A stretch of 46,546 bases of DNA from Gammaproteobacteria bacterium (lineage in GTDB: Bacteria > Pseudomonadota > Gammaproteobacteria > Arenicellales > Poriferihabitantaceae): NCBI GenBank assembly GCA_030590945.1, contig JAUVBY010000006.1, forward strand, positions 1 through 46,546, given 5' to 3'. This document shows positions 1 to 46,546 of this stretch, in pieces. The notes below the pieces were generated by a model. The model made no database searches. It was given only the letters and a program-made list of their open reading frames with translations, and was not told the DNA's origin. Made by a program: the position numbers and the translations under genes. How positions within the stretch are numbered: position 1 is the first letter of the stretch; each line of letters begins with the position of its first letter.

Positions 1-201
1 CGCATACGCGAGGATGACGATAAAACGGGATTTAGGTTTTAAGTCTCTAAACATAAGTGTCTTCTGCAAACATTGTTGTACTGCCGTTTATCGTGATCCT
101 ACGAAAATTAAACCGGACAGTAGTAATTTCAAGTTAATAGTACTAGATTGTTTTCTTGACCCCTCTATCTTTTTCTTATGTGCCTGTTCAACGATTTTAG
201 C

Positions 202-615
202 CTAAATTAAACCCTGTTTCTGATACCACCGTACGGTTTGCGCCAATCCGGTTTCATTGTCCATCTTTGAGGTATAGCCAGGTAATTCACGTACTTTTCG
301 ATTGTTAAACTTTCGATCTTTAGTATAAAAATCAACCCGACGTCGATATATGGGGGGTTTCAGGCCCAGTCGTGGAAAAACTGCGGTAGAGATGTCTGCT
401 GCAAGGTAGAAAGGCCATAGTGGCAGACGTATCGTGCGAGTGCGTTTGCCGATGTATTTACCAATTATGTTCCCTATTTCGATAATCGAAATGGGGGCAT
501 CATTTGAGACCTTCCCGCGAGAAAGTATCTGCTTTTTATAATGAATTGGCGCTATCGCAGTAACCCGGATTGCTAGAACATTATTTTTACGGTCCGGTTC
601 ACTTTTCTGCACCAT
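202..615 (-). pseudogene. 5'-truncated NAD-dependent epimerase/dehydratase (SDR) remnant
   Basis: The reading frame encodes 137 residues that look like only the C-terminal third of an extended-SDR nucleotide-sugar epimerase. The recognisable part starts near residue 38 (NDAPISIIEIGN) and runs through IGKRTRTIRLPLWPFYLA and RRVDFYTKDRKFN to the typical end ETGLAQTVRWYQKQGLI. The Rossmann nucleotide-binding region and the catalytic Ser-Tyr-Lys part, normally about 200 residues upstream, are absent. The first 14 or so codons overlap the 3' end of the acyltransferase gene in another frame, so the missing 5' part appears to have been replaced by that gene. The family call is by motif memory. I infer that it is non-functional because the catalytic half is missing. 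Confidence 0.6.
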
Positions 616-1766
616 AGCTCATCGATTTTTGCCAGCAGCCAGGATATCAGGAACAACAAAGGCAACGTCAGTATAAATGTCACGATGACGCTGCTTTGGT
701 ATCCGATGATATCCAAAAGTGCGAGGAACACAGCGGTGGAAAAAGTAAACATCAATGGCACATGAATAACATACAATGCAAAGGAGCAGCGGCCCAGAAA
801 ACGACCCGTGCGCCCATCCAGTAATTTGTAAAAACCATCATAACTGAAGATCATCTGTATCAGGATTACTGAGGCCAGTGAATGCAGAATAATTCGCAAT
901 GCCGTCATTAAATCACGGTTCTCATGATGCATGAAACTGTAAAAACCGCGCGCAGGATCCATATAGCCGAACAATAGAATAACGACCACAAGCCCTGAAA
1001 TAAGGAGAAACTGGTTTGCAGGCCTAGAGGGTATCGATGGACGAACCTGACAGCGATAGTAGCTTAAAAAACACCCCATGATAAAGGCACACATATAGGG
1101 GCTGGTGTAATACGCGGTAACCATAAAAAGAACAAACAGTATCAATGCCTGTTTTCGATCGGCACTATTTAACAGCGGGATCAGGGCAAATACCACAAAG
1201 CTGCCGATCAGTTCATAGTGCATGGTCCATAAGCTGGTATTGAGATTGTCGTCACCCCGGAAAAACGTAAAGAAAAACCCCTGGAGAAAAGCGTCTGAAA
1301 AAGATAGTTCGAGAAAATTGCCTTTGGCAGAGGCGAAATGTAACATCCACTTTGATTGGGTAACTAGTGCCGCCTCAATATAACTGTACAGGCCGTAGTG
1401 AATCATCATCCACGAAAGCAATGTCGATATCAGCGCTAGAGGAAAAAGCCGTGGCCAGCGCTTTATCACTGAGACTAATAAACCATCGTTGCTGCCTCTA
1501 TTAAAATAACCATAGGAAAGCACAAACCCGGACAAAACGAAAAAAAACGTCACCGCCGCATAACCGTTAATCAAAAAAGAAAGCGGGGTCTCAAACAGGT
1601 TTTTACCGGGATTCGCTGTTGGCGTCCCCTCACCAAGGTATTGTGGTGCAAACCCCTGTAGAAAGTGAAACAGAAAAACGACAAATGCGGCTATTCCCCG
1701 CATTGACTCCAAAGGCGTAATTTTGCGGCTGGCTATTTGATTGGTGGTTTTTATAGGCACAGACAA
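573..1766 (-). CDS. Acyltransferase-3 family membrane protein (OafA/YrhL-like)
   Basis: This 397-residue polytopic membrane protein has the acyltransferase-3 start ITPLESMRGIAAFVVFLFHF, in which the Arg-Gly and the FHF histidine are the family's conserved positions. Further family-like segments are FFVLSGFVLSYGYF, the mid-protein LWTMHYELIGSF, and a late CSFALYVIHVPLMF. Roughly ten hydrophobic segments follow one another. Members transfer acetyl or other acyl groups to surface polysaccharides or lipids from the inner membrane; the substrate here is unknown. The start is a TTG with only a weak ribosome site; an internal ATG at 1703 begins just before the conserved MRGIAA motif and would lose little. 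It ends inside the epimerase remnant, which suggests a surface-polysaccharide locus that has been rearranged. Confidence 0.8.
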   Translation of the reverse strand: MSVPIKTTNQIASRKITPLESMRGIAAFVVFLFHFLQGFAPQYLGEGTPTANPGKNLFETPLSFLINGYAAVTFFFVLSGFVLSYGYFNRGSNDGLLVSVIKRWPRLFPLALISTLLSWMMIHYGLYSYIEAALVTQSKWMLHFASAKGNFLELSFSDAFLQGFFFTFFRGDDNLNTSLWTMHYELIGSFVVFALIPLLNSADRKQALILFVLFMVTAYYTSPYMCAFIMGCFLSYYRCQVRPSIPSRPANQFLLISGLVVVILLFGYMDPARGFYSFMHHENRDLMTALRIILHSLASVILIQMIFSYDGFYKLLDGRTGRFLGRCSFALYVIHVPLMFTFSTAVFLALLDIIGYQSSVIVTFILTLPLLFLISWLLAKIDELWCRKVNRTVKIMF

Positions 1767-2040
1767 GGTCGGTGGTTGTTAGATTTTTCAGGGAGCTGTC
1801 GGGTTTGGCTGATTTGGAGCAAACCTCGACAAGTTTCTGGTGTATATGGGCTGACTGGTTCTATGCCTGATCGCACCTCCAATCGTATCGCCTGCCTGTT
1901 ATTTAATCAGGAGATGCACTCACCGTCAGCGTTTAGTTTTATATTGCTACAGTTCATCGATGCAATATAGCAGATATAGACGCCCTTTTACCTGAAAAGG
2001 CCCTTGATACGAGGCTATCTGTTCTCAGTGCAACAGATTA
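1767..2040. other. Non-coding stretch between acyltransferase and cyclase remnant
   Basis: I see no supported gene here. A 77-codon open frame on the plus strand (1737-1970) has no family resemblance and overlaps the acyltransferase start. The only structure noted is a short inverted repeat, CCTTTT/AAAAGG, near 1984-2000. Confidence 0.4.
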
Positions 2041-2334
2041 TTTACCTGGATTGAAAGGCGGGTACACCAGTTGCCCGGGCATTTAGATCTGGCCGGGAGA
2101 CTATTCCTGGATGTCGTCGAAGGCAATGCCCACTTTCCCGGCGCGCACCTGGCACTGGCGGCACTCTACGGTAACCGGGGCTGAATAGAGGATGCACAGT
2201 GGGATGCTGCTGAGGTTCTCAGCCTGCGGCCCGATTTTTTACTGCGCTAAGAAGCTGAGAACGCCCCGTACAGGAAGCGAGAAGACCCTGACTTTTACAT
2301 AAACAGCCTAAGAAAAGAGGGGCTTCCCAAATAA
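2041..2334 (+). pseudogene. C-terminal remnant of a TPR-type adenylate/guanylate cyclase
   Basis: In the frame that reads GAT at 2086, the conceptual translation contains AHFPGAHLALAALYGNRG, then a TGA (2182-2184), IEDAQWDAAEVLSLRPDF, a TAA (2248-2250), then APYRKREDPDFYINSLRKEG and a terminal LPK before TAA at 2332-2334. This closely resembles the end of the class III cyclases whose C-terminus carries TPR repeats and finishes in a PYK(D/N)PxDLxxxxxGLRKAGLPE-like tail. Two in-frame stops and no recognisable cyclase catalytic domain upstream mark it as a decayed fragment. The family call rests on recognition of the tail motif only. Confidence 0.6.
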
Positions 2335-2400
2335 ATGACCAGATGATAAATATACTGCTGCTAAGGCCCAAGGCGCAGATTTAAACTCTTATAGCAAATT

Positions 2401-4887
2401 CTATCGATTGCCATCGACTTCAACCGGTGCCGCTTTCTTTTCTGCTTTTAAGTTTCCTTCGGTTGGCTTTTTGGCTGTGGTTCGTTTCTTGCTGGCACGT
2501 TTTTTTCTTACTGGTGCTTTTTTGCTGGCCGTTGCGCCTTTATCCTGACCTGTTTCATCGGGTTTGTTAGAACGCGTCTTTTGGTCGCCAGAATCGGATT
2601 TCACATCCTTTGGTTTATTGGTGTCGTCTGATTTTTTAGCCGCTGGCTTTTTGTCTACTGTCTGCTGTTGTTCGGGTTTGCTCGCAGCTTCTTGAGTGTT
2701 TTTACGAGGGCGCCCGCGACCACGACGTGGTTGACCATTTCCAGTATCAGCGTTCTTTGTATTTTCTCTTGTATCGTTGCTGGTATCCTTTTGCTCGCTT
2801 TGATTCTGCTTAGGTTTACCGGATGCCGATTGATCACCCTTATTGGGCTGTGCGTCGGACCTATTCGCTTGCCTGTTCTGGTCGTTCTGGTCGTTCTGGT
2901 CGTTCTGGTTATTTTGATTGTTTCTGCGACGGTTTCCACCACCGCGCCTGCGGCGATTGCTGCTGCGATTGCCCGAGCGGTTACCGTCCTGGCGGTTACT
3001 GCTTTGACGATTGCCGTCCCGGTTATTATTCGAGCGCGGCTTATCAGATTTCTCAGTAGTGCTGGTGTCGCCTTGTTCGCGGCTGGTTTCAGATTTTGCA
3101 AGCGCTTCACTATGATTACTGGAAACGGCTTCAACTGCTTCGCCTTTGAGGGTTTTCCATAAGCGCTTGATGAGACCCTGGTCGGCCTGTACGGCTTCAT
3201 TGCTGACCGCATCCATTACCCTGGTTGCGGTTGTGGCCGTAGTTTTGCTTGCTGGTGTGGTCGGCGGGGGCGTAGAAGGCGTCATCTGATCAAAGCCAAT
3301 GACGGGTTTTTCTGCTTTTTCCTTGCGCCCTGTAATATCTTTAAACTGATCTAGTTTGTCGATGTCCAGCGTTAATTCATAACTTGGATCACTAGGTGAT
3401 TCATCGAGTTCATTGCTGCGCAGGCGTTTAATTTCATAATGCGGGCTTTGCATGTCAGCATTAGGGATTACTACCACGCGTGTAGCCGTTCGGGATTCCA
3501 GCAGGGTCAACTCACGACGCTTTTCGTTGAGAATATACGCTGCGGTGTTTACCGGCAGGAAAACCTGCAGGGATTCGGTGTTTTCTTTCAACGCCTCTTC
3601 TTCGACAATGCGAAGTAGACTCAGCGAGCCCGAAACGATGCTGCGGATATGCCCGGTACCGTCGCAACGAGGGCAGGTATGATAGTTGGCATCACCAATG
3701 GATGCGCGAATACGCTGGCGCGACATTTCCAGTAAGCCAAAACGGGAAATGCGACCAACCTGTACACGCGCACGATCATGGTTTAGTGCATTTTTAAGGC
3801 GAGTCTCTACCTTGCGCTGGTTTTGATTTGAACTCATGTCGATTAAATCGAGTACCAGCAGGCCGCCCAGATCACGAATGCGCAATTGACGCGCGATTTC
3901 ATCAACGGCTTCCAGGTTGGTGTTGAGCGCGGTATCTTCTATATCGCTGCCTTTGGTGGCGCGAGCCGAGTTGACATCGATTGAGATAAGTGCTTCAGTG
4001 TGGTCGATAACAATGGCGCCGCCTGATGGCAGCTGGACTTCACGCGAAAAAGCCGATTCAATCTGGTTTTCAATCTGAAAGCGTGAAAACAGCGGGGTGC
4101 TGTCTTCGTGCATTTTTAATTTGGGCAGGTTACGTGGCATGACCTGGGAAATAAAGCGCGAAGCGCGCTCGAAAATTTCTTTGTCATCAATAATCAGTTC
4201 CTGTACGCTGCTATTGAGATGATCACGAATCGCGCGCACCAGAAGATTGCTCTCCTGATATATCAGGGTTGGTGCTTTGCTGTTGGCGGCCGCATCTTCA
4301 ATTGCTGTCCACAGCTGAATTAAAAATTCGTAATCCCATTTTAATTCTTCATCCGTTCGCCCAAGCGCCGCGGTTCGCGCGATGATGGCGTGTTGTTTGG
4401 GCATGTCCAGGGCATCAATGGCGCGTTTTAGATCGGCGCGTTGCTGGCCTTCTACGCGACGTGAAATGCCGCCGCCTTTGGGGTTATTGGGCATCAATAC
4501 CAGAAAACGCCCGGCCAGACTGATGAAAGTAGTCAGGGCGGCGCCTTTGTTACCACGCTCGTCTTTTTCAACCTGAACGATCAGTTCCTGACCTTCCTTG
4601 ATAACATCCTTGATGTTGACTTTGGACAGTGGTGTTTTAGAGGAATAGTTCTGAAAGTAGCCGCGATAAATTTCCTTAAAAGGTAAAAAGCCATGGCGAT
4701 CTGCGCCGTAGGAAATGAAGCAGGCTTCGAGGCTGGGTTCGACACGAGTGACGACGCCTTTGTAGATGTTGCCTTTTCGCTGAGCGCGAACCGAAGATTC
4801 CAGGTCCAGGTCCAGCAGGGTTTGTCCGTCAACGAGCGCAACGCGCAGCTCTTCTGCATGCGTTGCATTAAATAGTATTCTTTTCAT
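2401..4887 (-). CDS. rne: Ribonuclease E
   Basis: Single-strand-specific endoribonuclease and scaffold of the RNA degradosome, central to mRNA turnover and to rRNA/tRNA processing, usually tethered to the inner membrane. I place the start at the ATG at 4887 (MKRILFNATHAEELRVALVD), which matches the family N-terminus; an upstream in-frame start would add 14 unlikely residues. An S1 RNA-binding domain lies around residues 35-120. Catalytic metal ligands are D304 (ISIDVNSARATKG) and D347 (GGLLVLDLIDM). The zinc-link cysteines are C405 and C408 (CPRCDGTGH). These sit one residue from the E. coli positions. The C-terminal ~300 residues are low-complexity, with Arg-rich (RRRRGGGNRRR), Asn/Gln/Asp-repeat and Lys/Ala-rich segments, as expected for the disordered degradosome scaffold. 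At 828 aa it is shorter than E. coli RNase E (1061 aa). Confidence 0.96.
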   Translation of the reverse strand: MKRILFNATHAEELRVALVDGQTLLDLDLESSVRAQRKGNIYKGVVTRVEPSLEACFISYGADRHGFLPFKEIYRGYFQNYSSKTPLSKVNIKDVIKEGQELIVQVEKDERGNKGAALTTFISLAGRFLVLMPNNPKGGGISRRVEGQQRADLKRAIDALDMPKQHAIIARTAALGRTDEELKWDYEFLIQLWTAIEDAAANSKAPTLIYQESNLLVRAIRDHLNSSVQELIIDDKEIFERASRFISQVMPRNLPKLKMHEDSTPLFSRFQIENQIESAFSREVQLPSGGAIVIDHTEALISIDVNSARATKGSDIEDTALNTNLEAVDEIARQLRIRDLGGLLVLDLIDMSSNQNQRKVETRLKNALNHDRARVQVGRISRFGLLEMSRQRIRASIGDANYHTCPRCDGTGHIRSIVSGSLSLLRIVEEEALKENTESLQVFLPVNTAAYILNEKRRELTLLESRTATRVVVIPNADMQSPHYEIKRLRSNELDESPSDPSYELTLDIDKLDQFKDITGRKEKAEKPVIGFDQMTPSTPPPTTPASKTTATTATRVMDAVSNEAVQADQGLIKRLWKTLKGEAVEAVSSNHSEALAKSETSREQGDTSTTEKSDKPRSNNNRDGNRQSSNRQDGNRSGNRSSNRRRRGGGNRRRNNQNNQNDQNDQNDQNRQANRSDAQPNKGDQSASGKPKQNQSEQKDTSNDTRENTKNADTGNGQPRRGRGRPRKNTQEAASKPEQQQTVDKKPAAKKSDDTNKPKDVKSDSGDQKTRSNKPDETGQDKGATASKKAPVRKKRASKKRTTAKKPTEGNLKAEKKAAPVEVDGNR
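2875..2910. repeat. 9-bp tandem repeat (four copies) inside rne
   Basis: Four consecutive copies of GTTCTGGTC (the last ends in T) encode an (Asn-Asp-Gln)n run on the minus strand within the disordered C-terminal part of RNase E. The in-frame unit suggests replication slippage tolerated by a low-complexity linker. Confidence 0.9.
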
Positions 4888-5483
4888 ATTTATTTGCCTG
4901 CATGGTGTAATAAAATATAAACCACGCAATATCTATGCCTTACGACATAAATGCGTAAGACTGAATTAAGTAATATACGAAGAGAGCAGAGGGTAGGGAG
5001 AGCGCGTTTGTAGCGGCTCGTTACTGGCATAAAGTGTGGGCAGGTTCAGAGCCTGTTTACCGCGCCTGTATGCCCCAAAAGTGTATCAATCAGGGCGTAT
5101 ACCACAGTCAAACTGCGTGGCGATTTACGGTAATGCCGAATTAGCGGCACCCGATGTTTTCCCCTTGTTCAGGGAGTGCAACTATATGCGAGTATTAATG
5201 GTGAACTAAATCATCATCATGATACTGGGTGGGCAAGGTTTTTGCCGCCCGGGATCTTAAAATTTTTTCTATCTAACCTAGCGATCTCTTCGCGTTTCAG
5301 TTTACCTCGTATTCACGAAGCAAACCGGTCGCCCATATTTAAGGGCCGTTATGGTTGGTGGGGAACGGTGTGTTTTTGGTTGTGGGCTGGTCATAATAAT
5401 GCGCAACCCTGTAACGTTCCTTTTAACCACGCTGAAATATAACAGCTTTAATGGATAGTTGACAATGCCTTAGTGTAGATATA
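4888..5483. other. Long intergenic region upstream of rne and fabG
   Basis: About 600 bp without a convincing gene lies between the divergent rne and fabG. It probably holds a long rne 5' leader, as is known for E. coli rne, whose leader mediates autoregulation. A possible minus-strand -10 (TATAGT, 5186 to 5181) has only a weak -35 upstream. The plus-strand open frame at 5176-5442 resembles nothing I know. rluC, which is often divergent from rne, is not here. Confidence 0.4.
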
Positions 5484-5513
5484 TTGAGAAATAAACCGCC
5501 AAATAGGTATAAT
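5484..5513 (+). promoter_or_regulatory. Candidate sigma-70 promoter for fabG
   Basis: A TTGAGA -35 (5484-5489) and a perfect TATAAT -10 (5508-5513) are separated by 18 bp. The predicted transcription start is near 5520, about 23 nt before the fabG ATG. Confidence 0.65.
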
Positions 5514-5542
5514 ACCGCGTTTAATTTTTAGCTGGAACAAAC

Positions 5543-6289
5543 ATGATCAATATTGATGGATTAGTGTGCCTGGTGACCGGGGCGTCAAGAGGCCTTGGTG
5601 CCGCCATAGCGAATCAATTGGGCGAGATGGGCGGCATCGTCATCGGAACGGCAACGTCCACTACTGGCGCGGATGCGATTTCCGAACGATTTGCAGCAAA
5701 AGGTTTTTCCGGCGCCGGCATGGTGCTCAACGTGACCGACGATGATTCGGTGGCAGATGTACTCAAGGCTGTCAATGAACAGTTCGGTGCGGTGGGGGTG
5801 CTGGTTAATAATGCGGGTATTACGCGTGATGCGTTATTGATGCGCATGAAAGATGAGGATTGGGACGCAATTCTGGATACAAATCTGAAATCCACTTTTC
5901 GTATGAGCAAAGCCTGCCTGCGTGGCATGATGAAAGCAAGATTCGGGCGAATTGTGAATATTTCATCAATCGTAGGTATCACCGGCAATCCGGGGCAGAC
6001 GAACTATGCAGCAGCTAAAGCGGGCATGATTGGCTTTAGTCGATCCATGGCTCAGGAAGTGGCTTCACGCAATATCACGGTTAATGTGGTCGCCCCGGGA
6101 TTTATTAAATCGGACATGACCGATGGGCTCAATGAAGATCAAAAACAGGTCTTGATGCAAAAAATACCGATGGCACGCCTGGGTTCGCCTGAAGATATAG
6201 CCGGTGCCGTGGCGTTTCTAGTCTCGCCGTATGCAGATTACATTACGGGTACCGTGATTAACGTAAATGGGGGCATGTACATGGGCTAA
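5543..6289 (+). CDS. fabG: 3-oxoacyl-[acyl-carrier-protein] reductase FabG
   Basis: NADPH-dependent reductase of the first reductive step of type II fatty-acid elongation, converting 3-oxoacyl-ACP to 3-hydroxyacyl-ACP in the cytosol. At 248 aa it has the expected length. It carries the classical SDR glycine motif TGASRGLGAAIA (12-23), the NNAG motif at 89-92, and a catalytic Ser-Tyr-Lys set at S142, Y155 and K159 (GQTNYAAAKAG). The C-terminal TGTVINVNGGMYM is typical of FabG. The start is ATG at 5543 with a weak upstream GGAA. The usual upstream partners plsX, fabH and fabD are missing. acpP and fabF lie downstream but are separated by trhP. The neighbouring acpP/fabF make the fatty-acid role likely rather than one of the many FabG-like paralogues. 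Confidence 0.92.
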   Translation: MINIDGLVCLVTGASRGLGAAIANQLGEMGGIVIGTATSTTGADAISERFAAKGFSGAGMVLNVTDDDSVADVLKAVNEQFGAVGVLVNNAGITRDALLMRMKDEDWDAILDTNLKSTFRMSKACLRGMMKARFGRIVNISSIVGITGNPGQTNYAAAKAGMIGFSRSMAQEVASRNITVNVVAPGFIKSDMTDGLNEDQKQVLMQKIPMARLGSPEDIAGAVAFLVSPYADYITGTVINVNGGMYMG

Positions 6290-6350
6290 TGCCCCGCTAA
6301 TGGCTTTGTGCACGTGGAGAGCTTAATGGACATATTATTTTGGTGAAATT

Positions 6351-7727
6351 ATGAAAAACGGCCCTGAATTGCTCGCCCCGGCGGGCACGCTGCGGCATCT
6401 TGAGTATGCCTTTGCCTTTGGTGCGGATGCGGTTTATGCCGGTATGCCGCGCTATAGCCTGCGCGTGCGAAATAACGCGTTTGACAGACAGACCATTGAG
6501 CGGGGCATTCGGCGAGCACATGAACTGGACAAGCAATTCTTTCTGGCGTGTAACCTGATACCGCATGGTTCTAAGGTGAATACCTTTATGCGGGATATCG
6601 AGCCTTTTGTTGAACTCAAACCCGATGCGATGATCATGGCGGACCCGGGTTTGATCATGATGGTGCGGGATACCTGGCCTGAAGTGCCGATCCATTTGTC
6701 GGTGCAGGCCAACACCATGAATGCGGCTACGGTGAAATTCTGGGAGCGCATTGGTGTGTCACGAATTATCCTGTCGCGTGAATTATCGCTGGATGAAGTT
6801 GAAGAAATTCGTCAGGCCTGCCCGGAAATGGAGCTGGAGGTGTTTGTCCACGGTGCCTTGTGTATTGCGTATTCCGGGCGCTGCCTGCTTTCGGGGTATA
6901 TGTCACACCGGGATGCGAATCAGGGCAGTTGTACCAACTCCTGTCGATGGGATTATAAGGTGAAGGCCGCGGCCAGTGAAGTGGATGCCGGGAACCCAAA
7001 TATTCGTCATTCTGCCGCAGATGAGCCCTGGCTGCTCGAAGAAAAACAGCGCCCGGGTGAGGAAATGACGATATATGAGGATGAGGCGGGTACCTACATC
7101 ATGAATTCGAAAGACCTGCGCGCGGTGGAGCATATTCAACGCCTGGTCGATATCGGCGTGGATTCACTCAAAATCGAAGGACGTACCAAATCCATTTATT
7201 ATGTGACACGGGTATGTCAATCCTATCGCGGTGCAATTGATGATGCGGTTGCGGGCAGGGCGTTTGATGAACGGCATATCGTCGATCTGGAAAAACTTTC
7301 TAATCGCGGGTATACCAGCGGTTTTTATCAACGTCACAACCATAAGGAATATCAGACCTACGATACCAATCATTCTCGCAATCGCTCACAGATTTTCGTG
7401 GGTGAAATGCTCGATTATGACGCGCAAACGGGGTTGGCCGAGGTAGATGTCAAAAACAAGATACAACGTGGTGACGATATTGAAGTCATCATGCCTGGCG
7501 GATCAAAGCAATTTACCATCGATAAGATGCTGGATGAGCACGGACAGCAGATTGATGTGGCCCCGGGTTCGGGATGGCGTATCAAGCTCGCACTTGAAGG
7601 TGTCGAGGCGCCTGCTTTGATCGCGCGTTATATCGATGACGCGGATCAGGCGCAAATACGCGTGACGGTCGATGAGCCGGTGCTTGATGAGGCTGCGAAA
7701 GCAGCTGCACGCCGCCCATCACCCTGA
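6351..7727 (+). CDS. trhP: Peptidase U32-family tRNA hydroxylase TrhP (YegQ)
   Basis: This 458-aa protein matches the YegQ branch of the U32 family in length and in its start, GPELLAPAGTLRHLEYAF. The U32 signature is EVFVHGALCIAYSGRCLLSG, followed by further cysteines in NQGSCTNSCRWDY; these cysteines probably hold an Fe-S cluster. In E. coli TrhP works in prephenate-dependent hydroxylation of tRNA uridine 34 (ho5U, precursor of cmo5U); it is not a protease in the ordinary sense. A beta-barrel-like C-terminal part (QIFVGEMLDYD onward) is present, as in that branch. It starts 61 bp after fabG and may be co-transcribed with it. Its position between fabG and acpP is unusual. Confidence 0.9.
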   Translation: MKNGPELLAPAGTLRHLEYAFAFGADAVYAGMPRYSLRVRNNAFDRQTIERGIRRAHELDKQFFLACNLIPHGSKVNTFMRDIEPFVELKPDAMIMADPGLIMMVRDTWPEVPIHLSVQANTMNAATVKFWERIGVSRIILSRELSLDEVEEIRQACPEMELEVFVHGALCIAYSGRCLLSGYMSHRDANQGSCTNSCRWDYKVKAAASEVDAGNPNIRHSAADEPWLLEEKQRPGEEMTIYEDEAGTYIMNSKDLRAVEHIQRLVDIGVDSLKIEGRTKSIYYVTRVCQSYRGAIDDAVAGRAFDERHIVDLEKLSNRGYTSGFYQRHNHKEYQTYDTNHSRNRSQIFVGEMLDYDAQTGLAEVDVKNKIQRGDDIEVIMPGGSKQFTIDKMLDEHGQQIDVAPGSGWRIKLALEGVEAPALIARYIDDADQAQIRVTVDEPVLDEAAKAAARRPSP

Positions 7728-7882
7728 GCACCTGTTCTAGCAGTGCCTTGTTTATTAAAAAAAGGAACCGATGGTTTGCGTATTTGAATTTCGTTTCATC
7801 AATGCCTTAGGTGTAAGCTATATTTTCTGGATAGCCTTTTTAATTGAGGATAATTTATTTAGTGAATCGTCTGGAAATTTGT

Positions 7883-7888
7883 TACAAT
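7883..7888 (+). promoter_or_regulatory. Candidate -10 element of the acpP promoter
   Basis: TACAAT matches the -10 consensus at five of six positions and lies about 130 nt before acpP. The best -35 (TTAGTG at 7859-7864, 18-bp spacing) is weak. The 293-bp gap and acpP's usual high expression make an independent promoter plausible. Confidence 0.35.
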
Positions 7889-8020
7889 CCGCGCAGTTTC
7901 CTTGTCGTTACAAAGTGGTAGTCGGCGCTCCTTGATGGAGCTGTAGCAAAGGTTTTTTCGCTTTTTCAATTGTGTCAAATAGTTGAGAAAGTTTGTTTTT
8001 CACTGGAGGTAAATCCCCTA

Positions 8021-8260
8021 ATGAGTAGTATTGAAGATCGAGTTAAGAAAATTGTTGTAGAGCAACTGGGCGCAAACGAAGACCAGGTTACCACAGAAGC
8101 ATCATTCGTTGATGATCTGGGTGCAGATTCTCTGGATACCGTTGAGCTGGTAATGGCGCTGGAAGAAGAATTTGATATGGAAATTCCTGACGAGCAGGCC
8201 GAAAATATCGGTACTGTTAAGGATGCCGTAGGCTATATTGAGGCTCACACAAGCGCTTAA
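8021..8260 (+). CDS. acpP: Acyl carrier protein
   Basis: Small acidic carrier that holds growing acyl chains on a 4'-phosphopantetheine arm for fatty-acid and lipid synthesis. The 79-residue product begins [17 protein letters not shown] and has the [20 protein letters not shown] motif, with the phosphopantetheine serine at S37. I chose ATG 8021 because it matches the family N-terminus and because a strong GGAGGT (8005-8010) sits 10 nt upstream; an in-frame start at 7970 would add 17 residues foreign to the family. fabF follows after a hairpin/T-tract. Confidence 0.97.
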
Positions 8261-8282
8261 TTTTGTGTAGCGGGTTCCAATT

Positions 8283-8323
8283 AAGCCGTTGTCTGCGTGC
8301 AGGTAGCGGCTTTTTCTTTTTTT
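8283..8323 (+). terminator. Intrinsic terminator or attenuator between acpP and fabF
   Basis: AAGCCG (8283-8288) pairs with CGGCTT (8307-8312). An inner CTGC/GCAG pairing lies between them, and a T-rich tract follows to 8323. It would let acpP be transcribed in excess of fabF, fitting the high demand for ACP. Confidence 0.6.
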
Positions 8324-8333
8324 AGGCATAACA

Positions 8334-9572
8334 ATGACAAAACGACGCGTAGTAGTGACCGGGCTTGGAGCCGTCACCCCTGTTGGCCTGGATGTTGCAT
8401 CCAGTTGGGCCGCGCTGATGGCGGGCACATCCGGTATCGATACCATCACTAAATTTGACCCTGAAGGCTTTCCGTGCAGCGTCGCAGGCGAGGTAACGGA
8501 TTTCTCACCTGAGAATATTATTGCACCCAAAGAACTCAAAAAGATGGATCGATTCATCCAGATGGGGTTGGTGGCCGGTATTGAAGCGATTGAGGATTCA
8601 GGCCTGGAGGTGACTGAGCAAAATGCCGAGCACATAGGCGTGTATGTCGGTGCGGGCATTGGTGGTGTGGAATCGATCGAAAAAACCACAACCACATTCA
8701 ACGAAAAAGGCCCGAGAAGGGTTTCGCCATTTTATATTCCCATGGCGATCATCAATATGATTTCGGGCAATCTGTCGATTCAATACGGCATGAAAGGGCC
8801 GAATCTATCCATGGTTACGGCCTGCTCTACCGGTACGCACGCGATTGGCGAAGCGGGTCGTTTGATCGAATACGGTGATGCCGATGTGATGATTGCCGGT
8901 GGCGCTGAAGCGTCTATTACTCAAACAGCCATAGCAGGTTTTGGTGCTGCGCGCGCGTTGAGCAGGCGTGGCGATGCGCCTGCCGAGGCAAGTTGCCCCT
9001 GGGATACGCGTCGCGATGGTTTCGTGATGGGCGAAGGCGCGGGCGTGGTGGTGCTGGAAGAATACGAGCATGCCAAAGCACGGGGCGCAAAAATATATGC
9101 TGAGTTGGTGGGTTTTGGTATGAGTGGTGATGCTTATCACATGACCAGTCCGTCGCCTGAGGGCGAGGGCGCCGCGCGCTGTATGCTCAATGCAATGCGT
9201 CATGCGGGGCTAAATGTGGACGATGTCGATTACCTCAATGCTCACGGAACCTCGACACCTCAGGGCGATATCGCTGAGACTAAGGCCGTAAAACGAGCAT
9301 TTGGTGAGCATGCGAAACAGCTTAAAATATCGTCGATTAAATCGATGATCGGCCATTTGCTGGGCGCTGCGGGTGGGGTTGAAGCAGTTTCAACTATTCT
9401 ATCTATCTATAATCAGAAGATACCGCCGACGATTAACCTTGTAAATCCGGATCCTGAATGCGATCTGGATTATGTTCCACTAACGGGAATTGATCATTCG
9501 ATTAATGCAGCCCTGTCCAATTCATTTGGCTTTGGTGGTACCAACGGTACGCTGGCATTCAAGAAAATATAG
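8334..9572 (+). CDS. fabF: 3-oxoacyl-[acyl-carrier-protein] synthase II
   Basis: Condensing enzyme that elongates acyl-ACP with malonyl-ACP. The 412-residue thiolase-fold protein has the KAS II catalytic triad at C164 (VTACSTGTHAI), H304 (NAHGTSTPQGD) and H341 (IGHLLGAAGG), one residue from the E. coli numbering. The N-terminal RRVVVTGLGAVTPVG and the C-terminal NSFGFGGTNGTL are family hallmarks. It follows acpP and precedes mltG by 10 bp. pabC, often found between fabF and mltG, is absent. Confidence 0.97.
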   Translation: MTKRRVVVTGLGAVTPVGLDVASSWAALMAGTSGIDTITKFDPEGFPCSVAGEVTDFSPENIIAPKELKKMDRFIQMGLVAGIEAIEDSGLEVTEQNAEHIGVYVGAGIGGVESIEKTTTTFNEKGPRRVSPFYIPMAIINMISGNLSIQYGMKGPNLSMVTACSTGTHAIGEAGRLIEYGDADVMIAGGAEASITQTAIAGFGAARALSRRGDAPAEASCPWDTRRDGFVMGEGAGVVVLEEYEHAKARGAKIYAELVGFGMSGDAYHMTSPSPEGEGAARCMLNAMRHAGLNVDDVDYLNAHGTSTPQGDIAETKAVKRAFGEHAKQLKISSIKSMIGHLLGAAGGVEAVSTILSIYNQKIPPTINLVNPDPECDLDYVPLTGIDHSINAALSNSFGFGGTNGTLAFKKI

Positions 9573-9582
9573 AGCTCCTTTT

Positions 9583-10689
9583 ATGTCTGATTCAGATGGG
9601 GAGCAGGGCAGGATAAGCGATAATAATACGTCGACGTCTTCACCGGAAAAACGTTCCGGACCGTTAAAACGTGTGTTGCTGGCGGCATTGCTTGTGAGCC
9701 TGCTAGGCGGTGGTGCCGTAGCTCTGGCTCTGAACTGGCTGGATCAAAGCCTGAACCGGGCTCGGGATTTTTCCGTGCAGACTTTTAGTATCAATAAAGG
9801 CGATACGCTTAAGGGCTTTACCGCCCAGCTCCAGCAGGCTGGCATTATTAGCGAGCCTTATTCTTTTGCCTTGTATGCGCGATATAAAGGATTGGCGGGG
9901 AAGCTGCATACCGGCCAGTATCGCTTTGAGGATGGTTTGAACCTGATTGAAATTCTGGATGCAATAACCAGCGGGAAGTATCGGCTTAGCTATTCATTTA
10001 CCTTTGTACAGGGCAGTACATTCAAACAATTGCTTGATTCATTGTCCAAAGCAGACAAAGTGAAACATACACTGGGCGGTAGAACCCATTCTGAAGTGCT
10101 GGCATTGTTCGATTCCTCTTCGCGGTATACGCACCCGGAAGGGCTATTTTTCCCGGAAACCTATGCCTTTGATGCGGGAGCCAGTGATCAGGAAATTATG
10201 CAGCGCGCGTACCAGACCATGCAAAAGACGCTTCAGAAATTATGGGCTGAGCGTGCGCCGGATCTGGAAATTGAATCCGCTTACGAAGCACTGATACTGG
10301 CCTCTATCATTGAAAAAGAAACCGGTCTGGAAAGCGAGCGCAAGGAAATTTCAGGCGTATTTATGAATCGCCTGAAAAAAGGAATGAAATTACAAACCGA
10401 TCCGACGGTGATATACGGTGTGGGGGATGCTTATGACGGTAATATTACGCGTAAACACCTGACTACCGATACCCCATATAATACGTATACACGGCACGGC
10501 TTGCCGCCTACACCGATAAGCATGCCCGGCTACGCTGCGATTGAAGCGGCGCTTCACCCACAAAAAACTGAGGCCATTTTTTTCGTTGCGCGAGGAGATG
10601 GCAGCGGCGGACATACGTTTTCGAAAACGTTGTCAGAGCACAATAAGGCGGTAAAACAATACTTAAAGAATAGAAGGAAATCGGGATAG
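9583..10689 (+). CDS. mltG: Endolytic murein transglycosylase MltG (YceG-like)
   Basis: Inner-membrane lytic transglycosylase that cleaves nascent peptidoglycan strands and sets glycan length. The 368 residues comprise a cytoplasmic Ser/Lys-rich N-terminus, one membrane segment at about 29-51, a LysM-like region (SINKGDTLKGFTAQLQQAGI) and the catalytic YceG domain with ASIIEKETG (catalytic Glu about E244), FMNRLKKGMKLQTDPTVIYG and the final THxFSKTLSEHNKAV. I chose ATG 9583 because the longer frame overlaps fabF by about 80 bp and its extra residues are not family-like. The start lies 10 bp after fabF, implying co-transcription. Confidence 0.95.
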   Translation: MSDSDGEQGRISDNNTSTSSPEKRSGPLKRVLLAALLVSLLGGGAVALALNWLDQSLNRARDFSVQTFSINKGDTLKGFTAQLQQAGIISEPYSFALYARYKGLAGKLHTGQYRFEDGLNLIEILDAITSGKYRLSYSFTFVQGSTFKQLLDSLSKADKVKHTLGGRTHSEVLALFDSSSRYTHPEGLFFPETYAFDAGASDQEIMQRAYQTMQKTLQKLWAERAPDLEIESAYEALILASIIEKETGLESERKEISGVFMNRLKKGMKLQTDPTVIYGVGDAYDGNITRKHLTTDTPYNTYTRHGLPPTPISMPGYAAIEAALHPQKTEAIFFVARGDGSGGHTFSKTLSEHNKAVKQYLKNRRKSG

Positions 10690-10731
10690 GGGCGCCTCAT
10701 TCAGTGGTTGCCTATTCCGGAAATCAAGAGG

Positions 10732-10782
10732 GCACAGAGAAAAGAAAGTTCATTTTTTCCGTGCGTTCTGTAGCCTCTGTGC
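10732..10782. repeat. Inverted repeat GCACAGAG / CTCTGTGC between mltG and tmk
   Basis: Arms at 10732-10739 and 10775-10782 are perfectly complementary around a 35-nt loop. No T-tract follows, so it does not look like an intrinsic terminator. The CTCTGTGC-type wording resembles short dispersed intergenic repeats seen in many environmental genomes, but a single copy cannot prove that. Confidence 0.45.
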
Positions 10783-10834
10783 TTAAATACAATGTTTGAA
10801 GCTGCACTAAACTTAGCGAAAATCCAGAAATAAA

Positions 10835-11473
10835 ATGTCGGGTAAATTTATCAGTATCGAAGGGGGCGATGGCGCCGGGAAATCTACCCAGCTGCAAGTC
10901 ATCGGCGATACCCTGCGCAGCAACAATATTGAGTTTATACAAACTCGCGAACCGGGCGGGACGCCTGTCGGTGAGGTGTTGCGGGATTTGTTGCTCAATC
11001 AAACCGAATATGCGCTTTCGGATGATACTGAGTTATTGCTCATGTTCGCTGCACGGGCTCAGCACGTAAGTTCGGTTATTAAGCCCGCACTCAAACAGGG
11101 AAAATGGGTGATCAGTGATCGTTTTAGTGATGCCAGTTTCGCTTATCAGGGTGCGCGCGACATAGATTTATCGCGTATTCAAAGCCTGGCTGATTGGGTA
11201 TTGCAGGGTTTTGAGCCCCATTTAACATTGTTTTTTGATTTGCCGCTGGAGCAGGGTTTGAAGCGTGTGGATAACCGCGGCCCGACAGACCGGTTTGAGA
11301 ATGAATCGATTGTATATAAGACCCGGGTCCAGGAAATTTATCGGGACCGCGCACGGGCAGAACCCGGGCGCATATCTGCAATTGACGCATCTCTGGATAT
11401 TGAAGGCGTCTCGGCCCAGGTGCGCGAACGCATACAGGTTTATATAGATAGTTGCGAGGTATCACAGCCATGA
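10835..11473 (+). CDS. tmk: Thymidylate kinase
   Basis: Phosphorylates dTMP to dTDP with ATP for dTTP synthesis. The 212-aa product has the P-loop EGGDGAGKST (9-18), a TREPGGTPVGEVLR substrate motif, the DR motif in WVISDRFSDASFAYQG, and an Arg-containing lid region (RVDNRGPTDRFE). The start ATG 10835 directly precedes the conserved GKFISIEGGDGAGKS. Its stop overlaps the holB start by 4 bp (ATGA), indicating translational coupling. Confidence 0.96.
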   Translation: MSGKFISIEGGDGAGKSTQLQVIGDTLRSNNIEFIQTREPGGTPVGEVLRDLLLNQTEYALSDDTELLLMFAARAQHVSSVIKPALKQGKWVISDRFSDASFAYQGARDIDLSRIQSLADWVLQGFEPHLTLFFDLPLEQGLKRVDNRGPTDRFENESIVYKTRVQEIYRDRARAEPGRISAIDASLDIEGVSAQVRERIQVYIDSCEVSQP

Positions 11474-12540
11474 ATTACGATTGGCTTGCTTCTGCTCGCG
11501 ATCAGTTTGTGCGCCTGAGCGCACAGTTACCGCATGCGATACTCATTCAGAGTGCGCTGGGTATGGGCAAGCATAAGCTGGCGACGGAAATGGTGTCAAG
11601 CCTGTTGTGTGAAGCGCCAGTGAAGCATGAGCAGTCGCTTCAAGCGTGTGGCGAGTGCAGGAATTGCACTATGTTTGATTCCGGGAATCATCCGGATTTT
11701 CACTATATCAGCAGCGAACGTTATGTTGAGTCCAACGATTCGGTCCTGGCTCACTACGCTGAGCGATATCTTGAAGCACCGGAAAAACGTGGAAAACGTA
11801 AACCCCGAAAAATTATATCAGTCGATCAAATCCGTACCTTGATCGATAATTTCGGGCTTTCAAATCACAGTGCAGACCGCAAAATCGCGCTGATCATGCC
11901 TGCTGATACAATGAATATAAACGCGTCGAATGCCTTGCTAAAATTGCTGGAAGAACCGAATCCTGATAGCGTGATCATATTGGTATGCAATGATCTCAGT
12001 CGATTGCCCATGACCATACGAAGTCGCTGTATCGGGCTAAATGTGGACCCACCTTTATTGGAGCAAGCGGTAGCCTGGCTGACTTCACAAGGTGTGAGCG
12101 ATGACAAGGCTTACAAGGCTCTGGCAATCTGCGGTGGTGCACCCTTACTCGCACTGGATTATATACGCGCCGACGAGGTAAATGATTTTGAAGCGGTATT
12201 AGAGGCTCTGCTTGCAATGCAGGGTGGAGGTGTCGGGCCGGTTGAAACGCGTGAGGTTTTACTCAAATTACAGCCTCCGGCGGTTTTACTGAACTGGTTA
12301 CAACTGGTGATCAACTGGCTGATTGCTAACTTACAAATGCAGGCGCATTCAGGCCCTGCACCCTGGAAGGCCTATACTCGCGTATTTTCAAAGTTATCCC
12401 GTCAGTCCGATGTGTCAAAGCGGGCTGCGTTGTTTCGCTTATATGATGAATTGCTGTCGATCAAAAAACAGGATACTGATATTGTAAATCCAGGTTTGCT
12501 GCTGGATAAATGGTTGATTTCCTACTCAAGGTTGCTATAA
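11470..12540 (+). CDS. holB: DNA polymerase III subunit delta'
   Basis: Clamp-loader subunit that, with DnaX and HolA, loads the beta clamp. The 356-aa AAA+ protein begins MNYDWLASARDQF. It has the degenerate nucleotide site SALGMGKHKLA, typical of delta', and a zinc module of C47, C60, C63 and C66 (CGECRNC). Sensor and linker motifs NASNALLKLLEEP and TIRSRC are present. An apparent insertion (RYLEAPEKRGKRKPRK) precedes the KIISVDQIR segment. I chose ATG 11470 because it overlaps the tmk stop as ATGA; the upstream in-frame ATG at 11452 is less likely. Confidence 0.95.
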   Translation: MNYDWLASARDQFVRLSAQLPHAILIQSALGMGKHKLATEMVSSLLCEAPVKHEQSLQACGECRNCTMFDSGNHPDFHYISSERYVESNDSVLAHYAERYLEAPEKRGKRKPRKIISVDQIRTLIDNFGLSNHSADRKIALIMPADTMNINASNALLKLLEEPNPDSVIILVCNDLSRLPMTIRSRCIGLNVDPPLLEQAVAWLTSQGVSDDKAYKALAICGGAPLLALDYIRADEVNDFEAVLEALLAMQGGGVGPVETREVLLKLQPPAVLLNWLQLVINWLIANLQMQAHSGPAPWKAYTRVFSKLSRQSDVSKRAALFRLYDELLSIKKQDTDIVNPGLLLDKWLISYSRLL

Positions 12541-12598
12541 CCGAATTGTTATATCGGTTACACTCGTTTGCACGTTCAAACCAACTTTAAACTGAATT

Positions 12599-12961
12599 AT
12601 GCCCGCTCTCGACTCTCCCAGTAACAGTAGACTGCCGATTGTTCCGCTTCGCTTCAAAAGCGCGAATCAATTGTATAAGTCGTTTATGCCCTGGCTAAAA
12701 AATGGTGGCCTGTTTGTTCCCACCAGTAAACGATTTGAAATGGGGCAGGAAGTGCTACTGATGGTGATTTTGCCGGGGATGGTGGATAAGTTACCCGCGG
12801 CGGGGGTGGTTGCCTGGGCGTGCCCGAAAGATGTAACCGGCCACAATAAACCAGGCGTAGGGATCGAATTTACGGATCAGGAAGGCGTCGCGCTGCGCTT
12901 GCGTATTGAGAGTATGCTGGTAGAACAGCTCAAAGCGAAAGAGCCGACCTATACCCTGTAA
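12599..12961 (+). CDS. pilZ: Type IV pilus-type PilZ protein
   Basis: A 120-aa single-domain PilZ protein. It has FMPWLKNGGLFVPTSKRFEMG followed by the AAGVVAWACPK strand and PGVGIEFTD, close in layout to the Pseudomonas aeruginosa PilZ required for type IV pilus assembly. The canonical c-di-GMP RxxxR and D/NxSxxG motifs are not present in normal form, as in that founding PilZ, which does not bind c-di-GMP. The order tmk-holB-pilZ-tatD is also as in Pseudomonas. No other pilus genes lie in the window. Confidence 0.88.
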   Translation: MPALDSPSNSRLPIVPLRFKSANQLYKSFMPWLKNGGLFVPTSKRFEMGQEVLLMVILPGMVDKLPAAGVVAWACPKDVTGHNKPGVGIEFTDQEGVALRLRIESMLVEQLKAKEPTYTL

Positions 12962-12992
12962 CGTACTAGTATCACGAGATGTGTCCTGAAAA

Positions 12993-13769
12993 ATGATAAG
13001 CCTGGTTGATTCACACTGCCATCTGAACTTTGAACCAATGGGCGATGACTTGCCTGCCGTACTGGAGCGTGCCAGGGCGGCTAATGTTGACTATATGTTG
13101 TGTATTTCGGTTAACCTTGAAGATTATCCCGAGGTATTGGCGATTGCGCAGGCGCACGAAAATATATTTGCGTCGGTCGGAGTTCATCCTTGCTATCAGG
13201 ATGCAAAAGAACCGACGGTCGAAGAACTGGTGAGCCTCGCGCAGGATAAAAAGGTAGTCGCCATCGGGGAGACCGGCCTGGATTATTTTCGTGTGAACGG
13301 GGATATGGGCTGGCAACAGGATCGTTTTGTGCGCCATATTGAAGCGGGCATAGCAGCAGATAAGCCTTTGATCATTCATACGCGGGAAGCGGCTGACGAC
13401 ACCATGGCCCTGCTCAAAGCGCATCATGCGGATCGGTGTGGTGCGGTTATGCATTGCTTTGCTGAAGACTGGGACACAGCTAAAAAAGCACTGGATTTGG
13501 GGTTTTATATTTCCATGTCGGGTATTGTCACTTTTAATAGCGCAACAGGTCTCAAAGAAGTCGCCAAACAACTTCCTCTCGATCGTATACTGGTTGAAAC
13601 CGATGCTCCCTATCTAGCGCCGGTACCGATGCGAGGTCGCCCCAATCAACCTGCTTTTGTCGCGCACACAGCACAATATGTGGCTGATTTAAAGGGCATC
13701 AGCCTGGAGGCGCTGAGCCGACAAACCAGCGATAACTTTTTTGAGTTATTTGGCTCGGCGGTGAAATAG
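12993..13769 (+). CDS. ycfH: TatD-family metal-dependent hydrolase (YcfH-like)
   Basis: This 258-aa TIM-barrel hydrolase has the N-terminal metal motif DSHCHLNFEP, the Glu motif GETGLDYFR, the His motifs LIIHTREA and VMHCFAEDW, and the late VETDAPYLAPVPMRGRPNQP. These are the TatD signatures. Members are metal-dependent nucleases or D-aminoacyl-tRNA deacylase-like hydrolases; the physiological substrate of YcfH itself is unsettled. It lies 31 bp after pilZ and ends the fab-holB run. Confidence 0.94.
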   Translation: MISLVDSHCHLNFEPMGDDLPAVLERARAANVDYMLCISVNLEDYPEVLAIAQAHENIFASVGVHPCYQDAKEPTVEELVSLAQDKKVVAIGETGLDYFRVNGDMGWQQDRFVRHIEAGIAADKPLIIHTREAADDTMALLKAHHADRCGAVMHCFAEDWDTAKKALDLGFYISMSGIVTFNSATGLKEVAKQLPLDRILVETDAPYLAPVPMRGRPNQPAFVAHTAQYVADLKGISLEALSRQTSDNFFELFGSAVK

Positions 13770-13804
13770 ATACCGCCCCGGCAAGGTAGTATGATTAAAA
13801 CGAG

Positions 13805-14947
13805 ATGAGCAATTTTCTGGTTCTCAGTATCGGCCTGATTTTTGTATTTGCACTGGCCGGCAGTTATTTGCGGCACCGTCACCTGGATCGGGTGCTTCAG
13901 GATCTAATTGGCTTTCATGTCACTGTGCGTATGCAATCCAGGCAGATATGGGGTAATTTCAAATTGTATTCAAATGCGGTCGAACTTAAGTTCAGCCGGG
14001 TTTACACAAATCATAGAGGTACTGATTTAACGAGTTATATTGTATTCAAAGAGCAGATGAACGCTATCGATGCTGTATTCAGGTATCATGATGAATTGAC
14101 GCCACAAAACCAGCAGCGCAGGATCAAGCAAATAGAGGAAGCACGAAATCCGGGTTGGTATCGCCGCTTTAAACGAAGCCTGCGTAATTTTATGGTTGCC
14201 TTTAAAGAGGCCATTTCTGAATCAATAGGCATGATGGCCAGTCGTGTGCAACAGCAGGCGAGTTTGGCATTGTTAAAAAGTGCGGATGGAAAGCTTAAAA
14301 GCATGGGCAACAATATTCTCGATATGGCGGGAAATGCGGCGTATGATCCTGTATTAGAGCACTACATTTTTAGCCGCGTGGTTTTTGAAAACACAAATTC
14401 TGACGGTAACAAAACTGAATATTCAGGCATATTGGAGGAGTATTCTGCCGACTGGGTTTCCGTTCTTGATTGTTACCTGAATACACAAGACCAGCTTTCG
14501 CTGGTAGATGCAAATCGATTGATGATTCAGCGTAAGATGGATTTCGAGCTTTCGCTTGAACAAAATTCTGCGGGCGCTCATTACACACTCAAGATAGTCA
14601 ATACTGATACGCAGGATATAAGATTAAGGCGTATTACCGGGCCGGAGGGCTTTGAGCATAAAATCGAAAAAACTCTGGGCCGGGGGCAATCGCTGGATAT
14701 TAACATCCAGAATTTACCTATGGCGTGTCTGGCGAATGTAGATCAAACCCGGCTACCAGTATCTTTGCAACTCATTGCGCCGGAGCGTAGTGGAAACGAA
14801 CCACCTGGCACGGGTGATCAACAGTCAATTAAGCCGTATCCATCTTTACCGGAACTACAGCTGGATTTCCAAACCTGTCGCAGGGCTGATGTTTATTTGC
14901 CGCGTAACCGGGGTATATTGCGTCATGCTGCCGAATTGGTGGACTAG
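13805..14947 (+). CDS. Unrecognised membrane-anchored protein
   Basis: I do not recognise the family of this 380-aa protein. An N-terminal hydrophobic segment (about 4-21, FLVLSIGLIFVFALAG) is followed by RHRH, so it is probably anchored with the bulk on one side. Residues about 95-190 are rich in basic and heteropolar residues (QQRRIKQIEEARNPGWYRRF, FKEAISESIGMMASRVQQQA) and look helical. The second half looks beta-rich, with GILEEYSADWVSVLDCYLN and FELSLEQNSAGAHYTLKIVN, perhaps an adhesion-like or MSP-like domain. It ends with the short hydrophilic ILRHAAELVD. It starts 35 bp after the TatD gene and could be the last gene of that run. Codon use looks like its neighbours. Confidence 0.75.
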   Translation: MSNFLVLSIGLIFVFALAGSYLRHRHLDRVLQDLIGFHVTVRMQSRQIWGNFKLYSNAVELKFSRVYTNHRGTDLTSYIVFKEQMNAIDAVFRYHDELTPQNQQRRIKQIEEARNPGWYRRFKRSLRNFMVAFKEAISESIGMMASRVQQQASLALLKSADGKLKSMGNNILDMAGNAAYDPVLEHYIFSRVVFENTNSDGNKTEYSGILEEYSADWVSVLDCYLNTQDQLSLVDANRLMIQRKMDFELSLEQNSAGAHYTLKIVNTDTQDIRLRRITGPEGFEHKIEKTLGRGQSLDINIQNLPMACLANVDQTRLPVSLQLIAPERSGNEPPGTGDQQSIKPYPSLPELQLDFQTCRRADVYLPRNRGILRHAAELVD

Positions 14948-15272
14948 ACCGGTCTGATTGAAGTCTGGAAGATTAGAGGCAAAAACTATTTTGCAACGAA
15001 GCCTTCGGCTGTAGCGCCGTATTCGCCTTCCTGATAGTGCCCTTGCTATGTGTTGCACGGTAGTGGCCCTTGAAATCAGGTGATCTGAGCACAATATAGA
15101 ACCCGTATAGAAAATTTAAACGCTTGAACCGGTTACTTCGCAACATTCGCTTAGCAGTATCACCAGTTTATTCAGAAAATATCCGCATCAGGGAATAAAT
15201 TCACTGGAAATTTAGCCGCACGGGTGTAAGATTGTCTCATGTGTAACAGTAAATTGTTAGGAGTCAAAAATT
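14948..15272. other. 325-bp intergenic region upstream of the ErpA-like gene
   Basis: No supported gene. The region presumably holds the terminator of the preceding run and the promoter of the Fe-S carrier gene. A clear AGGAG (15259-15263) sits 9 nt before the ATG at 15273. A short minus-strand stretch near 14990-15040 would encode a protein-like peptide of about 18 codons ending EGFVAK, too short to name. Confidence 0.4.
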
Positions 15273-15629
15273 ATGTATAGTTCAGAGTTAACACAAGCGC
15301 AAATTGCCGTTACCGATAACGCAAAAGTAAAGGTTGTTGCGCTCCTCGAAGAAGCCGGAAACCAGGTAGAAGCAGTGCGCGTTTACGTATATGGTGGTGG
15401 TTGTTCAGGCATGAAATACGGCATGACTTTCGCCGAGCAAAAAGAGCCTGGTGATGCCCTGATGGAAGATGGGGATGTAAAAATTGTGGTTGATCCCGTG
15501 GCGCTGGGATTTCTTAAGGGTGCTGAAATCGACTATGCGGATGATGGCGTTAATTCAAGCTTTGTCTTTAATAACGTGTTTCAGTCCGTGGGTGGTAGTG
15601 GTGCATGTGGCGGGTGCGGTTCGGCGTAG
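15273..15629 (+). CDS. erpA: A-type Fe-S cluster carrier (ErpA/IscA family)
   Basis: A 118-aa HesB/IscA-fold carrier that accepts Fe-S clusters from a scaffold and delivers them to apo-proteins. It has the ErpA-like VYVYGGGCSGMKYGMTF with cysteine C44, then VVDPVALGFLKGAEIDY. The C-terminus has C112 and C115 as CGGC rather than the usual C-x-C spacing, followed only by GSA. A good AGGAG precedes the ATG. It is a single gene ahead of clpS with no isc or suf genes nearby, as is usual for erpA. ErpA is the best guess; another A-type carrier is possible. Confidence 0.82.
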   Translation: MYSSELTQAQIAVTDNAKVKVVALLEEAGNQVEAVRVYVYGGGCSGMKYGMTFAEQKEPGDALMEDGDVKIVVDPVALGFLKGAEIDYADDGVNSSFVFNNVFQSVGGSGACGGCGSA

Positions 15630-15652
15630 GCTGACTGATCCGGAGAACTTTT

Positions 15653-15979
15653 ATGAGCGATAAAGATCAAAATAAAAGAGGCGGTGGCGTAGGCCTGGTA
15701 GTTGAGGCGGCCCGGCCCAGGCTGAAAAAACCGCCTATGTATAAAGTGCTTATGCTAAACGACGATTACACGCCTATGGAATTTGTGATTTTGATCCTGG
15801 AGGATTTGTTTCGAATGGGCCATGAAAAAGCGGTTCAGGTAATGCTGAACGTGCACCAGAAAGGTAAAGGCGTTTGTGGCGTATTTCCTCATGAAGTCGC
15901 GCAGACCAAAGTGGCGCAGGTGCTGGATCTGGCCCGGCAAAACGAACACCCTTTGCAGTGTTCAATGGAAGAGGCATAG
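15653..15979 (+). CDS. clpS: ATP-dependent Clp protease adaptor ClpS
   Basis: N-recognin that binds N-degron substrates and hands them to ClpA. The 108-aa product has a flexible charged N-terminus and then the core [20 protein letters not shown], in which the Asn-Asp of LNDDYTPM forms the N-degron pocket. [19 protein letters not shown] follows, and [11 protein letters not shown] ends the core. It lies 7 bp upstream of clpA, the standard clpS-clpA pair. Confidence 0.97.
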
Positions 15980-15986
15980 TTGACTG

Positions 15987-18233
15987 ATGTTATCAAAACA
16001 GATTGAAGCGGCGCTTGGCATTGCGGTCACTAAAGCGCAAGACCTGCGCCATGAGTTTGTAACCATCGAACATCTTTTGTACGCGCTTACCAAGATTGAT
16101 TCAGTGTGTGCCTTGATTGGGCATCTGGGTGGCAATGCCGATAAGCTGCGCGAAGACCTGGATCGTTTTCTGAGCGAACAAATGCCGATTCTGGATGTGG
16201 ACGACAAAGTGGAAACTCAACCAGGCATTGGATTTCAGCGAGTATTGCGGCGTGCAATCTTGCACGTACAAAATTCAGGAAATGATGAAGTACACGGTGC
16301 AAACGTACTGGTTTCAATTTTAAGTGAGAAAGACTCGCACGCAGCTTACTATCTTAATTCACAAAATATTACCCGTTTCGATGTGGTCAGCCATATTTCA
16401 CATGGTGTACTGGATGTCGCGTCTGATGATCCTCAGCTGGAGTACCAGGGAGAGGAAGTAGAAGCTGAACCGGAGCAGCGCCCGAGCGCACTACAGGCGT
16501 ACACAGTAAACCTGAATGAACAGGCCGAGGCGGGAAAAATTGATCCTCTGATCGGCCGCGAGAAAGAGTTGCAACGTGCCGCGCAGATATTATGTCGCCG
16601 GCGAAAAAATAACCCCTTGTTTGTCGGCGAGGCGGGTGTGGGTAAGACGGCACTGGCGGAAGGCCTGGCCCGGCAAATTGTACGCGGAGAAGTGCCGGAG
16701 ATCCTTGCCGATAGCACGATATATTCATTAGATATCGGTGCATTGCTAGCGGGGACAAAGTATCGTGGCGATTTTGAAGAGCGGCTTAAAGCGGTCATAA
16801 AAGAATTAACACAGGCGCCGGATTCAATCCTGTTTATTGATGAAATTCACACCATTATCGGGGCCGGTGCGGTCTCGGGCGGGGCGTTGGATGCCTCCAA
16901 TCTGCTCAAACCCATGCTGGCCAATGGCGAGATGAAATGCATTGGTTCGACCACGTATCAGGAGTATCGAAACATATTTGAGAAAGATCGTGCCCTGTCC
17001 CGCCGCTTTCAGAGTATTTCAGTGGATGAACCGACCATCGATGAAGCCGTGCAAATACTGCAGGGCTTGAAATCCAGGTTTCAGGATCACCACGATGTAA
17101 AATATACCGCACCGGCTCTGCGTCAGGCGGTGGAATTGGCTGCGCGTTATCTGACTGATCGCTTCCTGCCGGATACGGCGATTGATGTCATGGATGAGGC
17201 TGGAGCGAAAGCGCGTTTGGCGCCGGCAGGGAAACGCAAAAAAATAATTGGGGTTAAGGACGTTGAAGCCATTGTTGCGAATATGGCACGTATTCCGCCA
17301 AAACAGGTGTCTACGGAAGACAAGGAGTCTTTGAAAAACCTGGAGCGTGATCTTAAGCTGGTGGTGTTCGGTCAGGATAAGGCAATAGAGACGCTTTCAT
17401 CAGCGATTAAACTGTCGCGTGCCGGCCTGAGCGATAAAAACAAACCCATCGGTTCGTTTCTGTTTGCCGGTCCGACGGGTGTCGGTAAAACAGAAGTGAC
17501 GCGGCAATTGGCGCATACCATGGGCATTGAACTGATTCGTTTTGATATGTCTGAATATATGGAACGACATACGGTTTCTCGCCTGATTGGCGCGCCGCCG
17601 GGTTATGTCGGCTTTGATCAGGGCGGTTTATTAACCGAGGCGGTAAACAAACACCCGCATGCCGTATTATTATTTGATGAAATCGAAAAGGCCCACCCGG
17701 ATTTGTTCAATATCCTGCTACAGATAATGGATTACGGCACGCTGACGGATAACAATGGCCGCAAAGCTGATTTTCGTAACATTGCCATTGTGATGACAAC
17801 CAATGCGGGCGCTGTGGATGCTGCGCGCAGCACCATGGGCTTTCTGGATCGCGAACGTGTGCACGATGATAGTGAGGCGATCAAAAAAACCTTTTCCCCG
17901 GAATTTAGAAATCGCCTGGATGCGGTCGTGCCGTTCGCGCCTTTGGATGAGGCAACTATTCTGCATGTGGTAGGTAAATTTATTATGGAGCTGGAGCAAC
18001 AGCTGGAAGAAAAGCGGGTTACTCTGGAGGTAGACGAAGCGGCTCGTCAATGGTTGGCAGACAAAGGCTATGACCGTTCCATGGGCGCTCGCCCTATGGC
18101 CAGAATAATTCAGCAGCACATTAAACAGCCTCTGGCGGAGGACCTGTTATTCGGCAAGCTGATCAAGGGCGGTGACGTTAAGGTCGGTGTTAAGGATGAT
18201 AAGCTGGTGTGTGAAATACTGGAAACCGCTTAA
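15987..18233 (+). CDS. clpA: ATP-dependent Clp protease ATP-binding subunit ClpA
   Basis: Hexameric AAA+ unfoldase that feeds substrates, including ClpS-bound N-degrons, into ClpP. The 748-aa length is normal. An N-domain (1-145, two Clp repeats) is followed by D1 with Walker A GEAGVGKTAL and Walker B SILFIDEIHTIIG, then D2 with Walker A GPTGVGKTEV, Walker B AVLLFDEIEKAHPDLF and sensor RFLPDTAIDVMDEAGA/RNRLDAVVPF motifs. The C-terminal YDRSMGARPMARIIQ is conserved. There is no long middle domain, which separates it from ClpB. clpP is not in the window. Confidence 0.97.
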   Translation: MLSKQIEAALGIAVTKAQDLRHEFVTIEHLLYALTKIDSVCALIGHLGGNADKLREDLDRFLSEQMPILDVDDKVETQPGIGFQRVLRRAILHVQNSGNDEVHGANVLVSILSEKDSHAAYYLNSQNITRFDVVSHISHGVLDVASDDPQLEYQGEEVEAEPEQRPSALQAYTVNLNEQAEAGKIDPLIGREKELQRAAQILCRRRKNNPLFVGEAGVGKTALAEGLARQIVRGEVPEILADSTIYSLDIGALLAGTKYRGDFEERLKAVIKELTQAPDSILFIDEIHTIIGAGAVSGGALDASNLLKPMLANGEMKCIGSTTYQEYRNIFEKDRALSRRFQSISVDEPTIDEAVQILQGLKSRFQDHHDVKYTAPALRQAVELAARYLTDRFLPDTAIDVMDEAGAKARLAPAGKRKKIIGVKDVEAIVANMARIPPKQVSTEDKESLKNLERDLKLVVFGQDKAIETLSSAIKLSRAGLSDKNKPIGSFLFAGPTGVGKTEVTRQLAHTMGIELIRFDMSEYMERHTVSRLIGAPPGYVGFDQGGLLTEAVNKHPHAVLLFDEIEKAHPDLFNILLQIMDYGTLTDNNGRKADFRNIAIVMTTNAGAVDAARSTMGFLDRERVHDDSEAIKKTFSPEFRNRLDAVVPFAPLDEATILHVVGKFIMELEQQLEEKRVTLEVDEAARQWLADKGYDRSMGARPMARIIQQHIKQPLAEDLLFGKLIKGGDVKVGVKDDKLVCEILETA

Positions 18234-18249
18234 CCCCGATATTTTCGAG

Positions 18250-18534
18250 TTAGGTAAACCAGATTCCGTTGCTGAGCTGGCAGTCAATCGAATCCAGCGC
18301 CATGTGAATGCAAAGCCCTATGCCGAGATAATGCAGACGATACGCTTTGATAAAAGACAGGCCGGCATACAGCAATATTGGGAACACGGTGTGTAAAGGG
18401 TGAAATCCAATGCTGCAGCGCCCGGGATCATATATAGGGGTTGCCAGCAGATGGTCCAGATCCACCAGCATCGTAGCCACCATCAAAATGTAGGCCAGTT
18501 TCCAGTCCTGACGAAAAAACAGCACAGCGACCAA
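18250..18534 (-). CDS. DUF6122-like small membrane protein
   Basis: A predicted small inner-membrane protein of unknown function. The frame from a TTG at 18534 gives 94 aa with three hydrophobic segments around the motif VDLDHLLATPIYDPGRCSIG and FHPLHT, which I associate with the DUF6122 family. Reading further upstream in frame adds ITHLALHFIVPA up to 18570, and the family usually begins at that point (MxHLALHF). That first codon is ATT, directly after an in-frame TAA, so either an ATT start is used, a start codon has been lost, or translation begins at the internal TTG. It is convergent with clpA, 16 bp away. Confidence 0.7.
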   Translation of the reverse strand: MVAVLFFRQDWKLAYILMVATMLVDLDHLLATPIYDPGRCSIGFHPLHTVFPILLYAGLSFIKAYRLHYLGIGLCIHMALDSIDCQLSNGIWFT

Positions 18535-18723
18535 CGCCGGGACGATAAAATGCAGGGCGAGGTGTGTAATTTAAATTATTCCGGTGATGTAAATCAGTAG
18601 CCTGGTCGATGCGAAAAGCGACAGCAGTGCAGCAATCTAAACGTTTAAAATACTTTATGCTGTAACAGGCATTTAGATTGGTGCTTCGCTCGCGAAAACG
18701 GGCGAAAAATAGTGGTGTTCAGC

Positions 18724-19233
18724 TCAATCCCAGTTCTGTGCCGAGGAAGTATCGATACCAAGATCTTCGGGTGATTCAGAATCCATATAGCCTTCATCCC
18801 GATCACGATCATCTTCAAACGGCTTCACTTCGCGTCTTTCCAGCAGGCTGATGGCAACTTCAACAAAATCATATTCGGTGATAATGCCGATCAGGTTGCC
18901 ACCGTCAACCACTGGCAGGCAACCGTGGCGTGATTTATGAATATATTGTGCAGCCTTTAGCGTGCCGGTGTCAGGTGTAATGCTGACGACCGGGTGGCTC
19001 ATGATTTTACCCAATGGTGTGTTGCTATTATCATTCGGGTGTTTGTTCAAGGTTGAGCTGCTGGCCGCCAATACGTCGCGGTGGCTGATTAAACCAACGA
19101 CACGATCGCTTTTGTCTACGATCGGGATGTGATGAATGTGTTTGTCAGCCATTAAACTGAGAGCGGTTCCCAGTGTGTCGGTTTCTGTGAGCTTAACCGG
19201 GTCCGGGGTCATGATTGTTTCTACACTAATCAT
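18724..19233 (-). CDS. Tandem CBS-domain protein
   Basis: A 169-aa cytosolic protein made almost entirely of a CBS pair. CBS1 is about 4-62, with MTPDPVKLTETDTLGTALSL and VGLISHRDVLAA. CBS2 is about 75-130, with IMSHPVVSITPDTGTLKAAQ and LIGIITEYDFVEVA. An acidic tail (DDRDRDEGYMDSESPEDLG) follows. Such modules bind adenosyl ligands and act as energy or redox sensors for partner proteins; the partner is not evident. It is followed by an AT-rich gap and then mltA on the same strand upstream. Confidence 0.88.
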   Translation of the reverse strand: MISVETIMTPDPVKLTETDTLGTALSLMADKHIHHIPIVDKSDRVVGLISHRDVLAASSSTLNKHPNDNSNTPLGKIMSHPVVSITPDTGTLKAAQYIHKSRHGCLPVVDGGNLIGIITEYDFVEVAISLLERREVKPFEDDRDRDEGYMDSESPEDLGIDTSSAQNWD

Positions 19234-19265
19234 TTTCTTAAATATGGTGTTTTTAAAAAATAAGT

Positions 19266-20402
19266 TTAGTCCTTTAAATTCGACTCCGCAACTGTTTTAT
19301 CGTTCGGCAGCAATATAAACATTTCGCCAGGCTGTTTCATATTTCCCGCCATGTTTTCTGCGCGTTCACCGGTCCCCCAAAAAAGATCTGCGCGCAGTTG
19401 CCCCTTGATTGCGCCGCCGGTATCCTGTGCCATAACCAGTTTCTGCAAGGGTTGTTGGATTTCTCCCGGGTAAGTAGTGCTGAGCCAGATGGGGGCACCT
19501 AATTCAACGAATTTCGGGTCGATTGCCAGGCTGCGTTCAGCGGTCAGAGGCACGTTGAGCGAGCCTGTAGGGCCTGTTTCAGGGTTATCTCGCAACACGA
19601 AAAAGACGTAACTGGGATTTTCATTGAGCAGCGCTTTGGCGCGCTGCGGGTTGGATTTTAACCAGGATTTTATGCTGAACAGGCTTACGTCTTCGCGTTT
19701 TAACTCGCCCATATCAATCAGTTTTTTACCAATTGATATATAGGCATGGCCATTCTGATTCGCATAACCCGCGCCGATGATCTTCCCGTCGGGGAGTTGT
19801 ACGCGACCCGATCCCTGGATCTGCAGGAAAAACAATTGATCCCGGTCGTCTACCCAGAGCAGTTCCTGGCCGCTCAGGGGCATTTCTTCACCTTCAATTT
19901 GTGCGCGTGAATAGTAGGGTAGAACCTTATTCCCGACCACACGACCACGCACCCGCTTGCCTTTGAGTGAAGGGTACAGAGAAGTCAGGTCAATGATGAG
20001 CATGTCTTCCGGCGATTTATATAGCGGATACCGATAACGTTCGTCTGCCTGCATTGCGCCGTGCAGCAGAGGTTCATAATAGCCGGTGATCATGCCATGG
20101 GTCGTGCCTTTTTCGCCGCGAAGCATGTGCGGTATAAAGTGTGTTTCAAAAAATTGTTTGGCATCTTCATCGCCAGGCTCGCCAAGGTTGCTGGCGCTGG
20201 CACAAATCACCTGCCAGGCCGGTTTTTTGGCGAGGTGAATGCAGCCTTTGTCCAAAGCGATAAAAGCCTGTGCATGCTGATCTTTATCCCAGCCGGGTAA
20301 ATCTTTAAATTCAACTGCTTTACCAATGCCGGGCTCCAGGCTCTGGCAACCGGTAAATACGAGCAAGGCGAGCCAAAGAGCGAGACAGCGAAATTTCATC
20401 AT
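19266..20402 (-). CDS. mltA: Membrane-bound lytic murein transglycosylase A
   Basis: Outer-membrane lipoprotein that cleaves glycan strands to 1,6-anhydroMurNAc ends. I set the start at the paired ATGs (20402/20399), giving about 378 aa with a lipoprotein signal MKFRCLALWLALLVFTGC. The longer open frame reads back into the preceding MBL gene. Motifs are HGMITGYYEPLLHG, the IQGSGRVQLPDG barrel segment with GYANQNGHAYISIGK, and the 3D-domain active site MAQDTGGAIKGQLRADLFWG, whose Asp is the catalytic residue of the family. The gene starts 7 bp after the MBL-hydrolase stop, so the two are probably co-transcribed. Confidence 0.95.
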   Translation of the reverse strand: MMKFRCLALWLALLVFTGCQSLEPGIGKAVEFKDLPGWDKDQHAQAFIALDKGCIHLAKKPAWQVICASASNLGEPGDEDAKQFFETHFIPHMLRGEKGTTHGMITGYYEPLLHGAMQADERYRYPLYKSPEDMLIIDLTSLYPSLKGKRVRGRVVGNKVLPYYSRAQIEGEEMPLSGQELLWVDDRDQLFFLQIQGSGRVQLPDGKIIGAGYANQNGHAYISIGKKLIDMGELKREDVSLFSIKSWLKSNPQRAKALLNENPSYVFFVLRDNPETGPTGSLNVPLTAERSLAIDPKFVELGAPIWLSTTYPGEIQQPLQKLVMAQDTGGAIKGQLRADLFWGTGERAENMAGNMKQPGEMFILLPNDKTVAESNLKD

Positions 20403-20409
20403 TATTATT

Positions 20410-21051
20410 TTATGCAGACTGCAAAAAAGGGTTGTGCCGGCGTTCTTCACCAAAATTTGAATTCGGGCCGTGCCCGGGGATAAATTCAATATCATCTCCC
20501 AGTGGAATGAGTTTGGTCTTGATCGAATGCAGAAGATCGGCGTGGTTGCCGCGCGGAAAGTCGGTTCGGCCGATGCTGTGTTGAAACAACACATCGCCTA
20601 CGACCGCGAGTTTACTTTGCTGGTGATAAAAAACCACGTGACCGGGCGTGTGGCCGGGGCAATGGATTACTGCCAGCGTTTGTTCGCCAAGCGTGATTGT
20701 ATCGCCGTCGTTTAACCATTCGGAGGGAGTGAAGTTGCCACTGTGTGGTAATCCGGTCATGCCGCTATACTCATCCAGGGATTCAAGCAGGAAGCGATCA
20801 TTTTCATGCGGTCCAATGACGGGTAGACCGGTCTTTTCTGCGAGTTTCGCGGTAAACCCGACATGATCAATATGTCCGTGGGTCAGCAGTATTTTTTCCA
20901 GTTTAATATTTTCCTGCGCAACCGTATCAAGAATTTTATCCAGGTCGCCGCCCGGATCAATAACCGCACCTAATTTAGTTTTCGTACACCACAACAGTGA
21001 ACAGTTCTGTGCGTAGACGGTGACGGGAATGATTTTATAGCTCAGGCTCAT
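20410..21051 (-). CDS. MBL-fold metallo-hydrolase (YcbL/glyoxalase II-like)
   Basis: This 213-aa protein has all the metallo-beta-lactamase-fold ligands: THGHIDHVG (HxHxDH), HCPGHTPGH, VVGDVLF (Asp) and IPGHGP. The arrangement with FQHSIGRTDFPRGN is that of the YcbL-type glyoxalase II-like hydrolases, which act on thioesters such as S-lactoylglutathione. The C-terminus (GEERRHNPFL) also matches that group. Upstream of mltA, divergent from the OsmC-like gene. Substrate not certain. Confidence 0.9.
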   Translation of the reverse strand: MSLSYKIIPVTVYAQNCSLLWCTKTKLGAVIDPGGDLDKILDTVAQENIKLEKILLTHGHIDHVGFTAKLAEKTGLPVIGPHENDRFLLESLDEYSGMTGLPHSGNFTPSEWLNDGDTITLGEQTLAVIHCPGHTPGHVVFYHQQSKLAVVGDVLFQHSIGRTDFPRGNHADLLHSIKTKLIPLGDDIEFIPGHGPNSNFGEERRHNPFLQSA

Positions 21052-21101
21052 TTGGTAGGGGGGTATAATCGTATTTTTCCAGCCCCCAATTTTAACTTAA
21101 A

Positions 21102-21479
21102 ATGAACATACATTTTGAAGATGCGCAGCGCTTTGTGGTCTCCGATCTCGAAGACGATGCTTTTAACGTCAGTGGCGACAAGCCAATATTTGAGCTGACG
21201 GCCCTGGCTACGTTCGTATTGTCGCTGGCCCGGTGCACCTACTCAGTTTTATGGGTATATGGCGGGCGCACCGATGCGGATCCTGAAAGTATCCAGATGA
21301 CGATGTCCTGGGATTTCAACCATGAACCTACACGATTCAAGCAGATTACGATGGATATTTTATGGTCGGCATTACCCGCAAAAAAACTCAAAGCGGCACA
21401 AAAAATGGCGGCGCATTGCACGATTCACAATACCATCCATGACTGCGTGGAGATAATTACGAGGGTGAGGCTGGAGTAG
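21102..21479 (+). CDS. OsmC-like small protein
   Basis: A 125-aa protein with FELTALATFVLSLARCTYSV, a beta-strand region (PESIQMTMSWDF) and the late KMAAHCTIHNTI. The order of a helix with a cysteine, strands and a second Cys near the end resembles the OsmC/Ohr fold, whose two cysteines reduce organic peroxides. The match is by pattern only and some family residues differ. It is divergent from the MBL gene across 50 bp that contains a TATAAT at 21064-21069, a plausible -10 for this gene. Convergent with ccmI, 8 bp apart. Confidence 0.65.
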   Translation: MNIHFEDAQRFVVSDLEDDAFNVSGDKPIFELTALATFVLSLARCTYSVLWVYGGRTDADPESIQMTMSWDFNHEPTRFKQITMDILWSALPAKKLKAAQKMAAHCTIHNTIHDCVEIITRVRLE

Positions 21480-21487
21480 GGTCTTTA

Positions 21488-22735
21488 TTACGGCCTGCGT
21501 TTGGAAATAACCAGATCAATGGTGTCCGTTGCCGTGTTTGACGTGACAATCAGTTCACTCTCAAGATCACCGGGTTGTGAAATCGCCTGACCGCTTTTAG
21601 ATATTCGTGCACCGACCAGCACCTGCTCGAAGCTGGATAACTTCATTTGCGGTAGCATCGCCATACTGTCGTCGAGTTTTATCGTGATAGGCAGGGCAGA
21701 AACGCTCTGGCGTGATGCGGCCAGTGGCATGGGTGGGCCGGATTTTGCTTTAGCGAAAATAAATACGCTATCACCGTCGCTGATTTCAGACAGAAGTTCG
21801 GGCGATACGGATACGCTGACCGTAATTCCAGCCTGGACAGCGGGCTGTATCTGAGTCACCGACTGCCCCTTAAATTCTTCCATAATGCTCGTTGTGCGTT
21901 CGGCGCCAAGCTGCGAGCTTACATCGCTAATCAGTATTTCCAGCTCCTGACTGCTTTCAGAATTCCCGGTGAGCATGGGGCGTAGCGTAAGCCAGTGGCG
22001 CAACGCAGCTTCGGGTTCGTTCAGTTGCTGGGCCGCAATGCCGCTTAACCAGAGTGCGCTAACGTGTTTAGGGTCTAATTGCAGCGCCGAATTTAGTGCA
22101 GCGGCGGTTTCCAGGGTAAAGACGCGGTCATTCGCCATGGCGCTATTATCCGCGTAACTGACCAGTAAATCAGCGCTAGGTACGGTCAATTTTAATAGCT
22201 GTTTAAAACGGGACGCGGCATTTGCAAAGTGCCCCATTCGCGAGTAGGTCTGAGCAAGCAGAAACAAGCCCTGTTGATCTTCAGGGTTTGCATCTACCGA
22301 TTCTTCAAGGCGTAAAATGATTTCTTCGAGTGAAGGTGCAGCTTTATTGCTGCCAGCCATCATCTCAGAAGAGGCGTCCGGTTCGTAGCTAGACGTAAAA
22401 CTATACAAGCCTAACGCCAATGCGGGCACCAGAAACAGCGCAATCAGGCTGGTATAGGCGGGTGCGCGGGTAAACTGGTCTTTGAGTTCGGTTGATGTAA
22501 TCAATTCATCTGCCAACGCGGTTTCAAGGTCAGCGCGCGCCTGTTTATGCTCGTCGTTGCTGATATCACCGGTATCGAAGGCCGAATCAATTTCTTTCGC
22601 GCGTTCGTTAGCAATGGCAATGTTTCGTTGCTGAATACTCTCCATTTTGAATGTAGAGTGGCTGTGCAAGGGGCGCCACAACATCCAAAGGGTGAGCGCA
22701 CAAAGTAAGGTGGCAATAATCCAGAAAACAGACAT
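21488..22735 (-). CDS. ccmI: Cytochrome c maturation protein CcmI
   Basis: Apocytochrome c chaperone of System I that presents substrates to CcmFH. The 415-aa protein has an N-terminal membrane segment (FWIIATLLCALTLWMLW), the CcmI-type cytoplasmic loop with leucine-zipper-like FDTGDISNDEHKQARADLE, a second membrane segment (SLIALFLVPALALGLYSF), then TPR repeats (LLAQTYSRMGHFANAASRFK and later) and a C-terminal beta-rich domain (VSVSPELLSEISDGDSVFIF). This N-to-C layout is the CycH/CcmI type. Its start nearly abuts the ccmH stop. Confidence 0.93.
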   Translation of the reverse strand: MSVFWIIATLLCALTLWMLWRPLHSHSTFKMESIQQRNIAIANERAKEIDSAFDTGDISNDEHKQARADLETALADELITSTELKDQFTRAPAYTSLIALFLVPALALGLYSFTSSYEPDASSEMMAGSNKAAPSLEEIILRLEESVDANPEDQQGLFLLAQTYSRMGHFANAASRFKQLLKLTVPSADLLVSYADNSAMANDRVFTLETAAALNSALQLDPKHVSALWLSGIAAQQLNEPEAALRHWLTLRPMLTGNSESSQELEILISDVSSQLGAERTTSIMEEFKGQSVTQIQPAVQAGITVSVSVSPELLSEISDGDSVFIFAKAKSGPPMPLAASRQSVSALPITIKLDDSMAMLPQMKLSSFEQVLVGARISKSGQAISQPGDLESELIVTSNTATDTIDLVISKRRP

Positions 22736-22736
22736 A

Positions 22737-23186
22737 TTAGTTATCGAGGTATTTACGTGCTGATTTTAGTTGCTCAGCGGTGGGAGCATCCCCGGAAGAG
22801 GATTTTCGTCGGATAAAATAAAATAATGCGAACAATGCAAGCAGTAGAAATACGAAAGGACCTATCCAGAGCAAATATGTTGATGTATTAACTGGAGGCC
22901 GGTACAACACAAAATCACCGTAGCGCGCAATCATGTAGTCGGTTATTTCATCGTGTGACTTGCCGGATTTGACCATCTCGTAGGCTTTTTCCCGTAGATC
23001 CTTTGCAAGATCCGCGTTTGAATCTGCCAGGTTCTGATTCTGGCAAACCAGGCAGCGTAATTCCTTGGTCAGGCGAAGGTATAGTGCTTCCTGGTCCGGG
23101 TTGTCAAACTGATGGCTTTCGATGCGAGCGAACAGGCTTAGGGGCAGCAACAACAGGAACAGCGTCAGAAGGTTGAGTTTTTTCAT
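22737..23186 (-). CDS. ccmH: Cytochrome c maturation protein CcmH
   Basis: Thiol-reducing component that keeps the CXXCH motif of apocytochromes reduced for haem attachment. The 149-aa product has a signal peptide, the LRCLVCQNQ active site (C45, C48) and KSGKSHDEITDYMIARYGDF, with a membrane segment (YLLWIGPFVFLLLALFAL) and a short tail. It is the short form without TPR repeats; those are in the separate CcmI. It overlaps the ccmG stop by 4 bp. Confidence 0.96.
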   Translation of the reverse strand: MKKLNLLTLFLLLLPLSLFARIESHQFDNPDQEALYLRLTKELRCLVCQNQNLADSNADLAKDLREKAYEMVKSGKSHDEITDYMIARYGDFVLYRPPVNTSTYLLWIGPFVFLLLALFALFYFIRRKSSSGDAPTAEQLKSARKYLDN

Positions 23187-23713
23187 GATTCTTCATTCAA
23201 TGTTTTAATCAGAGGCAGCAGGGTCTGCTGAATGTCATCCGCGCTAAAAGGCCCGATTTGCTTATAGCGAATCTGGCCATTTTTATCGATAAGGAAACTT
23301 TCAGGTACCCCGTAAACGCCAAAATCAATGCCGACATCGCCTTTTAAGTCGTGCGCGATAATAGTATACGGATTGCCAAGTTCGCCTAACCATTCAATCG
23401 CGTCATCTCGTTCATCTTTATAATTAAGCCCCACGATCGGTAATAAATTTTGCCGCGCCAGTTCGTTGAGCAAGGGGTGCTCCTGACGGCAGGCGACGCA
23501 CCACGAGGCCCAGACGTTAAGCAGCCAGGCTTGCCCCTTAAGCTGCTCAGTGCCTATTAGTTGCGCGGCGTCAAATAGCGTGGGCACAGAAAAGATCGGC
23601 GCGGGCTGATCGATCAAGGGGGAAGGGATTTCTTTTGGGTCGAGCTTTAAGCCCGCTGCCAGAAAACCAACCAATATGATAAACCCGGCCAGGGGTAACA
23701 AATAACGATTCAT
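23183..23713 (-). CDS. ccmG: Thiol:disulfide interchange protein CcmG/DsbE
   Basis: Membrane-anchored periplasmic thioredoxin of the cytochrome c maturation pathway, acting with CcmH. The 176-aa product has an N-terminal anchor (about 4-21) and a thioredoxin domain with WASWCVACRQEHP (C72, C75), the cis-proline segment YGVPESFLID, and YKDERDDAIEWLGELGNPY typical of DsbE. It lies 6 bp after ccmF. Confidence 0.96.
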   Translation of the reverse strand: MNRYLLPLAGFIILVGFLAAGLKLDPKEIPSPLIDQPAPIFSVPTLFDAAQLIGTEQLKGQAWLLNVWASWCVACRQEHPLLNELARQNLLPIVGLNYKDERDDAIEWLGELGNPYTIIAHDLKGDVGIDFGVYGVPESFLIDKNGQIRYKQIGPFSADDIQQTLLPLIKTLNEES

Positions 23714-23719
23714 GCCGTA

Positions 23720-25741
23720 TCAGACTAATGCAGTGTCTGAAGAGGGTTTTGACGAGGAAGATTTGTTTTTCCTGCCAGAGGCCAGTTTTTGAGACGCATT
23801 GGCGCGCGCGTCTTTGACCGCCAGCCTGCGGTAGCGTGGATCGGCCGCAGCCAGAATACCGCCGAATGCCATAATCAGGGTGCCGAGCCAGATCCAGCGA
23901 ATCAGGGGCTTGTGATAGATCCGCACTGCCCAGGCGCCATCCTTACCAATGGGTTCGCCCAGAGCGACGTACAGATCCCGGAAGAAACCGGCATCAATAG
24001 AGGCTTCTGTCATGGGCATGCCGCTCAAATAATTGCGTTTCTGGGGTTCAAGGTGGGCAATCGCCTTGCCATTTTTGCTGACATCGATTATGCCTTGCTG
24101 GGCTACGTAGTTTGGCCCTTGCGCATTTTTAACTCCGCTGAAGGCGAAGGTATAACCCGCGACATCAAAGGTATCTCCCGCCTCCATGCGAATGTCTTTT
24201 TCGACGCTGTAGGCCGAGGTGAGCGTGACGCCAATTATGAAGGTGCCGAGGCCGATATGCCCGAGGATCATGCCATAAAATCCCAGCGGTGCGCTGGCAA
24301 AGGGTTTAAATCCAGAGCGCTTATGAAGTCGGTCAAACACCAGACCCAGGCTGGTTAGTATCGTCCAGGCGCCCACGGTCACGCCCAGCGCGGCATTGAG
24401 CGAATAATGGGTTTGCAGTAAAGGGCTGGCAAAGCCGATAACGATGCTTAATATGAGGGGAATCAAAAGCTTAGGTGCAATACGGGCGACGGTGTCGCGT
24501 TTCCAGCGTGCGTGGGCAGCGATACCGACGATCAAAGCGATGGGAATGGTTAAGGGCACGAAAACATTATCAAAGTAGGGCGGTCCGACAGAAATTTTAC
24601 CCAGGCCCAGCGCATCCAGTATCAGCGGGTAGAGGGTGCCGAGCAATACACTACAGGCTGCCACAACCAGTAAAATATTATTGAGCAACAGCCCTGTTTC
24701 TCGCGAGACGACTTCAAAACGCACGTGGCTGCGAATTTGCGGTGCGCGCCAGGCGTACAGTGCGAGCGACCCGCCGATCACCAGCACCAGGAAAATCAGT
24801 ATGAACAGGCCGCGCCCGGGGTCAGACGCAAAAGAATGAACCGATGTCAGGACGCCGGAACGGACCAGGAAGGTACCCAGCAGCGACAGGGAAAAGGCGA
24901 ATACAGCGAGCAATACCGTCCAGGCTTTAAATACCCCGCGTTTTTCAGTAGCGGCCAGGGAATGCATTAGTGCGGTACCCACCAGCCAGGGCATGAAAGA
25001 CGCATTTTCGACCGGATCCCAGAACCACCAGCCACCCCAGCCCAGCTCGTAGTAGGCCCACCAGGAGCCCAGGGCGATGCCTACGGTCAGGAACAACCAG
25101 GCTACGTTGGTCCAGGGGCGTGACCATCTCGCCCAGCTGGTATCAAGGCGCCCGCCTATCATCGCAGCAACCGCAAATGAAAAAGCTACGCTGAAACCGA
25201 CGTATCCCATGTACAGCATGGGTGGGTGGATGGCCAGGCCGAAATCCTGCAGCAAAGGGTTCAGGTCGCGTCCTTCAAGCGGTATCGGATACAGGCGATC
25301 AAATGGGTTCGAGGTAAGCAGCATGAATAACAAAAATCCAATACTAATCATACCCATTACAGCCAGAACCTGCGCCTGAATTTGCTTGGGCATGGATTTG
25401 CTAAACAGAGCAACCGCGAGCGTCCAGAGCGCCAATAATAGAGCCCAGAGCAGTAAGGAGCCTTCATGGGAGCCCCAGACTCCGGACACCTTGAATAGCA
25501 GAGGTAACTGTGAATTTGAATGTTGTACAACCAGTTTGACGGAGAAATCACTGGTGACAAACGCATAAGTAAGTGAAGCAAAGGCCAAAGCGACCAGTGC
25601 AAACTGGGTGATCGCTGCGGGGCGGGCCAGCGATATCCAGTTTGCATAGCCCTGTTTGATACCAATCGTTGGTAATACCGATTGAGCAATGGCTACAATC
25701 AACGCCAGCGACAGGGCGAAATGCCCAATTTCAGGAATCAT
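23720..25741 (-). CDS. ccmF: Cytochrome c haem lyase subunit CcmF
   Basis: Large polytopic inner-membrane haem lyase subunit that takes haem from holo-CcmE and attaches it to apocytochrome c. The 673-aa length is normal. The conserved WWD haem-handling segment is [18 protein letters not shown], preceded by [16 protein letters not shown] and followed by [15 protein letters not shown]. The late periplasmic region contains [18 protein letters not shown] Lys/Ser-rich tail ([14 protein letters not shown]) ends it. It overlaps the ccmE stop by 4 bp. Confidence 0.97.
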
Positions 25742-26193
25742 TGGCTCTCTTCCTGCGCCTTGTACATTTGCGCGTTGGCTTGTTTGATTGCCTCGGCAGC
25801 CTCGGGCGCCATGTAGTTCTCATCGTGTTTGGCCAGTACTTCACTGGCAACAAAGGTTTTGCCATCCAGTCTGCCCAATGCAACAACGCCCTGACCCTCG
25901 CGGAACAGATCAGGCAGGATTCCGGTATATAGTACCGGCACGCTTTTTGCCGTATCGGTGATTGCAAATTGTACGGACAGGTCCTGATCGCTGCGTTTTA
26001 CGCTGTCATCCACGACCATTCCACCAATTCGAAAGGCCACGCCTTGCGGGGCTTTACCATCCACGATCTGAGTGGGTGTAAAAAACAGGTTGATATTTTG
26101 CTGTAGCGCCATCAGGGTCAGGCCGACCGCGACGGACAGGCCTGCTACCAGCAGGATGACCAGATACAGGCGTTGTTTGCGTTTTGCTCGCAT
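25738..26193 (-). CDS. ccmE: Haem chaperone CcmE
   Basis: Periplasmic, membrane-anchored haem carrier. The 151-aa product has a basic N-terminus, one membrane segment (about 9-30) and an OB-fold domain with [14 protein letters not shown]. It keeps the haem-binding [11 protein letters not shown] motif, with covalent haem ligand H123 and Y127. Gene order ccmC-D-E-F-G-H-I is standard. Confidence 0.97.
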
Positions 26194-26195
26194 AT

Positions 26196-26354
26196 TTAGT
26201 TTCGATTGCGTTTGATGTGGCTACGTACATCTCGTAGCAGCTGTTTGCGGCGCATGGCCGGTAAAATAACATTGAGCAGTAAAACCAGTAAACTGATTCC
26301 AAAACTGCTCCATACAAAGATGGCATAGCCACCCATATTAAAAAACTCGTTCAT
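26196..26354 (-). CDS. ccmD: Haem exporter accessory protein CcmD
   Basis: Small single-pass protein that helps release holo-CcmE from the CcmABC complex. The 52-aa product begins [19 protein letters not shown], with a membrane segment ([18 protein letters not shown]) followed by a basic cytoplasmic tail ([18 protein letters not shown]). The MGGYxxFVWxS start and basic tail are CcmD hallmarks. The ATG overlaps the ccmC stop (ATGA), and the stop is 2 bp before the ccmE ATG. Confidence 0.95.
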
Positions 26355-27142
26355 GATTTATCCCGGGCCGGCTCATCCATGATGAGATTGGCTACCCACT
26401 GAGTGCGTCGCTCGGTATCCAGCAGTTCATTGCGTACACGTAGCAACATAACCGCAAAATAGTAGAGCTGGTAGCCAAAAAACATGATTAACAGGGGAAT
26501 AAGCATGCGGGTATCGATTGAGGGTGCGTCGAATTTAGTTACGGTAGCGCCCTGGTGAAGCGTGTTCCACCACTCCACCGAAAAGTGAATGATTGGCAGG
26601 TTTACCACGCCAACCAGTGCTAGCACGGCCCCTGCGCGTGAACCTGTGCGGCGATCCGCAATGGCATTGACCAGCGCAATATAGCCTAGATACAAAAACA
26701 GCAGGATTAGATAGGACGTCAGGCGTCCGTCCCAAACCCAGTAAGTCCCCCACATTGGTTTGCCCCAGAGACTGCCGGTAATGAGCGCCAGCGCAGTGAA
26801 CGAAGCGCCTAAGGGAGCGCTGGCGCGCGCAACCGCATCGGCCAGTTTCATGCGCCAGATCAGCGTAACCGCGCCGGCCATTGCCATAACCACATAGGTA
26901 AACAGGCTCATCCAGGCTGCGGGAACATGCACATAAATAATTCGGAAACTCTCTCCCTGCTGATAATCAGCGGGCGCATAAAACAGGCCCCCGATCAGGC
27001 CTGCCAGTAGCAGTATTCCTGCACCCCAGCTAAACCAGGGCAGCGCTTTTTGTGCAAAGCGATCAAAGCGGGCAGGTGAGCCAAAACCGTGAAACCATCG
27101 CCAGAAGCGATCGGTCAGGCTGAGGGTGGAGGATGAGGACAT
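26351..27142 (-). CDS. ccmC: Haem exporter protein CcmC
   Basis: Integral membrane protein that loads haem onto CcmE. The 263-aa product has six hydrophobic segments and the WWD-type motif WGTYWVWDGRLTSYLILLF. The conserved periplasmic histidine regions are near YVHVPAAWMS and NLPIIHFSVEWWNTLHQG. It is the first gene of the ccmC-I run. Unlike the usual arrangement, ccmA and ccmB are not directly upstream but about 4.5 kb away. Confidence 0.97.
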   Translation of the reverse strand: MSSSSTLSLTDRFWRWFHGFGSPARFDRFAQKALPWFSWGAGILLLAGLIGGLFYAPADYQQGESFRIIYVHVPAAWMSLFTYVVMAMAGAVTLIWRMKLADAVARASAPLGASFTALALITGSLWGKPMWGTYWVWDGRLTSYLILLFLYLGYIALVNAIADRRTGSRAGAVLALVGVVNLPIIHFSVEWWNTLHQGATVTKFDAPSIDTRMLIPLLIMFFGYQLYYFAVMLLRVRNELLDTERRTQWVANLIMDEPARDKS

Positions 27143-27209
27143 ATAGCGGTCAAAAATTTATCAGGGCGCGATTATAACGGTTTAAGCTGCGGTATTTGCC
27201 GGGCAGTAG

Positions 27210-27250
27210 ATTAAATTTTATCAATGAAGTTCCGCCTTAATCTGGATCAA
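27210..27250 (-). promoter_or_regulatory. Candidate FNR-activated promoter for ccmCDEFGHI
   Basis: On the minus strand the sequence reads TTGAT-CCAG-ATTAA (27250 to 27237), a nine-of-ten match to the FNR consensus TTGAT-N4-ATCAA. A -10-like TTTAAT begins at 27215, 28.5 bp from the box centre, the same spacing as at hemN, ccoN and the 44130 gene. The predicted start is near 27203, about 60 nt before ccmC. Confidence 0.5.
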
Positions 27251-27364
27251 GTACCGAAAAAATAATGATTCGCATAAGACAAAGAGAAAACTATTCGTGT
27301 GTATTGTATTTATTTTTATATAATCATAAATAATGACTAAAGAACTTAGACCAGTGTATTTGAC

Positions 27365-28654
27365 ATGCTAAAAGCCGGAAACAGGCTCGTTGGGATACTG
27401 TTTATCCTTGCAGGCTCATCTTCATCATGGGCGGTCGATATGTCGCTTGAACGCGTGGCACAGGGAATTAGTTCGCCACTATATGCTACGGCGCCCGCGG
27501 GAGACAGTTCGCGGCTGTTTGTGGTCGAGAAAGTAAGCGGGCAGATAAAAATTTTAAATCTCGGCACCGGTGCAGTAAATTCGATACCATTTATCACTAT
27601 TACGGACATCAGTACCAACAGTGAACGCGGCTTGTTGGGTCTGGTTTTTCATCCCTCGTATGCGTCGAATGGCTTTTTCTACGTTAACCTCACTAATGAA
27701 AGCGGAAATACAGAGATTCGTCGTTACCAGGTCTCGTCCAATCCGAATATTGCGAACCTTAATTCAGAAGAATTGATCATCGGATATGATCAGCCTTTTA
27801 CCAATCACAACGGCGGCTGGATGGGGTTTGGCCCGGATGGCTATTTGTACATTGCTAATGGTGACGGCGGAAGTTCTAATGACCCGGGCAACAGAGCACA
27901 GGATCTGCATTCACTCCTGGGAAAGATGCTGCGCCTGGATGTCAGTAGCGATGATTTTCCGACTGACCCGACACGTAATTACGGCATTCCTGCAGACAAC
28001 CCGTTTAAGGGTGTGATGGTTGACAGTGAGTTGGTCAGAGAAGAAATCTGGGCCTTTGGCTTGCGCAATCCCTGGCGTTCCAGCTTTGATCGGCAGACGG
28101 GTGACTTGCTGATCGCAGACGTCGGCCAGGGCGCGCGCGAAGAAGTCAATTTTCAGGCCGCAGGCAGTGACGGTGGGGAGAATTATGGCTGGCGTTTGCG
28201 TGAAGGCTTGATCGAAAATCCGGACAGTGTAGCTGGAGGCCCTAAGCCGGCGGGGAATGTCGACCCAATCTATGATTACGAGCGGGGTTTTGGCCTGTTT
28301 CAGGGCAATTCTGTCACTGGAGGTTATGTTTACAGGGGGCCGGTGCTTGCGGCGAGAGGCCACTATTTCTTTGGTGATTTTGTCAGCGGTGGAATATGGT
28401 CATTACGCGCAGCATCGGGTAGTGCAACGCAACTGACGGATAGAACTGGCCAGCTAGTGCCTGATGCAGGTAACGTGGACAATATCGCCTCTTTTGGCGA
28501 AGATGCTCTGGGGAATCTGTATATTATCGATTTTGATGGGGAAATCTTTAAGTTAGTGGGGGATACTAGTGCCGGAGAGGGAAATGGAAATTCGAATGCC
28601 GAAAACGAGAATTTTAAAGGTGTAGCAGCGGTATTTCTGTTGCTGGATGAATAA
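27365..28654 (+). CDS. PQQ-dependent sugar dehydrogenase-like exported protein
   Basis: A 429-aa protein of the glucose/sorbosone dehydrogenase family (soluble PQQ beta-propeller). A signal peptide (about 1-23, LVGILFILAGSSSSWA) leads into the propeller with LERVAQGISSPLYATAPAGD, RGLLGLVFHPSYASNGFFYV, the catalytic-His region PFTNHNGGWMGFGPDGYLYI, and AFGLRNPWRSSFDRQTGDLL. A typical GENYGWRLREG and GYVYRGP follow. Members oxidise aldoses or related sugars in the periplasm; the substrate here is unknown. It stops immediately before the FAD oxidoreductase start (no gap), so the two are probably one transcript. It lies inside the split ccm locus. Confidence 0.9.
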   Translation: MLKAGNRLVGILFILAGSSSSWAVDMSLERVAQGISSPLYATAPAGDSSRLFVVEKVSGQIKILNLGTGAVNSIPFITITDISTNSERGLLGLVFHPSYASNGFFYVNLTNESGNTEIRRYQVSSNPNIANLNSEELIIGYDQPFTNHNGGWMGFGPDGYLYIANGDGGSSNDPGNRAQDLHSLLGKMLRLDVSSDDFPTDPTRNYGIPADNPFKGVMVDSELVREEIWAFGLRNPWRSSFDRQTGDLLIADVGQGAREEVNFQAAGSDGGENYGWRLREGLIENPDSVAGGPKPAGNVDPIYDYERGFGLFQGNSVTGGYVYRGPVLAARGHYFFGDFVSGGIWSLRAASGSATQLTDRTGQLVPDAGNVDNIASFGEDALGNLYIIDFDGEIFKLVGDTSAGEGNGNSNAENENFKGVAAVFLLLDE

Positions 28655-29971
28655 ATGCAAAATAAACGCTACCGGCAGGTAAATGACGATAACTGTGGCT
28701 GGACACATCTAGCTGGTGAAATGCCGGCCTTTCCTCAGCTGGAAGGCAATCGACAGGTCGACTGGGCCATCGTCGGCGCCGGTTTTACCGGGCTGGCTGC
28801 GGCTTACCGTATCGCGGAACTCCACCCGGGTGATTCGATTATCGTGCTCGATGCAGAAAAAGCCGGGCAGGGCGCGAGTGCCAGGAATTCGGGCTATATT
28901 GTAGATATCACGCTCAATGACGGGGGTTCCAGTCTGGCCGATGAGCAAACACAACTTGCTAAATCCCGGCTGAATATGGCGGGCCTGAAATTGTTGAAAA
29001 ATCGTGTCAGGCATTATGACATTGACTGCGACTGGGATGAATCGGGGAAACTGCATTGTGCGGCCGATGTTCGAAATATTCCCAAGTTAAAAAAATTTGA
29101 GGGTTTTCTGGGCAGGGCAGACTTGCCACATACGGTTTGGCAAAAAGAGGAATTGGCGCAGCGACTGGGAACAGACCACTACCAGTATGCGGTGCAAACC
29201 CATAAAGGCGTACTGGTAAATCCTGCTGCGCTGGTGAAAGGATTGTTAGAAAACCTGCCTGCCTCGGTAATGCTGTACGAGCGATCTCCGGTGTTGAGTA
29301 TCCAGTCGGACGGGGCGCATCGTTTGACTACGCCCGGGGGCGAACTCACCGCGGACAGGGTGATTGTCGCCGTCAACGCGCTAATGCCGGAGCTTGGTTT
29401 TAAACGGGACAGGGTTTTCCCGCTGACCCTCACCGCGAGCCTGACCAGGTCGCTTGATGAAAAGGAATATCAAAGTATCGGTCAACCCGAGCCATGGGGT
29501 GTATTATCTGCCAGTTCTATGGGCGCGACGGTGCGTTTGACAAATGATCGCCGAATTTTGGTGCGCAATACGGTTGAATGGTGGCCCGGGCTGGCCATGG
29601 GTAAAGCTGCGCTGGAACAAAGGAGCAAAAAAAACCTGCTGGGTCTACGTAAGCGATTTCCTGATCTGCAGAATCTGGATATTGACTACACCTGGTCAGG
29701 CCATGTCTGCATTAGCCGTAACTCAAAACCGGTATTTGAAAAAACCAGAGACAATGTATTTCTGGCTGGCTGCTACAACGCCGGAGGGGTGGCGATGGGC
29801 AGCCTGTTTGGAAAGTTGATTGTTGATTACGCATCAGGCCATGAATCTGAGCAACTGGAACAGGTGCTGGGACAGGAAAAGCCAGTTTTTATACCACCGC
29901 GACCACTGCTTGATATTGGCCTGAAAGCCCGGCTTGCGTGGCAGCGTTACCAGGGGCGAAGTGAGGCTTGA
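28655..29971 (+). CDS. FAD-dependent amine/amino-acid oxidoreductase (DAO family)
   Basis: A 438-aa flavoprotein with the Rossmann FAD motif VDWAIVGAGFTGLAAAYRIA and the adjacent EKAGQGASARNSGY, typical of the DAO superfamily and close to gamma-glutamylputrescine oxidase-like proteins. The C-terminal FAD segment is VFLAGCYNAGGVAMGSLFG. Members oxidise amines or amino acids with oxygen or a quinone as acceptor. There is no clear signal peptide, so it is likely cytosolic. The ATG follows the sugar-dehydrogenase TAA directly. The substrate cannot be inferred from the neighbours. Confidence 0.88.
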   Translation: MQNKRYRQVNDDNCGWTHLAGEMPAFPQLEGNRQVDWAIVGAGFTGLAAAYRIAELHPGDSIIVLDAEKAGQGASARNSGYIVDITLNDGGSSLADEQTQLAKSRLNMAGLKLLKNRVRHYDIDCDWDESGKLHCAADVRNIPKLKKFEGFLGRADLPHTVWQKEELAQRLGTDHYQYAVQTHKGVLVNPAALVKGLLENLPASVMLYERSPVLSIQSDGAHRLTTPGGELTADRVIVAVNALMPELGFKRDRVFPLTLTASLTRSLDEKEYQSIGQPEPWGVLSASSMGATVRLTNDRRILVRNTVEWWPGLAMGKAALEQRSKKNLLGLRKRFPDLQNLDIDYTWSGHVCISRNSKPVFEKTRDNVFLAGCYNAGGVAMGSLFGKLIVDYASGHESEQLEQVLGQEKPVFIPPRPLLDIGLKARLAWQRYQGRSEA

Positions 29972-29978
29972 AGGTTCA

Positions 29979-31550
29979 TTACACAGACGCGTTATCCGTA
30001 GACTGCACTGAATTAACATTCATCTGATTTTCACCATGCAGCGCCAGACCCGCGCCGGCTTCATCGTAAATATTAAATACGGCGTCTACGCCACTGTTTA
30101 TTAATTTATCCTGTTCATCAGTGTATTTGGCTAAGGCACTGATGAATCCGGTATAACCCCAGTGCCTGGCGAGTGTGGCGGCGGCAATGTTGGTTTTTAC
30201 GTTGGGGGTGGCCAGCAAAATCCATTCGATGTCGCAGCTTTTTAGATCCAGTTGCGACCAGAAATCGGTGCTGCCCACATCCGCAAACTCGATATATTGT
30301 CCTTCGTCCTGTTTTTGTTTAACCCGTTCTTTATCAAAATCAAGCCCGAGTAATTTAGTGTCGGTGTGGAGTTGTTTATATGCGCCACAGCCAACACGCC
30401 CCATACCGCAAATCAATACCTTTATATCATTTAGATCAATATGAGCATTGGAATTTATGGGCGTAGCATGTTGAAAGGAAAGTAAAACCCCCTGGTATCG
30501 ATCGTACAGGTCTTCAGCATATCGATCAAAAACCGAAGATATAACAAACGACACGGCAACTAACACAGCCATGGCAACCAGCAACTGAGCCGGCAGCCAC
30601 CCTTTGGCTACCGCCGCACTGGCGACGATTAGCCCGAATTCGCTGAAATTTCCAAGCGCAAGAGCCGCATTGCTCGCAGAATATGTGCGCACCCTGAAGC
30701 GAGTAAAAATCAGAAAAAACAGGCCGCTCTTAAAAATCAGCAGCAAAGATAAAATCGCAACCAGCTGCAGTGTAGGCAGCGTGGGCAGGCCGGCGAGGCC
30801 GATGCTCAGAAAAAAGCCGACCAGGAACAGCTCTTTCAAACTAAACAGGACCCTGGCGAGTTCCTCTGATTTGGAATGGTTGGCCAGTAGTGCTCCAACC
30901 AACAGCGCGCCAAGATCGCCTTTCAGATCGACAGCTTCAAACAACCCCGCGCCACCGATTGCCATGCTCAATCCAAATAAAACCTGTAATTCTCCATGGC
31001 CTATTTTACTTAAAATGCGCCTCGCTATATGTCGCCCCGGGATGAGCGCAATCAATAATAACGGCGCCCATATAGCGGGCGTTTTGGCTTCAGAAAGCGC
31101 CAAATAGAGAACCGCCGCGAGATCCTGAATGATCAGCACGCCAATCGCAATCTGACCATATCGTGCGCCAAAGTTCCCGCTAACTTCCAGCGCTTTAACT
31201 ACAAATACGGTGCTTGAAAACGTCAGGGCAAAACTGATGGTCAGTATTCCGGCGATGGACAGGCTGTTTACTAATGGCCAGTCCACCTGCTTTAGCAGCA
31301 GTATAAAACATACGGATAGTATTCCAAACACGATCATGTGCATGAGCGTGCCAGCCCATATTTCACGCTGCAGGAGATTACTGATTTTTAGCTTCAGGCC
31401 AATCGTAAATAGCAGCAGCGTAATGCCAAGATCTGCCATCTCGTGTAGAAATTCGCCGCCCTGTACTCCCGAATAATTAAGTACGAACCCCGCCGCAAGA
31501 AACCCAACCAGAGGAGGCAACCCGAAAACCCGCGCGAGCGCGCCAAACAC
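29979..31550 (-). CDS. Cation/proton antiporter with RCK (TrkA-N) domain, KefB-like
   Basis: A CPA2-type antiporter, probably for K+ or Na+. About twelve hydrophobic segments run from FGLPPLVGFLAAGFVLNYSG to LLVAMAVLVAVSFVISSVF. A cytoplasmic Rossmann regulatory domain follows (VLICGMGRVGCGAYKQL onward) and binds a nucleotide in the family. The coordinates start at a GTG at 31550, but in-frame residues upstream (ISDLLFNSINYSDPTWIAIA) look like the true first membrane helix. No ATG, GTG or TTG precedes them after the in-frame stop, so the real start may be a non-standard codon between 31613 and 31631. It is on the same strand just after ccmB and may be translated by coupling to it. Confidence 0.85.
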   Translation of the reverse strand: MFGALARVFGLPPLVGFLAAGFVLNYSGVQGGEFLHEMADLGITLLLFTIGLKLKISNLLQREIWAGTLMHMIVFGILSVCFILLLKQVDWPLVNSLSIAGILTISFALTFSSTVFVVKALEVSGNFGARYGQIAIGVLIIQDLAAVLYLALSEAKTPAIWAPLLLIALIPGRHIARRILSKIGHGELQVLFGLSMAIGGAGLFEAVDLKGDLGALLVGALLANHSKSEELARVLFSLKELFLVGFFLSIGLAGLPTLPTLQLVAILSLLLIFKSGLFFLIFTRFRVRTYSASNAALALGNFSEFGLIVASAAVAKGWLPAQLLVAMAVLVAVSFVISSVFDRYAEDLYDRYQGVLLSFQHATPINSNAHIDLNDIKVLICGMGRVGCGAYKQLHTDTKLLGLDFDKERVKQKQDEGQYIEFADVGSTDFWSQLDLKSCDIEWILLATPNVKTNIAAATLARHWGYTGFISALAKYTDEQDKLINSGVDAVFNIYDEAGAGLALHGENQMNVNSVQSTDNASV

Positions 31551-31647
31551 AAAGGCGATCGCAATCCAGGTTGGATCGCTGTAGTTAATCGAATTAAATA
31601 GTAAGTCTGAAATAGTAACGGACCGAAGCAGAAATTAGTCTTGAAGC

Positions 31648-32334
31648 CTAATTTAAACTAATCTTAATCGCAGCGCTCGTTGCAAATGGTGTGAAAAGCA
31701 GGCTCAACAAGGAAAATGCAGCGAGCAGGTATAACTGACCACTCGCGGATAGACCAATAGTAGACGCCTGCACTGCACTGGCGCCAAATATCAGTACCGG
31801 GATGAACAGGGGTATAACAAGCAGGCTCAATAGTAGTCCACTACGTTTAATTCCAGCTGTCAGGCCTACGCCTACAGCGCCAATCAGACTCAAGGCCGGG
31901 GTGCCGAGTAACAGGCTTAATAACATTGTGCCATAGGCTTGCCCCGGCAGTTGCATCATCATGGCAATGAAAGGCGAAATTAAAATCAATGGCAGACCAG
32001 TGACCAGCCAGTGTACAATAATTTTTGCAAGTATCAGAGCGCTGCTGGCATGCGGGCTCAGGATCAGTTGTTCGAGGCTACCATTTTCATAGTCTTCGCG
32101 AAACAGGTGATCCAAAGCCAATAAACTGGAAAGTAGGGCGGCAACCCAGATCACACCAGGAGCAAGCTTGCTCAATACCGTGCTTTCCGGGCCGACGCCA
32201 AAGGCGAATAGTACGGCTACCATGATAAAAAACATCAGCGGATTGAACAGGGCGCTCTTATTACGATATGCGAGCCTCAAATCGGCGTGCAATTCAGCCA
32301 GAAACGCTTGCGAAAGTGATTGTTTCAGCATCAT
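31648..32334 (-). CDS. ccmB: Haem exporter permease CcmB
   Basis: Membrane subunit of the CcmAB ABC complex that drives release of holo-CcmE from CcmC. The 228-aa length is usual. The start FLAELHADLRLAYRNKSALF and NPLMFFIMVAVLFAFGVGPE are CcmB hallmarks, with LDHLFREDYENGSLEQLILSP in the cytoplasmic loop. Six hydrophobic segments follow. It lies 6 bp after ccmA and is separated from ccmC by about 4.5 kb. Confidence 0.96.
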   Translation of the reverse strand: MMLKQSLSQAFLAELHADLRLAYRNKSALFNPLMFFIMVAVLFAFGVGPESTVLSKLAPGVIWVAALLSSLLALDHLFREDYENGSLEQLILSPHASSALILAKIIVHWLVTGLPLILISPFIAMMMQLPGQAYGTMLLSLLLGTPALSLIGAVGVGLTAGIKRSGLLLSLLVIPLFIPVLIFGASAVQASTIGLSASGQLYLLAAFSLLSLLFTPFATSAAIKISLN

Positions 32335-32340
32335 CTTTGG

Positions 32341-32952
32341 CTATGTCAGTGAAAGCGAAAGGGTCTTCGCTTTGCCAAAATTCAAGCTTTGGTGCGTGGT
32401 CAAAATCACCATGCCGCCATTTAATACGTGTGTTTCAATGGTCTTTTCGAAGGCACTGACGCCATCGACATCGATCGCTGTGACCGGTTCATCCAGAATC
32501 CATAGCGGAGCGGTGTTCAGACTCAGGCGTGCGAGCGTGACACGGCGTTTTTGACCGGCAGAAAGCTGATGTGCGAGAATATGCTCGTACCCTGTAAGGC
32601 CAACTTCTTCAAGCGCCTGTTGAGTTGGTTTGTCGTTACTTTGCCCCAGATATTGCCGGCTGAGTTGCAGGTTCTCGATTGCGGAAAGTTCGGCTTTTAG
32701 TCCATTGGTATGGCCGATATATATCAGGTTTTCAAGGTAGCTTTCCCGGTCTATATCTATATTCGTACCGTTCCAGAAAACCTCACCCGTTTCGGGTTGA
32801 CTTAAGCCGGTCAGTATCCTGAGTAGGCTGGTTTTTCCAGAGCCGTTGGTGCCCTGGATTTGCAGAATTTCACCTGCCTGTATCGTGAAATTAATGTTTG
32901 TAAACAGGCAGTCGTAACCTTTTACACACTCTAGTTCTTTGGCTTGAAACAT
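32341..32952 (-). CDS. ccmA: Haem exporter ATP-binding protein CcmA
   Basis: ATPase of the CcmAB complex. The 203-aa product has Walker A GTNGSGKTSLLRIL, the ABC signature LSAGQKRRVTLARL, Walker B PLWILDEPVTAID and the switch histidine TTHQSLNF. The short length and the start LECVKGYDCLFTNINFTI are typical of CcmA. It begins 16 bp after the gamma-carbonic anhydrase-like gene on the same strand. Confidence 0.96.
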   Translation of the reverse strand: MFQAKELECVKGYDCLFTNINFTIQAGEILQIQGTNGSGKTSLLRILTGLSQPETGEVFWNGTNIDIDRESYLENLIYIGHTNGLKAELSAIENLQLSRQYLGQSNDKPTQQALEEVGLTGYEHILAHQLSAGQKRRVTLARLSLNTAPLWILDEPVTAIDVDGVSAFEKTIETHVLNGGMVILTTHQSLNFGKAKTLSLSLT

Positions 32953-32968
32953 GCAAAAAGTGGCCGGC

Positions 32969-33505
32969 CTAAGACCTGGATTCTATTGTGCGCGTAGCTA
33001 ATCGGGCGTAGTGCTCTGCGGAATACGTCAGAAATTCAAGCTCTTGCTGCTTTAGGGTGCGAATTTGTTTTACCGGGCTGCCTACATATAAATAGCCGCT
33101 TTCAAGGGTTTTATAGGGCGGGACAAGTGAGCCGGCTCCAACCATTACATCGGTTTCAACCACAGCGCCATCAAGCACGATTGAGCCCATCCCAATCAGG
33201 CAGCGATTGTGCAGGGTACAACCGTGCAGCGTTACGTTGTGGCCAACGGTAACGTCTTCACCGATGGTTAACGCTTCTCCACCAGGCTTAGAGAAACGGC
33301 TATCATGCGTGACGTGTAAAACCGAGCCATCCTGAATGTTGCTTCGAGCACCAATGGCGATATCGTTAATATCACCGCGTATCACAACCAGTGGCCACAC
33401 GCTGGCCTGTGCAGCGATACTAACGCGACCGTTTACAAAGGCCATCTCATGGACAAATGCATCGGGGTGAATATCAGGAATGTGCGTTTCGAAAGCTTGA
33501 ATCAT
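32969..33505 (-). CDS. Gamma-carbonic anhydrase-like hexapeptide-repeat protein (YrdA-like)
   Basis: A 178-aa left-handed beta-helix protein. It has the gamma-CA start HPDAFVHEMAFVNGRVSIA, then SVWPLVVIRGDINDIAIGARSNIQDG, with zinc-ligand histidines in LHVTHDSRF and VGHNVTLHGCTL. LIGMGSIVLDGAVVETDVMV and the final YVGSPVKQIR follow. Such proteins bind zinc; several E. coli-type members (YrdA, CaiE) have little carbonic anhydrase activity. The catalytic role is uncertain. It is directly upstream of ccmA. Confidence 0.92.
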   Translation of the reverse strand: MIQAFETHIPDIHPDAFVHEMAFVNGRVSIAAQASVWPLVVIRGDINDIAIGARSNIQDGSVLHVTHDSRFSKPGGEALTIGEDVTVGHNVTLHGCTLHNRCLIGMGSIVLDGAVVETDVMVGAGSLVPPYKTLESGYLYVGSPVKQIRTLKQQELEFLTYSAEHYARLATRTIESRS

Positions 33506-33542
33506 TTTGTATCTCTAAATCCAGTGCAACTAGCTTAGCACT

Positions 33543-33562
33543 AAAATTGTTCGCGTGAACAA
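33543..33562 (-). terminator. Possible weak terminator after the SGNH lipoprotein gene
   Basis: On the minus strand TTGTTC (33562 to 33557) and GAACAA (33552 to 33547) form a 6-bp stem around ACGC, followed by TTTT. It lies between the lipoprotein stop and the YrdA-like start. The perfect TTGTTC/GAACAA dyad could also be an operator. Confidence 0.35.
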
Positions 33563-33588
33563 GCTTAACAAATGTCGAAATGCGAGTT

Positions 33589-34182
33589 TTATGGCAATTG
33601 AGCCGCAAACGTCTCGCCGATGATTTGTTGACCGCTGTCATTTGGATGAAATCCATTTGATCCTATATCACTTGCGCTCATAACTGCATTGTTGTCAGCG
33701 ATACGAACCCCGCCGATGGCTCGATAGCCTGTGTTGATTTTCTTGACGTTGCCGTTGAGGTCGCTGGAAAGTGTGATGGGTGGTAAGGTGCCAATAATAC
33801 AAATTACGCCATTATCCTCGCATATCTGGGCGAGGGTTTGCATAGCATTAATCGCGCCATCAGCCTCGCCACCGGCACCCAGGGCGTTGTTGGTGCCCAA
33901 TAATGCCACGATATATCGTGGATTGAGTGAGTCAATCAGTCCCTGAGCTTTGGCCACACCGCCTTCGGCGCTAATGCCCGGGGTGCTGTTGTTATCGACG
34001 GGTATGCCGGTTAAGCTGGCAATGATATCCGGAAATGCGATACTGGCATCCTGGCCCACGCCGATGCTGTCTCCCAGTACCACGATCAGGTTTTCCTTGC
34101 TGCCCGAACCGCTGGAACTCGATCCTCCACCACATGCAGATAGCAAAGCAGACACAAAGATGATAAATAATCTAATTTTCAT
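33589..34182 (-). CDS. SGNH/GDSL hydrolase lipoprotein
   Basis: A 197-aa esterase-like lipoprotein. The signal IIFVSALLSAC has its lipobox cysteine at C17, followed by a Gly/Ser-rich linker. The GDSI block (LIVVLGDSIGVG, Ser39), the LLGTNNALG block with the oxyanion Asn, and the C-terminal NGFHPNDSG with the catalytic Asp-x-x-His-type region define the SGNH hydrolase fold. It resembles TesA-like lipases/esterases anchored in the periplasm. It is monocistronic between oppositely oriented queC and YrdA-like genes. Confidence 0.85.
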   Translation of the reverse strand: MKIRLFIIFVSALLSACGGGSSSSGSGSKENLIVVLGDSIGVGQDASIAFPDIIASLTGIPVDNNSTPGISAEGGVAKAQGLIDSLNPRYIVALLGTNNALGAGGEADGAINAMQTLAQICEDNGVICIIGTLPPITLSSDLNGNVKKINTGYRAIGGVRIADNNAVMSASDIGSNGFHPNDSGQQIIGETFAAQLP

Positions 34183-34206
34183 GGATATCCTTTTTCGATT
34201 GGATAT

Positions 34207-34226
34207 GGTACCGCTGGAGCGGTATC
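34207..34226. repeat. Hairpin between the SGNH lipoprotein gene and queC
   Basis: GGTACCGC (34207-34214) and GCGGTATC (34219-34226) form an 8-bp stem (one G-U) around TGGA. It lies in the 5' region of the lipoprotein gene and far upstream of queC. No T-tract follows on either strand, so its role is unknown. Confidence 0.5.
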
Positions 34227-34432
34227 AATGTACAACGTATATTGTGCGGTCGCCGATTCTAGCAAATAAATTCATGTTAAGTTTCCAAAAATTTACCCCG
34301 TAGCATGATATATCCTATGGCTTATTTGGTATCATTTCGGTGCGATTTGTTACAGCAATTTCTCACCAACGAATTTGCTCAATGCAAAACGTTTGAATTA
34401 TAAATTAGTTTACCCTTATCGGAGATTATGAC

Positions 34433-35134
34433 ATGACGAATAAAGCGGCCAGGGCCGTGGTATTGTTGAGTGGGGGACTGGACTCCACTACCGTGCTTGC
34501 GATTGCACAACAAAGAGGTTTCGACGTATTTGCATTGTCTTTCAGTTATGGGCAACGCCATACCGCTGAGCTTGAATCAGCCAGAGCGGTCGCGCAACAG
34601 TTTGAAGTGGCTCGTCACGTGGTGCTTGATATCGATTTGCGGCGCTTTGGCGGGTCTGCACTGACGGATGATATAGCGGTGCCAAAAGGGCGTGATATCG
34701 CTCAGATGGCTAAAGAAATCCCTGTGACTTATGTACCAGCGCGTAATACGATTTTTCTGTCCTACGCTCTGGCCTGGGCAGAGGTTCAGTCCGCCGAGCA
34801 TATTTTTATTGGTGTCAATGCGGTTGATTACAGCGGGTATCCGGATTGCCGGCCCGAATTTATCGAGGCCTTCCAGCGTATGGCAAATCTCGCCACCCGG
34901 GCGGGAGTGGAAGGTGAATCGCCGCTGTGTATTGAAACCCCCTTATTGCAGTTGAGCAAAGCGCAGATCATTTTAAAAGGAATCGAGTTAGGGGTGGATT
35001 ATGCGCTTACCAACAGCTGCTATGATCCGCCGGATTCCGGCGCACCCTGTACTGAATGCGATGCCTGCCTGCTGCGCGCCCAGGGCTTCAGGGATGCGGG
35101 TCTGTCTGATCCATTGGTAAATAAATATGCCTGA
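34433..35134 (+). CDS. queC: 7-cyano-7-deazaguanine synthase
   Basis: Converts 7-carboxy-7-deazaguanine to preQ0 with ATP and ammonia in queuosine biosynthesis. The 233-aa PP-loop protein has the N-terminal ATP-pyrophosphatase motif [24 protein letters not shown] and [17 protein letters not shown], plus the zinc-binding cysteine cluster in [20 protein letters not shown] at the C-terminus. It overlaps queD by 8 bp, so the two steps are coupled. A queE gene is not present. Confidence 0.96.
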
Positions 35135-36230
35135 GCATAAAAATCTGCGCGCTTATACCGTTGCGTCAGCCCGGTTTGAAGCCGCCTGTAAAATAGACTC
35201 TCTGCCGGCAGTGCATCGCGCATCCAGGCTTCATGGCCACGGTTTTAGGGTAAAACTACGTGCTGTACTGCCAGCTAACCGGGCACGGTTTCCCGGCAGC
35301 GAGGTGGATGATTTACTTGCTAGCCTGCAAACCAGCGTGGCACCATTGGATCATCGCTACCTTAACGAGATTATCCGCAATCCTACCAACGAGAATATAG
35401 CCCGTTGGGTTAAAAGCCAACTTCCGCTAGAGATCGATAAAATTGCGGTACAAAGCACACCTTACGAAGGCGTGGATATAGATAAACACGGCGATGCCCA
35501 TGTATGGCAGCAATTTAGTTTTGAAGCAGCGCATCGCCTGCCGAATGTCGAGCCGGGGCATCAGTGCGGGCGTATGCACGGGCATGGTTTTAAAGTCATA
35601 TTGCACGCCAGCCAGCAGCTGGGTAAGGCCGATATGGCGGTAGACATGGATGATTTGACTCGCCTTTGGGCAAAAATTGCGCCCGAGCTGGAATTCACCT
35701 GTTTAAACGATATACCGGGCCTGGAAAACCCAACCAGCGAACACTTGTGCGCCTGGTTGTGGCAGCGCCTTAAACCCGAGTTAAATGTATTGTCGTATGT
35801 TTCGGTATATGAGACCTCGACCGCCGGCTGTCACTTTGACGGACAGAAATTTCGCATCTGGAAAGATTTCAGGTTTGAATCAGCGCTTAAACTGGATGCG
35901 GCGACTGAGGGTGATGGTCGCCGCCGTATGCACGGTCATAGTTATCTTGTTCGCCTGCATCTTCAGGCACCACTGGATGCGATGTTGGGCTGGACCATTG
36001 ACTACGGAGAGGTAAAGGCGCGATTCAAACCATTGTCGGCGCAACTCGATCACTATACGTTAAACGACGTACAGGGCATGGAGACGCCTTCCAGCGCTGG
36101 CGTGGCGGCCTGGATACGCCAGCGGCTTGATAAGCGTCTTCCGGAACTGGATCGCGTTGACTGTTTTGAGAGAACCGGCTGCGGCTCCTTATTATCCTGG
36201 GCCGAGCAGGGGCCGGCGTTGCCAATTTAG
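35127..36230 (+). CDS. queD: Triple-domain QueD/PTPS-like protein (6-carboxytetrahydropterin synthase)
   Basis: A 367-aa protein containing three QueD-like units (about 10-115, 128-235 and 246-355) instead of one unit of about 120 aa. QueD makes 6-carboxytetrahydropterin from 7,8-dihydroneopterin triphosphate for queuosine. Unit 2 has the zinc histidines H136, H151 and H153, catalytic C147 (CGRMHGH) and pterin-anchoring E229 (VYETST), but E189-F190 replace the Asp-His pair. Units 1 and 3 keep Asp-His (D75/H76, D308/H309) but lack the Cys and the first zinc His; unit 1 also lacks the Glu. In homologous PTPS enzymes the Asp-His pair comes from a neighbouring subunit, so one composite site is plausible. 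Overlaps queC by 8 bp. Confidence 0.88.
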
Positions 36231-36247
36231 AATAATCGTTAGCAGGC

Positions 36248-36288
36248 TTGCGCTACATCAAGTTTTAACCGGCGCAGATTCATATACT
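36248..36288 (+). promoter_or_regulatory. Candidate FNR-activated class II promoter for hemN
   Basis: TTGCG-CTAC-ATCAA (36248-36261) matches the FNR consensus at eight of ten positions. A TATACT -10 begins at 36283, 28.5 bp after the box centre, placing the box near -41. The predicted start is about 20 nt before the hemN ATG. Anaerobic activation of hemN by FNR/Anr is known in other gammaproteobacteria. Confidence 0.6.
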
Positions 36289-36315
36289 AGTCAAAGTTTC
36301 AACCGTATTGCTTAA

Positions 36316-37707
36316 ATGACTGCGCCTCTAATTGAATTCGACCGGGAGATGATTAACCGCTATAACCATAGTGGCCCCCGTTATACATCCTACCCTACCG
36401 CAGTGACATTTCACGAGGGTTACAAGATAGAAGACTATGATGCGGCGTGCCGTGACGGAAATAATGATCCGGTGCCTGCGCCTCTTTCTCTGTATTTTCA
36501 TGTGCCGTTTTGCGATACCGTATGTTTTTACTGCGGTTGTAACAAAATCGTCACCAAACATAAATCACGAGCTAAGCCTTACCTCGAAATGCTTGATCGC
36601 GAGATTGAGATTGTGGGTGCAAAACTTGCAGATGACAGAGAAGTCGAGCAACTACATTTGGGTGGCGGCACGCCCACCTTTTTAAGTGAAGCCGAGATTT
36701 CGCACCTCATGTGGAAGGTTCAGTCACATTTTAATGCGAGACCCTCTGAACGCAAAGACTATTCAATCGAAATTGATCCCCGCTCGGTTACACCTCACTA
36801 TATTCAGGTGCTGGGAACATTGGGTTTTAATCGCTATAGCCTGGGTGTACAGGATGTAGATCTCAAGGTACAAAAAGCGGTGAATCGTGTACAGTCGGTT
36901 AAGATGACGCGCGAAGTTTTGAGTGCCTGTCGTGATGCCGGTGCTAAGTCGATCAATATCGATTTGATCTATGGTTTGCCGTTTCAAACGCCCGCCAGTT
37001 TCCGTGAAACCGTTGACGTGGTGATTGGCATGGAGCCGGACCGCTTATCAATTTTTAATTATGCTCATCTGCCGGAGATGTTTAAGGCGCAGCGCCGCAT
37101 CAATGCAGAAGACCTGCCTTCAGCGCAACAAAAGTTAGAGATTCTGCAAATCACCATCAAACAACTGTCTGATGCAGGGTACATTTATATTGGCATGGAT
37201 CATTTTGCTAAACCAGATGATGAACTGGTTATAGCGCGACAAACCGGACACTTACATCGAAATTTTCAGGGTTATACTACGCATGGAAACTGCGATCTGG
37301 TCGCGATGGGGGTCAGTGCTATATCGAATATTCGTGGTGTGTTTAGCCAGAACTACAAAGACGAATTGCGCTATACACAGGCGTTGGGCAATGGCGAACT
37401 TCCAATTATGAAAGGTTATATCATGACCGACGAAGATCGCTTGAGAGCCGCAGTCATTCAGCGCATTAGCTGCTATGGAAAACTGGATATCCCGAAGTTT
37501 GAATCACGCTATAAAATTGATTTTAAAACGCATTTTCGTCTTGCTCTGGAGGCGTTGCAACCGATGATCGAGGATGAACTGGTGTCTGTAAATGAAACGA
37601 CGCTGGAAGTGAGCGCAAAGGGGCGTTTGCTGGTGCGTAATATCTGCATGGCATTCGACGAGCACATTCAAAGCGTTGGGAGTGAGCGTTTTTCAAAAGC
37701 GATTTAG
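36316..37707 (+). CDS. hemN: Oxygen-independent coproporphyrinogen III oxidase
   Basis: Radical SAM enzyme that oxidatively decarboxylates coproporphyrinogen III when oxygen is scarce. The 463-aa length matches true HemN. It has the N-terminal trip-wire segment RYNHSGPRYTSYPTAV and the cluster motif FHVPFCDTVCFYCGCNK, with C66, C70, C73 and the extra C75 typical of HemN. HLGGGTPTFL, SIEIDPRSV and YGLPFQT follow, and the C-terminal HemN domain has YIGMDHFAKPDDEL. It is downstream of a candidate FNR box and convergent with fnr. Confidence 0.96.
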   Translation: MTAPLIEFDREMINRYNHSGPRYTSYPTAVTFHEGYKIEDYDAACRDGNNDPVPAPLSLYFHVPFCDTVCFYCGCNKIVTKHKSRAKPYLEMLDREIEIVGAKLADDREVEQLHLGGGTPTFLSEAEISHLMWKVQSHFNARPSERKDYSIEIDPRSVTPHYIQVLGTLGFNRYSLGVQDVDLKVQKAVNRVQSVKMTREVLSACRDAGAKSINIDLIYGLPFQTPASFRETVDVVIGMEPDRLSIFNYAHLPEMFKAQRRINAEDLPSAQQKLEILQITIKQLSDAGYIYIGMDHFAKPDDELVIARQTGHLHRNFQGYTTHGNCDLVAMGVSAISNIRGVFSQNYKDELRYTQALGNGELPIMKGYIMTDEDRLRAAVIQRISCYGKLDIPKFESRYKIDFKTHFRLALEALQPMIEDELVSVNETTLEVSAKGRLLVRNICMAFDEHIQSVGSERFSKAI

Positions 37708-37756
37708 CTATCGCTATCGAGGCAGACGAGAATTTATTCCATCAAACTCAGCTAGC

Positions 37757-37780
37757 CCGGATAATTCATGAATTATTCGG
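37757..37780. terminator. Palindrome between convergent hemN and fnr (likely bidirectional terminator)
   Basis: A 24-bp near-perfect dyad of form CCGGATAATTC-A/T-GAATTATTCGG (one G-T pair at position four) sits 50 bp after hemN and just before the fnr stop. With flanking AGC/GCT pairing it makes a long hairpin. The T-tracts are short, so the efficiency is uncertain. Confidence 0.5.
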
Positions 37781-37786
37781 CTTAGT

Positions 37787-38503
37787 TCAAGCGCGTATTG
37801 CAGATCCCTCATCCTGCCCACAGGAGCGAAGTGCTAGTTCCTCAAGATCCATAATATGCACATTGCGCCGATCAAATTCGACAATTTGATCATCCTGCAA
37901 TTGAGAGAGCAGTCGAGAAATAGTTTCAGGCGCCATGCCCAGGAAATTGGCAATGTCGCCTCGTGTCATGCTAAGTGTAAAGTCAATGGCGGAAAAGCCG
38001 CGTTTTTTATTTCGATCAGAAATATTCTTTAAAAAGCAGATGACCCGTTCTTCGGCCGGTCTTTGTGCAATGAGCACCAATACCGAATTGTGCGCGCGTA
38101 CATCATTCGCTATCATGGAATGAATATGTTTTGACACGCTTTTGATGTTCGAACATAAAAAATCAAGATGGCTGCCGGGAACCTTACATACCATAGAGTT
38201 TTCCAGCGCAATCACACTGGAGGTATGCGTGGAATCATAGCCATCGAAACCAATCAATTCGCCGGGCATATGAAAGCTGACAATTTGTGCGTCACCGTCT
38301 TTGCTGGATACAACGGATTTAAAGCTGCCGGATTTCACAGCGTATAAACCGCCGAATGTTTCGCCAACAGCGTAAAGTTGTGACCCTTTGGTATATTTCT
38401 GACCAGTCACTACATTTTTTTCCAGTAACGAAAATTCTGCTTCGTTCAGGCCCGCAGGCAGGCATATATCTGATAGCGCACAAACATCACACGATAAGCT
38501 CAT
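37787..38503 (-). CDS. fnr: Oxygen-sensing regulator FNR/Anr
   Basis: CRP-family transcription factor whose [4Fe-4S] cluster is destroyed by oxygen. The 238-aa product has the cluster ligands C5, C8 and C14 (CxxCxxxxxC spacing as in E. coli FNR) and the fourth cysteine in ENSMVCKVPG. A cyclic-nucleotide-like beta-barrel (YAVGETFGGLYAVKSGSFKS), a dimer helix, and a winged helix with RGDIANFLGMAPETISRLLS follow; the E-x-x-SR recognition residues read TTGAT-type sites. The ATG overlaps the ccoG stop (ATGA), implying co-translation with ccoG. Four matching boxes lie in this window. Confidence 0.95.
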   Translation of the reverse strand: MSLSCDVCALSDICLPAGLNEAEFSLLEKNVVTGQKYTKGSQLYAVGETFGGLYAVKSGSFKSVVSSKDGDAQIVSFHMPGELIGFDGYDSTHTSSVIALENSMVCKVPGSHLDFLCSNIKSVSKHIHSMIANDVRAHNSVLVLIAQRPAEERVICFLKNISDRNKKRGFSAIDFTLSMTRGDIANFLGMAPETISRLLSQLQDDQIVEFDRRNVHIMDLEELALRSCGQDEGSAIRA

Positions 38504-39921
38504 TTCTTCTCAATCCTCTGAAATCGGGCAGGTCCCAGGTATACGGAATCCTCGCTGACCGATAGCTTATCATTATCTAACGCCTTTAGCTTGATTTGAA
38601 ATACTGTGCTACGTACGCCGCCCAAATTTTCCGGATCGATTTTCACACGAATGATGTGATCATGAATGGTGCCGGATTTAATAGCGGGAATGGCAGAGTC
38701 CATATCGATGGTTGCATTTTCCAGGCCATCGATACTGACTTCAAAGACGTGCTCGGAATGATCCTTATTCATTATTCTGAGGCGAAACAGGTTTTCAATG
38801 TTGCCATCTCCTGAATCACGAAACAGACTGCTACGATCTCGAATAATATCCAGTGCTATAGGGTTGCGATTCGCCAGGCCCCAGCTCACCGCAATGAGCA
38901 TGCTGGTAATCAGTGCGGCGTAGATGAATACGCGAGGGCGTAATATGCTGTTGTGCTTGCCAGCCAGGCGGTTTTCTGTGGTATAGCGAATGAGTTCCCG
39001 GGGGCGGTCCACTTTGTCCATTATGTTGTTACAGGCATCTATGCACAGGGCACAACCGGTGCACTGGTATTGAAGTCCGTCGCGGATATCAATCCCCATC
39101 GGGCATACCTGGACACATACCGAGCAATCTATGCAGTCACCCTTGCCGCCATCATCCGGTTTTCGTTTGCCTCGCGCGCGAGACTCCCCCCGTTTCGTGT
39201 CATAAGCAATGAGCAGGGTGTCGGGGTCGTACATCACGCTTTGAAAGCGTGCGTAGGGGCACATATAGATGCATACCTGCTCGCGCATTACTGCGCCTAA
39301 CAGCCAGATCATTAGAGCATAAAAGAAGATCCAGAAGGCTTCTGCTGCACCGATATCAAGAACAAAAAATCGTGGAGTTAAGTCTCGTATTGCCGAAAAA
39401 TAGCCCACAAAGGTGAAACCGGTCCAAACAGAGAACACAATCCACAGGCTGTATTTCAGGCTCTTTTTCCTGATCTTCTCACTGTTCCAGGGTGATTTAT
39501 CAAGCTTGATGCGCTGATTCCGACTGCCTTCAACTAATTCTTCGATCCACAGGAGCGCTCGCGCCCAGACGGTTTGCGGGCAGGCGTATCCGCACCAGAG
39601 GCGGCCGGCGACGCTGGTGAAGAAAAATAATGCAAGCGCAGCGATAATCATTAATGCAGCGAGGAAAAAGAAATCCTGTGGCCAGATGATCAGGTCAAAA
39701 ATATAGAACTTGCGATTGGGCAGGTCCCACAGGACAGCCTGGCGCCCATTCCAGTTCAGCCAGGGAAAGCCGTAAAAAATAGCCAGCAGAATAAACACCG
39801 AGCTATTTCGCAGCTTGTTAAACAGGCCATAATCTTTGCGCGGATGGATTTTTATATGTTTGGCGTATAAATCAATCCGAGTAGATTGAGGTTTCACAGT
39901 TTCAGGATGAGGTTCAGACAT
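38500..39921 (-). CDS. ccoG: Cytochrome cbb3 oxidase accessory ferredoxin CcoG (FixG/RdxA)
   Basis: Membrane Fe-S protein involved in copper handling for assembly of cbb3 oxidase. I set the start at 39921 (MSEPHPETV), giving 473 aa; the longer frame reads into the terminator after ccoP. It has several membrane segments and LWCGYACPQTVWARALLW, with VCIYMCPYARFQSVM. Two ferredoxin clusters follow: CIDCSVCVQVCPMGID (263-278) and CTGCALCIDACN (287-298). A large periplasmic Ig-like C-terminus completes it (FixG C-domain). It is downstream of ccoNOQP past a terminator, upstream of fnr. ccoH, ccoI and ccoS are absent. Confidence 0.95.
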   Translation of the reverse strand: MSEPHPETVKPQSTRIDLYAKHIKIHPRKDYGLFNKLRNSSVFILLAIFYGFPWLNWNGRQAVLWDLPNRKFYIFDLIIWPQDFFFLAALMIIAALALFFFTSVAGRLWCGYACPQTVWARALLWIEELVEGSRNQRIKLDKSPWNSEKIRKKSLKYSLWIVFSVWTGFTFVGYFSAIRDLTPRFFVLDIGAAEAFWIFFYALMIWLLGAVMREQVCIYMCPYARFQSVMYDPDTLLIAYDTKRGESRARGKRKPDDGGKGDCIDCSVCVQVCPMGIDIRDGLQYQCTGCALCIDACNNIMDKVDRPRELIRYTTENRLAGKHNSILRPRVFIYAALITSMLIAVSWGLANRNPIALDIIRDRSSLFRDSGDGNIENLFRLRIMNKDHSEHVFEVSIDGLENATIDMDSAIPAIKSGTIHDHIIRVKIDPENLGGVRSTVFQIKLKALDNDKLSVSEDSVYLGPARFQRIEKK

Positions 39922-39949
39922 GTATGCAGAATAACAAAATTTTAAGCAA

Positions 39950-39980
39950 ATAAAAACGGAGACAGCTTTCACTGCCTCCG
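39950..39980 (-). terminator. Intrinsic terminator of the ccoNOQP operon
   Basis: On the minus strand CGGAGGCAG (39980 to 39972) pairs with CTGTCTCCG (39965 to 39957) around TGAAAG, followed by TTTTTAT. It is a strong GC-rich hairpin plus T-tract between ccoP and ccoG. Confidence 0.85.
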
Positions 39981-40025
39981 GATTGAATCACTGTTACCCG
40001 ATGTATATTGGGAACAGCAACCCGC

Positions 40026-40922
40026 TTAATGTGAGAGGCTATATACGTAAGCCGATAGCAGGTGGACTTTATCTTCGCCTAAAAAATCGCCATGCGCTGG
40101 CATCACGCCTACACGACCATTTTTAATGGTTTCAATAATCGCGCTGCGTGCGGAGCCGTACAGCCAAACTGAATCGGTTAAATTAGCTGCACCCAGAGCC
40201 TGATTTCCGGTCCCGGTAGGCAAGTGGCAGGCCAGGCAAATTTTGCCGTAAACTTGTTTACCCAGTTCAGAGGCCGTTTTATCCACATCGCGGCCAGCCA
40301 GTGACATGACGTACTCTGCTACGTTTTCAACTTCATCATCCGTCAATGGTAATCCACCACGAGCCGGCATATTGGCTGTGCGGCCAGTCATAATGCTCGT
40401 TTTAATCTGTTCAGGCGAACCGCCCCACAACCAGTTGTCATCTGTTAAATTCGGGAAGCCTATACCGCCGCGAGCATCGGAGCCGTGACAGACTGTGCAG
40501 TAGGAGGCAAAGATTCGTTCGCCTGACTTCATCGCATCGGTATTCTTTGCAAGCTCCTGAATCGGTGTCGCTGCATAAGCCGAGTACAGTTGGCTATATT
40601 TTGCATCGTATGTCGCGCTCTCCTTCTCATACTGATTTATTTGTGTCCAGCCAAACAGACCCTTATAAGCGCCCAGGCCAGGGTATAATGCCAAATAAAT
40701 GACTCCGAATACCAGCGTAAACAGGAACATGTAATACCACCAGCGAGGAAGGGGGTTGTCAAACTCTTCGAGGTCTTCGTCCCAGACGTGCCCGGTAGGT
40801 TTGATTTCACCTTCAACTTTCTTGATATTATTGGCAAATATCAGCCAGAAGCAAAAGAGGATGCTCAGGATGGTTACGATCGCAATGAGCCAGCCGATAA
40901 TGGGATGTGTGAAATCTGACAT
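40026..40922 (-). CDS. ccoP: Cytochrome cbb3 oxidase subunit III (dihaem) CcoP
   Basis: Dihaem c-type cytochrome that receives electrons from soluble cytochromes and passes them to CcoO. The 298-aa product has two N-terminal membrane segments around the conserved GHVWDEDLEEFDNPLPRWWYY. Two CXXCH sites follow: YCTVCH (C142, C145, H146) and CLACH (C229, C232, H233), with axial methionines likely in TANMPARGG and VGVMPAHGD. Lies 2 bp after ccoQ. Confidence 0.97.
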   Translation of the reverse strand: MSDFTHPIIGWLIAIVTILSILFCFWLIFANNIKKVEGEIKPTGHVWDEDLEEFDNPLPRWWYYMFLFTLVFGVIYLALYPGLGAYKGLFGWTQINQYEKESATYDAKYSQLYSAYAATPIQELAKNTDAMKSGERIFASYCTVCHGSDARGGIGFPNLTDDNWLWGGSPEQIKTSIMTGRTANMPARGGLPLTDDEVENVAEYVMSLAGRDVDKTASELGKQVYGKICLACHLPTGTGNQALGAANLTDSVWLYGSARSAIIETIKNGRVGVMPAHGDFLGEDKVHLLSAYVYSLSH

Positions 40923-40924
40923 GA

Positions 40925-41080
40925 TTATTCCTTCTCTTTCTCTTTAGTATTATCGTCGAAGGGCAGGTTCGCAGCATCGTCAAAATCGTGCTTGCGTTTG
41001 CCGCTCCACGCCCAGATCACGATCACAACGAAAGTGATCGTGACCAGTACGGTTAATATGGTTGCAAAAATAGATAACAT
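40925..41080 (-). CDS. ccoQ: Cytochrome cbb3 oxidase subunit CcoQ
   Basis: Small single-pass subunit that stabilises the cbb3 complex. The 51-aa product has one membrane segment (IFATILTVLVTITFVVIVIW) followed by AWSGKRKHDFDDAANLPFDD, the usual CcoQ tail. I set the start at 41080, 1 bp after the ccoO stop, rather than the longer frame that overlaps ccoO. Confidence 0.94.
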   Translation of the reverse strand: MLSIFATILTVLVTITFVVIVIWAWSGKRKHDFDDAANLPFDDNTKEKEKE

Positions 41081-41081
41081 C

Positions 41082-41720
41082 TTAGCGCGCCCTTTTGAGT
41101 TCAATGCCCAGACCTTGTAAATAGGCGACCATTGCATCCATTTCGGTGATCTCCTCAAGGCTGGCTTTTCCGGATTCAGTCAGCATGGACTCCAGGGCGC
41201 CGTCGATATCGGCGTCTGTATAGGGAATCCCCACCATTCTAAGACCGCGCATTTTTGCCAGTATGTCGCCGGAATTGGCCATCGAAGTGTTCAACCAGGG
41301 ATAGGCTGGCATCACGGATTCGGGCACTACACTGCGTGGCTGATCCAGATGGACGCGATGCCATTCGTCACTATAGCGACCGCCCACGCGATGCAAATCC
41401 GGCCCGGTACGCTTGGAACCCCATAAAAAGGGTTTATCGTAGACAAATTCACCGGCAACGGAGTAGTGACCGTAGCGATCTGTTTCTGCACGAAACGGAC
41501 GAATCATCTGTGAATGGCAGGTGTTACAGCCTTCGCGGATATATATGTCGCGGCCGGTCAGGCGCAACGCGCTGTAGGGCTTCAGGCCTTTAATTGGCTC
41601 GGTAGTTGAATGCTGGAAAAACAGAGGGGTAATCTGTACCAGACCACCGATGCTCACCATAATAAGGGTGAAAACAATGAGGTAAAATACATTGGTTTCG
41701 GCTTTTATCTGAAAACTCAT
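41082..41720 (-). CDS. ccoO: Cytochrome cbb3 oxidase subunit II (monohaem) CcoO
   Basis: Membrane-anchored monohaem cytochrome c of cbb3 oxidase. The 212-aa product has an N-terminal anchor, [20 protein letters not shown] (C65, C68, H69), [20 protein letters not shown] and a second conserved block [21 protein letters not shown] later MPAYPW supplies the probable axial Met. Standard order ccoN-O-Q-P. Confidence 0.97.
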
Positions 41721-41742
41721 TTTCTTATCTCCTGTTATCGGC

Positions 41743-43158
41743 TTAGTGAGCAGGTGCTACAACAGGGGCGTTATATGCCTTACCCTGCGCGATGGTTTTA
41801 TACACATTGTACGCCATGATCAGCATGCCGAACAGGAATACGGCCCCACCTACACCACGAACAAAGTAGAATGGATGCATCGCCTGGACGCTTTCTACGA
41901 AGCTGTAGGTTAAGGTGCCGTCGGAGTTGACAGCGCGCCACATCAAGCCTTGCATGATGCCGGAGATCCACATCGACGTGATATAAAGAACGACGCCAAT
42001 AGTGGCTGTCCAGAAATGAATGTTGATCAGCTTCATGCTGTACATTGTGGTGTTATACAGGCGCGGAATGAGGTAGTACAATGAACCCATTGATACCATG
42101 CCAACCCAGCCAAGCGCGCCGGAATGTACGTGGCCGATTGTCCAGTCGGTATAGTGTGACAGGGCATTTACGGTTTTAATGGCCATCATCGGACCTTCAA
42201 ATGTGGACATGCCGTAGAACGAGACCGAAACCACCAGAAATTTGAGGATCGGGTCATCGCGCAGTTTTTCCCATGCGCCGGATAAAGTCATGATGCCGTT
42301 GATCATGCCGCCCCAGGAGGGCGCCAGCAGGATCAGTGATAAAACCATACCCAGGGATTGGGTCCAGTCGGGTAGCGCCGTATACATCAGATGGTGCGGG
42401 CCAGCCCAGATATAAGTAAAGACCAATGCCCAGAAGTGCACTACGGATAAACGATAGGAGTAAACCGGGCGCCCGACCTGCTTGGGGATAAAGTAGTACA
42501 TCATGCCCAGGAACGCGGCTGTGAGGAAGAAGCCTACCGCATTATGGCCGTACCACCATTGAATCATCGCATCCTGAACCCCGGAATAGATGGAGTAGGA
42601 TTTGGTCCATGTGATTGGGATTTCAAGGTTATTGACGATGTGCAGCATCGCAATGGTGATGATATAAGCGCCAAAAAACCAGTTCGCAACATAGATGTGC
42701 TTAACCTTGCGCATCATGATAGTGCCAAAGAAGACAATGGCGTAGGACACCCAGACGATGGTAATCAGAATATCAATGGGCCATTCAAGTTCGGCATATT
42801 CCTTTGAAGAAGTGAAGCCCAGCGGTAAAGTGATCGCAGCCAGGACGATAACAAGCTGCCAGCCCCAGAAGGTAAATGCCGCGAGCTTCGGTGCAAATAA
42901 TGGCGTATGACAGGTGCGTTGTACGATGTAATAAGAGGTTGCAAACAGAGCGCTACCTCCAAATGCGAAAATCACAGCATTGGTATGCAGCGGGCGAAGG
43001 CGACCAAAAGAAAGATAGGGTATGCCTTCGAGCATGTCCGGAAAGACTAACAGAAAGGCGATAATCACGCCAACCAGCATGCCTACTATTCCCCAGACTA
43101 CCGACATGACCGCAAACTTGCGGACCACATCGTAGTTATACGTTTGCGCTGAATTCAT
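41743..43158 (-). CDS. ccoN: Cytochrome cbb3 oxidase catalytic subunit I CcoN
   Basis: Haem-copper oxidase catalytic subunit (C family) with high oxygen affinity, containing haem b, haem b3 and CuB. The 471-aa product has about twelve membrane segments. [20 protein letters not shown] supplies the low-spin haem His, [19 protein letters not shown] the CuB His and the crosslinked Tyr region, and [20 protein letters not shown] the His-His pair. [19 protein letters not shown] supplies the late haem His. It lies under the candidate FNR promoter. Confidence 0.97.
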
Positions 43159-43281
43159 CGCAGTTCCTCAATTTAAAAAGTAGTGTTTATATTCTTTGAA
43201 TGCCGTTCAATGTTGCTTTGAACGAAGGCTCTAGTTTATCGAAATTCTCACAAGAATTAAACCAGTGCGTGAATCCGCAGA

Positions 43282-43322
43282 ACTATAGCGAACGAACGAT
43301 GGCCAGCCTTGATTTACGTCAA
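43282..43322 (-). promoter_or_regulatory. Candidate FNR-activated class II promoter for ccoNOQP
   Basis: On the minus strand TTGAC-GTAA-ATCAA (43322 to 43309) matches the FNR consensus at nine of ten positions. A TATAGT -10 begins at 43287, 28.5 bp from the box centre. The predicted start is near 43275, about 115 nt before ccoN. FNR/Anr control of cbb3 operons is established in Pseudomonas and others. Confidence 0.7.
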
Positions 43323-43386
43323 GTTTGGATTTCAATACGAATTATTTATTAGTTTGAAATTATAGTTGCCTGACAGGAAGGTTTTG

Positions 43387-44028
43387 TCATCGCCTCGACA
43401 AATAGTCCGCAACCGCATTGATATCATCATTGCTGAAGTTCTGTAGTATCTGAGCCATCGCAGGGTCAGAGTTTTTGCGGATGCCATCACGTATCCAGCG
43501 AAGTTCTCGAACCAGATACGGATAGTGCTGATTGCTCAGGCGCGGGTAAAAGAGTTCTGCGTTGCCCTGTGCCCGCTCGCCATGACAGGAAGTGCATTGC
43601 TGGAGATATAGTGTCTCACCGTTTTGCAGTTGCTTGCCAGAGCCCGTTACGGGAGATGGGTTGAGCGGCAGGGAAGCAGCATACGCCGCGATATCAGCCA
43701 TGCCCTGCAATCCCCCGAGGGTTTCCAGGTCGCTAAATGCATACATCGTCGGATTGATACGTTTTTTAGATTGAATATCCAGCAACTGCTTCAAAATAAC
43801 GCGTTGATGCTGACCCGCAATCGATGGATATTCCCCTTGTTGCTGGCCGAATCCATTTTCGCCATGGCAGGCCGCACACAGCGGGTAAATTTTTGTTCCT
43901 GCTTCTGGATCAGGTGTAAGGGCCACGGCTTCGGCCAGCGTTTTACTGATTTCAGCGTAAACCGGGGAATAAAATATCAGCGAAGCTATAAGCAGGGAAG
44001 CGCTTGAAAATGAGAAAAAAGAAAACAT
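43387..44028 (-). CDS. Dihaem cytochrome c (c4-like)
   Basis: A periplasmic electron carrier, probably a donor to cbb3 oxidase. The 213-aa product has a signal peptide (about 1-25, cleaved after SPVYA), then two class I haem domains. The first has LCAACHGENGFGQQQGEYPS (C51, C54, H55) and a probable axial Met in TMYAFSD. The second has QQCTSCHGERAQGN (C145, C148, H149), a YPRLSNQHYPYLVRELRWI block and a Met in DPAMAQILQ. The layout matches cytochromes c4. It is upstream of ccoN on the same strand but separated by 228 bp and the FNR promoter. Confidence 0.92.
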   Translation of the reverse strand: MFSFFSFSSASLLIASLIFYSPVYAEISKTLAEAVALTPDPEAGTKIYPLCAACHGENGFGQQQGEYPSIAGQHQRVILKQLLDIQSKKRINPTMYAFSDLETLGGLQGMADIAAYAASLPLNPSPVTGSGKQLQNGETLYLQQCTSCHGERAQGNAELFYPRLSNQHYPYLVRELRWIRDGIRKNSDPAMAQILQNFSNDDINAVADYLSRR

Positions 44029-44054
44029 ATATTAATATATTATTTATTACTTAT

Positions 44055-44095
44055 TTGACGTGGGTCATAGCATACTATAGCTGCAACGTTATAAT
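44055..44095 (+). promoter_or_regulatory. Candidate FNR-type box and promoter for the 44130 gene
   Basis: TTGAC-GTGG-GTCAT (44055-44068) matches the FNR consensus at seven of ten positions. A perfect TATAAT (44090-44095) begins 28.5 bp after its centre, the same spacing as at hemN, ccoN and ccmC. The predicted start is near 44102, 28 nt before the ATG. Confidence 0.5.
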
Positions 44096-44129
44096 CTAGC
44101 ATGTAAACTGTTTTACTCACTAATTTAAG

Positions 44130-44909
44130 ATGAAAAACTACTCCTCTGCTATTTCGTGGTTTATCGCCGTAGCCTTTTTTTTGGCGCAAGGCTACAGTGC
44201 CGCACAAGATAGTGAAATTTTACCATTTGATCTGCCCGGTGGTGATATCGTCGATATTCGCCTGTACAAGGCGGATGGAGACAAGCTATTGCTTGGCTTT
44301 GCCTGCGACGAAGGTACAGGGCAGGCTGCTATGGATGCGGCGTCAGTGTTATCAGATACCGAAATGGAAATCTGGATGCCTGATTTACTCAGCGCACATT
44401 TTCTGCCCAAACTCAAAAGTTCACTGGCTGAAATTCCCGCTGAAGATGTGGTTGCACTGATCAATGCGGCAATCGCATCATCAGACAAGCAGGTTTACCT
44501 TATTTCCAGTGGCGGTGGCAGTACCGTTTTACTACGCGGCCTGGTGCAGTGGGAGCAGGAAAACCCGGACAGACTTGATGCGTTAAGCGGTGTGGTTTTG
44601 TTATACCCACGATTAAACGCTACACCTCCTGAGCCTGGAAAAGATCCGGTATATATTGATGCCGTTGGTCAAACTCGAACGCCAATCGCCATACTGGAAG
44701 GTGCCCGGACTCCGAATAGTTGGGCATTATCAGCGCTAAAGGAAAAGATGCAGGCCGGTGGAAGCCTGGTTACAACTGCGTTGATACCCGGTGTCCGTGG
44801 CTTTTTTTATGAACGTGATAAGCAAAATTTACCCGAAAATATTGCCACTTCCCAGTTGGCAGGACTGGTGCGCGCAAGTGTCGTCAAACTCAAATTATTA
44901 ACACAATGA
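44130..44909 (+). CDS. Exported hydrolase-like protein of unknown function
   Basis: I cannot name a family with confidence. The 259-aa product has a signal peptide (about 1-25, cleaved near GYSAAQ). The alternation of strands and helices and the segments QVYLISSGGGSTVLLRGL and LSGVVLLYPRLNATPP resemble an alpha/beta hydrolase. The nucleophile-elbow position appears to be SSGGGS rather than G-x-S-x-G, and no obvious catalytic His follows, so it may be catalytically inactive or a distant relative. It is preceded by an FNR-like box with a perfect -10 and followed by a TlpA-like gene, which suggests a role tied to microaerobic growth or periplasmic redox. Confidence 0.7.
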   Translation: MKNYSSAISWFIAVAFFLAQGYSAAQDSEILPFDLPGGDIVDIRLYKADGDKLLLGFACDEGTGQAAMDAASVLSDTEMEIWMPDLLSAHFLPKLKSSLAEIPAEDVVALINAAIASSDKQVYLISSGGGSTVLLRGLVQWEQENPDRLDALSGVVLLYPRLNATPPEPGKDPVYIDAVGQTRTPIAILEGARTPNSWALSALKEKMQAGGSLVTTALIPGVRGFFYERDKQNLPENIATSQLAGLVRASVVKLKLLTQ

Positions 44910-44974
44910 ACTGTGTGGAACCGGATGGCTGTAAACCAGTCTAAATATAAAACTTTATTTATTAGAGATTGATC

Positions 44975-45538
44975 GTGAAAAAATTTATCCTGTTAATTGC
45001 CGTAAAAGTACTGGCCCTGAGTGCGTTAATTGGCGTTGTGGTATATACCATGATGCCCGCCGGCGCAGCTGAATTAAAGCCTTTTGACGGGGCAACGCCT
45101 GCCTTGAGGCTAAATACCCTGCAAGGCGAGGCAGTTGACCTTGAGCAGTATAAGGGTAAACTGGTTATGGTGCAGTTCTGGGCGACCTATTGCACCCCTT
45201 GCCGTATTGAAATGCCCTCGATGAATCGCCTGCAAACTAAATTGGGCGAAAACTTCGTGATTCTGGCTGTAGATATGGGTGAAGAAGCGGCGGAAGTACA
45301 ACAATTTGTAGATGAAGTAAAACCAGAATTCACCATTTTGATGGACGAAGACGGAAGCGCATTGGCCGAATGGAAGGTGTTTGCTGCGCCCGCGACCTTT
45401 ATTGTGGATCCGGCGGGGAAAATTCAGTATACGATGTTCGGGGCAACCGAATGGGATTCAGATGAAATGGTCGTAGAACTTCAGGCTTTAATGCAGCGAG
45501 ATCTTAGCATAACCCGGACGACGAGTAAAAATGATTAA
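44975..45538 (+). CDS. TlpA/ResA-like membrane-anchored thioredoxin
   Basis: A periplasmic thiol-disulfide oxidoreductase. From the GTG at 44975, with AGAG just upstream, it is 187 aa; a TTG two codons earlier is an alternative. An N-terminal anchor (FILLIAVKVLALSALIGVVV) leads to a thioredoxin domain with VQFWATYCTPCRIEMPS (C73, C76) and the cis-proline segment FAAPATFIVDPAG. Such proteins reduce periplasmic targets, for example apocytochromes or oxidase copper sites. It follows the 44130 gene by 65 bp and may be co-transcribed with it. It is distinct from the ccmG product. Confidence 0.9.
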   Translation: MKKFILLIAVKVLALSALIGVVVYTMMPAGAAELKPFDGATPALRLNTLQGEAVDLEQYKGKLVMVQFWATYCTPCRIEMPSMNRLQTKLGENFVILAVDMGEEAAEVQQFVDEVKPEFTILMDEDGSALAEWKVFAAPATFIVDPAGKIQYTMFGATEWDSDEMVVELQALMQRDLSITRTTSKND

Positions 45539-45605
45539 AATTTCCCTGCTCAGCGTTACAAATCTTGTGTATAGCTAGTGTTTAAAACAGCATGGCACTC
45601 AGAGC

Positions 45606-46358
45606 TTAATTTGCTATGTTCATTCCCATCATTGGCGTATTGAATAAGCGATAGAGTAAGGATATAGCGATGGCTAGCAGTACCCAGCGCATAGCTGCCC
45701 GCCAACGGGCCTGGTTCAGGTATTTGCCGAGCCACTGACCGGCCAGTACGCCAGCAATTGATACGGCTAGCAGGATTATGCCCTGTCGCTGCCACTCGTA
45801 GTTCAGAATATTGAGGCTGCCAAACAGGGCTAACTGAGTTAATTTTGCAGTCAGGAAACAGCTGTTAAATAGTACGATACTTTGCTCGCGAGATAAACGA
45901 TTGTATAAGGCAAAGATGATCAGGGCCGGCACGCCCGCATTGACCGTACCCACCAGTACACCCGTTATCAAGCCGGTCACGATTATGCCTCGTGGCTGGA
46001 TGCCCGGATTAACATGGTTTAGGTGGTTACGGTAGTCTAACCACAGGAAAAGTAAGATAACCATCGCCAGTAAAATTCGAAATAACTCCGGATTAAAATA
46101 GATGATGAAAAAGCTGCCGATGAGGGTGCCGGCGATCATCGCCGGCAGTATTTTGATAAGCGGGCGTAGTGCTCGCCAGGGAGCAGATTGTCGGGCGATC
46201 ATCAGAATATTTACGCCCAGCGTCGGAATGAGAGTGAGCTGAATCGCGCGCATTAAGCTGCCGTTCCAGGCTAAAAGCGGCGTAGACGTCATTGGGAACC
46301 CCAGGCCCAACGCACCGTGCAGCAGGGCAGCAGAAAAAATGATTACTATTTCAGACAA
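45606..46358 (-). CDS. TSUP-family (TauE/SafE) membrane transporter
   Basis: A 250-aa polytopic inner-membrane protein with about seven to eight hydrophobic segments. The N-terminal IIFSAALLHGALGLGFPMTS and the mid-protein GLITGVLVGTVNAGVPALII are the duplicated glycine-rich half-motifs of the TauE/SafE family, which exports sulfite or organosulfonates in characterised members. The substrate is unknown here. The gene is convergent with the TlpA-like gene. Confidence 0.87.
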   Translation of the reverse strand: MSEIVIIFSAALLHGALGLGFPMTSTPLLAWNGSLMRAIQLTLIPTLGVNILMIARQSAPWRALRPLIKILPAMIAGTLIGSFFIIYFNPELFRILLAMVILLFLWLDYRNHLNHVNPGIQPRGIIVTGLITGVLVGTVNAGVPALIIFALYNRLSREQSIVLFNSCFLTAKLTQLALFGSLNILNYEWQRQGIILLAVSIAGVLAGQWLGKYLNQARWRAAMRWVLLAIAISLLYRLFNTPMMGMNIAN

Positions 46359-46546
46359 ATCAACAGAAGCCTGTAAGCATTAAATTCGGGTTAAAACAAC
46401 GCCACCGGGCGGATGGGAGGGCAGGGCATATGGTTCTTCATGGCGTGCATTATATCCGGATGTTTTGTAAGCGGTTAAGGAACCTGGACATGAAAAGCCC
46501 CAATGTGTTGATGTCTAACGTGCCAGTTTTCTCAATTAACAGACCG
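46359..46546. other. Right-end non-coding stretch
   Basis: The last 188 bases hold no gene that I can support; they are probably the upstream region of the TSUP transporter gene. Confidence 0.5.

Follow-up and report, generated by a model that had tools for sequence, protein, structure and literature searches.

In rat PTPS the zinc site, the catalytic Cys and the Glu are supplied by one subunit and the Asp-His pair by another. Uricase and GTP cyclohydrolase IB carry two T-folds per chain and build larger barrels. The inter-subunit nature of the PTPS Cys-Asp-His triad is given in the title of Burgisser 1995 (cited in PMC7546909), and CxxxHGH is named as the PTPS-I motif in a passage of PMC5041015. 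Known chains of QueD/PTPS-I (E. coli 4NTK, P. aeruginosa 2OBA) are about 120 aa long and each bears the full residue set. Two further systems are relevant. In bimodular QueF (V. cholerae, E. coli), as described in PMC5372742, the catalytic elements are split between tandem T-folds – the QueF motif in one domain, Cys and Glu in the other – and meet in an interdomain site, the Cys having been lost from one module after duplication. Monomeric herpesvirus dUTPase, according to a passage of PMC12524310, is thought to be a duplicated and fused trimer-type enzyme in which one site has been kept between domains.

Here we analyse a gene on a 46,546-nucleotide stretch of DNA from a gammaproteobacterium assigned to the Poriferihabitantaceae (contig JAUVBY010000006.1, positions 1-46,546, assembly GCA_030590945.1); the whole stretch is referred to as the window. 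The product shares with QueD/PTPS-I the fold of its second unit, the CxxxHGH motif, the zinc His, Cys, Glu and Asp-His residues and a queC/queE neighbourhood, but a single residue set is spread across three units. Tandem T-folds, split catalytic elements and loss of Cys after duplication are features in common with bimodular QueF, which differs in having two units, in being an NADPH nitrile reductase with other motifs, and in representing a separate fusion. In apparently keeping a single site when a trimer was fused into one chain, the product recalls herpesvirus dUTPase, which is viral, has two domains and is of an unrelated fold. Pairs of consecutive units in the predicted structure can be aligned with single chains of uricase and GTP cyclohydrolase IB, which catalyze other reactions. 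Split T-fold catalysis (QueF) and one-site trimer fusion (dUTPase) are precedents for a three-unit, one-site QueD. No description of such a fused QueD was found in the part of the open-access literature covered (titles and the beginnings of abstracts).

A QueD-family gene of three tandem units

The gene follows queC, its start codon lying inside the 3' end of queC so that the two genes overlap. On its 3' side is hemN, followed by an Fnr-like regulator (score below the model cut-off) and ccoG on the opposite strand. The features of the locus are:

34433-35134, + strand: queC (PF06508, 256.7 bits; TIGR00364 above cut-off)
35127-36230, + strand: triple-unit queD, 367 aa (open reading frame with ATG start; PF01242 and TIGR03367; AlphaFold)
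35148-35492, + strand: unit 1, aa 8-122; HGH present, with C21, A32 and S110 at the first zinc His, Cys and Glu positions
35349-35354, + strand: codons of D75-H76, the unit-1 Asp-His pair (12/90 triples)
35493-35846, + strand: unit 2, aa 123-240; H136, H151, H153, C147 and E229, with Asp-His lost (E189-F190)
35565-35567, + strand: codon of C147, in the PTPS-I motif CxxxHGH (90/90 triples)
35847-36200, + strand: unit 3, aa 241-358; putative Asp-His donor, with L254 and R265 at the first zinc His and Cys positions
36048-36053, + strand: encodes D308-H309, the pair that probably serves C147 (90/90 triples; 11/11 in a later sample)
36201-36230, + strand: C-terminal tail, aa 359-367, and stop; in the alignment a PALP-like end is common to many homologues

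Three PTPS stretches are recognized in the protein by Pfam (PF01242, 198.1 bits with a threshold of 22.4) and again by the NCBI QueD model (TIGR03367, 172.8 bits with a threshold of 89.25), which places it in the PTPS/QueD family and bears out the reading of three tandem QueD-like units put forward in the earlier note. QueD is the only name that the NCBI family model offers for it. While a QueD chain usually consists of one unit of about 120 aa, this chain has three units and 367 aa. The QueF family (PF14489) was not matched: among 56 aligned triples PTPS is the only Pfam family detected (E≤0.001). A sequence search of the Protein Data Bank (E≤1) returned 16 distinct matching sequences, all of 115-200 aa, with no three-unit solved chain among them. 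An assembly or frame artefact was rejected, the same architecture being present in one open frame across many genomes.

Catalytic positions were read from an alignment of the window protein with 22 single-unit relatives, the reading frames of which were chosen by a Cys-HGH-Asp/Asn-His motif that was present in all 22 loci tried. In these relatives the catalytic positions are occupied by His, Cys, His, His, Asp and His in 22/22 and by Glu in 21/22, the exception (L119) being trimmed short. The corresponding residues are C21, A32, H36, H38, D75, H76 and S110 in unit 1; H136, C147, H151, H153, E189, F190 and E229 in unit 2; and L254, R265, H269, H271, D308, H309 and E348 in unit 3. What is missing from units 1 and 3 is the Cys and the first of the zinc His; the other two zinc His, which make up the HGH, occur in every unit. 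The position of the Glu anchor holds E348 in unit 3 and S110 in unit 1. The CxxxHGH motif occurs in unit 2 only, as C147-GRM-H151-G-H153. The full set – three zinc His, Cys, Glu and Asp-His – is complete once per chain, divided between units 2 and 3. All residues named in the earlier note lie where it placed them; the one refinement concerns the HGH pair, which is found in units 1 and 3 as well as in unit 2.

Distribution of the triple-unit form

Among 109 genomes of the taxonomic order to which the window belongs, the full triple was found at E 1e-20 in two: the window's own and one congener (a second congener genome, 89% complete, gave no PTPS match). A sample of the class contained it in 19 of 369 genomes, the window included, and a later sample of the phylum in 14 of 398, of which 11 are in genomes new to the study and three are repeats. 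A genome-wide scan by conserved stretches added at least 73 loci of the triple type (L039-L111), of which three are broken or cut. According to their record titles the loci belong to Burkholderiales, Chromatiales, Neisseriales and Magnetococcales, with single cases in Thiotrichales, Lysobacterales, Nitrospinota and Cloacimonadota. The triple-unit form is widespread: the architecture is present in at least 97 proteins besides the window's, with the unit-2 and unit-3 residues invariant.

Residue counts are based on 90 triples – the window, 19 from whole genomes and 70 of the 73 scan loci. One scan locus at a contig end (L104) and two with broken frames (L096, L109) were left out; L112-L118 are single-unit. 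Homologue frames were picked by CxxxHGH-type motifs, and no triple locus tried dropped out thereby. Starts were set by rule and some are off: that of L062 is too long and overlaps its own queC, which was counted as adjacent. The triple of Lamprobacter (L086) has a long threonine- and aspartate-rich repeat insert between units 1 and 2.

Two-unit intermediates were absent from the matches listed for the class and phylum samples, setting aside a few long open frames, such as those of G417 (377 aa) and G608 (393 aa), in which roughly one unit is matched. In plasmid records, the 20 places listed (of 85) each span about 350-470 bases, equivalent to one unit; 12 of the 20 carry the name queD.

Residues retained and residues lost

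In unit 2, H136, H145, C147, H151, H153, E229 and T230 are each found in 90/90 triples, although for H145, C147, H151 and H153 invariance in the 70 scan rows is partly by construction, because the scan patterns include these residues or the NPTSE stretch. The unit-3 Asp-His (D308, H309) is likewise 90/90, and neither these two residues nor H136 and E229 form part of any scan pattern. Two sets of rows were collected by similarity. In the first, made up of the window and 19 homologues that resemble it over the whole protein, H136, C147, H151, H153, E229, D308 and H309 are conserved in 20/20; in the second, the 11 triples of the later sample, the zinc His, Cys, Glu and unit-3 pair are conserved in all, eight of these proteins differing from every row collected before. 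A subset thinned at 70% identity retains the unit-2 residues and the Asp-His of unit 3 in 60/60 proteins.

Conservation is uneven along the chain. One window position in unit 1 is invariant across the 90 triples, compared to 17 in unit 2 and six in unit 3 (two of the six being D308 and H309), and mean pairwise column identity is 42, 57 and 51 percent in units 1, 2 and 3, respectively. The unit-2 pair has Asp in 31 triples, His in 48 and both in 23; in the later sample its Asp is found in 0/11. On the family tree the unit-2 pair requires 15 changes and the unit-1 pair four; the unit-3 pair is invariant.

Although the full zinc site has been lost, the HGH of units 1 and 3 is retained nearly everywhere (H36 in 89, H38 in 89, H269 in 77 and H271 in 84 of 90 triples), which counts against drift alone. 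The Glu position of unit 1 is Ser in 81/90, and its first zinc-ligand position is Arg in 61/90 and Cys in 24/90, the window included. In some triples a Cys-His-His metal site is thinkable in unit 1 (C21, H36 and H38; window 35187-35240).

A probable composite site between units 2 and 3

We think it likely, and hold the view with some confidence, that the gene is a single-chain, pseudo-trimeric queD in which just the site between units 2 and 3 has been retained and in which D308/H309 activates C147. Three tunnelling-fold units, joined last strand to first strand by short turns, would close into a ring. The ancestral homotrimer would have had a site at each of its three interfaces, and the one between units 2 and 3 alone would persist. 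To this site unit 2 would contribute the zinc ligands H136, H151 and H153, C147 as the catalytic Cys and E229 as the Glu that anchors the pterin, and unit 3 the D308, H309 pair that activates the Cys. If the Cys of unit n pairs with the Asp-His of unit n+1, then loss of the Cys from units 1 and 3 would have freed the pairs of units 2 and 1, respectively, to drift, explaining why these vary while the unit-3 pair does not. The reverse order, Cys of unit n with Asp-His of unit n–1, predicts an invariant unit-1 pair and is not supported, because that pair is variable.

The predicted structure is consistent with such a ring. AlphaFold was run on one chain alone, with an input of 56 aligned proteins (thinning to under 85% identity kept 62 of 71 rows, from which L049, L062, L068, L072, L079 and L086 were dropped because they carry extensions or inserts), and gave a mean pLDDT of 95.3 and a pTM of 0.92, with pLDDT ranging from 92.7 to 95.3 over the five models. 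The order strand, strand, helix, helix, strand, strand is repeated three times, with inter-unit turns of 3-4 residues (119 to 123 and 237 to 242). The best solved match in Foldseek is P. aeruginosa QueD (2oba; TM-score on target 0.94, 1.2 Å), and in VIA-align unit 2 is the part of the model that superposes on QueD of E. coli and P. aeruginosa (Z 12.2, rmsd 1.2-1.4 Å over 117-119 residues); the solved chains closest to this unit are 2oba, 4ntk, 4ntm and 4ntn. Bacillus uricases span units 1-2 or 2-3 in VIA-align (Z 10.7-11.1, 212-217 residues, rmsd 4.5-4.9 Å), an alignment that loosely fits predicted neighbouring units lying side by side like T-fold neighbours. None of the 50 VIA-align matches listed is named as a three-unit chain, a statement about names alone that excludes nothing. 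The model is a confident prediction of one compact chain; from it we infer closure of the ring. Two chains probably stack like two QueD trimers.

Stacking brings up the possibility that the site is formed between chains, through stacked rings or swapping, such that unit 2 meets unit 3 of another chain and the protein is active only as a dimer. PTPS itself consists of two head-to-head trimers, with each site among three adjacent monomers (from a passage of PMC7546909), and the residue data cannot tell pairing within a chain from pairing between chains. The short turns of the model, however, favour the neighbour within the ring, and a single uricase chain aligns with two consecutive units; we regard assembly between chains as unlikely.

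A second alternative, raised by the window sequence itself, is a single composite site in which D75/H76 of unit 1 serve C147. Both residues occur in the window protein and in its congener, and it is because these two proteins belong to a minority that a single sequence suggested two candidate partners. Among the 90 triples, 66 have Asp at position 75, and at position 76 there are 13 with His and 68 with Tyr, against 90/90 for C147; the two are found together as Asp-His in just 12, and the pair in most triples is Asp-Tyr. In the later sample position 76 is His in 1/11. The unit-1 His requires five changes on the family tree, and a needed partner would not vanish so often. Unit 1 was rejected as the partner of C147, a role that we consider highly unlikely for it; the contrast between 90/90 for the unit-3 pair and 12/90 for that of unit 1 argues that C147 very probably pairs with D308/H309.

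For the earlier note's proposal of a fused trimer with a single composite site these data have two consequences. The 90/90 split of residues supports the proposal itself, whereas the standing of unit 1 as an equal Asp-His candidate is lost: that units 1 and 3 both keep the pair is true of unit 3, but for unit 1 it describes a minority. Decay of the pair among homologues, named there as a refuting observation, is evident in unit 1 and absent from unit 3.

Genomic context and function

Of the 90 triple loci, 72 have a same-strand match to queC and/or queE no more than 1 kb away (queC in 46, queE in 67, both in 41), a figure obtained with one QueC and one QueE query and standing without a background rate from unrelated genes. 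Of the 18 loci with neither match nearby, seven have flanks of about 1.5 kb, four are short on one side (L074, L090, L091 and L099) and seven have about 5 kb on both sides. The Q pathway is represented in the window's genome by the adjoining queC, by queE on contig C122 and by a QueF-family gene on contig C62.

The triple is the sole PTPS match (E 0.001) in 17 of the 20 triple-bearing genomes, two of the 20 being less than 90% complete. Two others (G429 and G436) have one additional match each, and that in the window's genome is a fragment. The absence of a separate canonical queD from the genome, on which the earlier note made its reading depend, is upheld in that this fragment covers 52 of 121 profile positions. 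The fragment, part of a second PTPS gene, lies on contig C135 (G000; L003:1384-1662, – strand) and spans profile positions 2-53, with a CxxxHGH; its frame then leaves the family. It adjoins an M35-type metallopeptidase gene and is flanked by a 123-base direct repeat, the two copies of which are 89% identical and separated by 2121 bases.

Because other PTPS matches are absent from 17/20 genomes and queC/queE are within 1 kb in 72/90 loci, the triple is very probably the working QueD of its organisms; it would convert dihydroneopterin triphosphate to 6-carboxytetrahydropterin for queuosine. A pseudogene was rejected on the basis of residue invariance (90/90) together with the lack of another PTPS match in those 17 genomes. 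That the protein stands outside the Q pathway, as a new activity or as a pseudoenzyme scaffold for QueC and QueE, is extremely unlikely: two of its three pockets are broken, their HGH is there for no known reason and 18 loci lack a queC or queE match nearby, but the full QueD catalytic set is kept once per chain in 90/90, mostly beside queC or queE and with no second PTPS match in most genomes.

Origin of the triple

A tree was built of 97 units, taken from 25 triples and from 22 single-unit proteins. Units 1 and 3 each form one side of a branch in it and unit 2 needs two changes; the total is four, compared to a minimum of three. The tree has few columns and long branches, and three of its 94 branches are starred. 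It fits a single triplication followed by spread, as far as a short alignment with weak support can suggest. Within the window's family a PTPS match is found in five of 24 genomes, comprising two triples and three single units (L007-L009). In the tree these three share a long branch and are separated from the remaining single-unit proteins. The gene is thus patchy in this family and may have been acquired.

Discussion

Constructive neutral division of the active site, one of the interpretations offered in the earlier note, may account for a chain of three units with one site, as may a gain of asymmetry or the docking of QueE/QueC. One version of these ideas takes up the HGH pockets of units 1 and 3, in which the first ligand has been replaced and, in unit 1, Ser stands for Glu: these may be structural or regulatory binding sites, or a docking face for QueE/QueC, in which case one pocket of the ring would serve catalysis and the other two would have a different role. 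We consider this doubtful; if true, the ring would have an asymmetry beyond the reach of homotrimers.

A homotrimer turned into a single chain is a natural experiment, in which the residues that are kept and those that drift reveal what each subunit contributes. In a homohexamer with six sites one change hits all sites; the triple lets single residues of the inter-subunit triad be probed. It also offers a test of whether the loss of two of three sites was neutral, or brought a gain of asymmetry.
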